A DNA stretch of 64,000 bases from Ceratodon purpureus (taxonomy: Eukaryota; Streptophyta; Bryopsida; Pseudoditrichales; Ditrichaceae). Below the pieces are notes generated by a model. It searched no databases. It was not told the origin of the DNA and was given only the letters and a program-made list of their open reading frames with translations. Below, in pieces: positions 1-64,000 of the stretch (position 1 is the first letter of the stretch; each line of letters begins with the position of its first letter). The stretch spans positions 1,930,464 to 1,994,463 of the forward strand of contig CM026431.1 of assembly GCA_014871385.1 (NCBI GenBank), in the 5' to 3' direction. Both the position numbers and the translations under genes were made by a program.

Positions 1-2630
1 ACATTTCTCTATTATATATGAGAGTTTTTATAAATGTAATTAACATGATTGCATTTTAAACTGTCATCAAAGAATTGGGTCGTTAGCTATTAATTCGAGG
101 CTATGAAAAAATTGGGACTCAATTGTTTATTTAAATTTAAGTTTTAATTAAAAAAATTAAAATTAAATAATTTATTTTTTCACTTTAAGAAAGGACATAC
201 ATGAAACTATTAATCAGAGAATCATAATCTATTAGAAATATTTATAAACATGTTGCTATGGACCTATTCTATACATTTGATTCAATAAAATACATGTATA
301 TATGAAAATCCATGAAATTTCTTAATTTATATAACAGTGTTACAGAACAAAGTGGTCTCTTCAAAAGTGGCTTAAGATAAACCATTTTTATAAATTGGTA
401 AATAAATTCTTCTACATTTTTTTAAATGAAAAATTAACGGAACTCACACTAGTAAAAAAGATTGACATACTCCGAAATGGGCCGGAGTTCTTGCAAGAGA
501 TTTCTTTCTTTGGGTCTAGAATGAATGGTGGGGTCATGGAAGGCAGTAGAATTTAGAACAGAGGAGAGGAGAGGCAACCAACTTTGAGGAGTGATTTCAG
601 GACTTGTTCCACGCTCGCCGAGTTCGAGAATTTCGCTCTAGATTGCGAGCTCCAGCTTCGGATCATTCGCTTCATTATTGCTCATGAGCCAAGCTAGCAC
701 ACATCATGTATGGTCGTCAGCAACTACGACTGCTGCATCCAAGTGTCCAGGTCTAGTCCCAGCCTGCTCAAGGAGATCATCTAATTCCATGGCATTGGCA
801 TTGACCTTGGCATTGTCGATTCATGCAGATGGATGGGTGTCTGGCAAGGTTGTCTTTCGTCTGGAGCCTCCGGAAGGGGTTCTGCATGCTGATCAGTCCT
901 TGGATTCATGGTGTTTTGCATGTTTCGGAATGATTGTTTAGGATGGTGGTTCTGAATGAAGAGTCGTTGTGACCTTGGATGCTGGTTTCCACTGGAGGAA
1001 GACGTGCATGTCCTGCATGATTCAAGATTGAATGATCGACTGTAGTGTGTAGAGTTTTGGAGAGATGAGTTTTGAGGTAGTGGAAGTGAAATTCTTTGTT
1101 GCTGGAACAATGTCGAACGGTGTGTTAGATGGTACTTGTTAAGTTATGAGAAAGGTACTGTGGATATTTTTCTTTCTTCGCATCTTTGTTGTCTGAACAT
1201 GCAACACTGCAAAGAGTATGTGGTTGTGAAGGAGTAAATATCACAATGAGACGTAATTGGCACATTTTGGACTTGTTTTTGGTGAAGTTTTTTGTGATTG
1301 TTGAAGTTCCTGGCACTTTAGAACTAATATGCTGCATGCATTACAGCTGGGTATATGTTAATGATCCTATAACTGATCAACGACAAAATGATTCAATTGT
1401 GCAGCTTACATGTTTTAGTTTGAAGATATTTGAATTGAGTTCGTCTAAACATTCTCTGCTCATCAGACGTTTCTGTCTGGGCTGGGCACAAAGGCTTGCA
1501 CAGACTTGAAGGAACGTTTGTATAATAACCTGGGCTAGACTGAATGTGAAGTGGATCTTACATTAACTTTGTGTGGTTTCTACAGGGCTTGATAGTCGTC
1601 TTTCAGCCGTTTGGAAAGGGTTTTATGTACAGAGTTGTGTCCCGTGTGCAACAATGTCCATGTAATGGTATATATTTTGGAATCTGATAAATATGCCTGT
1701 GTCCTTCGCATTGTGCTAGGATTTTAAGGATTCAATAACTCTCTCGTTTGTCAGGACTCAGATTAACTTACACCGTGAAGAGAAATCTCTCGGTCTCAGA
1801 TGATCTCGTGCACTTGATCTTTGATAAATTATATAGGATGGTTCACCATAAAATTAACACATTTTTCTTCGTTCTACTATTAATTTGATCTGCTACTGCT
1901 TTGCTAATTTGTTCTTGTAATATTTTAAGGCTTTTCACCTGTCTAATCGATGATCATTAGGTGATGTCTGATGATCTCATTATGCCATTGTTTTAAACAC
2001 AAGTTTGAATCGACTGGTTTCAAAGTTCGAAACGGATACATGTATTTTCAACGCACTTGCTTGATACATGTCCAACCTAACGTATCCAATGGAATTCCAA
2101 TGTGTTTTCTGAAACACGGAGGCTCTCTCAAACCATTTCACAATGTGAATTGCATGTCACAGGTGCACCACGTAGAGTATGTTGGGTTGATTCTCAAGTA
2201 CATATATCACATGCTCTAGCATTACACCATTGTTGCAAGAGGTCCTGCTTTGAGGAACCTGTCTTTAATATATGCTAACTTAAGATAGTCCTTGATATAA
2301 ATTCCGGGAAGTCACATACAGTGCTTCCGGGAAATACACTTCTATTTTAGAAGGAAACGCATGGACCTTGAGGGGGAGCTTACACTAGATTTAGGCCTAG
2401 AATTCAGGAGCAATTTGAGGACGCATTTCACAGGCAAAGGCAGGCTTCTCCTCCTTAATCCAGAGGAAGAATGCTCTCAAGAAGACAGGTCCAGTTTGCC
2501 ATTTGATAAGGCTTTATTTTGATGCGTCTTCCATAGCTGGAAACAATGATCAGTCCAGTTCATGCAAAGCATTCCTCTAGCAAGCAGGAGTCCTAGTTTC
2601 GTCCGAAGTTGAAGTTATAGGTGGAGTTTC
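1..2630. other. Spacer with no supported gene
   Basis: AT-rich up to about 480, then more mixed sequence. Between about 540 and 1700 the plus strand has moderate GC, scattered short open frames and a T/G-rich end, so it could be a non-coding transcript or an untranslated region. No open frame here resembles a known family, and stops are frequent in all frames. A small frame starting at 2361 (about 52 codons) is also unrecognised. Nothing here is strong enough to call. Confidence 0.4.
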
Positions 2631-3143
2631 ATGGAATGCAAGGGTAAGAAGGTGCAAGACACTCTGCACATCTTAGTGCCTTACGGTGGGCCTTGTGACC
2701 GCCTCCGCTTCGGGCTTCATTGTAGCAGCTGGCTGCCTCGGCCCTTGGGAGTCATCATCTGGAGTGTGCTTCATTTGTTACTCATTTTCGAGGAGTGCAT
2801 CAGAGGCATTATTGTAATGTTCCTTACAGCAACATTTGTAGTTCTGTTTCTATTGTGGAAATTGGTTCTGGTCCTCGGAGTCGTTCTAGTTGTCCCTGCA
2901 GGAATGCTCTTCTACACTTTTGTTGCGCTTTACCGCTGCCTGGTTCGTAGGCCCCAACAGTGGGTCTTTTCACTGCAAGAGCTTCACATAGAGTACCAAT
3001 CCCTGATAACTGATGGCATCGATGAAATACTCGGGGGAAGATTTGCATCAACCATTTGGGAAGGGGTCATCGTTTGGTACACTTCTGTTCGGTCGTTGAT
3101 GCTTACTGAAGTGTTGCATGGTTTCGACGTCATCTGCATTTGA
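2631..3143 (+). CDS. Possible small multi-pass membrane protein, unrecognised
   Basis: An uninterrupted frame of 170 codons starting at ATG. I do not recognise the family. Residues about 38 to 105 are strongly hydrophobic and can be read as two to three membrane spans, broken by a short acidic/basic turn (FEECIRG) and followed by a basic stretch (YRCLVRRPQQW) that would favour a cytosolic C-terminal half. The C-terminal 60 residues are soluble-looking and mildly acidic. No signal peptide is obvious. It stands alone, about 1.2 kb before the pogo-like transposon, with no conserved neighbour. The hydrophobic run argues for real coding, but the frame is short enough to be chance, and it could also be one exon of a larger or decayed gene. 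Confidence 0.3.
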   Translation: MECKGKKVQDTLHILVPYGGPCDRLRFGLHCSSWLPRPLGVIIWSVLHLLLIFEECIRGIIVMFLTATFVVLFLLWKLVLVLGVVLVVPAGMLFYTFVALYRCLVRRPQQWVFSLQELHIEYQSLITDGIDEILGGRFASTIWEGVIVWYTSVRSLMLTEVLHGFDVICI

Positions 3144-4378
3144 ATCTCTAGCTGGAGATTCAAGATGTTATAATTCAGCAAATGAATTTTTCCTTGATCA
3201 TGTTGACGTGATTATGCTTAACGAGCATCGGAATGAAATTCAATCATGTTTAAATTTGTGTTTATGAGGCAAATCTAGTCAAAAGACCTCACCATTCAAA
3301 TGCTTGTAATCTTTATGGAATACATATATTTGCTGAATGTGTGACAACACCTTTCAACCCAGTAGTACCACCTGCCTTGGATGCCAATTGCTCGGTCTTT
3401 GTATAATTTACAGTGTACCGAAGGGGTTTGAGAATACTCAATATATTGGACATTGGCAGTGACATGCAGAGTAACTGAATCAGTACTTAGTGAGAACAAT
3501 TTAGTAAAAGAACAAGAAATGTATGATATTACAGTATGCATTTACTAAACTGAATGTTTGGTTGTGTACATTGTTTCTAATTGCAGTTCACAGGTCAAGA
3601 GTTTTAGAACCACTCCCAGTCTATGTTATGGTGACGTAGATCTTGGGGTATAGCGCGAAAGAAGTTTTCTTTACAATATCCGATTCTTTGAATCAAATTT
3701 TGTTCTTCCCCAATCAACATGAACTTTGAAGACGGTCAACCCTGGATTGATGTATCAAAAGAAATTGATAGATTCTGGTTGTGCAAAAACTACAGTTGTG
3801 CTGTACGTATACACGAAATATATTTCAATACATCATACGTTCGTACAACATCGTCGACGTGATTATTTTAAAATTACTTCCTGCCATGATCAGACATTTA
3901 GATTAACATTTTCATCATTGATGAGGAATAATAATTATAGAAGGCAACAAGGGTGTCAGCTGCTCTTCAGGAGGAGACACTGCCTGTCAGCAGCTCTGAT
4001 GTTGAAGATGTTTTGATTGCGGAAGGAAAGTGTTAGACACCATTGGTGGTCACAACTTCGGTTCTCAGACGCTCTGAACGGCCCCCAGATCTGGTGGTCA
4101 CTCTGATAAGAGTTTTGCAAACTAGGCCCCAATTTGCAGATCATGTGTGAACCAAGATATGCATCTGGTCATGATAAAAGAGCTGTGCATTTTGATTGCA
4201 AAGAAATAAAGCAAAGGACCATACTTGTGAACCTTATTCCGACCGGGAGGTTGCAGCAGCGCCCAGAAATTCGGAATGATGGATTTTGTTGTCCTTGCTC
4301 CATAAGTTCCCACATCTTTCCATGCGTGTGCAGTTTGTTGATGAGGAAAACACGAGCCATTTCAAAAACAGGGTCAAG
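3144..4378. other. Spacer left of the transposon
   Basis: About 1.2 kb of mixed composition between the small membrane ORF and the transposon. Only short frames below 100 codons occur, with no recognisable motif. The sequence directly flanking the transposon at its left end gives the TA target dinucleotide (4379-4380). Confidence 0.4.
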
Positions 4379-4380
4379 TA

Positions 4381-4404
4381 AGGTAGAGGCACCCATTGTC
4401 GACC
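4381..4404. repeat. Left terminal inverted repeat of the pogo-like element
   Basis: 24 bp starting AGGTAGAGGCACC and ending GTCGACC. It pairs with 8400-8423, 21 of 24 positions matching, and is directly preceded by the TA at 4379-4380. Confidence 0.85.
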
Positions 4405-4909
4405 GGGCCCCCATACCTGTGCACTAGAGTGACATGGTAACCGTCACATGCATGACCTGTGCTCAGTATGGTAGGCGTCAGCTAATTTTCAGCGACTTGC
4501 AATGCATACACAGGATTGACGGCATGACAAATAGTGGGCTAACTGATTAAAATAGCATCGTGGTTGGTAAATGGGGCGTTGCAATTTATAGAAGGTGTGC
4601 GTTTTGGATGAAATTAGAGGTACATGCAAGTGGCAATCCGAGTTTAGGAAGACAGGTTTCAGTGGTAGCAGAATTGACTTGTGTAATCGGTGGTGAACAT
4701 AATCAGAGTTATGGATTAACGGTTTCTAGGTACAGGCAGATCATGGGGCTAACTACCACCTCATGACAATTAGATTATAAAGCAGGGCCTTCCTTGAATC
4801 CATTCAGCACAGTTTGCAGCCACAGTCTCGCTTCTAACTGACGTAGCTAAGTTATTCAATATACAGTCTCATAAGCAGTTCCAGTCTCAGATCACTTAGA
4901 TCCGAAGTC

Positions 4910-7900
4910 ATGGGTGAAGAGTTTGTTTGCCGTGGGAGTCGCCGTAGACAGCATGCAGAAGTCGATGACGATGTCTTCTTGTTACATGACGATGATGTAG
5001 ATTGCTTCCCGGAGCTGCAGTACGGTGACACTTCCGGTGGATCAGAATCAGAATTTCTGAGTGGAGATGAAGAGAGTCCAATCGGGACGCAGGACATTGA
5101 CTACAGTGACTTGCATGTTTTGCAGGATTATCGGCAGAATGGAAGAAGGGGCGGTCGACGGACTGCAGCTGAAGGTTTCGGAGCTCCTGAGCGTGGATCC
5201 GCAGCGCCTGTCGACAATGGGAGAAGGGAGGGTCGCGCTGCACCGCCGCTTCAAGGTGGAGGCCTCCTTCGGCCGGTACATCAATCACCGGAGCTGGTGA
5301 GGCCGGGCCCAGGGCTGCTTCGAAGCAGCCAGTCAGCGTTCCGCGGCCCTCGCGTTCGCTTGTATGCCAATACGCCGGCAGCCACTGGTGAACGTCGCAT
5401 GCCGCCTCGAAGTCAGCGCAGGAGGCAGCCTTCGCAACTCCGTCCAGGTATCTCTCATTCAGCTGATCCCAACTCGCTTCGTCATGGCCTGCAGCAGTCA
5501 GAGAATGTTACTGCCAGAGGATCACAAAGGCGGAGGACATGTACAGCACGTCCCAAACAAAGCCTGTGGAGTAATGAGGACTTACAGAAGGCACTAGCGG
5601 CAGTAGACGACGGACATAACATGAGGGAGGCTGCCAGAATGCACAACATACCTTATTCTTCGTTTCGGGAGTGGTGTTACGGGATGCGTACGAGCCGGAA
5701 GAAGGGGCCGCCTAGCGTTTTGAGTCCCGCTGAGGAGGACCAGTTGTGCGCCTACTTGCTGGAGATGTGTGATCGAGGATTCGGCTTGTCTCCCACAGCC
5801 CTTCGAATGAAGGTGTACGAAATAACGCAGTCTCGATGGACACCATTCCGGGATGGCATCCCAGGAAGGGGATGGATGCGGTGGTGGAAGCGGCGACATC
5901 CAGAATTGACCCTGCGCGTATCACAAGCACTTGAGTCAGCCCGTGCAAGAGGACTGTGTGAGGAGAATGTGAGAAGCTTCTACGAAAATCTGCAACACCT
6001 ATATGATTTGCATAAGTATACACCTGATAGGGTATGGAACTGCGATGAATCTGGAGCACAGGCAGGAAGAAATGGAGGGGCAGTTGTCATTGCTAAAAGA
6101 GGTGCGCGTCGGGTACATACCGTTGTGCCAAACCAAAGAGAGTGGTTATCTGTTTTGGTTTGTATCTCAGCTTCGGGATCCTCTATCCCAACATTCTACA
6201 TTTTCCGGGGTAGACGTTTTCGACAGAATTACATAGAGAAATGTGAACCTGGAGCTACAATGGCTATGCAACAGAAGGCATGGATGACGTCTTACCTGTT
6301 TTCGGCTTGGATTTCACATTTCATTGAGAGTGTGAGAAGAAACTGTGGCATCTCCCCCGAAAATCGACACCTGTTAATCCTAGATGGACATAACAGTCAT
6401 GTCACGTTTGATGTGGTTAGGGAAGCAAGCGCAGCAGGGTTAGATTTGCTAACGCTTCCTTCACACACATCACACGCACTTCAACCATTAGATGTGGGGG
6501 TTTTTAAACCTTTTAAGCAATATTTTAGAGAGTACCGAGATTACTGGACCAGCAGACACCTAAACGAAGCTGCTGCTAAGGATACATTAGCCCAGTGGGT
6601 TTCACTAGCTTTGAGGCGCTCTCTAAGTCCTAGCAACATTAAAAAGGGATTCAGTGCTACTGGAATTTGGCCATTAGATTTTAATGCAGTGAATGAGCAC
6701 ATGCGTCCCTCTGAAACGTATCAGGCAGTCGACATTGGCCTGGACACATCTGAGACTATAGCGCAGACTCAGCAGGGTGAGGGCTCTGCAGGACCGAGTC
6801 AGCAGAGAACTGCGACTGCTACTGCGACTGCTACAGCATTCGACATGGACGCTGCAAGAGAAGATGGAGAGCACGAGGACAGAAACTTATCTGTTGAAAA
6901 CCATGCCGACATTGAGGCTGAATTTGCCGAAGTTCCGGACTCAACCGCAGTGCACTTCTTCGTTGATGCTGATCCCACCGACCCCACTGCTGCAGACGAG
7001 ATAGTCGGCTTCGAGGAGGGCGGTGCTACTGTCGACTCGATCACGCAATTCCTCACGCTGCCAACTGTGGCATCAAGGGTTACTTCACGATCGCGGGACC
7101 CAATCATGGACTTCAGTAAGTCTATAATGTTGACGTCCGATCAATACATTCAAGCAGCTGCGGAATTGAAGGAAGCGAAAGCACAAGCAGCAAGGCAAAA
7201 AGAAGAAGCGAGGGTTGAAAAAGAAGAGCGACGGAAGCGCAAAGACATTGAACGCGAGGAAGCCAGAGTAGCAAAAGAGGCTCGCGCGGTGGAAGTCGCC
7301 GAGGCCCGCGCCCACAAGGCCGCCGAACGAGAGGAAGCCCGTGTAGCGAAAGCCGCCCGAGCTGCAGAGATTGCAGCGGCGAAGGCCGCCAAGGCTGCCC
7401 AACGTGAGGAAGCCCAACGACTGAAGGCGGAACGCGCCATCGCAGCTTCGGAGGCACGGGCTCGCCGAGAGTCAGAGAGGGCCCACGCAGCGGCTATGGA
7501 CCTCTTCGTCGCAGCAGATAGGGCCCAAAGGCAGTCGACGAGGGCTGCGGAGACAACACAGGGGCAACAAACTCTAAGCCGGCAGTTCCAGCAGGTTTCG
7601 ACTCTCGCCCCGAACCTCACCGCACCGAATCAAGCCATACCGAGGTTTGTTACACAGGTATCGTCTACGTTGCACTCGCCACCGGAGGATCCACTCTTCT
7701 GGCGCATGCAGCAATTACCAGTCGACAGTCAAGCAATTCGCCCCTCGCCAATCCCTCACCACTCGCAAGCGTCGCAGCACCCTCCACTTGATTTGTACAG
7801 AGGAATTCCGTGGCAATCGCAACACCTCCCGCCACAGATTGACCGAGCAAACGCACCATCAACAGCACCAACGAGCGCACAAACAGGACGAGAACATGCA

Positions 7901-7975
7901 ACAATTGATTCCGCAAACGAGGAGACGGGAGGTTCCGTTGGCAATGACCGTTGCCTGGGCGGAAGAGTAAGTTAG
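4910..7975 (+). CDS. pogo/Tigger-like DDE transposase, full length
   Basis: Intronless frame of 1021 residues; the ATG at 4910 is the first in the frame. It is the enzyme expected to cut and paste the surrounding element. Residues about 219-260 form a psq/CENP-B-type helix-turn-helix (LWSNEDLQKAL...AARMHNIPYSSFREW), followed by a second DNA-binding helical region with the GRGWMRWWKRRHPEL motif, then the DDE_1 catalytic domain. The three acidic residues are visible: D379 in WNCDESG, D492 in LILDGHNSH and D528 in LQPLDVGVFKPFK. The last two are separated by 35 residues (DD35D), a spacing within the pogo/Tigger range. The N-terminal 210 residues are acidic then basic and disordered. From about 740 to 860 there is a long charged Ala/Arg/Glu/Lys-rich coiled-coil, then a Gln/Pro/Ser-rich tail. 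The protein is about twice the usual pogo transposase length because of these extensions. A host-domesticated gene is the alternative, but the flanking inverted repeats argue for a mobile copy. Confidence 0.88.
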   Translation: MGEEFVCRGSRRRQHAEVDDDVFLLHDDDVDCFPELQYGDTSGGSESEFLSGDEESPIGTQDIDYSDLHVLQDYRQNGRRGGRRTAAEGFGAPERGSAAPVDNGRREGRAAPPLQGGGLLRPVHQSPELVRPGPGLLRSSQSAFRGPRVRLYANTPAATGERRMPPRSQRRRQPSQLRPGISHSADPNSLRHGLQQSENVTARGSQRRRTCTARPKQSLWSNEDLQKALAAVDDGHNMREAARMHNIPYSSFREWCYGMRTSRKKGPPSVLSPAEEDQLCAYLLEMCDRGFGLSPTALRMKVYEITQSRWTPFRDGIPGRGWMRWWKRRHPELTLRVSQALESARARGLCEENVRSFYENLQHLYDLHKYTPDRVWNCDESGAQAGRNGGAVVIAKRGARRVHTVVPNQREWLSVLVCISASGSSIPTFYIFRGRRFRQNYIEKCEPGATMAMQQKAWMTSYLFSAWISHFIESVRRNCGISPENRHLLILDGHNSHVTFDVVREASAAGLDLLTLPSHTSHALQPLDVGVFKPFKQYFREYRDYWTSRHLNEAAAKDTLAQWVSLALRRSLSPSNIKKGFSATGIWPLDFNAVNEHMRPSETYQAVDIGLDTSETIAQTQQGEGSAGPSQQRTATATATATAFDMDAAREDGEHEDRNLSVENHADIEAEFAEVPDSTAVHFFVDADPTDPTAADEIVGFEEGGATVDSITQFLTLPTVASRVTSRSRDPIMDFSKSIMLTSDQYIQAAAELKEAKAQAARQKEEARVEKEERRKRKDIEREEARVAKEARAVEVAEARAHKAAEREEARVAKAARAAEIAAAKAAKAAQREEAQRLKAERAIAASEARARRESERAHAAAMDLFVAADRAQRQSTRAAETTQGQQTLSRQFQQVSTLAPNLTAPNQAIPRFVTQVSSTLHSPPEDPLFWRMQQLPVDSQAIRPSPIPHHSQASQHPPLDLYRGIPWQSQHLPPQIDRANAPSTAPTSAQTGREHATIDSANEETGGSVGNDRCLGGRVS

Positions 7976-8399
7976 CGCGGGGGTTTAGAATTAGGCTCGC
8001 ACCCTTCTGTTCACCACTGAGTTTGCCTCCCGCGAGTTTAGGATACAGCTTGGATGATTGAAGCCCAGCAGGTGGCCACTTTTCTGTTTCCAAGTTGTCG
8101 ACTTCTGGTCCCTGCTTGCTCTGTAATGAGTACGATTTGTGGCAGGCACTTGTCACATGTGAGCACGATTTGTGCAAATTTTAATTGCTGGGTTTTTGTA
8201 TTCTCATTAACAGCTTCTCGTGAGTCTATTGGCTCTGTATTGGTTTCAGAGCACTTTTTGATTCTAAAATTCATAGTAATTTGCACATTGCAGAAAAAAA
8301 AACTGAAAAATCTCCATTCCTTGAGAACCTTATTTCTCTGTGCAAGAAAAATAACCCCATAGGATTCCACCTCAATTATATATCAAAAATCGCTTAAGT

Positions 8400-8423
8400 G
8401 GTCGACTTTAGGTGCCTCTACCT
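8400..8423. repeat. Right terminal inverted repeat of the pogo-like element
   Basis: Ends GGTGCCTCTACCT and is the inverted partner of 4381-4404. It is followed directly by TA at 8424-8425. Confidence 0.85.
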
Positions 8424-8425
8424 TA

Positions 8426-9478
8426 CATGCAAACCAACGCCTTCCTTTGAGACAAATGCAACCTTCAATTATGGTTAGTTGAATTTGAGATAATGATGTC
8501 AAGGAAGAGGCTTGAGTGTGATGTTATTATTACTTCAGTCAAAATTAGTGCAGATGTGTTGAATGGTGTAGGTCAGCAGAGACGCATGCAATCTGATGGA
8601 TTACAGGGTTTGCGGGGATTGGCTTCACATGGAGGTCTGGAATTTGAGCAGCTTGATTTGGGGCTGATCAGACAGGAGATAAATGAATACTAGGTGCTCT
8701 GTATGTGGAGCAGCTACAGTGAATGAAATCTGTCCCTTTGAGTCTCGGCAACTTTTGATGAGTTTCTCATGTGTGAGCACCTGTACCGGAAAATTCAACT
8801 GTACTGCCTGCTAATTCAGGTTGTGGGATCTCAGGTTATGCTGAAGAACTGGTTACTACTTCAGTTTTAAAATAAAAATAAAACACAATCCCTGTATTAT
8901 TTCCCGCCATTTTCCCCATTGGCTTGTTGTGGGAAAGAAAATATATAACTTCAGAGATAAAACACCATCAACAAGTGCACTGTAAGTAATCCCCTCTTGT
9001 GGATGTGAGGGCTGCTTCAGTACACTATGACGGACTTGAGCGCCCCACATCAATATATCAGCCCAAACGAAGGTGAAAAGTCCAAACTCTTTGGTTAGAA
9101 AATATCTTAAATTTTATAGAAGATCAAAAGAATTTTATAATGTAAAATAAAAAATAAAAAATAAAAAATAAATGAAGGAGTATAAAATAATAAAGAAAAT
9201 GTGAGAAAAGGTGAAAATAGTTTCATAAAGAATTGCTATAACAAAATTTGTAGCTAATTGAAATTTAGTTTATTTTGGATCAATATAGGTCCATTGTGAA
9301 TAATTGTCAAACTAGTACGGGTAAATGATAGAGGACAAGCCATTTGTAGACCATGACCTTTAGTCTTCTTGTGCATGTTTTAATGAAAAAATTGATGACT
9401 AATAGAAGGAATTTAATTTGGCCAAAAACATAATCTCGAATCCTTGAGATGCCATTATTTTGGTACCAAAACTTAGTA
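8426..9478. other. AT-rich spacer between two DNA elements
   Basis: No supported gene. It contains an A-rich simple repeat near 9145-9172 (AAAAATAAAAAAT-type units) and scattered short frames without motifs. The last four bases (9475-9478, AGTA) are the probable left target duplication of the next element. Confidence 0.4.
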
Positions 9479-10215
9479 GGGGGGAAGCACAATAAAGTGG
9501 ACCACAAAAGTGCTTAGCTCATTGCCAATTTCAGCCTGTTGTGTAAACACGCTAGAAAGTGGCATCTAAAACTTCTTGATGGGAAATTAAGTTTAGAATA
9601 CGGAAAGTAGACTTGATGTACTACAACTTCCGAAATTTGCGTTCGTAGTTGTTGAGTTGAGACACCTCTATGAACACGACAAAGTTGAACAAAGTGAATG
9701 CAGTCATTTGGAAAAGTGACCGTATTACATTGTAGTTTTGACAGAAATCACTTTTGACTTTGTGGGGCCCTTTGTTTGTACAATACGCTTGTAGAAATGA
9801 TCCGGGTGGCCGTGTTTGCAATCCTAGATTGGCGAAAAGTATCCCCGGGACGTTTTTAAAACACTATTTTCGGTGAAACTTTTTGTGAGGTTTTTTTCAT
9901 CGAAAATTGTTTTTTAAATTGGAAAAAACATCCTCTAAAGACAATAGAGGGCCCCAAATGAAGCAATCAAGACTTTGGAAAAGTTCATTTTCATGATTTA
10001 GAACTAGGGGTCAAATAAAGTTTCAATTGAAGATGTTTTTTTCATTGAGATGTGTGTAAGATACCTTATGACACCTTAGAAAGTGACTAAAATGCTCAAA
10101 AACTACACCAAAATGCTCAAAATCAGCTTTGAAATATAAAAAACAGCACACTTCATATTCACTTCCTAGTGATCACATATTGCACTTGGTGGTCCACTTT
10201 ATTGCGCTTCCTCCC
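9479..10215. mobile_element. Non-autonomous DNA transposon with 27-bp inverted ends
   Basis: A 737-bp AT-rich segment. The left end (9479-9505) begins GGGGGGAAGCACAATAAAG and the right end (10189-10215) is its inverted complement with about two mismatches in 27 bp. Both sides are flanked by AGTA (9475-9478 and 10216-10219), a candidate target duplication of 3-4 bp. There is no coding capacity inside, only AT-rich sequence with internal near-repeats such as AAAATGCTCAAAA at about 10090 and 10112. It therefore looks like a MITE or an internally deleted element. I cannot assign the superfamily: the ends do not match the pogo element at 4.4-8.4 kb, and the short duplication is compatible with more than one family. 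Confidence 0.65.
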
Positions 10216-10219
10216 AGTA

Positions 10220-12816
10220 AAACTATTACTATATAGGCACAATGAAAAGTAATGAACTTCAAACTTTTATCTCTAATAAGAAGGCACCAAAACTGTAGTA
10301 TATGCTCATTTATCCTCAAAATCTGCCCAAATTAAATTAGATCACAAAAACTTCAAAAATTCGCTAAGAGTTGACATTCTACTTTTTACTATTTTTTTTT
10401 TTTATGTACATTTCTCCATATGCCTTTCTTACAATCAAAGACTGGCCTTTGTATTTGAATTTCAGCATACCTCCATGTCAAAAATCCAGCATTTCTTTAG
10501 GTGTTATAGGTCCTATGAGGGTAAATAATGCATGTACATATTCTTAATCCATTTAGGAACAAGAATTTGAAGAGCCTTAGCTCAGATTTATTTTTTAAAT
10601 TGATATTTTGGCTCACGAAACACTTCAAACTAATTTTGCAACAAGGAAAAAAATCCTTTTTTTCAACTTTGAACATCAAGATCTCACAAATGGTAAGGAT
10701 TTTGAATCTAAGGTTTGGGGTACATGTACATGTACAAGTATGGTACTAGATCCTACGATTACATCTTCCAAAATACATCAAGACTTTAAAACTTACACCT
10801 TGTATTGAAAGAGGCCAATTTTTAGGGATTTTGCCATTTTGGCAATTTGAGGCTTCTCGACTATAGGAGTTAAACCATGCGTTTTTTGATTGAAAAAATC
10901 AAACCACAAAATTTGCCGAACTCTTGGTGGAATAATGTTGGGCCCAATTCAACATTTTGGCCAACGACAAGTGAAGATTCCATGCCACTTGGACAATGAA
11001 TTGGCATAGGCACTAGGTTTAAAGTGGCCCCAAGCATAGAATTGGATTGAAATTTATCATTAGAAAAAGCCAAGGAACTTTTTGTGTCATATATGAAAAA
11101 GTGCTTTGCCACCTTATTTGGACAAATTTTGTGTAGTATGTGGCCCACACTAGAGCACTTCCTAATGTTTAGCCAAAAAACAATTTTGAAGAAATTTCTT
11201 TGTTACTCTTACCTTCTAGCATTGACAGGGCCCTGATGAAGGATAAGTTAGAGTATTGCAAAAACCCCCTTTCATGCTGCCAATCTGCGCATGCCCATGT
11301 TGGGATATTGTTCCCAAATCCCATGCATCAGTTGTATGGGGCTTTTGTGGACCTTTGGAGAAACAGGGGAAGAAACTGTGCTGAGTTTTGTTTTTCAATA
11401 TTTTTTCTCTTGTCCTTTATAGTGCTCATCGTGTGCAGAAGATTCTCCATAGTTTTTCCACTTGATGGCTAGCACGTCGGTAACAATCAGTTCGTACATA
11501 TTATTCTTCATGTGCTTCACCATGTGAATTCAAGCTGTGGAAGTTTAGCAGCTTCATGGTAAGTGCGAACGCTGTGTAATTTTCATATTTTGGTAGAAGG
11601 GTTTTGGCTGTCTGGGAATGGTGGTTCAAGCAGTTCAAGTGAAGACTACCAAAAACCCAAAAACTGTGATATTGTTACTTGGGTTGATGCATGTTACATG
11701 GCCTAATCCAAGGTCATCAATCCTCCGAGATTCAAGGATCGTGGCGGGTTTTGAATATCCTCCGGGAATCCCGAAGAAATGTAACTCGTGTCTGCCCATA
11801 TGGATAGAATGAACAAACACTATATTCACGTCGGCCCCTTCGGGGCCGGAGTTCTTCTTCTTAATCCAAGGTCTTGCAACTTGCAAGCAGAGTAGTCTTG
11901 CCACAAAGTAGGCCAGACCATGGGCCCTGCGCTTTTAGGATGGGTATATTGCATCGTGATAAAATAATTTGTACCATTACATATCATGAATTGATTCATC
12001 ATTTTTGACACTGTAGCCCTACCATTGTTTGGTGTTGCACCATTGAGTTGCTAAAGGGCTCTGTATATCTATGAATATCTTGTTCAGTACCTTGAAATAT
12101 AAATTTACTTTAGAAATATTCTCAGGGTAAACTGAGGGTTATTCACAGTATAATAATGTATTATTAATCCAATCATGTTCTTCAAATAGTGTGAACCAGT
12201 TTCCAAATTTAAATCAAATAATGTTAGTTCAGGAATAGTGTTCAGCAAAGGACTGACTCTACAGTATTTCTGGAACATTTAAAAATTTAAAGAATTATGT
12301 CTTGGTTTCAAAATATTCCAGGAGTAACTTTTCCTGGAATTGAACCTCGATTGATTTGGGTTTAAACAAGTTAAAAGAAATAGAAACTTAATAGTCGAAG
12401 ACATGAAACTTTCTTCCAATGAAAGGAAACTTTCTTCCCATGAAAGGAAACTTTCTTCCAATGAAAGGAAACTTTCTTCCTTTTCAAATTCCAAGACTAA
12501 ATGTTTTACAAATTTTGCAACCAACAATTGAAGTAAAACTAAATAAAAGAAAGTAACCATAAATTGTGCTCCTAGGATTTTGACCCAAGTCTTCCCTTTA
12601 GCCACATATCACCTAGACTAAACAAGTTTCATCCAAACCATTTTACTGTTCATTGTTCTAGTTATGCCAGGTAAACCACTTTAATCTCCATATTAATTTT
12701 TAAATCTTGTTTTCAATTTCTTCTACTTGAAAAATTAAACAAGGTGTAAAGAATATTTCTATTAATCCATTTAGATTTAAATTGTAAGGTTTTCAAACAA
12801 ATCATATATCTAATAT
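10220..12816. other. AT-rich spacer, probably old repeat DNA
   Basis: No supported gene. Sequence runs of T and A, short frames and scattered GGCCC-containing stretches suggest degraded transposon DNA. It contains a 21-bp tandem repeat at 12405-12483, listed separately. A frame on the minus strand across that repeat is an artefact of the repeat period being a multiple of three. Confidence 0.4.
12405..12483. repeat. 21-bp tandem repeat, about four copies
   Basis: The unit GAAACTTTCTTCCAATGAAAG recurs with a 21-bp period starting at 12405, 12426, 12447 and 12468, the last copy incomplete, with single-base differences between copies. Confidence 0.85.
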
Positions 12817-12820
12817 TTAA

Positions 12821-13662
12821 CCCCTAAATGGCCAAGGGTGTTTTTCATCAAAACTGCTTGAAAACAGCCCCTCTTCAAAGCAAGGTGGATTTTGCAAAGT
12901 TGGGGTCTTAATTTGTACATCTAACCGTAAGATCTTGTAGCTAACTTCTATGTCTACATGCCCACCAAATCTTACACACTCATTCCTCACCAATTGCAAG
13001 ATCGTAACGTTCAAAGTTGAAAAACAAGTTTTATTTCCCTGCGCAAAAAGGGATCAGCAAAGTTTTGAAGGCCCAAAAAACCATTTTTTTGCATTGTGGA
13101 TTTTGGGGGTTTTGATGCACGTCAAAGAAGACTGAGTTAGCTAATTGCGTCAAAGAAAATTATATTCAAAAAAGTTGTGGAAGATTTCCAAAACAACCAT
13201 TTTCCGCTAGGGGGTATACTGAAATTCACAAACAAAGGCCGTTTTTTGACAATAAAAATAGCATATGAAAAAAATTTGGATTAAAAATCCGAATGGTGAG
13301 AACATGCTCTACTACCTTCTCTATACATAGAAATTTTTATTTTTGAAAAATATCAAAATCTCAATTTTTGGTGGAATTTCAAAGTTTCATCTTTATGCAG
13401 ATTTGGGCAGATTTGGGCAGTTTTGGGCAGAAATTGCTGCATTCACAGTGGCTGAGAGCCTGCCCGTGGAAGGGCGTTTTATGCTCAGAGGAGCATAACT
13501 TTTTCTCACTTCATCCAAAAAAAATAGAAAAATATCCCCATAAACTTCTTGAAAAAACCTTTTTCCACAAAAAAAATTCAAAAAATTTCAAGTAAATTTG
13601 AATTTTTAGGAACCTGCCCAAATTTCAAAAAAGCCCATTCCAGGACAATGGCCGTTTAGGGG
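12821..13662. mobile_element. piggyBac-like non-autonomous element (TTAA target)
   Basis: An 842-bp segment flanked on both sides by TTAA (12817-12820 and 13663-13666). Its ends are inverted: CCCCTAAATGGCCA at the left and, read inward from the right, CCCCTAAACGGCCA (13 of 14 match). A TTAA duplication together with ends beginning CCC is the hallmark of piggyBac-type elements. The inside has no long frame: it is AT-rich with three tandem TTTGGGCAG units near 13405-13430, so it is a MITE-like derivative. The caveat is that TTAA is palindromic and the 14-bp ends are short, so a chance inverted repeat is not excluded from one copy. Confidence 0.6.
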
Positions 13663-13666
13663 TTAA

Positions 13667-16600
13667 ATAAGTCTTCCAATAAAACAGTGAAAAGTATCAC
13701 GCCTAATTTAATATTCCTTAGTAACCTATTTCAACCTTTTCCAGATTTGAAATTTAAAAAGAAATGTACATCACTTGATCTAGTTCAATTCGATTAAATT
13801 GAATTCAATTAGATTAAATTGGATTATAAGTAGGATCATCACTGAACTTTTCAATGAACTCTTAAAATTAATTCAGCTTCTGGAAATTATTGTGAAAGAA
13901 AAACAGGAGAATTATACAAGAACAGGCTTCCTGCTCCTGCCGGAAGGATGTGTAAATCACACCCTATGTCAATGCACAGTTGCATGTATGTGAAATATTA
14001 TGATGCACAAAGTGCTCAACGATTGCTGCCCGTAAAACCTGGACAAGCTTCTAGAGAGGAGAAAAAACTCTATATTCGTCCAATCCTGTTATATTGCACG
14101 CCACACTAATCAAATAAAGAATCAAACAAAGAGAGAAAATGAACTGAAATCACACTATTTGAGCGGCCAACATAATCAAAATTGCCAATGAAATAAAGAA
14201 TATGGCATTGAAAAGCTTGTTAAGACGATCGCTGGTTGCAGGATTGCAGCATGATTGCAGCTTGTGTCCTGCAGGCCGATGCCTCCGGAGCAGCACATGA
14301 TGCACATAATTATTCCCATCTCGCTCTCCTCTCTCGATTGCGTCTCTTCACAGCTCCATTTCCAGGCCCAGGTGCATCTGCAGCTCCATTGCCAACACCT
14401 GCAACACTGACGGAGCTGGGCAGTTCCGGACCATGTTACCGACAACGCCTCAGCTCCTCCGCTCTGAGAGTCTGATCTGTGCATGCCGGTGGTTCCGTCT
14501 GGTGGTGACCGCGGGAGTGCGGTGCAGTGGTGACTGCGTCTGCAAGGGTGGGGAATCTGTGGATGCAAACTGATGGCAATCTGTGTGCGCGCCAGTCCCG
14601 GAGTCATGCAGGTCCTGTCGGAATTTGTGTTGGGGCTCGCTCTGGAGCAACCGAGCCCAACTCATGATGATGATGATTCTGGCACTGGACGTGAGTTGAT
14701 GCTGCAGATGGTTCTAAACTTCTGACTGCTCATCCCTGCTTCTGACTCAACTAGTACTGCATCGCAGTCAGAGAGTGTTGGTCCAACTCCATTAAATCCT
14801 GCCATTTGAGGGGGTCCCCGTGGGAGTGATTACTCCGTATTAAGGCTGGGCCACCTAAAACCAACAGAGGCTCAAACCAGTATCTCATACGGGTATGTGT
14901 AAAGAAGGTGTTTCCAGTGTGCTGAAATCTTAAGAGTGATTCTGTTGTGGATTTAAGTGGATCTCAGACTAAGACTTCATTGAGAATAGTGCAATTATAG
15001 CTGGTCAAAGCACACTTGATCAACTCTTCTTATAAGCTGGTAACTTTTCACTAAGTAATTGGACTTCACTAAGTAAGGTTTAATTGCTGCCTAATTTTGG
15101 GGGAGTAGTCTGACAATAACATCAGTTCTTGCAGCACTTGGGCTGGGGAAGATGGCAAAATAGAACCAGGTAACTTGGGATCAGCTGAATGATTTTCACA
15201 CTTGAGCAGTGAGTAGTACCAAGTGGAGGGAAGATTAGCTAGTACTAGAGTAGTACAGGGTTGCGGCACTGGGATATGATGGGGGAGGAGTACCATTCAA
15301 GGAAGTGGGTGGGAGGTACACCAACGTTGAGTGCAGCTACTTCATTTTTAACTCTTGTCCGCAGTGATTGTCGTCGCCTCCGGAGGTTATGCTGCTTCGG
15401 TTATTAAATTCTTTCTGGAGATCACTGGTTCATGTGTCTGCGCATGCAGACGAGCGAATGTGAATCGCCGCTGGCTGCTAATTCAAGTCGCCCCACATGA
15501 CCATAATCTTGCCCTGACAACCCACCCCCATCATGATCATATATCACCCCCAAGCCGTTGGTTGACCCACAATCCAAGTCCACGTCCTGCCCAACTCAGA
15601 CTCGCAATGGCTGCTGGACCTCCAAGCGTGTAACTTCGTGCAAGTCTGATAATCTGAATCCTGATTCTGGAGAAAATTCACTGATTCCAACAGTAAACCT
15701 TTAAACTCACTGCTGTAACTTCGCCACGGTTGGGCTGCTGTTGACTCCTGGGGACCCTGGGGCCAACAAGTCCTAAGGTAAACACGTCGTGCAGGCGGCC
15801 TACACGCTCAGTGAATTTGCAACTGAGTGATTAGATTCCTTGAAAGTCAGAGACGTGAACTGCACGACACGGCGCTGGCAATGTGGCTCCGTTAGGATAG
15901 CCCTCCTCCCTTCAGTTGTTTCAAAAGGCTTTGAGCTCCGGCCATATGCATCATGAATTGTTGCGTGAGTCTGGACTTGGAATCATTATCCGGCCTCTGG
16001 AGCTGCAGGGTACAAATTATTCCAGAATTTTCTAAGTTCTGACAGGATATGAATGCTCAACTTGTGTGTAGCCTGGTCTTTGATTCAAGTGGGACCCTGA
16101 TCTGATATAAATCTAGTACAGTGCCGGGTCGGTACAAGTAGAGCCAACCTAGCTTGGTATCCTTCAATGTTCAACCTTCAGACCGGCTAGCTTGACTGTT
16201 GAGTATATTTTCCACGCGAGGCCTTATGCTGTGGAAGAGAATGTTGCAGGTTTAGACATTTAGACCATCAGGGCGAAGTTCATGAATCAGGATTGCTGTG
16301 CTTGTTCAGGTGAGTGAATCAGAATGTTGGTGCAAGTCAGTCAGATCGTGTCATCACTGGAATCCAGTCAATTGTACTAAATGTTGCATTGGGGATGTGC
16401 AACATCGGGCATGTCGCACAAGTGTCGTGGTCTCCAGCCTCGGCATATCTGGGGCAAACAAGGAGACTTCCCGGAACAATAGCAAATCGCGAATAACTGC
16501 AAAGTTGCAATCTCCTAGAGTCTCGGGCGCCGCGCCGATGCAGCTAGAAACCAAGAAATTATTTAAGCTACGCGCGGTTTCTGGATCTGTCTTGGATGGG

Positions 16601-17550
16601 GCTCGATCGTTGCGAACCCCGAGCGTATCGATCGAGTCGTCTTTCACTGTGCTAGTCGTCGTCGATCCTAGTGAGCACATACATTAATTTTTGAGCAGAA
16701 AATCTTAGTGTCAGGATTTTTTTTTCGTTTCGAGCTCCCTTCGACCGGTTCGGAGAGCACATGATCGTGATCTCGGCATTCTCCGAATAGATTATCAGTA
16801 CTATTCGCGAATAACGCTTGTGTCAGTGCATGCATTTTGGTTGTTAAGTTTAGGCCGTCCAGTATTTTCGGGAGGGAATACCGACCCAAGGAATCCATGT
16901 GCGTGCAGCGAAAACACCGCCGACAACGCGGTCTCGCACCCAATTTGAATTCCTGCTTTTCATTCTCCAAAAACAAACCTTCACCCTCGTCGTAGATGAA
17001 GTTTGCACTGTGCTATTTCGAATCCTGTCTATTGTCGTTCCATCTCCTTTCTATTGTCTGTGCTGAATCTTGATGCTCACATTGCTATCTTCGCACCTCT
17101 AGTTCGCCGTCACAGCACTGGAGCGCCTTTTTTTGTCGAGAATTCTTGTCGTCTTCGGTTCATGAACTTCCCCCCGATTGCTTCCTCGCCATGAATGTGG
17201 ATTATTTTGGCATGCTGCTAACATTCCATCGCCAAGCCGGTACTGCGATGTTATATATGTAAACCTTCCCATTCTCGAAAGGCAGAAACTCGATCTAGGC
17301 ATAAGCTCTTTGACCTTCCGCTCTTGTCAATTGCGATTGACTCGAGCACCTTCGCAGCTTTTGAGGTCTTCGCGATCCTTGAAAAGGTTGCAGTCTTCGA
17401 GTTGGCTTTGGACTAACTTTGGTTCTTCATCTTCGTGTACAGCATGCAACTGCGTCCAGTTCCGAGCGCTAAAGTTATTGCTCGCACGAGCGCCGTCTGC
17501 CCATGATCTTTCCATCGGCGTGGCTACAGACAATTGAATCAGTTGTTGGT
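13667..17550. other. Long upstream region of the LBD gene, no supported gene
   Basis: AT-rich to about 14,170, then close to balanced composition. Short frames on both strands (for example 14236-14475 and 16298-16687) show no family motif and overlap one another. They are best read as chance frames in an intergenic and promoter region. No tRNA or other RNA gene was recognised. Confidence 0.4.
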
Positions 17551-17556
17551 TACACG

Positions 17557-17565
17557 TTTATAAAT
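17557..17565 (+). promoter_or_regulatory. Candidate TATA box of the LBD gene
   Basis: TTTATAAAT lies about 240 bp upstream of the LBD start codon, giving a plausible transcription start near 17,590 and a leader of about 215 nt. Assigned by sequence only. Confidence 0.4.
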
Positions 17566-17805
17566 CCAGAGCAGAAAGAATTTGTTCAATCTTCGAAACC
17601 CAGGAGCCTGTGCTCGTCCTCTTGGAGTATCTAGTATATTTTTTATTCTTGGGAGTTACTGGTACGGCAAGGTGCATGGTTAGTGAGTGAGGAGTTGAGT
17701 AGAGTAGGTTGTTCTCCAAGCTAGTTGATCGAATCAAGTGGAGCAGAAAAGGAAAATAAAAGTAGTGGTAGCTGGGAGTCGGGAGTCGGGAGAGAAGGGT
17801 AGGGT

Positions 17806-18478
17806 ATGACGGGGTCGGGAATGTCTCCGTGCGCGGCGTGCAAGTTGCTGAGACGGAGATGCACGCGGGATTGCGTGTTCGCGCCTTACTTCCCACCCGA
17901 TGAGCCGCAGAAGTTCGCTAACGTCCACAAGGTCTTCGGCGCGGCTAATGTCAATAAAATGCTCCAGGTATGTATGCATCGCGGCCGGTAAACTATGCAC
18001 TCCTCTCAAAGCAATTTCTCTCGTCATGCATACACAATCTGAAGTTTGCCATGACTCCAACCCTAACGCATCCCTTCTTTTTCCCTTCCAGGAGTTGCCC
18101 ATGGAGGCGCGAGGTGACGCGGTGAGCTCCATGGTGTACGAGGCGGATGCGCGCGTGCGCGACCCAGTCTATGGCTGCGTGGGCGCCATCTCGTCGCTGC
18201 AGCAGCAAGTCGCGCACTTGCAGACGCAGCTTGCAGTAGCGAACGCCGAAATCGTGTGCATGCAGATTAACAACGACTCTAACTCCGATTGCAGCCACGG
18301 GTACCAGAACGACGCTGGTCCGTCCCACCATGGTTACAACCACTACGGTAACCACATGTCGCCGCCGGTGCAGCCGCAGTCGCCTGAGGTTCACAGCAAT
18401 CACTACAGAGCGAACCACTACAACCACCGCTCGGAATACAACAACTCGGAGTACGGCGACCAGATGATGTGGACATAA
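17806..18478 (+). CDS. LOB-domain (LBD) transcription factor, class I
   Basis: Two exons: 17806-17967 and 18092-18478, joined in phase 0 across a 124-nt GT-AG intron, giving 182 residues. The N-terminal LOB domain has the zinc-finger-like C-x2-C-x6-C-x3-C motif (C9, C12, C19, C23 in CAACKLLRRRCTRDC). It continues with the conserved FAPYFPPDEPQKFANVHKVFGAANV block and, after the intron, the DAVSSMVYEADARVRDPVYGCVG segment. A coiled-coil L-x6-L-x3-L-x6-I (SSLQQQVAHLQTQLAVANAEI) marks it as class I. The intron sits right after KMLQ, as is usual for the family. The short C-terminal tail is rich in His, Asn, Ser and Tyr and has no recognisable domain. LBD proteins are plant-specific DNA-binding regulators of organ boundaries and development, acting in the nucleus. 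Which subgroup this one belongs to needs a tree. Confidence 0.93.
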
Positions 18479-20370
18479 CTCTGGCCATGGATTCGGAGCC
18501 CACTCCTCATCGATGTAATTTTGTACCCAATTTCATGGTCGACTGTCCTGTGTAATACTTCAGTTCCCCTTTAGCCCGGATTGCGAAGAGATCGGCGTGT
18601 AGAGATCAATCAACTCTTTGCAGTCCAGTGGCGGTGAAGCCATTCTCATACGATCTGTTATCTTTTTTTCTTTCTTTCTTTTTCTCTCTTTTGTACATGC
18701 AATATTTTTGTGTATGAAAGATCGGCTCCCTGTCGAGATGATGATTTTTTCATGTCTCCGGAGGCCAATCACTCGCTGCGAAGTGACATTGTAGCGTGTA
18801 GTATGGGCCTTCTAGAGAGACGTACATTAATGCAGGAGGGGCAACGTTGTTGCTCACTTTTGTAAGTTCCAGGGCAGGTGTAGCTTTGATCTGCGAAAGT
18901 GACCATTATGAACAGTAGTACTGCGCAGTCGCCTGTATGAAGGTATACAGTATGTATGTACCTGTTTTTTGTGTCAGACTATTAATTGAAAAGAAAAGCA
19001 GAGCTCGGTGTTTTCTGTACCTTGGTCGAGCCTGTGGAATGAATTCAATGGGTAATTGTATTATTTGACCGCAAACACTGCTTTAACTGTTTCTTTCTCT
19101 ATAAAGCTGTTGCAACTTGTGTGGATATTGCGTCGGCATTAATTGAAGTGGATACACAGACTATCGAATCGAATGGATTTAGTGGCAGCTTCTTAGACAG
19201 TGAGACGGTCTTAAAAAAATATTAGTCTCGTCCGTGATGAGAGCATTCGGTTCAATCTTTGGGATATAGATCAGGAGCAGTTACAGACATAGCCGCTTCG
19301 AATCTGTCTGAGGGGGACCAACATAACTCCTGATGAACTATTGTAACTCTTTGCAACGACGACAACACTAGGTTGCTCCACAGGTAGCTGATTCCTGTTT
19401 GCTAATACTTGCATGAAGTTAAAGGAAACATTCCAACAGGAAATGGCCGGCGCAAGGACAGCATCATTTCTGACAAAGAGCTACTTTACACTGCCACCAG
19501 CAGCTATGGTTTAACCTAGGGAATACTTTCAGAACAGGTAGTTGGGTGTGAACTTCAAGAATACACGAACTAAAACTCTGTAAAATACTGTAACATTCAA
19601 CATGGACAAGTTGCACAATGAAGACAATACCGTTGCCCCTGAAATAGCATGAAAACCTGCTGACATTCCTTCCAGAGGACCACAATACAACATGTAGTTG
19701 ACTAGCGCGACTTCATTGGCTTCAGAGATTCCATAACAGCAATTTTTCAAATACATAAGCTATGTGGGACAGCTCCTTCATCATTGGGTGGTTTTGACCT
19801 GAGTCTCTGAAGAGCATTATGAGGAAAGGATTGATCAACAGCAATATTAGTGCGAGCTAAATGCAGATTGGGATACACCAATCCTTCCCCTATAATGTGT
19901 CAATAAGGAAGCTTTTGACAACGGTCGACACATCCCCGATATGCAACCCATTCATTGATAAGAAAGAGAAACAAACTCCTCAGATCCAAAACATTGTCCG
20001 CAGATAGCAGAAGCGACTGCAAGGGTATGTTAACATTAGCATCTGACTTGCCTGCGACTTTCCAAGCATACGGCCGTTCCAATCAAGCCTTGTCTCTACT
20101 AACTGCAGAATTTGACCAACTGACCGATTCCCTCTGGCTTGTCCTCTAGCTAGGTAAATGCTTCATGGCAATGCGCTCTAAGGTAATCGCATTACCTGAC
20201 CACTCTATTAGACTGATGAGGTGCAACATGCATTAGAAATTAGTTGCACCCAAGTGGTTGCATTATGTTGCGGCCTAGGTTGGCAGCGCCCGACTGTTGC
20301 AGCTCATCAAGTGCGAACAAACGAATCACGATCTTTGGAAAATCTTAAAAGTCGTATTTCGAGAAAAATC
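18479..20370. other. Spacer between LBD and ELP4
   Basis: Holds the LBD 3' untranslated region, a CT-rich simple stretch near 18,661-18,690 and the 3' side of ELP4. No further gene is supported. A second copy of the sequence around the ELP4 stop codon lies at 20340-20363. Confidence 0.4.
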
Positions 20371-20389
20371 TTAAAAGTCGTATTTCGAG
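20340..20389. repeat. Direct duplication (26-bp period) spanning the ELP4 stop codon
   Basis: AAATCTTAAAAGTCGTATTTCGAG occurs twice in tandem with a 26-bp period. The copy nearer the ELP4 body encodes the last residues (KYDF) and the stop. The other lies just beyond it and would encode the same end. Confidence 0.85.
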
Positions 20390-23190
20390 GGAGCATTGGC
20401 TGGTTGACCACATAAAAGACTTGCTGCAGATCCACTTCCAGAATCCCCTGACGTTGCATCCACAGGCGCAAATTGTAGACGCTCTAAAGTTAACTTCTTT
20501 CTTCGCACAACCTTCATCGTATGGACGTTGGCATCAGGAACACTTGGAACCTGCAGTAAGGAAAGAAACCCTTCATAAATAAAGTGCAGAATTTAAATAT
20601 GAATACTCAGGTAAGGATTGCATCCAATATTCATACAGAAGGTGGCAGTAAAGGTTTCCGACCTGGTTCATGGTTGTTGACAAGCACTTTGAATAACAAA
20701 GATGCAAAATGAGTATGAACCTAGGTACAATCTTTTACAATCATGAACAGAAGAAGAAAATATACTTGTGTATTCATTGAGGCCAGCTTGTGCACACGGA
20801 GAAAGCCCACTATTTCTTGATAATCCGTTAGCATCCCAGCCATCTCCTTGTCCTCGTCTGCATCAAGCACAATCTCGATGATAAGAAGGAAACCTCTCGA
20901 ATACTAACCACATGCAGAGGATAGCGTACCCATGAATCTCAATTCTAGATAAAGTAATATTCGCCTTTTGGCCAGAAACATGGACATATCGCTCACCAAG
21001 GACAGCTTCGACGGAGAGTAGAATATCTGCAAAATGCTGCCACCGAATAGCCATAGTAGGTCTCAACAAAGATGCAGGAAACGTGATAACTGCCACTGAA
21101 TTTGAGGCCCGAACAATTCCTTTAAGAGCTTGCAAAAATGCTAGCAGCTCCCAATCCTGTAATAAAGATCATGATGCAACAACTGTGCATTAGATTACTG
21201 AATTATATAAAAAGGTTAAACAATTGAGTTAAAGAAGAACCAAATGCACAATGAGACAACAGGCAACCAAAGTTTGCGCTCGAGGAAGAACAAAGATTGC
21301 AGACCGTGCAAGTTTGCATACACTGTGGAGCACACAAAGATTGCAAAGCCAAGCGCCCCACTGTCTGCGTCTCTCCAGGCGGCCTGCTCGGCACAGACCA
21401 CGTTAGCAATGTCTTAGCCATAGGTCCCCATATTTTGTGATATCCAAAAGAACTAAAACACCAATTTGCAGTGAACTCTATTTTGCATCATTTAGGCGAG
21501 GTAATCAATGAAACACAGATATTTCGCTCACAAGAAACCAAACCTGGCCAGTTTCGAAACAAAATCCTTGCATTGGTCCAAAAGGCCCCCAAGATGTGCA
21601 CCCGAAGCAAATGATTCGCACTTAGCTCCAATCAATAAAGACCGCTCCAAAGGTTTCCGCATATCAAAATCGTTGCAAAACTCGTAAGATCCCCCTGCAC
21701 CAGAGAGCACTAAGAATGAGGAACAGGCCTGGTAAAAGAATAATCAAGGTACAGGCAGTAAAATATTTTTCAATCACATTGCAGAAATGACAAAGAACTC
21801 CGTAATCGACCCTCATCCCTGCAGCAGGCGTAAAATAAACTTCGAATGAAGTATGCTTTCACTGCAAAGCCGTAGCGTTCAGCTTAACACAACTCTCACA
21901 AAAAAGTGTATAGTCAACAATGGACAAGAAACAAGTCTAAACCATTCATGATGATGGCGAGCTTACCTGCGGTACTGGCATGATTAAAGGACGAGGACGA
22001 TGGAGCCCAAGAGGAAGCGGTGAGTTCTTGTTGGCGTAAGCGCCGCTCTTCCAGAGCTTTCTGTTCACTCAAATAGCGTCTATACTGCCATGCAATGCGC
22101 AACTCATCCTGCAAGGACATTCTCTATAAATACATGGATGGACATGATAAGCGCAAAGATAAACTGCGCATACACCTTTCAAAGCCGAAAAGCTACAATC
22201 TACAAAAAGACATGTAACTCCAATCCCGCCAATTCAATGACCACAATCCCTCATTTTAAATACACGTCGTTGCCGCTATATTTTATAATTTAAACCCATG
22301 TCGTGAATTGCAAAGGAAGATTTCAAGTATGTATCTTATGTGGAGGAAGTAGAAAAGATCATGTAACAACCCCGTTCTGAATCTGATCGCAAGTACCGTG
22401 AAAGTCATTGCAACGTCCGTATTAAGAGGAACAAAACGAGGAGAACTCTACCTCTCCGCTGCTGTCCTTCGGTCCCATCGACCGACTCTTGCTTTCTCTT
22501 ACACTGGCTATGGCCGGCAATGTCCCAAGAAAAGCTTGAGGAGATGGCAAAGGACTGGCAAAAAACAACGGTTGCGAATGAACAAGGCCTTGAGCCATGA
22601 AGTATCGTAATAGCAACATGTGGTGAGGTGCTTCATTGTCCTCCATTATCATCACCAAACTCCCAACTGGAATCCCGCCCCCAATAATCTGTGGGTCCAC
22701 GTTAAGGCGGTCTCCAACTCAAAATTCATCAAAATCTTCCAAGATTATCAACCGTACAACAATTTTTTTTTTTTTTAAAACAACGACAGCACAACAAGGA
22801 TGGCATGTTTTTGTTCCTGAAGCCACTGGATTATTAGTAACACAAAACAACGAATTCAGGAACTAAAATTCGAGGGCCACTCAACAACTAGGCCTCCCTT
22901 GACATCAAAACTAGGATGAGAACACAAACAAGATTAAAACTAGCCTACGAAGGTTAAAAACCACCAGCCAGGGTTTAGGGTTTAGGATTTAAGACTCAAG
23001 CTCATGAAATAAATGCAAAATATGTAGCAAGGAGGAGGATATGATCGACGTCGTCCAGCCCAAAGGACACGAGAGAAACGCCATGAGAACCAGGTCTGAC
23101 GCCCTTCGCTTGAAGGTAACCCCCTCCTCCTCCACCACCACCTCCACCTCCCCCTTTCCTGACGAAACTCCGCCCTGATTTCATCTCCAT
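20371..23190 (-). CDS. ELP4: Elongator complex subunit 4 (ELP4/PAXNEB)
   Basis: Eight exons on the minus strand: 23190-23043, 22690-22452, 22108-21967, 21694-21544, 21383-21305, 21156-20997, 20857-20766 and 20550-20371, giving 396 residues; all junctions keep frame. ELP4 is one of the RecA-fold subunits of the Elp456 ring in Elongator, which makes the xm5U34 modification of tRNA wobble uridine. Visible family blocks are [82 protein letters not shown] and the C-terminal [12 protein letters not shown]. Residues 13-24 are a run of twelve Gly. The start at 23190 is the first ATG in frame; no upstream ATG is available. The first intron shows AT-AC U12-type signals (see its entry). The donor of exon 5 (ACG|GTCTGC) is weak and the least certain junction. 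Confidence 0.92.
22691..23042 (-). other. U12-type AT-AC intron in ELP4
   Basis: Intron 1 of ELP4, 352 nt. Read on the coding strand it begins ATATCCTCC, close to the U12 donor ATATCCTT, and ends CCCAC, an AC acceptor. CCTTAAC, the U12 branch-site core, is at 22701-22707, about 10-12 nt before the acceptor. No GT donor gives an in-frame protein that keeps the conserved spacing. The AT-AC junction yields DVD-Q-IIGGG, which fits the family exactly. Confidence 0.8.
22971..22990 (-). promoter_or_regulatory. Telo-box-like repeats in ELP4 intron 1
   Basis: The plus strand reads GGGTTTAGGGTTTAGG, that is CCTAAACCCTAAACCC on the gene strand: two overlapping AAACCCTAA telo-box motifs close to the 5' end of the gene. 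Such motifs are common in promoters and first introns of plant translation-related genes. Function here is inferred. Confidence 0.35.
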
Positions 23191-26100
23191 CGCCTCAAGC
23201 AATCTCACTGCACCATCTACTCAAACCTGAAACCCATAAGCCCACAATCAGAACCTGCAACCTCACACCTTCCCCACCAACCTTGAATTCTTAGTTTCCA
23301 ATTCTCCCCAAACCTAACAAACTCTCCCGAATACCATTCTTACCAATGAACTTCTAGCTCCCGATCAACTGCGTAAGTGAGAATTGGCAGTGCAGACGCT
23401 GAACCCTTAATTAAATCCGCAACCCAATTCGAGCATTCACGTCTCCTCATGCATGTCAATCATCTCACACAGCAGATGGGCGCGAGAATTGAACTTGTTC
23501 GAATTGCTTTACGTTATCGAAGTGAAGAGCTGTCGGTCGGTTGTAGGCTCCCAAGTTGAAGTGCGAACCTGGATTGTATACCATGAAGTGAAATCTAGCA
23601 ACGACGTTCAGGTCAGTGCATGATGGTGAAGCCTGACGTTGAATTGCCGTGGGTGTAGAACAATCGCCCTCGATCGAGAGCAGAGTAATCAGAGAGGCGA
23701 CATTCTTGGATGATGGCAAGAGATGGGCATGGGGAGAGCGGAGGATGAGAGATGGAACCTCGGTCACTGTGGTGTCAGAGTCTGTCAGTGTCAGTGTCAG
23801 AACTGCTGAGTGGATCGGTTGCATTCGATGTCGTGATTGCAGCCGCAGTGCACTTGAAGCGAATAACTTACTGTAAGCGAGTGAGACGAGTTGCTGTTGC
23901 AGTTGTTGAGTGCTAACTTAGACTGCGCTTGCATCTCGATTCTCAAATAACCCCCCTTGATATCCAGTTGACATTCAGTCCAATAAGGCACAGATATGAT
24001 ATCCAGATGATACCATGACGCTCCTGATGCAAAGTTCATTTAATCACCATACTGGTCATTTTTTTAATCTCAGGATTGACTTTTAGGCCCAATTTATACT
24101 TGGGGCCTAGTTGAGGGCTGGCCTAAACTCTCCAATTTTTAACCAGTAGGATTGCTCGATTCTTTCCAATCGCGTTTTATACTAGGGCCGGTCCTAAGCA
24201 TCAACATATCCTACATGGCAGCTTATGTGGTAGTAATTTGGCACCAAATCTTTTAGCCCATGTAGTGCAATCGGGACAAGGTTTCCTTGGCCCAAAGATG
24301 AAACTTGGGCCCAATTGTGCACCTCCGTTGGATCCTTTAAATCCCCACCATCCATCAACTTTTCTCTCCATGCTTCTCTCTCTCTGCTTCCTCGTCTCTT
24401 GTCTGTGAATTTGCAAGAGAGAATTTGCGACAGAGAATTTGCACGAGAGAATTTGCGACAAAGAATTTGCAATTAGATTGTGCTCTTCACAACGACCTCT
24501 TCGCAACGGTTGTGCGCTTTTTTCTTTGAGAGCATCTTCGTTCTCCGTTTTTTAAAGTTCAGGTCAGTGCTCCACTTTAACTCTTCTGGTCTGTAGCCTT
24601 CACACAATGCATGAGGGTTGATCTTTGATGCTTCCAAAGCCATTCGGTTTTCCTGCGTTGCTTCTCACTGGAGAGGAGAGGGATGGTGAGAGCAAGAGAC
24701 AAAATGGACCAATTAGGTTGGATAGATTGGTGTTTTGTGACGATTTCTTGCAATTCAAATGGTGTTCAATGCCTATGAGAATTGAGCATAGGGACACAAG
24801 GGAGAAGCTCGTCAAAATGTTGTCACGGCAATGTATTAATTGTAGTTTTGATGCAAGGAGTATTTGTTAGGAGACGGGGTATGGTGTTATAGAGTCATGT
24901 CTATATTAGGCAGTGAATATGGTATACAAAATATTTGATTTGGTTTTCGGAGCTGCAATTTAGGGTTGAGCGAGAACTAGAGCTTTTTTTTTATTTGAAA
25001 ATCAACACCAATTGATTGCAATTTGTTTAATTTAATTCCGTGAAAGGCGAATGGCTGCTGTGAATTTGCGGTGAGTTGGTGATGTAATATCCTCCTTCTT
25101 CATCCAAAATGGCCTTTACTTGCTTTGCACCTTCTTGAGCGAGGGTTTTTGAGCATTGTAAGTGCATTGTAAGTGCTCGAAGTATATGGAGTACTTTGAA
25201 CTTAGCAACAATTTGTTGTCTAGGGCTAATTTTGTCGTTCCGTTGAGGGAGTTCTCAGCTTGATAATGAGCATCTCAATGAGGTTGATTTCGCCATTCGA
25301 TCTGAGGGAGTTTTCAACGGGATTATGCGCATGTCAATGTCAAAAGGTTGTAGCTGAAATTTTGCGTCTCCGCTATAGGTGGTTTCTTTTCACATCTAAA
25401 GTGCAAGTTTCGATACGGTTGGATATGTTTTTTATTTCATTATGTGTTTATGTGAATTTTGCTTGGTTGCGTTAAATGTGAGTTAATTCATGGTTTTTGA
25501 GGGAGTTCGTGAATTTGGATGTATATTTGGGGGATGTAGGGTTAATGGTTTTGTACCCGTTAATGAGTGGCAATGGAGTTTGCTACTCATGTTTCTCTGA
25601 GACTACGAAGGTTTTGGAATTCTTTATATACACTATAAATTTCATGATTATTTTCAAATTCGAGCAAGTTTAACATGTCTACGCAAATTGTTTGCTCTTC
25701 TTTTTAAGCGTTTACATGTTCTTGTGTGTACCATCTTCCTCATATTATGGGGGGCATCAAGTTGTAAGTCATTTTATATAATTGTGTTTTATGGTGTTGT
25801 GGTGATTCCGGCATGTTTAAGAGTTATGTAGGAACAACACTAAACACAATACAATTTGTTGCTGGCAATTCAAGCTGCACCTTTGGAGAGGAACATATGA
25901 TTGATCAATTGAGTGTGAAAACATATATCGAAGCTAAATTCCAATGTTACCTCTGCATTTTTTCCAAATTGGGGCCTACATTGAAGCGAGATCTGGTTTA
26001 GAAGAGTCGAGGTTTAGATTGTCTAGAAAATAATTTAACTACCATCTACGGTGAATACGAGTTGAAGTGGTCGTAAGAGGTAGTTTTCTTTGGATTCTGC

Positions 26101-27218
26101 AAGGAGTTCATAGTATCTACTTTGCAAGTAATTCTCGTGTATCTCTGTTCTATTTTTCTCTCTAATTTGTTTTGGAGCCAATTCATAGTTCTCATGCATT
26201 AGATAAAGTTTTTGGAAGTTGCTTGGGCTCCAAGTTCTTGATTTGGTTCATTGAAAGGTTAGTGCAATACGACATAAAATACCAATGGATTAGAAGTACA
26301 GCCAGATAGGTAATTTCCTCCATATTTTGAGAAAATAATTTCCTTACTGGAGAACCTTGTCTACTAAAAAGCCTTTGCTCTTTACCACACTCTATTCATG
26401 ACCCTAATAAGCATGGTTTGTATATTAGCAATTAAACGTAGTGTGAAATACTGGCCATAATTCTTTTTGGAAGTGAGGATGAAGTCATGGATCTAGTCAC
26501 CAAGAAGCTAGCGAAACCATCGAGAGTCTCATCATCATCTGCCACATCAGTTGTTAACAAATTGCATCATCCAGCTTGTTTTCTACTCCTTTGTGTTGAG
26601 AGTTAGGGGAAGTTGTAGAATTCTAACTTTTCGTTTTAGAGGCTTCGGAATGATGCCAAGAGGTGTGTAGGTTTCCAGACAGTTATGTCCATTCATGGTA
26701 TGTCTGTTTGCATGCGTGCTTATTTCTGTATGTGCTTTGCTTCCACTACTCACGTCATGTCCCCACAGAGCAGCTGAATACGCCGTGTCTTGGTGGGAGA
26801 GGAGAGGACAATGTTCTCAATTGGAGTGAGTAGATAAGTGGGATTAGGTTTTGATTCAGGCTATAACGGTCTTCGAAGCATATAACAAGGCGTTGGTGCT
26901 AAATATGTTTGTTCAGTGACTGTTTCAAACATTAATAAGTCTGCAATATTTTGAATTCATTCTTTTTCTACCCGGCTAGTTTTGATTTAGCTTATTGCAA
27001 ATTTGATGATCATTTCTCACACTTTAAAGATGTGTCAGACTGATTTCATTAAATGCCTTTGAATCAAGTCTCAAGGTCTTCATACTTATTAACATCATTG
27101 TCCTTTGATAGGATTTTTATTTGGTGTGTGTAGAGTTAGATTTAATGCATTCAATGAGAAATTAGGTTGATGTGTGCAGAGTAACAAAAAAGCATAAAAC
27201 GTTGGCGCGATTAAGGCT
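23191..27218. other. Spacer upstream of ELP4, no supported gene
   Basis: Contains the ELP4 promoter side, a 14-bp tandem repeat at 24407-24476 (GAATTTGC-based, five copies), and long AT-rich sequence from about 24,900. Short frames show no motif. Transcription signals cannot be assigned by eye. Confidence 0.4.
24407..24476. repeat. 14-bp tandem repeat, five copies
   Basis: GAATTTGC followed by six variable bases (AAGAGA, GACAGA, ACGAGA, GACAAA, AATTAG) recurs every 14 bp from 24407. Confidence 0.8.
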
Positions 27219-28628
27219 ATGAAGAAGAAATTGCCCACAGAGAGAAGTGAGGTCAATGAGGACAATGGTGTTGAAGTAGTAGCCGCTCCTCTCCCAAAGA
27301 AGGTTAAAAAAGAGTTAAAGTTGAAAAAACCAAAAACTGAAGATGAGGATCAAAAATCGAATTGGCTTACTAGGGAAGTGGAGACATTAATCCAACTTAG
27401 GGAAGAGATGGAGCCCCAGTTTCCTAAGAACGCTAAAAAACATAGTATGTTACGATTATTATTGGTTTTATATGTGTGAAAAAGTAGTCTTCTTTCACTT
27501 AGTATATGCATATTCTACTTCAAACTTAACAAATTCATTGTAAATTAAAAACCAATTTTTTTTTAATTCCATAAAGTGATAAGGTTGTTGTGTGTAGGTA
27601 GGCTGTCAGCTGGTGTTAGTAGATAGCAATGTCAGTGTTTCTTTGATTGCCTTTCTCTTGAACGATGCCTTGTGCGTTCTAGTCTTGTTGTGAATGTACC
27701 ATACATACAGCTATGGGATTTAATAAGGTGGATAAGCACATTCTTTGTAATTATTAGTTACAAGATTTGGTTGATTCTGTGGTTAGAGAACACTAACCAT
27801 TGTGGCATGGCTGGGCTGTCCATGTCTGAATTGATGTTTTCTTTATTTTTGATTGAAAGAATGAGGTTTTATTATTGGAAAATGATTTCGATGATTATTT
27901 TGTTGAAAACAAACCACTAGAAATAGCTTCATGTGGCTTCCAAAAAGCCACAAACTACTGAAAATATGTCTCCAACTTTATGTTTTCTTATCTTTGGAAT
28001 GTTTTAATTTTCTTGTTCTCTTTAGAACAGGGGAAAACCTTGTTTTCCAAGAAAATTCATGTTTTAAAGTCACAATTCATTTTTGTAGTTTGCATTACTA
28101 TTTGCCAGAAGTAGATACATGTGCTGGATTGTCAGATGGACGTGTTTCACTGTACTTTAGAGCATGTCACAACAAGGCCGACTTTGGTTTGCTCTAAAAT
28201 TCCGGTCTTTCTCAGTTAATTTCTAATTTAATGAAAATTCTTGTGGATCAAGAGTGAACATGTGGTTGAAGCTGCACTCGATGCTTTTATGTCTAATTCC
28301 AAACTTCAAGAAGACACCAAAGGCTTTCAAAAACAAATTTAGTGATGTACTCAAGACATACAAGGAAGATAAGCAAGTGAATAGCATTTCTAGAGAGTCA
28401 CGTCACACGTGCAAGTTCTATGATTTGATGGATACATGGTTTCATCACAACGGAGCTCTGGTAAAATACATTTTTGCTTCCATTGGTGACACAGACAATG
28501 CACATGATAATAGAGAAGATGATAAGGAGGAAAAGGAGGAGTCAATGCCTACTTTAACAATTACAGAAACAAAGGTGACAACAAAGATTAAATACCATAA
28601 GAAAGCTCTGGATCTTATTTCCGGCTAG
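27219..28628 (+). CDS. Trihelix/SANT-like DNA-binding protein, possibly decaying
   Basis: Two exons, 27219-27444 and 28255-28628, joined in phase 1 across an 810-nt GT-AG intron (cat a|GTATGT ... caagAG|tg), giving 199 residues. After a Lys/Glu-rich N-terminus the protein reads NWLTREVETLIQLREEMEPQF (first Trp at 49), then across the splice MWLKLHS (second Trp at 79), PNFKKTPKAFKNKFSDVLKTYKED and CKFYDLMDTWF. This is the three-helix arrangement of trihelix/Myb-SANT-like proteins, presumed nuclear DNA binders. The acidic segment after it (DNREDDKEEKEES) is followed by a TAG at 28626-28628. Beyond that stop the same frame continues as plausible coding (LVDNRKNMAHSMEVANGFMGNL), so the C-terminal helix may have been lost to a nonsense mutation. 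It may be a repeat-derived family, as its surroundings are transposon-like. An additional upstream exon cannot be excluded. Confidence 0.6.
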
Positions 28629-31600
28629 CTTGTAGACAATAGGAAGAACATGGCTCATAGTATGGAGGTGGCCAATGGATTCATGGGTAATCTAGATATG
28701 CACATGGTGTCAATGCTATCCACTCGCATAGCACTCAAATTATTTTTCTATAATACAATTATTTTGCCCCTAACTTACATCTACCTAAAATTTAATGGCC
28801 CTATTTTTTGGTTTCCTATGTTATTTATAAAGGGCATGCCACTTTCATTGTCCCCTAATTTATATCTAAATTTCTTATAAATTTTATCTAAGTTTATTAA
28901 AATGTACCCTAGGCGGAATATAAATGTGGAGCGGGGGTCCTGTAGATGAGGCACCATGTTTACCGGTTGGATTTCTAAGAACTATTGTCAAAAAAAAAAT
29001 TTAAAATAAAACAAAAAGTAACTCAACATTGACTGCTTTCGCAGACCCTCCAAACCTCCTTTGAGAACAAGTTTTTGTATTTTTTGCATTGATTTTTCTT
29101 CTTCCTTTACAGGGTGTGCAATTCCAATTTAGGGCAAACCAGGAGTATTGTCGGGCCAGAGGTATGGTTTATAACAATTCTGGATTAAGTTCAATCGTTA
29201 TTTGGTTTAGGGTTTTGGGTTAAAAAAATCACTTAAAATGGCGAGTTGTTTTGTCCAATTAGGGTACTTCTCTTTGATACAGGTTTAGGGTTTCTACTGC
29301 AAGAAATAGCAACAATAATTTAGTAGTAAGTGTCTGTATCTTCCAATCTTAGGTGTAGTTATGTTAAATGTATAAAGGTTTGGGGCGTAGGGTGAAGGCA
29401 GAAGACGTGAATGCAATGGAGAAGTATATTGTAATATGCACTAAAGTAATCATTGTTATTTGGTTAGACTCTATAATGCAGGGAATTGCTAAGTTTATGG
29501 AATAGCCACCGCCAACACAATCCGATCATAGGTATGGAAGGCGTTGTTGAAGATACTGTGCCGCCATGTGCACCCTTTGAACAAGATGATGGTAGTTCCG
29601 AGGCGGCTCTTACTATCGGATCAGTGGCTACAAATTTCGAGACAGACCTTAGTGATACACAAGAACCATGTAATCTAGTCCCAGGAGAAAACTTTGTTGG
29701 ACGCGAACTAAAGATAATGGGATCCAGAGGTGTACAAGGTAGACTTTATCATAGTGGCAAGGGGTAAATAGCAGGGCCATTAGCCGAGAACATGTTGATA
29801 AAGAATTTAAGCATCAACGCAAACCAACGACTCATGATGGAGTTGGGAAGACAGAGGTGGCTGGACATCGCCCTAAATGGGCGAGTAGGTGTGGTTCATG
29901 GTGTAAAGGTGGGAGGCGAGGCAATTCACAAGTGCACATTAAAGGAAGGACAAAACCAATGTGTATGTCTTTATACGGAAAGGGAGTACAAGTCTCTTGT
30001 CGTTGAGGCTCACTATGCATGTCGTTTTCATTTCTATCACCCCGATAAGAGACGTTGGTATTGGAGTCGGTTTTGCCACTAGAGTTTCTCCGATAAGAAG
30101 AGTTTGTCTTGGCATTGACACACGGATCAATGCCAGGCATGGAAAGAGTTGCAGAACGGACGTGTACGCATCCTAAAAAAGTATCCCACATTTTGTCCTA
30201 GTGATGGGAAGATTTATACCAATATCCTAAAAGAAGAAGGACTTGTTTTCCCTGCAGCTGAAGGACATAGACCTTAGGCTCCGAAGACAAGCAGTATGAT
30301 ATACCAGCAGACAACTCGTAAGGAGGCTGTACGATTGGATGTGGAAGCAGGACTGGATAATAGAGCAGCAGGTGGGGCCGAGAGCATGGTGATAGACGTC
30401 ACATCAGGAGCAGAGAGTATTTACAGATATTTACAGCAACATAACACTCCCATAAGCCAAATTACCCCCAACACTAAAGAACCAACACATTACATTGAAG
30501 AAGGGGATGCATTGCACGGTTCTCCTAGCCAAACATATTCTGAAGATCAGCCTAAAACAAGTGCTTTCAAGAGACTGTGATTCCCACCGCACGTAGGTTT
30601 TTAAAAAATGGGGACTGTCCTCCCATAGATATTTTTTTAATTGTTCCATACAGTATGAATGTAGCGTCCCTGTACACTAATGGGTGAGTCATTGAGCCTT
30701 GTTCCACCTCTACGTAAAAGAAGAGGCTTTTTGTCTTGCCAACATCTTGAATTTTCATTAGCAAACAGTATGGGGAATAGTATGGGGAATGTTGGAAGCG
30801 ACATTTGTTGTAGGCATTGAGAAATTTTCCACAGAGTGCTTAAATTTGTTGGTCATTGAGTCTCTTTGACATCAATGATGAGACTAAAAAAAATGTTGTT
30901 TTGATTGGTGCAACAAAAAACTTAGAAGGTAATTCCTTATTTGTTGCTTGGAATTTTTTCCAATTCCACCATGTATCCTAAGACAACAGACTTGAAGGAT
31001 GCCTTCAAAATTGTTTTCAACCGTGATGAAAATGATGAGGAGAAAAAGGATGCATTTCATGCAGCATATAGTGGGGGTGGTGTCATGTTAAAATTGATAT
31101 CATCAAATATGAGAGCAAAAAGATCAAGGATGCTATGCACCTCTAAAAAGGAAACGTGGGATATACTTGGTTGTGCGAGAGTAAGGACAAGTGCACCAGC
31201 AAAGAGAAAAGAAGCCCGTATGAACTAATTGCACAATTTTCTGGAAGGTAAAATATTGACACTTTGTTTGTTCTAAATACATAGAATTTGATGTAATAAA
31301 AGGCAATATAATCTGCCTTTAAATTCTTTGTTATTAAAATGATATGTAATATTTTTTGTATAGATGCCCAATGGTGTGTTAACATAGATGATGATGGAGA
31401 TTGTGACCCATTTGGAACTGAAGTTGCTCTTGGGGCAATTGTCAAGTTTTTATTGAACCATACAATTCTGATATCGTCATTGGAATAACTTTAGAACAAG
31501 CGGGATTCTTCTTCCATCAGATCAGTATATATTTTGCATTTGATGCGTTTGACTATCTCTTTTATATCATTATTTTTGTATTTATGGCATGTATTTATCT

Positions 31601-32856
31601 CCTCTAAATTTTATTGTTGGCTTCAAAGATGACATCGGAAGAATTAAGATTGTAGAAAAAGTGGTTCATGCCATTGATGGTTCTCTTAATAGAATTAATT
31701 TTTTTTTTCTTAGATCCGTTTTCACTTGAAAAAAAATATACCTTCAATCTTTGTTGAGGTATGACATTTAGTTATAAGGCGTACCTCGGAATCAAATTAC
31801 TATAGAAATATTAATATATCTTATATCGAGACACACTTTGACGCTCCAATAAGATTATGAAGCATAAACATCTACAAGATATGAAGAGTACACGTAGTAA
31901 CTATGGAAACACAAAGAATACATTAGGTTAAGGCAACATATGCACTTGAGTCAATAATAGTCTTTAGTGAAGAATAGTTTTTAGCCTATATACTTAGATA
32001 TATGTATTTTAAAGCATTAAGATCTTTTTATTTAAAGAATTCTACAAACTAAAGCATTGCTCGTCTTAAAAAGACATAACAACATGTATTATTTCTAGTT
32101 TTTTTTAGTTTCAAATCCTTCAGAAATATACAAATGTAAGTTGCATCTAATGAATCCTACAACTACATCAAAGATCCACTTCTACGCATTTGCTCAAATT
32201 CCAAATTCCAATTGTTTCTTTATATAGGGACCCAAATTCATTATGGGAATAAGATTTGAGCTAGTTGAAAAGGGTCGTTTTGTGCGGTGTTTTAAAGGGC
32301 TCAAAACACATAGCAATGGGCAAAAATACTGAATGTATTATTGTTGACTAAAAGAGACATGACAACACGTGCATTCCCAACAAACTAAAGAAATCAAGCA
32401 CCAAGGTAAAGCAAGCTTGTAAAAAACAATCAAACTAAAAAGAATCAAGAGTTTTTTTAAAAACATTTCATAAAAAAATGATATTCATCCTTCCATCAAC
32501 CTTCTCAAGCTTAGCAACTAATTTATAAATTAAAATTTGGTATTGAGAAAATACTTGTCTAAAAGGTTTTGGTAGCATCATTCAATACATTTGGACATTC
32601 TAAAGTGGTCTTAAACCTTCTATTTCAATTACTTCAAGCAAGATTTATGTACTTTAGCAATTTCTTCAAACTTTGATTGAAAAAAATGAATATTTATCAC
32701 AAAAAGAGATGCCTTTTTTTAAAAAATGGAAAAAATTAATAATTTTTTTGTTACAAGATTGACAAGAGAAGTGTGACAATGATGCATAATCTAAGGAACA
32801 TGCATCTATTAAAATTTCATTGTGATGCCATTGTGCTTATATGGCACTTGCTCCAT
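28629..32856. other. AT-rich region with unassigned ORF fragments
   Basis: Open frames at 29486-29767, 29792-30082, 30296-30580 and 30941-31228 run on the plus strand with coding-like composition (for example the acidic MEGVVEDTVPPCAPFEQDD and the Lys-rich TTDLKDAFKIVFNRDENDEEKKDA). Frame breaks separate them. I recognise no transposase, reverse transcriptase or other domain, so they may be remnants of one decayed gene or element. Beyond 31.5 kb the sequence is AT-rich without frames. Confidence 0.35.
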
Positions 32857-32861
32857 CAACC

Positions 32862-32958
32862 TGTTACGATCGACAACAAAACCTTGCTTGTCTGAACTCC
32901 CTTTGATACCCTGGTCCTCTGGTCCTTAAGGTGAGCTGTTGCGATCTAGGTCGTAACA
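32862..32958. mobile_element. Probable 97-bp solo LTR of a very small retrotransposon (TRIM-like)
   Basis: The segment begins TGTTACGATC and ends GGTCGTAACA, giving the TG...CA ends with short inverted termini usual for LTRs. It is flanked by the perfect 5-bp direct repeat CAACC (32857-32861 and 32959-32963). LTR integrases typically give 5-bp duplications. At 97 bp it is at the short end for TRIM LTRs. No internal region or second LTR is present, consistent with a solo LTR left by recombination. Confidence 0.6.
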
Positions 32959-32963
32959 CAACC

Positions 32964-35643
32964 CCATAGTACATATTAAGTTTTTTCTTCAATGCATCTT
33001 TTCTAAAACTAGTTTCTATGACCAACCTTTCAAAAATAACCATAGCAAGGTTATTAATATTGGAAACATTACAAACATTTTACAATGCTACTAAGAAAAT
33101 GATTATTTCTCAGTTGTAGCAAATGCAAGCATAAGTGCTCAACCACGACCCCATATTATAAAAGATTATTTCAAGGAGTTTACCACAATTTTGCAATATC
33201 TGCATGTTGCCTAATCTGCTCCTAAACCATGGCATAAATCGGCCATAATCCAACCACAATAATCACTTTAGCATATCCAAGGTAGATTAGGATGCCTAAA
33301 AATTCATATAGGTACTCCATACATTCATATTGAACTAAATATCAATCATGATTTAACAAATAAAAGAAGGTAACAAGTTGGAATGTATTTTTTCAAATTG
33401 TTTAGGGTAAAAATAACAATACAATGAAGCAAAACTCATGATATATTTTTAAAACTTAAGATGACTTTAAAGATACCTCTAATTTAGATGCTCTATATCA
33501 AAATTTGAAAACTCATAACATGTTTTCTATTAATCCAATAATTATGATTCCAACCGCATACTTTTTCTCCTACATTTGCTAAGACATTCATAATCTGGAT
33601 ATATCGCAATCAGATGGCTTTTCGAGTATTCGGTGCAACCACAGCGCAAGCGCTTTGTCACCAACCCAAATCCGAATCTACCACCATCTAAATTTCCTCT
33701 AGATCTTCCTCCTCTAAATCTACGTCCACACCGCATAACTGCGGTTTCTTGTACCAGATTCCCTAAACCAACACAATCCATAAATTCCGAAGACCTATCC
33801 TCCTCAAATCTGCACCCTGGTTAGACACCAATGGTTTTTTGTACCCGCCTCCGATTGAGGGACACATTGATTGTGCAGAACATGGAGGATCCGCTTGCCA
33901 AGGGCGACAATTATCTCGATGGCCTGCATCCTAGATCTAGATCCACCCCAATGCTTGCCTCTCTCACAACCATTGGCATATTTCCTCTCGATTTTTCTCG
34001 AATTTTTCACAATTTTTTTAGAATTTTTTTGCAATTTTTTAGGAATTTTTTTCCCATTTTTCTGTGAAGGCTTCATTAACATCTGCCTCGAAGGTTTTCT
34101 TTCATTGCGATCCGATTGCGAAGGCGAGGCGAGGCCAGATCTGGAGAGAAGGTGGTGGTGATTGTGGTGGAGGGGGAGGAGGAGTGGAGCGGAGCGGAGC
34201 CTGGATGTGAGATGTGGTTGTGGAGGGATGGAGTGAGTCGGTTTCGGAGGATTGATTGAATGAGGAGTCGTTGCTGTGGTGCATGGTTTGTTGGAGATCG
34301 ATCATCAGTGCATGGAGATCATTTCAGGGATGATGGTGGAGCGTCTGTGAACGCTGATTGCGGAGAGAATGTGTTGATGATGTTTGCTCAGTTTGCGCTT
34401 CGTGCGCCGAGTTTGTGGTTCGCTGCTTGGTGACAATTTCGTGGAGGCAAGCGCACATTCCTTTTCAGAAGCTTCAGTTTCTCTTCTGGAGGCCTTGACA
34501 TTTTGTTTCCCTGTAAGCTTTCGTGCCCCCTGCTTGCGTTGCATTGCGTGAGGCTTTCGTGATTTCTCGGGGAGTAAGCTTCTGGACGGATTAGCTTAAT
34601 TTTGCAAGTGGAATTTGATGACGATTTTCCTTCTGGAGGTTTGTATGTGGGGATTTCGATTTTGGTGACGTTTTGTGGAGATTCGGGGCTTTTAGTAGGT
34701 TTGACGAAGTCCACCGTGGTCGTAAGCACGGTTTTTTTGTCGGGGATTAGGTTTTCTTGTGGCTTTGATTTTGCATTCGTTGTGGGATTTAGGGTTTATG
34801 ATTTGTCGCGAGCGTCCTTTGTCTATGATTCCAAGCTTGGCACGCAAGTGAGAGCATGTTTTTTTCTCTTGCATTTAGGTGTGATAATTTTAAGTATGAG
34901 GGAAGATAGAGATTAATAATTTGCTTAGATCACCAGGCTATTAATGTGGCTAAATTGTTGTCCGCATTAGAGGAGTCATTCTATCGGGTTGGGGTATACA
35001 GAGAATGTACGGGTCCGTTCAAATTACGGAGGAATCGGGAGAAGGTTATTAAGTTTATGAGCTTGAAACCATTTCGCAATGCTCGAAAGCGTAGCTCTAA
35101 TACTTGAAAATACTTGATTGCAGGTTTCAATTTGAGAAGGTGGCAATATTTTTAATATCGTAAAGACAGACATCTGTACGACGCAACGATGGTGGCTGTG
35201 CAAGAATAGTATCCTTTGGAGTTTAGTAAAATTATGTTTGGATTTGATATTTGAATTAGAAGTCTCTTTAGGATGGAAAATCGTATATATTGAACAACAT
35301 TATTATCGTCTTTTTCCAAATTCTAGGATTTTAAGACTCGGATATTGATGCATCGGGATTAGTCCTCTATGGTTACAGATTCCTTAACCTAGTTTTTCTA
35401 AGTCAAATTGTGCTTCCTTTTGACGGTAGAAGAGGTATAGTGCTATTCTTTTAGGAATTGTGTTGCTCGTCTTTTATGTCCCTTCTAATAGCCATACGCT
35501 AGGTATTGTATCAATATCTGTGTTCTTTAAGAAAGACTACTCATGTTGCCTCGTTCTGCTTGTTTGATAAGAAAATTAACATGAGAAGCCCTTGTACTTA
35601 CCTTTGTTACTCAGAATTGGACCTAATTTCTTTTGGTGTGCAG
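32964..35643. other. Spacer and 5' side of the phosphatidylinositol transfer protein gene
   Basis: AT-rich to about 33,540, then richer in GC with T-runs at 33,987-34,065 (AATTTTTT-type) and a G-rich stretch at 34,140-34,200. This is probably promoter and leader of the gene that follows. The expected first coding exon (a short start ending just before the TATAAGATC codons) was not found by eye. Confidence 0.4.
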
Positions 35644-38600
35644 TATAAGATCGCCCAGCTGTACATGGTTGCCAAGTTCAGTGCCAGCAAATCATCGGGA
35701 GACGATAGCGATGGTGTCGAGGTGTTGAAAAACGAGCCTTATGAAGAAAATAATGTTTGCGGCCAGTATACGCATAAGATATATCATCTAGCCAAGTGAG
35801 TAGATTTAACGCTCTCCAATTGTTTCCATTTTCTGTAATTCACTTGCAGTGAGTGTTGCTAATATTTGTTCTGAAGTCCGCAGAGATTAAATTGTGGCTG
35901 ACTATGGGCTGACTATTGTGGCTAAATTGTTTTCAATGACGACATGACTTCTGTATTTGCAATTCCTGTGATACTGTCATTCTAGAATGGATGTGGGTGG
36001 TTTTAGTGTGGTCAGGGCAGATCACTATCAGATCTCTAAATAACTTCGCATATTCTGTGGTGAGTACAGCAAATTGCCAAGTTGGCTTGTAAGTCTCGTG
36101 CCGAAGAAGGCTTTGATGCTAAAGGAAGAAGCTTGGAATGCTTACCCACGCTACACTACTGGTATGTTCCTTATGACACTCTTTTCTGAAGACACTCATT
36201 TTGGTGCTCTCTTCATGCATTTGTCCAAATCAAAATGAGCACGCTTGTCATCTTTAAATAGATTTCTTCTGATACAATGCCTTACACTTTTTTCGTAAAT
36301 TGGCTTCTGATGTGGCGTGGTGATGCTGACCTACTTCGTGAACACCAGTATTGAAGGTGAGTTGATTGTTTTTTGTCGATTCTTTTGGTTTAGGATGAGT
36401 ACATATTTCAGTTCGCAGATCAATGCTCTTTGTGTTCCAACTTTGGAATGGATCTTCGAGTTGTACTGAATTATGAGCTCTGTGCATGGCCGACGGTATG
36501 CAGTGTCCATTTTTCAACAAGCTCCGGCTGATATTGGAAACTACTCATATAGCTGATCAGGGGTCAACTGACAACGTAAGCTAAATCGTGGTCGTTGCTG
36601 GCCTTATGTCGTTTCCTTTTAAGTCGAGAGTTCCGTTTCTTGAATTGTAATATTGATATAAACTTGGTAGAGGACAGAAATCGTTCTGGTTTACGGCTAA
36701 TGACTCACATTGGGGGCCTGTTTATCCTTTACACTTAAAGTATGTAATGTGATCTAGCGATATCATCACGTGGAAAGAACGAGACTGTTCATTTTGTCAT
36801 TACTTAAATTAATTGCTACCTTTCTGTACCGCCTGGGGCATGACAGGCTCTGAGCCTAGATGCCAAAACAATCAAGAAAAGGCAAGTCGAGTTTATTGAT
36901 ATAGCAATGGATCGTGTGGAGAATTATAGTGAGACCGAATATCCAATGAAATTCAAGTCAGAAAAGACTGGCAGGGGTCCTTTGCAAGAGGGCTGGCAGG
37001 TGAGAATAAACTGTTATTGCTAATTATTTCTTCCATTTTGCATAGAGAAGATTTGGGTGACCTTCCCACGTTTCGATAGAGACCCAATGCCTACTCAGGG
37101 ATCAAGGCGATGGGATTGTGCCCTGATTGTGAATCCGCTACTTTTGCAGAAAACGTGCGAACCAGTCATCTGTGCATATAAGTGTGTGACTGTTGACGTG
37201 CCCTACTGGGGATTTGGTTTGCGACTTGAGAAGTTTATTTCCAAGGTAACATATGTGGCACTTGATTCATCTCATGTCAATCTTTCCCGCTCTTGAGTAG
37301 AGGACATTATATAGTTACAGTCTCTACAGAAGTTTATGCTTCAGTTTGTTGTTTGTTTCTACAATCTTGAAGCTCATTGCACTTAAAGCTGGGAGAATCG
37401 TATTGCAGAATGCACAGCGGAAAATTTTGCTAGAATGTCATCGGAAATGTTTCTGTTGGCTTGATGAGTGGTTTGGTCTATCAATGGAAGATGTTCGTCG
37501 CATGGAGGACGAGACTGCGGAGGCGTTAGCTAAAGTAAGGAGTTCTAGTCATTGTTTGGTACTTGACGCAGTGTTGAATGCAAGAGTTGTGAATTCAATA
37601 CTTGTGAGTTTCAGTGAACGCTAATAGATATCGAGATATTATCCAGAATTTTGGGCTATTCTAGTTATGAAACTGATTATATCGTTTAAAATCAGGCTCG
37701 AGCTATGGTACTGAAGCGAGCTGGAACCACAGAGGAAGGATCCACAAAAGCGGAAGCAGCTGTGGAAGCTGAGGCTGAAACCGCAGCGGTATGTTATCAT
37801 TCATGTCCTTAGTTACAAATTTGTAAATTTTTATCCTCCATATGTTTGTATATACAATATTAATTAATCCTTAATCCCTAAAGGATCTTACCCTTCTCCA
37901 GACTTGTGTAATTGCAAAGATTTATTGTGAACTATAAGGAAAGGAACATTTGTAAGTTGATGTTTAAAATGAGGTTGTAAACAGTGAATTTAAACTACAA
38001 CTAGAGACGATTAGATCTATGATTGATATCACTAATATTTTATAATTTTTGAAATACAAACTCAAATTTTGTTTTTAAGTTTAATAAAAAGAAGAATATT
38101 AGCAATCTATTGGTGGAATTTGTTGTAATGGATTGAAATGTGACACTTTTATTGATGGTGGTTTTTTTCTACATTTTTGATTGCTTAATTTTATGAATAT
38201 TTGTAAGGCACTTTTTTATAGTTTCTTTTCAAATTAAAATCTTAGGAGGTTTTTGTAAATCCCTTCAGCATGAAATGAAGTATGAAAAATTCCCTTATCA
38301 TTCTCTTTTTATTAATTTTGCATGTGCTCATAGTTAATAAACCTCATAAATTTATAATATTTTTTGGAGATTGGATGAATGCCATCTAAAAGAGCTCTAC
38401 CACTTTCTGGTAGTCAAACATCCAAATTTTGGTAGTATGTAGGGTTAAAGAATTGGTATTTATTCTTCTTTTGGAGCATCTCTTTTGTCTTCTTATTTCC
38501 ATCTCTTTTTAATAACTTATAGCAGAATGTTACATTTTCCTATATTGACCTATTTTGTTATTTTTTTGTCACTCTAAAGAAACTTGTTTACACTGCTCTT

Positions 38601-39939
38601 TCTATTTTTCTTAGTTTTGGACGACAAGATCCCTTAAAATTTACAGAATTCTGTAACACTTGAGTAGAAATATTTATTTGAAACATTTTGGAAAAAATAA
38701 ATTCCATGATGGAATACAAAATCACGGATTAAATTGGATAAAATTTTGTCCACTTTTAAATTTTGAAATTTTGGTTTGTGCATGTTTCATTCAATACTGG
38801 ATTCTTTCAAAATAAAAATTGTCGTATCAATTCAACGGATTTTGAGAGGAGTCTCATTACGAGATATTTCTCAATCGAGTGCATTTCAATGAGAAATTTA
38901 ACTTCAAAGGGGGTGAGATAGGAGCTTACGGTCCTCCAGAAGTCAAATGTAGCAACATGAATCAATTTGCGCACAAGTACCTCGATGATAACGGGCAGAA
39001 ACTTTTTAGTTTTTATTGGCATATTTGGCGTTTGGTAACTTCATCCTTACTTTGTGCATGCAGAAAACGGTTGATCTTGATAAGGTGCCATCGATCTCTC
39101 GGCTTTCATCAATTTCAAAGCAGTCTGGGAGCCCACGGCTCATAAGACGACCAAGTCTTGTTGGACCTTCAGTTGTTGTCGGCATCGCAACTATGTTTGC
39201 ATCTGACGTAAGTGTTTTTATTGGTGTAAGATTATTGGTTGGTCATGGAAGTTTGATCTCTTACGCCATATCAGCTTTGTTTAGTAATTTGTGTGTGTAC
39301 ATTTTTACCGTCCAGTGGTATATAGCATATTATGTTGCCTTCATTTGCGTACTTTGCATAACAATGACACATGGCATATGGAATGACGTGAGTTCTGTTC
39401 ATGCCTTCTAGGTTGGGGAGCAAGATGGATCTCATCCAGCTGGCAGTGCGCCACCACTCCCATCACCGCAATGGAAAACATCCTCCTTTGGTGTTCGGAA
39501 CTCTACGCCTGCACACTCTGATCTGAAGGTCACCCTGAGTCATGGCATGGGGTCATCTGAGTCATTCTCCTCACTACCTTCAAATGACTTGAACAACTCC
39601 TCTTGGGAGAAATCCTCTCCTAACAGACAAGACGACGATAATGAGGTAGCAGCATGTGTCGCTGTGCTCGACAGGGCTATAGCGTGGGCCATAGCGTGGG
39701 CCAAGGCTAGAAGCCAAAAGTTAGCCATGCAACCATCGCGGCCTGAGAAAGGGTCAGTTGCTCCTATTGGCTCGCATGTCGCGGGTGCTCCTGAAATTCA
39801 AGGCAACTTGTTTAAGCCAGAGGAAACTAACGTCAAAAAACTCACAGAATGTGTGACAGTCCTTGACAAAACCATGACTGCAGTCAAGCGGCGCCCAGCA
39901 CAGCCAGTGTTGAATCACAGTCTCACATCACAGTTATAA
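35644..39939 (+). CDS. Phosphatidylinositol transfer protein with long C-terminal extension (5' end unresolved)
   Basis: Nine exons are visible: 35644-35795, 36070-36161, 36478(?)-36575, 36847-36999, 37150-37245, 37409-37534, 37696-37788, 39064-39207 and 39412-39939, about 493 residues plus a missing start. The START-fold PITP domain moves phosphatidylinositol (and often phosphatidylcholine) between membranes. Diagnostic blocks are YKIAQLYMVAKFS, GQYTHKIYH, EEAWNAYP, MKFKSEKTGRGPL, CAYKCVTVDVPYWGFGLRLEKF and CHRKCFCWLDEWFGLSMEDVRRMEDET. Plant and animal class I proteins end soon after this. Here another 230 residues follow: an Ala/Glu linker, a Ser/Arg-rich stretch (SRLSSISKQSGSPRLIRRPS), a Ser/Pro/Asn-rich region and a helical tail. 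The acceptor of the third exon is uncertain: the clean AG at 36503 is out of phase, so 36478 is used. The first exon upstream was not located. Confidence 0.85.
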
Positions 39940-42900
39940 CATAGGGCAGTAGCAAAAAGACTTGAAACTAGATTATTTTTGTGTCGAGAGGGTGGGCTGA
40001 GGGTCATCCAAATGCTGGCAGGTTTGAGAAGCTACCTTCAAATGCTACGCATTCTGCAAAGACTCCGAGTGGTATCCAGTTTCTTCAAGAAGCATCTCTC
40101 CCGTTGTAAGTTCTCAGAGAGGGCAAATGTCCTCCTACAGCCTACATGTTTTTCATTCATTGAAATCACAATTTTTCCTGTAATAAAATCATTCAAATGT
40201 TCCTTGTACGGTAAGTTACTTGAAATCCCATCCCCTTAACATTTGTGAATCAGTCTACAACTTAATATTGTACTTTGTATGTACTGGTACTTGCTCCGGA
40301 TCACAGGCACTGATTGTTTAGAAGAACAAGGACGTCGATATCATTCTCTACCCGTAGTCTGTTGTGTACCTCTGACTTGACAAGTGGGTTGAGAATATCA
40401 TGTTGGAATATGACAGTAACAGCAACATCTGCAGTTCTACTGTACTTAAACTCTTTATGTCAAAGCTTTACTTTAATTTTGCTTATGTGGACCACATTAC
40501 TTAGTGAGCAATCTATTCTACCATCCGTCAATAGCAATTTTGTTTACCCTTGAACAAATTATGTATTTATTTTGAAAAATAAGGTTTGTCTTTCAAAATT
40601 TTAATTTTTGACTCTTCATTTTTCCAAGGATAACTACTAAAAATATCCTCATATGGCTTTAAAATAAATAAAGATCCTATAAAATAAATCTTATATTTTT
40701 GTTTTTTTATATTCAAAATTTTCAAATTTCTTGTCTCTTTTGTTTTAGAATTGTTTACTAATAAACCTGCTATTGACAATTGGTATTTTTAAATCCTTCT
40801 CTTAATATCGGCTATCTCTATTAATTACCTATATTATTTAAATCATATTATTGCTTGACAACTTTAGGCAAACTTCACATTTGACTTGGGAAACATATCT
40901 AACATAAACTTGGTTAATTATATATTACATTATTTGATAACTGACACTAACTATATTTCATTGTGTAATTCATATAAAAACTATTTTATTTCATAAAGTG
41001 ATAGGCTTGTAAGTATTGAAATAAGCCATACAACTTCTTACAGATATTCAAGGATATGCAAAGTATTTTGGATAGATAGAAAATATGGTTTAAAGATCAA
41101 TGCATTGGTTTCTAATGATTTGAATTATGTTTTTTGCAAAGATTCAAAACATACAATTAAACCAACCAATGAACCACGTGAGCAATCAATGACACATCCT
41201 AAGATAAAAGATATTTGAGATACTAGATTGTTGTATAAAATATTTGTTTCTTCTTTGAACAAACTTTATCTTCAATAATGTGCAAGTTCAAAGCTTACAC
41301 ATTTAAAGTTACTATTTAATTTACACATGTGTTGAATTGTCAATTCCTTATATTTTAAAAGTCTATTACACTTCAAAATATGTTAAAAAAAAAAATTCAT
41401 CCATCTAAAGAATTAATAAATATGATAAAATCATGTCTATAAAAATCTCAAATGCAATGATTAAAAGCAATTCATTTGTCTTTGAGAGAAAGCTTGGACT
41501 AATCCTATTATTACATGTTCTATTCAAACTTCCCATAACCTATTGAAAATAAAATATTCTAGAATGAAAAATCTTTTGAAAGTTTATAATTAAAATTCTT
41601 ATATTTAATCAAAACTTCATAACTAGTTAACAATATAAATTTTTAAAAATTGACAGTAAAATAATTAAGCTTTTGAATTTTAATGAAAAATCTTCTTTGT
41701 TGTAAAAGATTAATTCTATTTGAACAAAAAAAAATGAGGTTAAAAAATCTATTAAGATTAGAAATGTAAAATATCAAAAGGAACAATAAACTAACAATAG
41801 AAAGAGAAAACTACTTACAAGCAATTATTGTAAAAATATCTAAATATATTTTTTGTGTGTAAATATTTAGCTTTTAAAGCATTTACAATTAATCAAAAAC
41901 CTAAAATTATTGTAGAAGAAAGGCTGAATCACAAGTACCAGTAATCTATTTACAATTAAAATTTCTCCACCTACTAATTGAAAGTAATGAAAAATAAATT
42001 AAAAAAAATAACTCTAGCTCTAATGAGTAAGGACTCATGTAAATTGAGTGTCCGTTTCTCTGGTATCTTGTGTCTAGGTTCAAGGGTGAAATGAATGTTT
42101 GTTTGTCAGGTATCTTGTGTCTAGGTTCAACGGTGAAATGAGTGTCTGTTTGTCAGGTACCTTGTGCCTAGGTTCAAGGATGAAATGAGTGTCTGTTTGT
42201 CAGGTATCTTGTGTCTAGATTCAAGGGTTAAATGAATGAAGGTCACATCTTTGCATGAGACTTAAAGATATATATCAATAATATCATGTTAAGGGAATGC
42301 ATGCACTACAAATTAATGCATCAAAGATACGACAGGTCATAATTCAATAAGCTGTAATATGACAAGCCGTAATCTTATAAGTGTGGATATGACTAGATAA
42401 AGTTATAATCATACAAGTCAGAATCTGCCAAGCCAAGACCCCACAAGTCAGGATTCCACATGCAACGAATCGTCATTTTCAAATATCTAGTTTATCTTGT
42501 GGTCACAACTTTTGACCACAGTTTCAATGACCAATGTCACATTCATATCTAAATGAAAGAACATATTAGAATAAAAAATTCTTAAAGGTAGTGCAAATAC
42601 TCATAGAATTGTCACCACTACCGAGGACGAATCTTCATGTTTCCAGTCAATTACTTTTTATCTTCTTTACTCCTAATTTCTAATAATTCATCACAACTTA
42701 TTTTTCCTCTACTCCAAGTTATAATCATAATATGCTGAAGAATCAAATTCTCAATTTAGAAGCATAAATATAACTACAATCTTTTTAAAATTATTTAATC
42801 ACAAACCATTTGATTAAATTAAAACTATCACCAAGTCTACAAACTCAACAAACAAGAAACCAAAAGCCTACCAACTAAAATCATAAAAAAAGTAACCCAC

Positions 42901-43100
42901 AACTCACTAACACATCATGAAAATATCCTCCACACTCCAAGTGCTAAAACCACAAGAAAAAAAACTCACCCACTCCCCACCCGGAGTACCATTTCTAAAA
43001 CCAGAAAATCACATGCAGGGCATGAAAGTGCCAGTCAAACACAGGACTCCACCTCACTTAAAAAAATAAAAATAAAAAAACAAAAACCCCGACCAACGAC
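39940..43100. other. AT-rich spacer with a 47-bp tandem repeat
   Basis: Holds the 3' side of the PITP gene up to about 40,570 and then about 2.5 kb of very AT-rich DNA without frames. The 47-bp tandem repeat at 42046-42233 is listed separately. No gene is supported. Confidence 0.45.
42046..42233. repeat. 47-bp tandem repeat, four copies
   Basis: Units start at 42046, 42093, 42140 and 42187, each of the form GAGTGTCTGTTTGTCAGGTA followed by TCTTGTGTCTAGGTTCAAGG and GTGAAAT, with a few substitutions per copy. Confidence 0.9.
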
Positions 43101-45012
43101 GACCCGCCACATGGGCAGAGCGAAAGCCCCAGTCGAAGAGCACATCAGTCCAGTGCCGCACTCCAGTCACCTTAACCGCACCCCATATCCCACACCCATC
43201 CCCATCTATCCACCACGTACATCCCCCTCACCCACGGGTTTAAGCGCCCATAACCGGTTGTGGTCCCCGGCCCGCTTAGGGATTGGCACAGAAAGGGCGG
43301 AGACGGTATTCCATGGAAGCTCTGGGCCGAGCCCAAACCCAAACCCAGCGAAAGAGAAAGAGGAAGAGAGAGAGAGACAATGTTTTGAGCAGAAACTCGC
43401 CACAGTTGGAGTGCAGGCTGTGTTTCGTGGTGTCTTTGTTCTCACCAATTGTTCCATTCTGCGGAGCTTCATCGCCCGGGGGAGGTGCCGTATCACTTGC
43501 CATTGCAGCGCCATCGACTAGCACGTCTCGAGTCTCCGCCCGCGCGGCAGCAGCAGCCTCTTCCAGCCTCTGCCGCCATCTCTGCAACCGTGGTCGGGAT
43601 TCATTCCTTGTGTGTGTGTTTCCAGGGGCTAGGGTTTGGGGTTACGAGGAGAGGGGTGGAGAGGGGACGGGAGGCGGTGGTGGCGATAGTTGCGCAGGGT
43701 TTTGGCGGGGGGAGGACGCCGAGAGGGCAGGGGTTTTGGTGTGGGTGGAGGGCGGGGTGGGGGATTGATTCATGGTTTAGGGCATTCGGGGTGGTGGAGG
43801 AGGGGGTGGGGGTGGTTGGGCGGGGTTTTGCGGGGATGGGGGGGATGAGGAGGGGGGCATTGAGGGGGTGATTGCGGGGGGAGGATTGGAATTTTGGCGG
43901 GGGGTGGAGGATGGTGGTGGGAGGATTTGGGGAAGGGGATCGCGGCGGGGGTGCGGGGAGTGGGCGTTCTTCGTGAGGTTCAAGAGTTAGGGTTTGTGAG
44001 GCAGGGGGGAGTAGGTATGGCGGACAGGATATGCTGGCGGAAGATACTTGCGGGTGGTTGTTGTTGTTAGTGTTCGCTGGGCGTGGAGGCCGACAGTGTG
44101 GTGTGGTGGAGTGGAGTGGAGTGAGGGAGGATAATATTTTTTGTATGGTGGCGAATATTTGGGCATTGTGTGTTTTGGGAAGGACGCCGGAGGATGGGAT
44201 GTTGATGGGTGAGGTTCGGCACAGCTCAGGCTCGTAGATGTGTATTGGTGAATTCGTCTCCCGGAGCTTCCGTGTGCGGGAGTTTTTTTCTCAGCTCTCG
44301 GGTTTGTTGATGGGAGGGAGATCATCGCGGCTGGGAATCTGTGCTATTTGGCGTATATAAGCAACTGCTGGGATTACACTTTGCCTCGGGGGCTCTTCGG
44401 CTGCTTTTTGGACCGAGCCTGACTTACCACCAACATCGGCATGGTGTTGAAGCTGAGAGGGGGGTGCTAGTGTAACGTTAAGGATTCTGTGCAGTGGATG
44501 CTTAGTTTTGAGTTCCTCGGATGCTGGCTCTAGATCATAAGGTGAAATTCGGAGCGTTCTTTCGGGGGATCTCATGTATATTCAAAGATCTGGTGATTAT
44601 GCCGATGTGAAGTGTGTAGCATCATACTCCGGAAAACCCATCGCCATGGAGTCCACGGGTACTCGATAGCGATGCTTAGGAAGTTTCACATGGAGGCTAG
44701 GGTTTCTTAGGCAACAAGAAGCTGTTGGTTACTGGTGACGTCTGGAAGGTTTTGGCGATTGGGCTATTGATGATAGCCGAGCCTTGCATGATTTCTGGGC
44801 GATTCCGAGGGGCGTAATGGACACTTCCCGACTGGTGCTTGTGTGAGATGATTGGCCTTCACCGTTAGTCAGCCTGAGCGCGAGCTTTTGTGTCGTTAAC
44901 GAAATTGGCGGGTGCCGTGTGTATTCCGTAGACAAAGTAGGACGAAGTTGGTGGCAAGCAGAAAGTTACGTTGGGGATCCTGCCGGCAGACCTATCATGG
45001 TCTGTGGCAGGG
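43101..45012 (+). other. G-rich leader and promoter region of the MERSEP/vasculin-like gene
   Basis: GC-rich, with a strong G bias on the plus strand from about 43,640 to 43,960. This fits a transcribed leader upstream of the start at 45013. Several short frames precede the start and could act as upstream ORFs. Whether the leader contains an intron is not clear. Confidence 0.45.
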
Positions 45013-48000
45013 ATGGAGAGAAGTGAGCCATCGTTAGTCCCGCAATGGCTCAAAGGAGCCAGCAGTGGCGGGGTTGGCGGGGCAACCCACTACTCGCAAG
45101 CATCCTCCAATCATCAAGGTGACTTTCTAGTCTCATGCATGGTTCTCGTTGCTGCGGTATGGGATGTCTTGTAGGAAGGCTCAGGGTCAAGGACATCTAC
45201 TCCTCTCTTTTCTTGTTTCATAGCCCTATTTTAGTCACACAACGATTTCCATCTTTCTGTTTACATGAGGGGTATGATAGAGTTAAGTGAATTAAATATT
45301 GGGGTTATTGCAAATTGTAGAACAAAGAGGGCTACTGCTGGATGTATTGGCTTGGAAGACCCTGTTTGTGTTGTTGGCGCTGGGGAACTTGCTGTGATCA
45401 TGCTTGTTTAATTTCCACACCGTTTTGATCATATATTAGCTTCCTATCAAGATATGAGCATGTTCAAGAAAATTCTTTAGATCTGCTGACTTGGACTGAC
45501 AGGCCTATGAAGAGATGATGGGCTAGGTTCAGAGTATTCTATTTGCTTATGGCTACATGATTTGAGCTGTTTCATTGAATGAAATAATTTTTTTATCACA
45601 TGACGTTTGTGAAATAGAACGTTTGATTTTGAGATTGTAGGTAAATGTATCTTTTATCTGTTAGTGCCGCATTATGCACAAACTAACATCATGTCGCTAT
45701 TCAGATGAGAGTGGGGTTGGTACATTCACGCTCCGGCAGCGTGTACAACCGCACGGGGTAACAAGCGGAAGCAGCCATGTGGATTATGATGCCCCACGAT
45801 TTCCACCTTCTTCTTCATCCGATCGTGCTTATTATTCAGCAGTTCGACGAGGACCTGGAGGTGGAAGTACTGGTGTCAGTGATCGCTCTATACCAGAGAG
45901 GGAGGTTTTCTCACGTGGCTACAACAATTTTGGTCGCAGCACAACTTATCGCAGTTATGATGCTGGTGTGGATCGGAGTGATAGAGACACAGCTCGAGAA
46001 CGTGACTGGGATTGGGATCGGGATAGGGACAGGGATGGGCGGGATAGGAGCAGGGTTTTGGGAGGGTTTGGGGGATCCGAGGAGAGGGAAAGAGACCGTA
46101 CTGAGCAGTCCGACAATTCATCTGCATTTCGAAGGCCAGGTTTAGGTCCAGTTGCTGGAGCAAGGTATGAGCCAGATATTGCTGCACCACTCAGGCGAGT
46201 TCACTCAATGGGTTCAGCAGCTCGTTTGGAAAATGGGGAGAAGAAAGCTGCGGACCAGGGAAGCCTTCCAACAGCTCCTCCCACCAATAGTGGTAGCCTG
46301 ACGAGCAGCATGCAAAAAGCAGCATTTGAACGTAATTTTCCGTCTCTTGGTGCTCAAGAGAGGGGCGCAGCCATAAGTGGTATGCACTCTAGCCTGGGTA
46401 ACTTGGTTGTTTCGAGTCCACGACCTTCATGGCAAGGTCCCTCTACACATAGGATGGATGGGATCAGGTCAGCAGCATCCTCTCCTGGTCTGCCTACTGG
46501 TGGCAACCCTGGCAGTGGGTTGCCATCAGCAACACCAGGAGGCGTTAGTGGAGAAGGCTGGAGCTCCGCATTGGCTGAGGCTCCTACAACTGTGAATGGC
46601 ACTCAAGTGTCTCCTGTTGCATCTCCTGGGACTGTAATTACTCCACCGACATCATCCCTTGCCAACATCTCACTTACTGGGAACAGTACGAATCCTCCGA
46701 AGATGGTCGAGGCGCTTGCCCAACATCCTCCTCGGGTTCGCACCCCTCCAATGGTATGACATCACTTGTGCTACTTAAGTCTGCTTCTCATTATCTTTGA
46801 TCCCCTCGACGTATTGTGAACAGACCAGAATGAGCCTTGTAGATCTAGTGATCTTTGGAGAGATTCCTGGTTTATGGTTTTAGGATTTATGTGTTCAGAA
46901 TTGATTGCAATCTGACTTTTTATATTCGAGTCTGTGGACCTGTAATCACAAACCAAAACTATCTCATACTGGTATTTTCCAAGATTTTGCTAGTGAAGCA
47001 TGAAGAAATTGATGGAATCTGATCTCTTAATTATTTTTGATATAATTATTGCAGTATTCGGCTGAGAAGGAGCGGTTAGAGGAGCGTGCATTGATGCAGT
47101 CTCGACAATTAATTCCAATGATTCCAAAGACCCTGGTTGGTGGTTCAGTCTCAAAATTTCCGAATTCACGATGCGTTTATCACTGGATAAGGCTGTTTAT
47201 TTGTCGAGGTTATTTGTGCTCTATTTTAAGCATTACCTTCTATTTTTTGTCGATGTAACCCGTGGCTGTGCACAGGGCCCTGTTCCGCGAGACAAGAAAG
47301 TGGTGCGAGCAGTGGATGTCGTTGCCCCTCCCAGCACCATGAAGGCGAGGCAGGCGATAGGTAGCTCCCAGGGTCTGAGTTCCCCTTATCGCCCACCAGC
47401 ATCTCGTCCCGAGGCTCTTAAACTGGGCCAAGGAACTGGAAAGATTTTGTCAAGAAAGGCTCCCATAAAAGAGGTGGTTCCTGTCTTATCCCCTTCTCCA
47501 GTTACTCTGAAACCTGATGCTTCGCCTCTGGTGAGCACAGGAGTGGGGCCTCCTGGGTTGGGTTTGGGAACTACTGCAGTCGGGGTTTTGAACAGTGCTC
47601 CAAGGAAACAGAAGCAGCTTCTTGATCGCCGCGCTCTTCCCATCCCTCCAGTTTTAGTTCCTGGGGATGCCGCAGGTATACGTCCCAAAGATGCCAGTCT
47701 GTCTGGAAGTGACGAACGGCGAGCCTCTGTACCCACACAGACCAATCGTGTTGACTTCTTCAATGCTCTCAGAAGGAAAGCTGGTTTGGGTGGAACGCCC
47801 AATATTGTAGATAAATTGGATGTTGCGCCACCCAAAAGCAATGATATAGTCAACGGTGATGAGGTAGGGAACGCTCTGGCAGAGGAGAGGGCAAACCACC
47901 TTTTGGAGGATGTCGGTGAGGAGCATCCTATAGTCGACTCATACCCGTCGGAGAATGGAGACCGACACGAGAATGACACCACACTTGATGCTGAAGAGCC

Positions 48001-48561
48001 TGTCTCTCACGTGGAGCTTTTTGGTAACGAGAGTAAAGAGAATGGTGAGATGATGGAGGGTACCACATATGATCAACTGTTTGAGGACGACATTACATTT
48101 ATGATTTCGCTTGGATGGAGCAAAGCACGTGTGGAAGAAACAGATGCACTGACACAAGATGAGATTGATGCGTTCTTTCAGAAGGTACAGTCACCAGAAT
48201 TCGGGTCCTTGGATTACCATGCATCAGAGAGGTGAATCCAGAAGTGGTCCTTAGGTTTTGTAAGGGTTTTTAGAATCTTCGCCCTGGTTCTTTTAGGTTG
48301 TGAAGTTTGTTTCTGGTCTTTTCTCGTTTTAAATCGATATATACAAGATCGTTTTGTAGATCTTCATGCACGGCGTATCTGACATTGCATTTGATGTGAT
48401 GAATTTGACAGCGCAATGAATTGGCAACTAATGGAGCCGCACAGAAGCGCAGCAGTAACCACCATCACAGGGGCATGAATCAGCTACATGTGGGCAGCAT
48501 CGGAAGTGAGACCTCAGGTGTGACCACTTCGGACAGCGAGTCGGAAGACGATCGGAAGTAA
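45013..48561 (+). CDS. Plant-conserved MERSEP/vasculin-like protein
   Basis: Five exons: 45013-45118, 45705-46753, 47055-47135, 47276-48184 and 48412-48561, phases consistent, giving 764 residues. The N-terminus MERSEPSLVPQWLK matches a plant-conserved family I recall by its start, whose function is not firmly known. After it come an Arg/Asp-rich stretch (RERDWDWDRDRDRDGRDRSR), a Ser/Gly/Pro-rich disordered region, and AFERNFPSLGAQERG, whose FPSLG resembles the short motif of vasculin/GPBP1 proteins. The 3' exons carry RGPVPRDKKVVRAVDVV-like basic sequence and a C-terminal ISLGWSKARVEETDALTQDEIDAFFQK helix that plant homologues share. The last exon adds RNELATNGAAQKRSS and an acidic SDSESEDDRK end. 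The donor at 48185 (AAG|GTACAG) is chosen over read-through to the stop at 48233 because of the following exon. The donor at 47136 is weak. A nuclear RNA- or transcription-related role is possible but inferred. Confidence 0.75.
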
Positions 48562-50105
48562 ATCTTTGATTTAACGAGGATGAGTGCGGATGAGTGTGAA
48601 GCTGGCAAGGCCAGTTCCCTCCTATACCAGCGAGAGGTGAAGTAGATAGGGACCCATGATGAAGAAAAACTTACAGTGATGGAGCCGGTGGAAGGCTTGG
48701 TGTGGATCAAGGGAGAACTTGGAATGTTGACGGGATGTGTTAATCCACACTGGTCTTGTAGGGTTAGTGAAGAGAGTCAATGGGGCAAAGAAGCTCAACC
48801 AACGAGAGCTTGCAGTGTTCAATTCTTGTAGAGAAGCACAGAATGTATGCACTTGTTCAGCAGTGTACTGGCTTTATAACATTCCGAGTGAATGTTGGGG
48901 CACATCACCACAACTTCAAGGCTTGACCACAACGTTTCAATTCCTGTGGCTGACAAATAGAATGGCCACTTCTGTCGTGTGTATTGAAAAAGTTTTTTTT
49001 TTCTTTTTCTGGTAAACAGAGGAGTGCCTCAGCTTCGTCTGGGGTCCTACCTTTCTGGCCACTTTCTTGTGTTCAGGTGTTGTGCAAGGTTTTGTTTCAC
49101 GAGTTTTTTGTCAATCTTCTTTCCTGCTTTCTACTGCCCTTTGGATTTTGTTTCCCTTTATCATTTCGATACCATAGTTTACGGTGATTGAGCTTGTCAA
49201 AGAAAAAATGTCAGTCCAAATTGTCTGCTCATAGCCTCAACCTTTTGTTACAGATCTCCCACATGGGTGACCGGTTGACGCGTCCAAATCCTAAACTCTT
49301 TTTCCTGCCCTATCAAAGTCGGCGGTGTATCCTGCGGTGTTATGTCCTTGGGGTATGTTTTGCTTACCTAATTTCTGAATGTCACGAATTTAGCACTTTA
49401 GTCCAGCATGTTATCTACGATTAGCAGCTGGCAGCATTGGTCACCTGGCAACAAAGTCCTGGTTCAGAGCCAGCTGAATCTGTGGTGGTGGACACTGAAC
49501 ACCTCGTGAGATCCATGCATTGCTGACATGGTGTTGCCAGCAACAGTCTTGACTCCAGGTCCTTGCAATCGTTCTTGATAGAATTACATGGTGCCAAAAG
49601 CAAGCATTCTGTCGTGGCGCATCCCAATCGATGGCACTTCAGAGATCCTTGGCAAGCTTGATTGTTTGTCGTAATCTCTGTGTAAGCACTTCCACAAAGG
49701 ACGAAGGTTTGTGTGCAGATCGTTCGCTGTAATCCCTCCCCTTGTATGATGTGATCGATTGCGGACATCAACTTCTGTACAACGATCGGTGTTAGGAGAC
49801 GATGATTGAATCATTTTCAGACACGAACTGCAGTGGAATTCATGGAACCGGAGTTCAATTGCCTATACTTTCACAGAAGTGGCAGTATCAGTGCTGATCG
49901 ATGTTTGAGCTCCCGGTGATGTTCTAGCTTGGAGGGCGTCAAAATCCTCTTTAACACACCTCACTGGAAAGCTACAAGAGTGCATTCTTTGGGGACAGAG
50001 AGTGTCACCTGGGAATGAAGAAGTTAGAGCTGCGGCATGCAGAACAAGGGCATGGAGAGTTGGATGGGATGTGAGATGATGACGGTGACCGTGAATCTGA
50101 TGATG
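48562..50105. other. Spacer between two convergent genes
   Basis: Contains the 3' end of the MERSEP/vasculin-like gene and of the minus-strand trihelix gene. Short frames on both strands overlap one another and show no motif. Confidence 0.4.
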
Positions 50106-51053
50106 CTAGAGCTTCTGAGCGACTGTTTTCACAGCATCGGCAAGCGCAACCAACACTCGAGCTAGCGTTGCGGTATCCTTGGGCTTCGAGTTCTCCATCT
50201 CCATTGCCTCCTGGCGCTTGTCACTCCTTTCCAACACCTTCATGAAGCAATCGATGAGCTCCTTGGACCCATCCTTCATGGCGTGAACAAAATCGTTCAA
50301 CACCACGGGGCTGTGATCTAAACTTACTCTCGTACTATTCTGCTGCTGCTCCTGCTGCAGTTTCTTGCCTCTCCTCCTCTTCCCGCTCGAGTCTGTGTCA
50401 ATGGACTCCATGTCGTTGCCCTCACTACTCCCCACTTTGTCCTTGATGATCACCGGGGTGGAACTCGACACCGGATTTTTGATGAATTCTCGCTCCTTCC
50501 ATCTCACTCTGTCTTTCTTCTCCTCCTTCTCGTTCTGAATGGCATGCAGGCTGTAGAACACAATTTCGTCCATCTGCGGCGGCAAGCTCGCGTCCTTGCG
50601 CTCCTTGTTGGTCATGTCCTTGAAGTAATCCTTGGCACCACCACCATCCACATACTGCCACTCGCGCACCGCCTTGTAATCCTTCATCATGTTCTCCCAC
50701 TTGTCCTGGCACTGGCTGCCGCTCCGTCCCATCTCCTTGGTCTCCATGTGCATCGCCACGATCCGCCACTTCTCAGCTGCGGGCAGCTTCACTCCCTGGC
50801 TTTTGTACGCCTGGCACCGCACCCGCTCCTCCTTCTTAGCTTCGATCAGGGTCAGCATCTCCGACACCGTCCACGGCGCGCTCCGGCTGCGCTTCTTATT
50901 GCTCCCGCACCTCCCATTCAGGCACGAGCTGTCGACGGCGCCCACAACGCCGCCCCCGAAGCTGTGCAGCTGCAGCTGACTGCCGTTCATGGCGCCCCCG
51001 CCCACATCCTCCTGTGTGGGGTCCGACGCCTCGCCGGCCCCGTTCTCCTCCAT
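50106..51053 (-). CDS. Trihelix transcription factor, intronless
   Basis: A single frame of 315 residues. The frame remains open upstream to a GTG at 51062, but the first ATG is at 51053 and is taken as start. The trihelix (Myb_DNA-bind_4-type) domain spans about residues 56-170 with the three conserved Trp: W61 (APWTVSEMLTLIEAK), W96 (EKWRIVAMHM) and W119 (SQCQDKWENMMKDYKAV). Nuclear localisation signals are KKRSR at 53-57 and KRRRGKK near 230. The central part is acidic/basic and probably helical (NEKEEKKDRVRWKEREF). The C-terminus has KELIDCFMKVLERSD and an Ala/Val helix. The protein should bind DNA in the nucleus and repress or activate target genes. The GT/ASR-type subgroup is not certain. 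Its upstream region (51.1-51.7 kb) has no assigned promoter. Confidence 0.88.
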   Translation of the reverse strand: MEENGAGEASDPTQEDVGGGAMNGSQLQLHSFGGGVVGAVDSSCLNGRCGSNKKRSRSAPWTVSEMLTLIEAKKEERVRCQAYKSQGVKLPAAEKWRIVAMHMETKEMGRSGSQCQDKWENMMKDYKAVREWQYVDGGGAKDYFKDMTNKERKDASLPPQMDEIVFYSLHAIQNEKEEKKDRVRWKEREFIKNPVSSSTPVIIKDKVGSSEGNDMESIDTDSSGKRRRGKKLQQEQQQNSTRVSLDHSPVVLNDFVHAMKDGSKELIDCFMKVLERSDKRQEAMEMENSKPKDTATLARVLVALADAVKTVAQKL

Positions 51054-53901
51054 CTCTCCCACTTATTGCAAGCACTCCCGCATGTTGCAATCGCTCCCAG
51101 GGCTCGATTCCACCGCCAGGTCTGAAGATGCACACTGCATCCTCGACTCCCATTCATACCATATCCTCATCGCCCTCCACAATCTGGCGGATCTCTCCGG
51201 GAACTACTTGCTTGAATTCCTCGTCACCTGCTCTGATGCTAAGACATGATGCTCCGAACACAGATTGAATTGCAGTTTCTAAGAAGATCATCCATCAATT
51301 GGAACCAGTTGCAATTCCAATCTATGCCCTTCGCACAGACACTGGTAGGGTGTGTTGCGCGCCATTGAATCGCATGAATGGTTTGAGGTCATTGGGAGTG
51401 AGAAACCAGTTCGGGGTTGGAATTCTGCGCTGCTATCTCATCCAATGCAGATATGCACTGATCCCTGACGCGCACACATATTGACATAAACGGAAAGGAA
51501 TGAGAATTGGATAGGGAATCACCGGAGGTGCGAGAATTGGGTTGAATGGCTCCGTGGGAATGAGGAAACTAGGGCAGGAATTGGCGCCCCGGTGGTCTAT
51601 GGTAGTTAACTGAACTGCAAAAGGGCCAACCGCTCCCTGCTTCCCAAACTGTCTCCCGCTCAATCCATTACTTCGATTCTGCTTATCGCAGATCGATCTG
51701 CATCAATCCGGATCCAATCCATCAACTTGCATTGTCAACAGAGCAGGATGGGGCCTCTCTTGGCCATGCTCTGTGCTCTAGTAACCTCGTTTGGGTCATT
51801 GCGTTTGAAAACTTCGCGCCGTTCGCTCACTACCACTCGCCAATTGGGTGTGGTGCGAACAGATTTCGTTTTGGACAACTGATAGTAGTTGAAGGATTTG
51901 AATGAGGTGCCGGCCATATCCTCATCATGCTCATTCAGGTCCTGCTCTTCTGCTGCGAATCGTCTCATGGTTTAGGTCAGACGATTACACACATGCATGT
52001 CCATGAAGTTCTTCCATCCGGTTCTTCCCTCCAGACAACGTCGATAGATTACTCGATACGGCTAAATTAAATCCCTACCTGGCCTCGACAATTACAGGAA
52101 ATAATCCCGAGCTCAAGAGCCACGCATGGTCATAGATCACTTCCACTGCAGGGCCCAAGTGCACATGAGCTGACGCCTTTTCCACTTCTTCATCGAGAAC
52201 TAGTGTACATCGTCGACATGCTATACAGGCTCAGAGCTTGATCCATAATCCATCAGTACTGAATTGAAGGTCTTTGTTTAAGTCACAAGTTTTTTTCACT
52301 CTTGGGAGACGCTGATTGAGCCCACTTGAAAATTAGGCTCGAAATGCTGAACATCCAATTCGCTGATTGCGACCCCCTTGAGAATCCATGGTGCGCACAA
52401 TACTTTGTTTTACGGTAATTCGCATTGTTAGGCATCAAATATCACTTCCAGTCAATTCAGAAGTGTAATGATCCGCTTGAAATTGGAAACCACATGTCTT
52501 CTTCCGATGTCTACTGGGTGAAGATGCGCTTGAGAGACTCCTCGGCATCAGTAGGAACCTTTTGGCTTAGCCAACAGTGAACATTGATCTCTACCTGTCC
52601 ATATCTGAGTTCCCGATGCTCACTTTTGTTTCTGGAATACGCATTGAAGTGCATCAACCAAAGCCCATCTTCAACCACAAACCTCACGGATAAACATTCT
52701 TCAATACCGCCAGGCTTACTGCGTACGTTAGTCTGGAAAGACTAATCATCGTGACAATCGACCAAGCGTTTACTACAACACTTGACGATACATGACTCCA
52801 AGTGGGGAAACTCCAAGAATCTCCCTCGAGTGGGCCTCCTCTGTCTCTCGCGAGAAAACATGTATTTTGGAGATGTTTCTGGACACATGCTCCCTCGACA
52901 ATCTACACAAAGTATAACAAAGTCCTCCCAATATGAGGCAACGATTGGAAATGCTCAAATGCATGTAAGATCTCGAGACTCCTCTGTGGACCTCCACCGT
53001 GCATAGCTTGTTTACGGCTTACACACTCTGTTAGCCGTAAACATTGTACTGTTCGTTGATTGTCTATTTGAACTCTCAGCAAAAACATTCCCTCTCAAGT
53101 TCGTAAAATATCACACGATACCAGCGATGCACTTGGCAGGAAGTATGTAACACGAGTTCCAATGTCATGTCACGAATTACTTGGTAGCGGGAGTAAAGTA
53201 GTGAGAGAAATTCTGAAGTGGGTAACATTGCAAAAGCTTCGAAATTGAAATGTATCATCATGTGCTGTATCATTCAAGAATTATTTTCAGATTAGGGTTT
53301 CATATGTTCAAAGCCTGGCATGGTAGCAGAAGAATCCGTCGTCTTCACAATCAAAGCCGTTTTCAAGAGCAGTATATGTGCATGATCGCCCCAGTGTCGG
53401 GTCCTCCAGCACACTATGAAACCCCTTACAATATCTCGTTAGAAGTAGGAGACTTCATATATCAACTGCAAACGATTAACAACCTGCTAAACGTGATTAC
53501 AGGTGTGGAAATGCCTCACGGACGCAGAAGCTGTCGCAAGCCCTGCCAGAGTACCACCCTGTAACAAGATCACCACTCGGCGCAAACGAGACAGACTATT
53601 GATGTGCCGATTCAACTAGACGAAATGGGAAAATCGGTGGATAGAACGCACGAATCCACTCCACGCTCAAGCAGGTCTCCGAAAATTAACGACCTATCGC
53701 TCGGACACACCCCGCAGGCATCGAAAGCTCTTCCTCTCAGCATCCTCTACACTGAAAAGGTTAAGCTCCTCACCAACCTGACACATATCATGTTTTCTTC
53801 ACCAAGATGAATGCATACATTCCTGCATACATTTCTGCACATAAATCAGTGGACCTACATTGACAATCTGAGAAAGAGGTAGCGAGTAAATCACTGAAAA
53901 G
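51054..53901. other. Spacer upstream of the trihelix gene and of the GMI1-like exons
   Basis: A mix of promoter sequence for the minus-strand trihelix gene and DNA of unknown role. Frames at 53250-53564 and 53604-53810 may hold decayed upstream exons of the gene at 53.9 kb, but I recognise no domain in them. A minus-strand frame at 51735-51968 has no motif. Confidence 0.35.
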
Positions 53902-56138
53902 GTGGTGTTCAATCGTTGGCAGTTCCACCTCCTTGATGACGGGGTATGGCGGAAGCGAGAGCCAGATCGGAGCCGGGCTCTATTCGGCAAGACCCCTGCT
54001 GCTGTAGAACTTCTCAACGCCGAAGCTGCCTCCAGATTCAATGGAGCTGGGGTGAGGTGAAACCAACTCTCGATGTCATTCGCATGTGTTAAGCGTTGGA
54101 ATGGACGTGGTCATGGACTGACTGGACATACAGGGGCTGACAGATAACTTGACGCTCCAAGAAGGGCAACCCATGCCGAAGGAGTTCATCGCAGTGGTGA
54201 GGCCCAAGAACATCGTGGTGAAGAAGAGAGGGCAACAGACGACCGGCAGCAGAACCGATCAGCAGAGCATCGTCCCCGATGAGATGGAGATGAACCTGGA
54301 GGTGAAGCTGTACGACTTCGCTCCACCAGAGGCCGACGTTCTGAAGGCCGGGAAGGTAACCAAAGTGGTGTACAGCGGGAAGACGACTGCGACCACAAAG
54401 CAAGATGTCCAGGGGCTCTACTGCTTCAACACGTCCGGCAACGAGCTGGAGCACTTGTGCACGCAGATCGGCACCTACATGTTCCACTTCTCTCTGGTGA
54501 GTAAAAAATACGGCGAGGTTCCGCCGGCTGTCGTGCGCGTCAACGTCGCCCCGTCCAACACCAACATGTGCAACGCCCACTGTCTTGAGAAAGCTTCAGA
54601 TCGGAAGCGGCGACGACGCAAAAGCAAATCGTAAGCCAAAAACATCAACCTGATCCTCCAACATTGACATTGTTCATTATTATACGGATCGATCACTTGG
54701 ATCTGAGCTTAATCTTCTCAATTGGTGTAGTGGCTCCGTCGGAGGCTCCATCGACGTCGCTCCTGTGGCCGCTGAGGATCAGGAGGCGGAGGAAGAAGAG
54801 AACCCGGAGCCGAAGATCGACATCACTCACGTGCATGTCACAACTCTTGACGAAGTTGTTTCTGTAAGTTTCAAGGCTTGATTTGATGGACTCATGAACT
54901 CTAGAACAGTTGCCGATCATCTAAGCAGGTCGGTCTCCGTGATGACAAGATCGTGATCTCGAATGGTTTTGAGCGTTTTGTTTCTTCACCTTGTTTTCGA
55001 GAATTTCGGGATCATTAGAATTGTAGATCTCGTTGCACTTAATCCCAGTTCGCAATATTGTTCTCTGATGTGAAAATCATAAGTCGGGTTGCACTGAAAC
55101 CTTTCAAAACTTGTTTTAATACGTTCAAAACTTTGGAGTGCTTCACTGTGTTTCTAATTATCCGGCGTTTTGGAAACATGCGATGGAACATGTTTGATTC
55201 TTTTGAAACATGTTAAATTGGAATTTTTAAAAACACATACTGTTTGAATTGAGCCTATCAACTTTGATTTTAAAAAATGAAGGCAATATTTTTTGTATAG
55301 ACAAATCTCAGTAAATGTGCTAAACATTTACAATGCAAAGTTCGGGTTCAGTTCAAACATTTTGAGTGCCATCGTCACAGTCGAGGTCCTATTCTTTGCC
55401 AATATGAACTCTAACATGGTAAAGCTGCACTTTGGCCACAAAAATAAATTGGCAATCGGCAATGTTAAATGCGATGTTCGTGAGCTTGTCAGCGACGAGA
55501 AGATCATGACATTGACTTCAAACTAAATTTCTTACAGGTGAACGGATTCTTTGCGATTGCGGTGTTTCTAGGTTTGGCATTCAGTCCGCCACTGCCACAG
55601 AACCAGGCCGCAACGACGCTGGCGCCACCGAGGTTGGAGTGTTATGTGCAGGTGAATGTGTACCGAGCGGTGGTGTTGTGGGAGGTGGTGTCGTTCGGCT
55701 GCTTTCTCTTCTCCACTCTGGTGGCGCATGGTTTCAAGCTCTTCATTGTTCTCGGTATGTTGCGCTTGCATGCTCAGTTCTTTTCATCATTCCTCTTCCT
55801 CAATCATGGTTTGCACTGTTGCTCCTTCCAATGCATGCGTACATTGCTAATCCATATCGTGGTCCTTCACAGAGAATGGGAGGGACAAAGAAAATTCAAA
55901 ATTTGCTGAGGTGAATCGCAATTTCCTACGCTTCGGAATCTTGGCTTCTGGGGTGGGATCAATTCTAGGTGCGATTTTTTTGATAGTATCGATGGTTGTT
56001 TTGATTGAAATCCGGCTCGGGGACCTTACGTGTGGAAATCCGTGGGCGGTCAAGACTACAGTTCCCTTCGTTATCTTGGGGGTCTCTGGTTGTGCCATTT
56101 TCATCGTTGCTGTATTCTATGAATCTTTCATTTACTGA
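53902..56138 (+). CDS. Possible fusion: GMI1/SMCHD1-like segment joined to MEE60-like four-TM protein
   Basis: Exons 53902-54051, 54134-54630, 54731-54863, 55538-55753(+1) and 55873-56138 splice with matching phases (0, 0, 2, 0, 1). The first two encode VVFNRWQFHLLDDGVWRKREPDRSRALFG and LTDNLTLQEGQPMPKEFIAVVRPKN...GLYCFNTSGNELEHLCTQIGTYMFHF. These resemble, from memory, the Ig-like region of plant GMI1/SMCHD1-type chromosome proteins. The third encodes a basic RKRRRRKSKS then an acidic tract and KIDITHVHVTTLDEVVS. The last two encode four hydrophobic helices (NGFFAIAVFLGLAF, VVLWEVVSFGCFLFSTLVAHGF, FGILASGVGSILGAIFLIVSMVVLIEI, TTVPFVILGVSGCAIFIVAVFYESF) like plant MEE60-type membrane proteins. 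The junction could be a real chimera, or the MEE60-like gene could start inside the 54134-54630 exon next to a truncated GMI1 remnant. Transcripts would decide. Confidence 0.5.
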
Positions 56139-56512
56139 TGCAATGTTTTTGCTAAAAGCGCCGCATTCAATCTAGAGGTGATTGTGAATTGCATAATATC
56201 TTGACGGCTTTGAAAAAGTGGGTAACAGATTGATTGCTTGTTAAACACGAAGACCCTTGACAGTGTCAATGCTTACCAGTTTCAAGAAGGTACCATTCGC
56301 AGGAAATGTACCCCAGGCGCAATCGTGTTGTTTGGATGTAAACAACCTAGCTTTACCAATTTCCAGAAGGACAGAGGTTGACCAAAAATACAAAATCAAG
56401 TAATACAATTCCGGGGTTCATTGCCCTATAAAAGATGACCATAATGAATCAATAAAAATACCTTTCGTACCTCAGGTTACGAGGTATGCTATCCAACTAC
56501 AGCTCAACGCCG
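56139..56512. other. Intergenic sequence between convergent 3' ends
   Basis: Short spacer between the MEE60-like gene (+) and QTRT2 (-). No gene seen; it should hold both 3' untranslated regions. Confidence 0.4.
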
Positions 56513-59500
56513 TCATTGTCGACTTTTCGATGGAGAAGGAGTTCCGCTTTTCTGTCTTGTACTGGTGAACCAGTTTCTGAAGTCATGAAACTTATCAAGC
56601 TTGATGGAGTGTCGGATAGCCTTAAAAAACTCCAGATAATGGTAAGTGTTGTGTCTGCAAATACCAACCCACGGCAGGTTGAGCATATCAGAAAAGCATC
56701 CATGGACAAGCAGAAACGTATCTGTAAATGACACCTGTATTCGCACAAGAGTGCGACAGATAAAATAAGAAAGTGGAATTTCGATCTTAGTCATTAAGAA
56801 GATGGCCTAAATATAAAGTCACTATTCATTTCAAAGTGAAAAGAAACAGCCTGCGTATTCTTTGAACTGAAGTGTAGCAATGTAGCGATGAAGATATGAA
56901 GCAAGAAGTGTTCACTTACATCTCTAATAAGGTTTGAGCCAGCATCTCGTGGGTGTTAATTAGATGGTTGATGTAAGCTCGAGTGTGCTTTCGACACGTG
57001 TAGCATTTGCATCCAATCACCAGCGGTGCATTATCAAGCCTGTTACAAAGATCATGTGAACCTTTGTATTAGGAAACTTTTATGAGTTATACTCTGTTCC
57101 TAAACATAATCAATCAACCAATAAGGAAAATCTAATTCTGATTTTATACTTTGAAGGCTGTATTCCCAACAGAATCAAAAATATGTACCCCTAATATTGA
57201 TTGAAATCGGAGTAAGGCAGAGAGGACATTTACCTGTACGCAACAGAGCGTAGATTGATTTTGGCAGAGTCACCACCACTTCTAGCTAGCTCTTCACCAG
57301 TTGGTTCACTATCAAAGCTCCTTTGAGAATTCTCCATATTAAGAGGAAAGGTCATTGCATAACCTCCCTTTGTTAACATAAATGGGTATCTAAGCCCAGT
57401 CAAGATTGACAACATGAATCCACAAGTAAAGTGTGTATACCATCTTGAACGAGTTCGTTCAGGACAACATACTAAGCCTAACTTCTAGTCAAAGAGAAGA
57501 AAAAAATTCTAGGACTCAAGAAACATCTAAGAAGAAGTGCATTTTGGGGGAGGAAAAGAGAAGTGGAAAAAGGGGGGGAAAAGAAAAAAGAAAAAGAAAA
57601 GCAAGCCTGAATATCATTGTTATAGAAAGTACTTGACCTGTTAGGACTAATTGACTAAAAAAATTTAGGCCTTCAAAATTAGGTATCTACCAATGACCCT
57701 TCTATCAAGGATACATGCTGTCGAAAACATCAATACCCGCCCCCACAGCTTGTAATATCTCCTCTGCATATATCCCAATGTAAGCGAAAAATTTAAGATT
57801 AACCTTTGGCATGATAAAAAACAATTTCTTGATATCTTCAACCAAATTTGTCACTTCTGCTCAGTCACTAGTCCTGTTACATCTGGAGCACACAGTTCTG
57901 TGTACGATTTCCTTTCGTGAAAAGAACACGCATACCTGGCAAACCAATCCCACTCACATGGCGAACTTTCTCCTTTGGTAATTTGGTCTATAAAATAACA
58001 GACGAGTACAACACTTCAGTACAAGTTCCAAATAACAAAGGCAGGTTCAAATGGCCAAACAAACCTCAGATGAAATAAAAAGCAGCAAGATTGCGGAACA
58101 TACAAGAACTGCTTCCATCTGCACTGCACGCTGCGCAGCATCTTCACCCAGTCCAAAACCACCCAAAGAAAATCCTGGACACCAACACCACATGATCACG
58201 AGTCAATAAGCCATACTAACATAATTCCAATTTGAGCAATTCTAACTAAGCATGTGAGGTATCATATTGCAAAATTTCTCAAAGATGCACAACTTTGAAC
58301 AGGTTCTGCTCTTTATACAAGATATGACCACACGGGTCACAATCAACAATAGGAGGTAAGCGGAACAATACCAGCTACATTGCGAGTGGCTGTTTGTTCT
58401 GCAGACCGGATTCTTTCATCAAGACTGGTAGATCCGACCACAACCCCAAGGCACCTGTTTCCATATTCTGCCTAGAGCCCTTATAAGTCAAAATTTGAAA
58501 ACAATCATACTGTTCTGATCACGACTTAAAATGAGCACCCACATTCAAGAATACTAGCTGATCTACAAATGTCTAAAAAGGCATGTGGTTACACAAAGCG
58601 GTCCATCTCCAAATTCATTTCCATTACGCATATCCTTAGACTCGCTTAAGTAAAGTGAGGTAAATAAAATAAGTCCAATCCTATAAAGTCTCGCATTCAA
58701 AAAGCATCAGAAGCAAAATCTACTTAAGTACAGTCTTCGTCCGGAAGGGAAGAACGACATACAGGTTGCAAGGAGAGGCATTGATCCAGCCACTGTAATG
58801 TGCGGTCCACTGACAGGCGATTACGCTTCTCTGCCACCCAGCTGGGAACCTCATCGGGCAGGCTAACCCACAAATCGGGTTTGAACGCGTTCACAACCTC
58901 CATATATTTTGCAGGCCCCACCTGACTAACTATAAATTAGTAAAAATGAAACATAAAAAAGCGATGAGATCGCCTTCACCTGGCTCACTCTTTCAGAGAG
59001 GAGGAGGCTACGACGTCAAAGTAAGAAATTCAAACATCAGACGTAGAGGAAACAAAAATCATAATTTAGAAGCTTCAACACACTGTGCTTATTTTCAACC
59101 AAACAAGCTCTTCTGAATGTCTACGGTTTCAAAATTCAAACACGAGTTCTAATTTGCAACTGCAACGTCATAAAAACTCATACAATCTGAGCTGTAACAT
59201 GAACTCGTGAAGGCAGAGTACATACTACGCGTCGACCAGATGACGTCTCGAAAGAAGCACCCATCTTGGAAGAACCTTCCCCGTTTGATTCATCCATAAG
59301 GCTATCTCTCGCCACAGCAACCATCCCAAAGCCAGTCAAACTAACTAGTTTGTGCAACCCTCCTGCCTTCGCGACCGTGGTGGCATTCGGACTCTCCAAG
59401 CTGGCATTCACCCACATTATAAGCATACAAAGCCAATTCCATGCAGAAGACCAACTGCTCATGAAATCAACTTACGACAAGAGCTCAATCACTGCAATCA

Positions 59501-60158
59501 GTCGACGCAATGTACCAGATGAAATCTCAAAACAACACATTGGACACATCTAACTGCGATTCATTCCAAAGCGATATTGCATTATCACAAGTACCTCCCT
59601 AGCATGATATATTCTTCACCACACCCGTCCTACTCATTTCTATCTTATCATCCCAAGAATGACCAGATTGATCATCAATATTTTCACTAAGTTTGCAACA
59701 AGTACATCAATTCAACATATACCAAAGTGGGTGCAGATAGTCCTTTCGGCTTCATTGAGTTTACTTTATTCTAAAGTAGACGAAACAAATAACGAGAAAA
59801 ACAACAGAATTGGAGATGTAGTGAAATTTTGACAAACTAGGACCGAAAAAAAAGTCAGAAAAAATATTTTAAAATCAGAAGAAAAAAGAGAACAGAGGAT
59901 GTGCTAGGCGTCAAGGAGTAATCTATTCGCCTCTACGCCATCGAAGCAGAAAGCACACGGTACTTACAAGTGCAAGGGAGTGACTTGGCAAGCACGAGCA
60001 TCGGGATGCAGGTTCTGGAGCAGATCAGGCGGAATGAAGGCCGGCAGCCCCTTCCGAGTGAGCAGCAGCAACCCCGGCGTCTCCACCTGCAGCCCTGCAG
60101 CCAATTGCAACGACCCAAGGCGCGCCCCCGCACTCCATGTCCGCACTGCAAACTCCAT
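56513..60158 (-). CDS. QTRT2: Queuine tRNA-ribosyltransferase accessory subunit 2 (QTRT2)
   Basis: Ten exons on the minus strand: 60158-59968, 59400-59226, 58921-58763, 58471-58372, 58174-58104, 57987-57936, 57763-57715, 57389-57234, 57039-56920 and 56654-56513, giving 404 residues, close to the animal protein. With QTRT1 it forms the enzyme that places queuine at the wobble G34 of certain tRNAs. QTRT2 is the non-catalytic partner in animals. Visible blocks are [69 protein letters not shown] and [14 protein letters not shown]. The zinc ligands of the TGT fold are complete: C328, C330, C333 (GCKCYTC) and H359, the last 26 residues after C333 as in bacterial TGT. The start at 60158 is the first ATG. 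The intron after residue 265 has U12-type signals (see its entry). Confidence 0.92.
57390..57714 (-). other. U12-type GT-AG intron in QTRT2
   Basis: Intron 7 of QTRT2, 325 nt. On the coding strand it starts GTATCCTTGA, matching the U12 donor consensus GTATCCTT, and ends GGGCTTAG. CTTGAC, a U12 branch-site core variant, precedes the acceptor; its branch A is about 10 nt from the AG. The join makes DSIYPFM, which fits the conserved GIDVFDSIYP block. Without splicing a TGA follows immediately. Confidence 0.8.
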
Positions 60159-60310
60159 CGCCCCAACCGATCCTCAACCAACAAACCCCCCCACCCCACC
60201 TCTCTCCCCACTCCCACTCCCACCACTCTCCCCACTCCCACTCCCACCACCACCTCCACTCCCTCCTGTCAACTCATGCTCCCCTCCTCCCCGCACTAAA
60301 TCACCAAACA
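60159..60310 (-). promoter_or_regulatory. G-rich 5' region of QTRT2
   Basis: On the gene strand this is a run of GGGAGTGGGAGTGGGG-type repeats, including two 24-bp copies (about 60200-60250), with enough G tracts to form a G-quadruplex in the leader or promoter. Function is inferred. Confidence 0.35.
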
Positions 60311-60315
60311 ATCCC

Positions 60316-60362
60316 AAAAACAATCACAAAACATTCACAAAACATTCACAAAACATTCACAA
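60316..60362. repeat. Short tandem repeat AACATTCACAA
   Basis: About four copies of an 11-bp unit with AACATTCAC cores, just upstream of QTRT2. A telo-box-like AAACCCTAA follows at 60393-60401. Confidence 0.6.
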
Positions 60363-60401
60363 ACTTCGTCTTTCTCGCATCACCGAGGCCTTAAACCCTA
60401 A

Positions 60402-63400
60402 AGACCACACACATACAAAACCGTCACCGCATCGCAAGCGCGTCATATTTCTACACGGGGTATAGACTATAGGAAATAAAGTAGTTTTTTCGTAGATTGT
60501 GTTGGGTTAAGGCAGTGGTGACGGGTTTTGGTACGCGATCCTTAAACCCTTGAGCTTGGAGTACGACGTTCAACGCGACGGAGTAGCTTTCGACTTTTTG
60601 GATCGACTTTGTGCTTTTCTTTTAGCTTTTACTTTTGTCTGTCGTTTGCAAAGTTTTTTTAGTGTCTTTTTCTTTCGTGGCTGCGGCGTCGGTGCCGGCT
60701 GGAGAGCTTAATTTGGTTCATTAATAAATTGAACTGGCTTGGTGTTTATTTTGAGGATAACTTGAAGATCAGTGAATTTGTAGTAGCTTGGTTTGCAAGG
60801 TTGGAGGTCATAATGGCTTTGGATAATGTGAGGTGTTGTGTAGATATTTCCAGTATAAATGTTTGATTGAACACTTCACAACTTAGTGGAACTTGTTTGG
60901 CTATTGGGTACTTTTATTTCTTCAAAAAAAATCTCTACGAAGCTTTTAACCATCAAAGATTTTTAATAGATTTTTTACTTGAAGGTTCTCATCTCATTTA
61001 ATGGTTGGATTTTGTTCTGCTAGAATATACTTTTCACCAAAATTATGAATGTTGAACCATGTGAAACTTTGATCAAGTCAAAACTTCTATTGACTTTAGT
61101 TCTAAAATGGTATTGTAAAAATAAAATCACGTATTTAGATAACCAAAAAAAAACAAAAAATCATCATATCAAGTATGTGTCATTTTAGACTTATTCCAAC
61201 AAATAAAATTTAATAAAATTAGGTAATTTTTTAGTAAATTTAATATTCAATAAATTCTTTCAAAATCATAATAAAATATTTGAGATGAAAATGTTGAATC
61301 TGATAATATAAATAGAAATCTACAACTTTGATTTGTACATCAACTCTAAAATACTCCTCAAAATGATAGTCACAAGTCAATACAATTATAGAATGTCTAG
61401 ATTTACAACAAACAATTTTTTACCAATCATTAGAGTATTTATTTTGTTAAAAATTGACAATATTTATTGAAATACATGTATATTTATTGATATACAATAT
61501 TTCATAGATTATTGTTTAAAGATATTCAATGTATAAGTAATTCTACTCATTTGTTTTGGAGATATTCACAAACCAATGCATATTTTATTGTAAACAATAT
61601 TTCTATATATGTGCTATATAAATGGATAAATTTTGAGTGGATTATACATGTAAATTTTCATTGGATGAATACTAATTTGTCATTTCAAGTATTACAAGTA
61701 ATTGTTTTGACATTGGAAATAATAAATTGATTATTCAAAAAAATATTCGTTCTTTTGGAATTATATCTACATAGCTATAGTTAATGAAAGTTGTTGGATG
61801 GCTTTGAAGGCAATGTGTATCGCATATGATCAAAGATTCATACATTTTTGAGAAAAATACAAAACACAAAAATTGCAAGAAATTGTGGAAAAAAAGAAGA
61901 AGAAATTTAAGGCTTAGGAATAAAAGTGTATGGCTATTACATAGCTAAGACCATTGCAAGAAACCATTACAATGATTTCATTGTGTTGTGCTAAGGAACT
62001 ATTGTAATTGAAAGTGGTGCGGATAAAAAAGTATATTTTGGTCCAAAAAATACTATACCAATTTTGAATACATTGTATGCTTGGGCAGAGAGGTTAAAAC
62101 TTTGAATAAAGGTTCAGAATGCTATAAAGTGATTTTTAAATAGAAATAGCAAAAAAGATATAAGATAAGTAAAATTGGTTAGATCAAGAGACTTTCTAGT
62201 TTAGAATTAGGAAGACATCGGACTTTTTTGGAATGAGATGTTTCAAATGAATTCAAAGAAATGGACACATGTTTTGAATTTCACACCTTTAAAAATTATA
62301 GTCAAATACAAGACTTTAATTCCTTCTAAAACTTGAAACCATGTGAAATTGATTTTGGAAAGAAAACTTAGATTATTTACTAATGAGATAAGGTTTTTAT
62401 TATTGATGATGATGTAGTTTGATAAAAAAAGTTTGATTATGGAGGATGTCAACAAGGTGTAAGTGTGGACACAAAGGTGAAAGAGGGTGGTTTTATATTT
62501 TCATGAAATTAAAGGAAATGTTGGTTGTTATGCATTATGAACATTTTATTGTTGAAAAAGTCTAAATGGACATTTTTGGATTGAAATTGAACACAAGATT
62601 TTTATCAACAAGATTTAAAATTGAATGGGTGATATAGGAAGCTGAAATGCAATTTTGATGCCTCCACCTCGTGAAAATGCAAATTTGATGATTTTCTGCA
62701 TTGAATTTATCAAATTAGCAAGGATGACATATCATTACAGATATTTATGCTTTTGGTCCACAAACAAAAGCCCATGAAAAATAAATCAATGATGGTAACC
62801 AAGTGATTGTAAAATACAATCCTATAAGTCTTATCATATTTGTATTACATCGTCTTCCTATAACACCAATTGTATAGTATCTGGAAGGGTGAACTTCAAC
62901 TAACCATTAGGAGTTCAATTTTTGAGTAATTGCCTTCAAGTTGGAATATTCACCTACTTATAGGACCAAGAGCAGTGTTGTGAAAAGTAACTTTTATGTG
63001 GATAATTATCTAAAAAAATCATGTAAAGTTAAAATTCTCCATTACCCTATCTAATTGTGTCCACACGCTTTTCATGCACTGACTTGCATTGAGCCTCATT
63101 ATCGCATGACGATATTTTAGACCTGTGTTTTTTGAGAATATATGACAGTGATGTCTTTGAACCATTGTTTTTTGGGGATATATGTGTGTGATTATTGTGC
63201 TATAATTGCAATGTAAGTTGTAGAGGCAACTTTTGACATAATTATATGTGAATTTGTGACTTGATTTTGGATGAGGTCTAATGTTTTTGTTGAAATAAAG
63301 TTGTTTAGTGTTGCGGATAAGTTGAGTGGCATAATTAGTTCAAAAAGATGCAGACTAGAGCGTCAACAAGTGATGAGAAGGAAGAAGAAGTTGGAGTTCA

Positions 63401-63734
63401 CAAAGGCCGAATGCGTGGATAACAAGAGAGTAATAGATGCCATCTTCCAATGTTTATAGTGTTTTACAAAGTTTTAAGAAACAAGGAATTGTAGCGTCAA
63501 CAAAGTCATCTAGTAGGCCTCGAAAGTTTACACATTGCAAAATGAAACACTTGGAACGCCGCCTTATTAATGATCGTTACTTATCTCTCATAAAATTTAT
63601 AAATTAGATGTCGTCATTAGGAGAAATCTGGAGTCTCAAAGGGACCTTTAGTTTTCTCACCTGGTGAAAAGTACATGGATACCCGTGCATTTTCTGTACT
63701 GGCACCAAAGACTGACAGCAATGCAGTTCCATGT
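60402..63734. other. AT-rich spacer, no supported gene
   Basis: Long AT-rich stretch with many short frames and no motifs. One frame at 63271-63459 encodes a Lys/Arg-rich peptide (RRKKKLEFTKAEC) that I do not recognise. It is not called as a gene. Confidence 0.4.
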
Positions 63735-63906
63735 GCTCCAGTCAATTAACCCCGCCAGCGCAACAAATAGTGCCAGCGCTCCAGTCAATCAACTCTGCTA
63801 GCGCAATAAATAGTGTCAGCGCTCCAGTCAATCAACCATGCTAGCGCAACAAATACTGCCAACGCTCCAGTCAATCAACCATGCTAGCGCAGCAAATACT
63901 ACGGGC
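63735..63906. repeat. 43-bp tandem repeat, four copies
   Basis: GCTCCAGTCAATCAACC followed by GCTAGCGCAACAAATA recurs every 43 bp (starts at 63735, 63778, 63821 and 63864), with scattered substitutions. The frame changes between copies because 43 is not a multiple of three. Confidence 0.9.
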
Positions 63907-64000
63907 ACCGACGACATTGCAAGCAATGCATCTTTTGACGATATTAGCGGACAACTACATGCACCAATGGGTTTACATGGAGAAGGGTAATTGGGCAGCT

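Follow-up and report, generated by a model that had tools for sequence, protein, structure and literature searches.

An autonomous-looking pogo-superfamily transposon with Fot-like transposase architecture, very probably recently mobile, in a moss genome

Within a 64-kb stretch of the genome of the moss Ceratodon purpureus (the window) lies an element of 4,043 bp (positions 4381-8423), bounded by inverted ends, that contains a single ORF of 1,021 codons. It is almost certainly an autonomous-looking and recently mobile member of the pogo superfamily of DNA transposons (IS630-Tc1-mariner group), and its transposase has a Fot-like architecture. Features of the superfamily are present throughout: a DDE_1 domain with a DDxD triad, an HTH together with a Tc5/CENP-B-like domain, and TIRs bounded by a TA duplication (Table 1). 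Judged from copies and from empty sites of related elements, recent mobility is supported at the level of the family.

The sequence AGGTAGAGGCACC occurs exactly at both the left and the right end of the element; beyond 24 bp the match between the ends fades. Given a search for TA-flanked pairs with at least 20 of 24 end positions matched and 0.3-8 kb apart, 4381-8423 is the sole pair in the window, and the same search on each of five mononucleotide shuffles of the window returned none. When up to one mismatch is allowed, the window contains two occurrences of the 13-bp end, against 0.04 expected from 100 shuffles. The preliminary description, made from the letters of the window, had proposed matched 24-bp ends with a TA duplication, an uninterrupted and very long transposase of 1021 codons, a complete DD35D triad and a pogo-superfamily element in a plant host. 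All of this holds, the superfamily on the evidence of DDE_1, HTH_psq and HTH_Tnp_Tc5 domains above their cut-offs.

Table 1. Features of the element, in coordinates of the window.
Feature	Position	Strand	Evidence
TA target-site duplication, left copy	4379..4380	.	direct reading; single TA in empty sites of two related copies
Left TIR, 24 bp	4381..4404	+	21/24 matched to right end
5' non-coding part, presumed promoter/leader	4405..4909	+	element positions 1-529 97.9% identical to intact copy L003
Transposase ORF, 1,021 codons, no internal stop	4910..7975	+	same intact length in L003; 1,008 aa intact in L015
N-terminal extension, residues 1-204, fast-evolving	4910..5521	+	dN/dS 0.35-0.49 between subfamilies; 16-53% identity to other groups
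HTH_psq DNA-binding domain, residues 221-257	5570..5680	+	PF05225 above cut-off; 17/19 aligned cores
HTH_Tnp_Tc5 DNA-binding domain, residues 273-336	5726..5917	+	PF03221 above cut-off; 19/19 aligned cores
First catalytic Asp, D379	6044..6046	+	Asp in 19/19; catalytic role presumed from known DDE chemistry
DDE_1 catalytic domain, residues 411-581	6140..6652	+	PF03184, E 3.3e-24, 85.9 bits
Second catalytic Asp, D492	6383..6385	+	Asp in 18/19, Tyr in L048
Third catalytic Asp, D528 (DD35D)	6491..6493	+	Asp in 19/19
Post-DDE module, conserved: FLxLP ... (D/E)P(I/L)xD(F/Y)xxSxxLTSxxY, then long charged (A/E/K/R-rich) presumed helix	7037..7560	+	recognisable in 8 long aligned proteins from five groups
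Right subterminal region common with ~294-bp non-autonomous elements	8250..8423	+	75-77% identity over 174-175 bp
Right TIR, 24 bp	8400..8423	-	matched to left end
TA target-site duplication, right copy	8424..8425	.	direct reading

DDE_1 scores 85.9 bits in the window protein, against 29.3 bits for DDE_3. The 35 residues between D492 and D528 recur in 18 of the 19 aligned cores, the exception (L019) having 36. No Pfam family was matched in the first 210 residues, nor was any Pfam domain above cut-off in the post-DDE module, and a search of NCBIfam with the transposase gave a single weak match, far below its cut-off. Among solved structures the whole transposase matched nothing at E ≤0.1, the core gave two matches, both with E > 0.1, and the profile of alignment A1 gave nothing up to E 1; an AlphaFold model of the core, built from one sequence, was too poor for use (mean pLDDT 38.9). 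Viral contigs returned 2 pattern matches with the window core as query and 101 with alignment A1, and prokaryote genome contigs returned 84 with A1, none of which was confirmed by tblastn; tblastn of phage and plasmid collections gave no match.

These features suggest how the element might move. The 1,021-residue transposase would bind the 24-bp ends by means of its paired HTH domains (psq and Tc5/CENP-B-like), and the DDD active site would cut the element out, presumably in a metal-dependent manner. The excised element would then insert at a TA, which would be duplicated. The charged C-terminal module may serve in dimerisation or other contacts.

The element was described initially as occurring in one copy. 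This is true of the window, but the 362 Mb of genome searched contain three further copies that share 97-98% identity with it and have matched ends and different flanks. The family (family A) thus occupies four independent sites (the window, L002, L003 and L005); its copies are 97.4-99.0% identical pairwise, each has TA and matched ends, and the flanks differ among all four. A fifth match, L004 on contig C145, shares its flanks with L003 (99.7% over 7 kb) and for this reason was taken as an assembly duplicate and left out of the count. A second subfamily, B, is ~75% identical to family A. More widely, DDE_1 was above cut-off at all 150 places scored out of 545 first-look candidates in the genome, and 39 rows combine an open frame of 800 codons or more with a stop-free match when the two C145 pieces are left out (41 of 101 with them). 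At the cut-off used, a matched end pair was not found at 8 of 16 other fetched loci.

Direct traces of insertion come from two related copies. The intact copy L003 aligns with an empty paralogous site on C1 at 100 of 101 bases, and L016 with an empty paralogous site on C9 at 89 of 91 bases; in both instances the junction carries just one TA. For the window copy, whose right-hand flank is unique over roughly 700 bp, no empty site was found in this assembly among the 40 of 325 candidates scored. The earlier suggestion that the copy may be active is strengthened, at the level of the family, to recent mobility; the window copy itself is a candidate for present activity. Because the nearest family A copy differs from it by 2.0%, the window copy's own insertion is undated.

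Short non-autonomous derivatives carry the same ends as the window element. Eight copies of short elements, including a pair that belongs to one duplicated site, align to its right subterminal region, and the ~294-bp relatives are presumably mobilised in trans by the same or sister transposases. For a sister family the end pattern gave 19 exact matches and 9 facing pairs (none with the reversed pattern as control); its four copies are 97.7-99.3% identical and have different flanks. These relatives bear on whether the family is recently dead, that is, whether movement has stopped and intact ORFs survive by chance. Such a state would be in keeping with the modest number of intact copies: two of the four in family A (the window and L003), the other two being broken by stops or frameshifts, and one of the four fetched in subfamily B (L015, 1,008 aa). 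However, two ~294-bp derivatives (L041 and L042) are 100% identical at different sites, two of the sister copies are 99.3% identical, and the core match is free of stops in 68 of 101 rows. We regard recent death as a real but rather improbable alternative.

To place the element we turned to published descriptions. The sections of the pogo superfamily survey that deal with classification (Gao et al. 2020, PMC7386202) give a spacing of DD29-59D and transposases of 300-977 aa; the window transposase, at 1,021 aa, is longer. In the same sections Fot/Fot-like elements have HTH_psq and/or HTH_Tnp_Tc5, with DD35D in almost all members, and are listed from fungi (mainly), stramenopiles, some protists and algae, with no land plants reported among their hosts. 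The window element has in common with them HTH_psq plus HTH_Tnp_Tc5 and DD35D, and a TA target occurs in Fot-like elements. Judged against these descriptions its domain set and DD35D match the Fot/Fot-like architecture. Most Fot/Fot-like TIRs, however, are 40-60 bp long, and because that of the window element is only 24 bp we speak of Fot-like architecture and do not file the element as a Fot member.

The preliminary description had used the label Tigger, a group reported from animals and red algae; an alternative is Lemi, from eudicots and others. Both belong to the same superfamily and share DDE_1 and HTH_Tnp_Tc5 with the window element, Lemi also the TA target. As given in the survey's account of these groups (PMC7386202), Tigger has CENP-B_N plus HTH_Tnp_Tc5, or the latter alone, with DD29-36D, and Lemi has HTH_ABP1_N plus HTH_Tnp_Tc5, or again the latter alone, with DD29-42D; both ranges include 35. 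Against either assignment, HTH_psq adjoins HTH_Tnp_Tc5 in the window protein and recurs in most of the aligned cores, whereas the reported Lemi architecture is without a psq domain. CENP-B_N is absent from the reported matches of the window protein and appears in 1 of 19 cores (E 0.0056), and HTH_ABP1_N in none of the 19. Moreover, Lemi-type proteins are present in the same genome as separate entities, L058 with HTH_ABP1_N and HTH_Tnp_Tc5 and L059 with HTH_Tnp_Tc5 only; L059 aligns at 26% over 171 residues. We therefore drop the Tigger label, and consider a Tigger or Lemi element unlikely. Passer, described in the survey as having BrkDBD plus HTH_Tnp_Tc5, or HTH_Tnp_Tc5 alone, with DD35D (PMC7386202), shares this spacing with the window protein; its domain set differs from psq beside Tc5, and BrkDBD is not among the reported matches.

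The transposase core is under purifying selection, with a dN/dS of 0.12-0.15 between subfamilies. The two intact family A copies differ by 74 coding changes, of which some 40 are synonymous (p 2e-8). Recent copies have higher values of dN/dS, 0.26-0.42 within A and B and 0.54 when the two broken C6 copies are compared with each other. Purifying selection and a long uninterrupted ORF are also what a domesticated, pogo-derived host gene that kept its ends (like CENP-B or POGK) would display. This reading is highly improbable and can be rejected for the family: rather than a single locus there are four copies of nearly the same sequence, each between flanks of its own and bounded by TA on both sides, half of them broken, empty sites exist for two related copies, and short derivatives have the same ends. 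Contamination, for example by a fungal contig, would accord with the mainly fungal hosts of Fot elements, but its probability is negligible given a LOB domain in the window (a domain not known outside plants), the position of the window at 1.93 Mb of a 17.2-Mb contig and the spread of related copies over many contigs, C1 to C14.

That the element belongs to the pogo superfamily places it among known entities; what is notable is the moss host and the scale. We lean, with some reserve, towards the view that the copies represent an undescribed moss pogo lineage, defined by the psq and Tc5 HTH pair, DD35D and transposases of 0.8-1.0 thousand residues with a conserved LTS/charged-helix C-terminal module, present in hundreds of copies and still moving with its own short derivatives. 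Such a lineage would overturn the view that pogo is barely amplified in land plants: the passages of the survey on land plants describe no significant amplification and a single small clade, Lemi, found in 23 eudicots (PMC7386202), in contrast to the numerous long open frames and the recent copies found here. Among the titles listed by literature searches there was no report of pogo elements in a moss, which is weak evidence of absence; the portions consulted of PMC10952607, PMC9033089 and PMC12550479 describe none.

The closest counterparts by host are two. A Selaginella pogo-like clade (clade 38), which in the tree section of Dupeyron et al. (2020, PMC7325037) consists of two sequences only and falls in the DD35D part (groups 33-40), resembles the window element by description in its early land plant host and DD35D. 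PpTc1 and PpTc2 of Physcomitrella, as outlined in the section describing them (PMC4054914), are of Tc1 type with DD34E (PpTc1 measures 1,584 bp and its ORF encodes 338 aa); like the window family they belong to the IS630-Tc1-mariner group, are amplified in a moss and retain some intact ORFs, but by the Gao classification they belong to a different superfamily. The discussion in Dupeyron et al. asks whether pogo in plants is ancient and was then lost or arrived several times horizontally, a choice between ancient presence with loss and repeated horizontal transfer on which the moss copies bear. The combination of intact copies and matching short derivatives also raises the possibility of a mutagenesis tool in mosses.

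On re-reading of the sequence the pogo-type element stands where the preliminary description had placed it, with a TA read directly at each flank and a stop-free transposase of 1,021 aa (1,042 codons from stop to stop). Its 24-bp inverted ends, previously described as matched, are identical over the first 13 bases and agree at 21 of 24 positions. Within the window this is the sole pair of TA-flanked ends that match at 20 or more of 24 positions and lie 0.3–8 kb apart; five shuffles of the sequence gave none.

Features of the window and of the window transposase (residue numbers refer to the protein)
Feature	Position	Strand	Remarks
Pogo-type element	4381-8423
Transposase open reading frame	4910-7975
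HTH_psq	residues 221-257		Pfam, over cut-off
HTH_Tnp_Tc5	residues 273-336		Pfam, over cut-off
DDE_1, complete	residues 411-581		Pfam, over cut-off, 85.9 bits
LOB domain	17852-18475	+	host-gene piece; plant-specific domain
Myb/SANT-like DNA-binding protein	50109-51062	-	host-gene piece, which we take to be trihelix-type
Short tandem repeat	42039-42273		period 47 bases
Short tandem repeat	63735-63898		period 43 bases

The genome was represented by one assembly of 362,488,568 bases in 151 contigs. Published figures for Ceratodon purpureus are 360 Mb (PMC8000587) and around 300 Mb, the latter with sex chromosomes assembled at 110.5 and 112.2 Mb (PMC9273592); contig C6, at 110,524,308 bases, is probably a sex chromosome. 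A search for other copies, suggested in the preliminary description, found near-identical ones elsewhere in this genome. Since scoring was confined to the best candidates, every genome count is a minimum, and first-look candidates are not equal to confirmed copies. The whole element gave at least 68 matching pieces (best 40 of 226 candidates scored). Family A, to which the window copy belongs, occupies at least four independent sites with mutual identity of 97.4–99.0%; a fifth match shares the flanks of copy L003 and was therefore treated as a duplicate in the assembly. Two of the four, the window copy and L003, are intact; L002 carries two in-frame stops, and L005 has stops and frameshifts. 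In subfamily B, ∼75% identical, four copies were fetched, of which one is intact (1,008 codons) and three are broken; two copies on C6, 77% identical, are both broken. TA was present on both sides of all 12 distinct complete elements examined, although the pattern used to find them itself contained TA, with mismatches allowed. At the cut-off used, no matched end pair was found in eight of 16 other loci scanned (L019, L021–L026 and L028); the ends of L028 were seen later in its wider locus (L043). Sixty-six differences are private to the window copy relative to L002, L003 and L005 (44 transversions and 22 transitions), 27 of them at element positions 501–1250, mostly the fast N-terminal part.

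Evidence of movement comes from empty sites. For 11 insertion sites ∼110 bases of each flank were joined with one TA and compared with the genome, 40 of 325 candidates being scored. The intact family-A copy L003 has an empty paralogue on contig C1, continuous across the junction with a single TA (100/101 bases), and a second match on C7 (75%) also spans the junction; L016, of subfamily B, has an equivalent paralogue on C9 (89/91 bases, single TA). At the site of the intact copy L015 nine places match across the junction at 88–98%, evidence that we count as partial because the left arm aligns over just 14–22 bases. Among the candidates scored, the other eight sites, the window's included, gave no match extending more than 5 bases beyond the junction. 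On its right side the window copy is flanked by ∼700 bases of unique sequence.

Comparison of coding sequences (dN/dS by Nei–Gojobori) shows a constrained core: 0.12–0.13 for A against B, and 0.15 when either is compared with the C6 copy L013. Between subfamilies the N-terminal extension gives 0.35–0.49 and the C-terminal part 0.20–0.28. Whole-frame values are higher among recent copies (0.26–0.42 within A and within B) and reach 0.54 between the two broken C6 copies. Between the two intact family-A copies ∼40 of 74 coding changes are synonymous (the counting method gives 39.5 and 34.5), against a share of 24% expected without selection (p = 2e-8); much of their divergence therefore arose while the lineages were functional. 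This divergence gives no date for insertion of the window copy.

The complete DD35D triad reported for the window protein is present, with catalytic residues D379, D492 and D528, and DDE_3 scores far below DDE_1 on this protein (29.3 versus 85.9 bits, Pfam). Across 19 cores aligned from the same genome, a non-random set picked for diversity and open frames, Asp occupies the first and third catalytic positions throughout and the second in 18; second and third are separated by 35 residues in 18 cores and by 36 in the remaining one. HTH_Tnp_Tc5 and DDE_1 occur in all 19, HTH_psq in 17. Eight long proteins from five groups also share a post-catalytic module, FLxLP followed by (D/E)P(I/L)xD(F/Y)xxSxxLTSxxY and a long A/E/K/R-rich stretch; for this module Pfam gives no match above a cut-off. 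Animal pogo-like proteins presumably carry similar tails, with LTS and a charged helix.

In the scheme of Gao et al. (2020, PMC7386202), Fot/Fot-like elements combine HTH_psq and/or HTH_Tnp_Tc5 with DD35D, while the partner of Tc5, where it does not occur alone, is HTH_ABP1_N in Lemi, CENP-B_N in Tigger and BrkDBD in Passer. The domain set and spacing of the window protein fit Fot/Fot-like, although the ends of the element, at 24 bp, fall short of the 40–60 bp given there for most members. Its 1,021 aa lie slightly above the survey's range of 300–977 aa. Because of the shorter ends, and since the assignment is made from domains and spacing, we speak of a Fot-like architecture rather than of membership. 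Lemi-type proteins of the same genome, L058 (C6:9954800-9956300; HTH_ABP1_N plus Tc5) and L059 (C6:48496000-48497500; Tc5), provide an internal contrast. The eight best DDE_1 scores, of which these two places were examined, comprise six on C6 and one each on C10 and C53.

DDE_1 exceeded its cut-off at 150 of 150 scored places (of 545 candidates), a count that takes in Lemi-type places too, and in 0 of 14 control genomes. The core protein returned 101 rows from 100 scored of 1,004 first-look candidates; 68 are stop-free in the match, and 41 of these also have a frame open for 800 codons or more (39 once two rows from the duplicate contig are left out). In the Gao et al. survey land-plant pogo is solely Lemi, in 23 eudicots, without significant amplification (PMC7386202). 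To this Dupeyron et al. (2020, PMC7325037) add two Selaginella sequences, placed among the DD35D groups of their tree. This picture does not accommodate a moss in which DDE_1 occurs at 150 places or more, with families that are recent and in part intact. In the literature searched, from which the host's own genome paper was absent, we found no earlier report of pogo in a moss.

One sister family, with ends TA-AGGTGGAGGTACCCATACCCGA, has 19 exact matches forming nine facing pairs, eight of them 3.8–3.9 kb apart; the reversed pattern gave none. Four of its copies are 97.7–99.3% identical in unrelated flanks. Two ends of this family that face each other 13.7 kb apart (C4:14348928-14362615) stand out and could delimit an element enlarged by nested insertions. 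Four equal-scoring pogo-like places, each with an 848-codon open frame (C2:8772992, C3:12211310, C4:7190818 and C6:109495066), suggest another very recent burst. A DDE_1 match at C12:801734-802237 lies in an open frame of 1,091 codons, longer than that of the window.

The family-A/B end pattern has 23 exact matches genome-wide (reversed control, 0), nine being full copies already known. Of the remaining 14, all fetched, 13 have a partner end and nine are 293–294 bp long; two of these nine, L031 and L032, share their flanks and represent a single duplicated site. Mutual identity is 92–100% among eight of the nine, and these eight share 174–175 bp with the family-A right end at 75–77% identity; L034 is ∼78–80% identical to those eight. 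L041 and L042 are identical in sequence at different sites. Because the ends are shared, these short derivatives were probably moved by the long elements. In L038 (C8:13933143-13939168) a 1.79-kb insertion at TTAA, with ends CCCCTAAAG...CTTTAGGGG that we take to be piggyBac-type, splits a ∼294-bp element; its empty site is seen in uninterrupted short-element copies.
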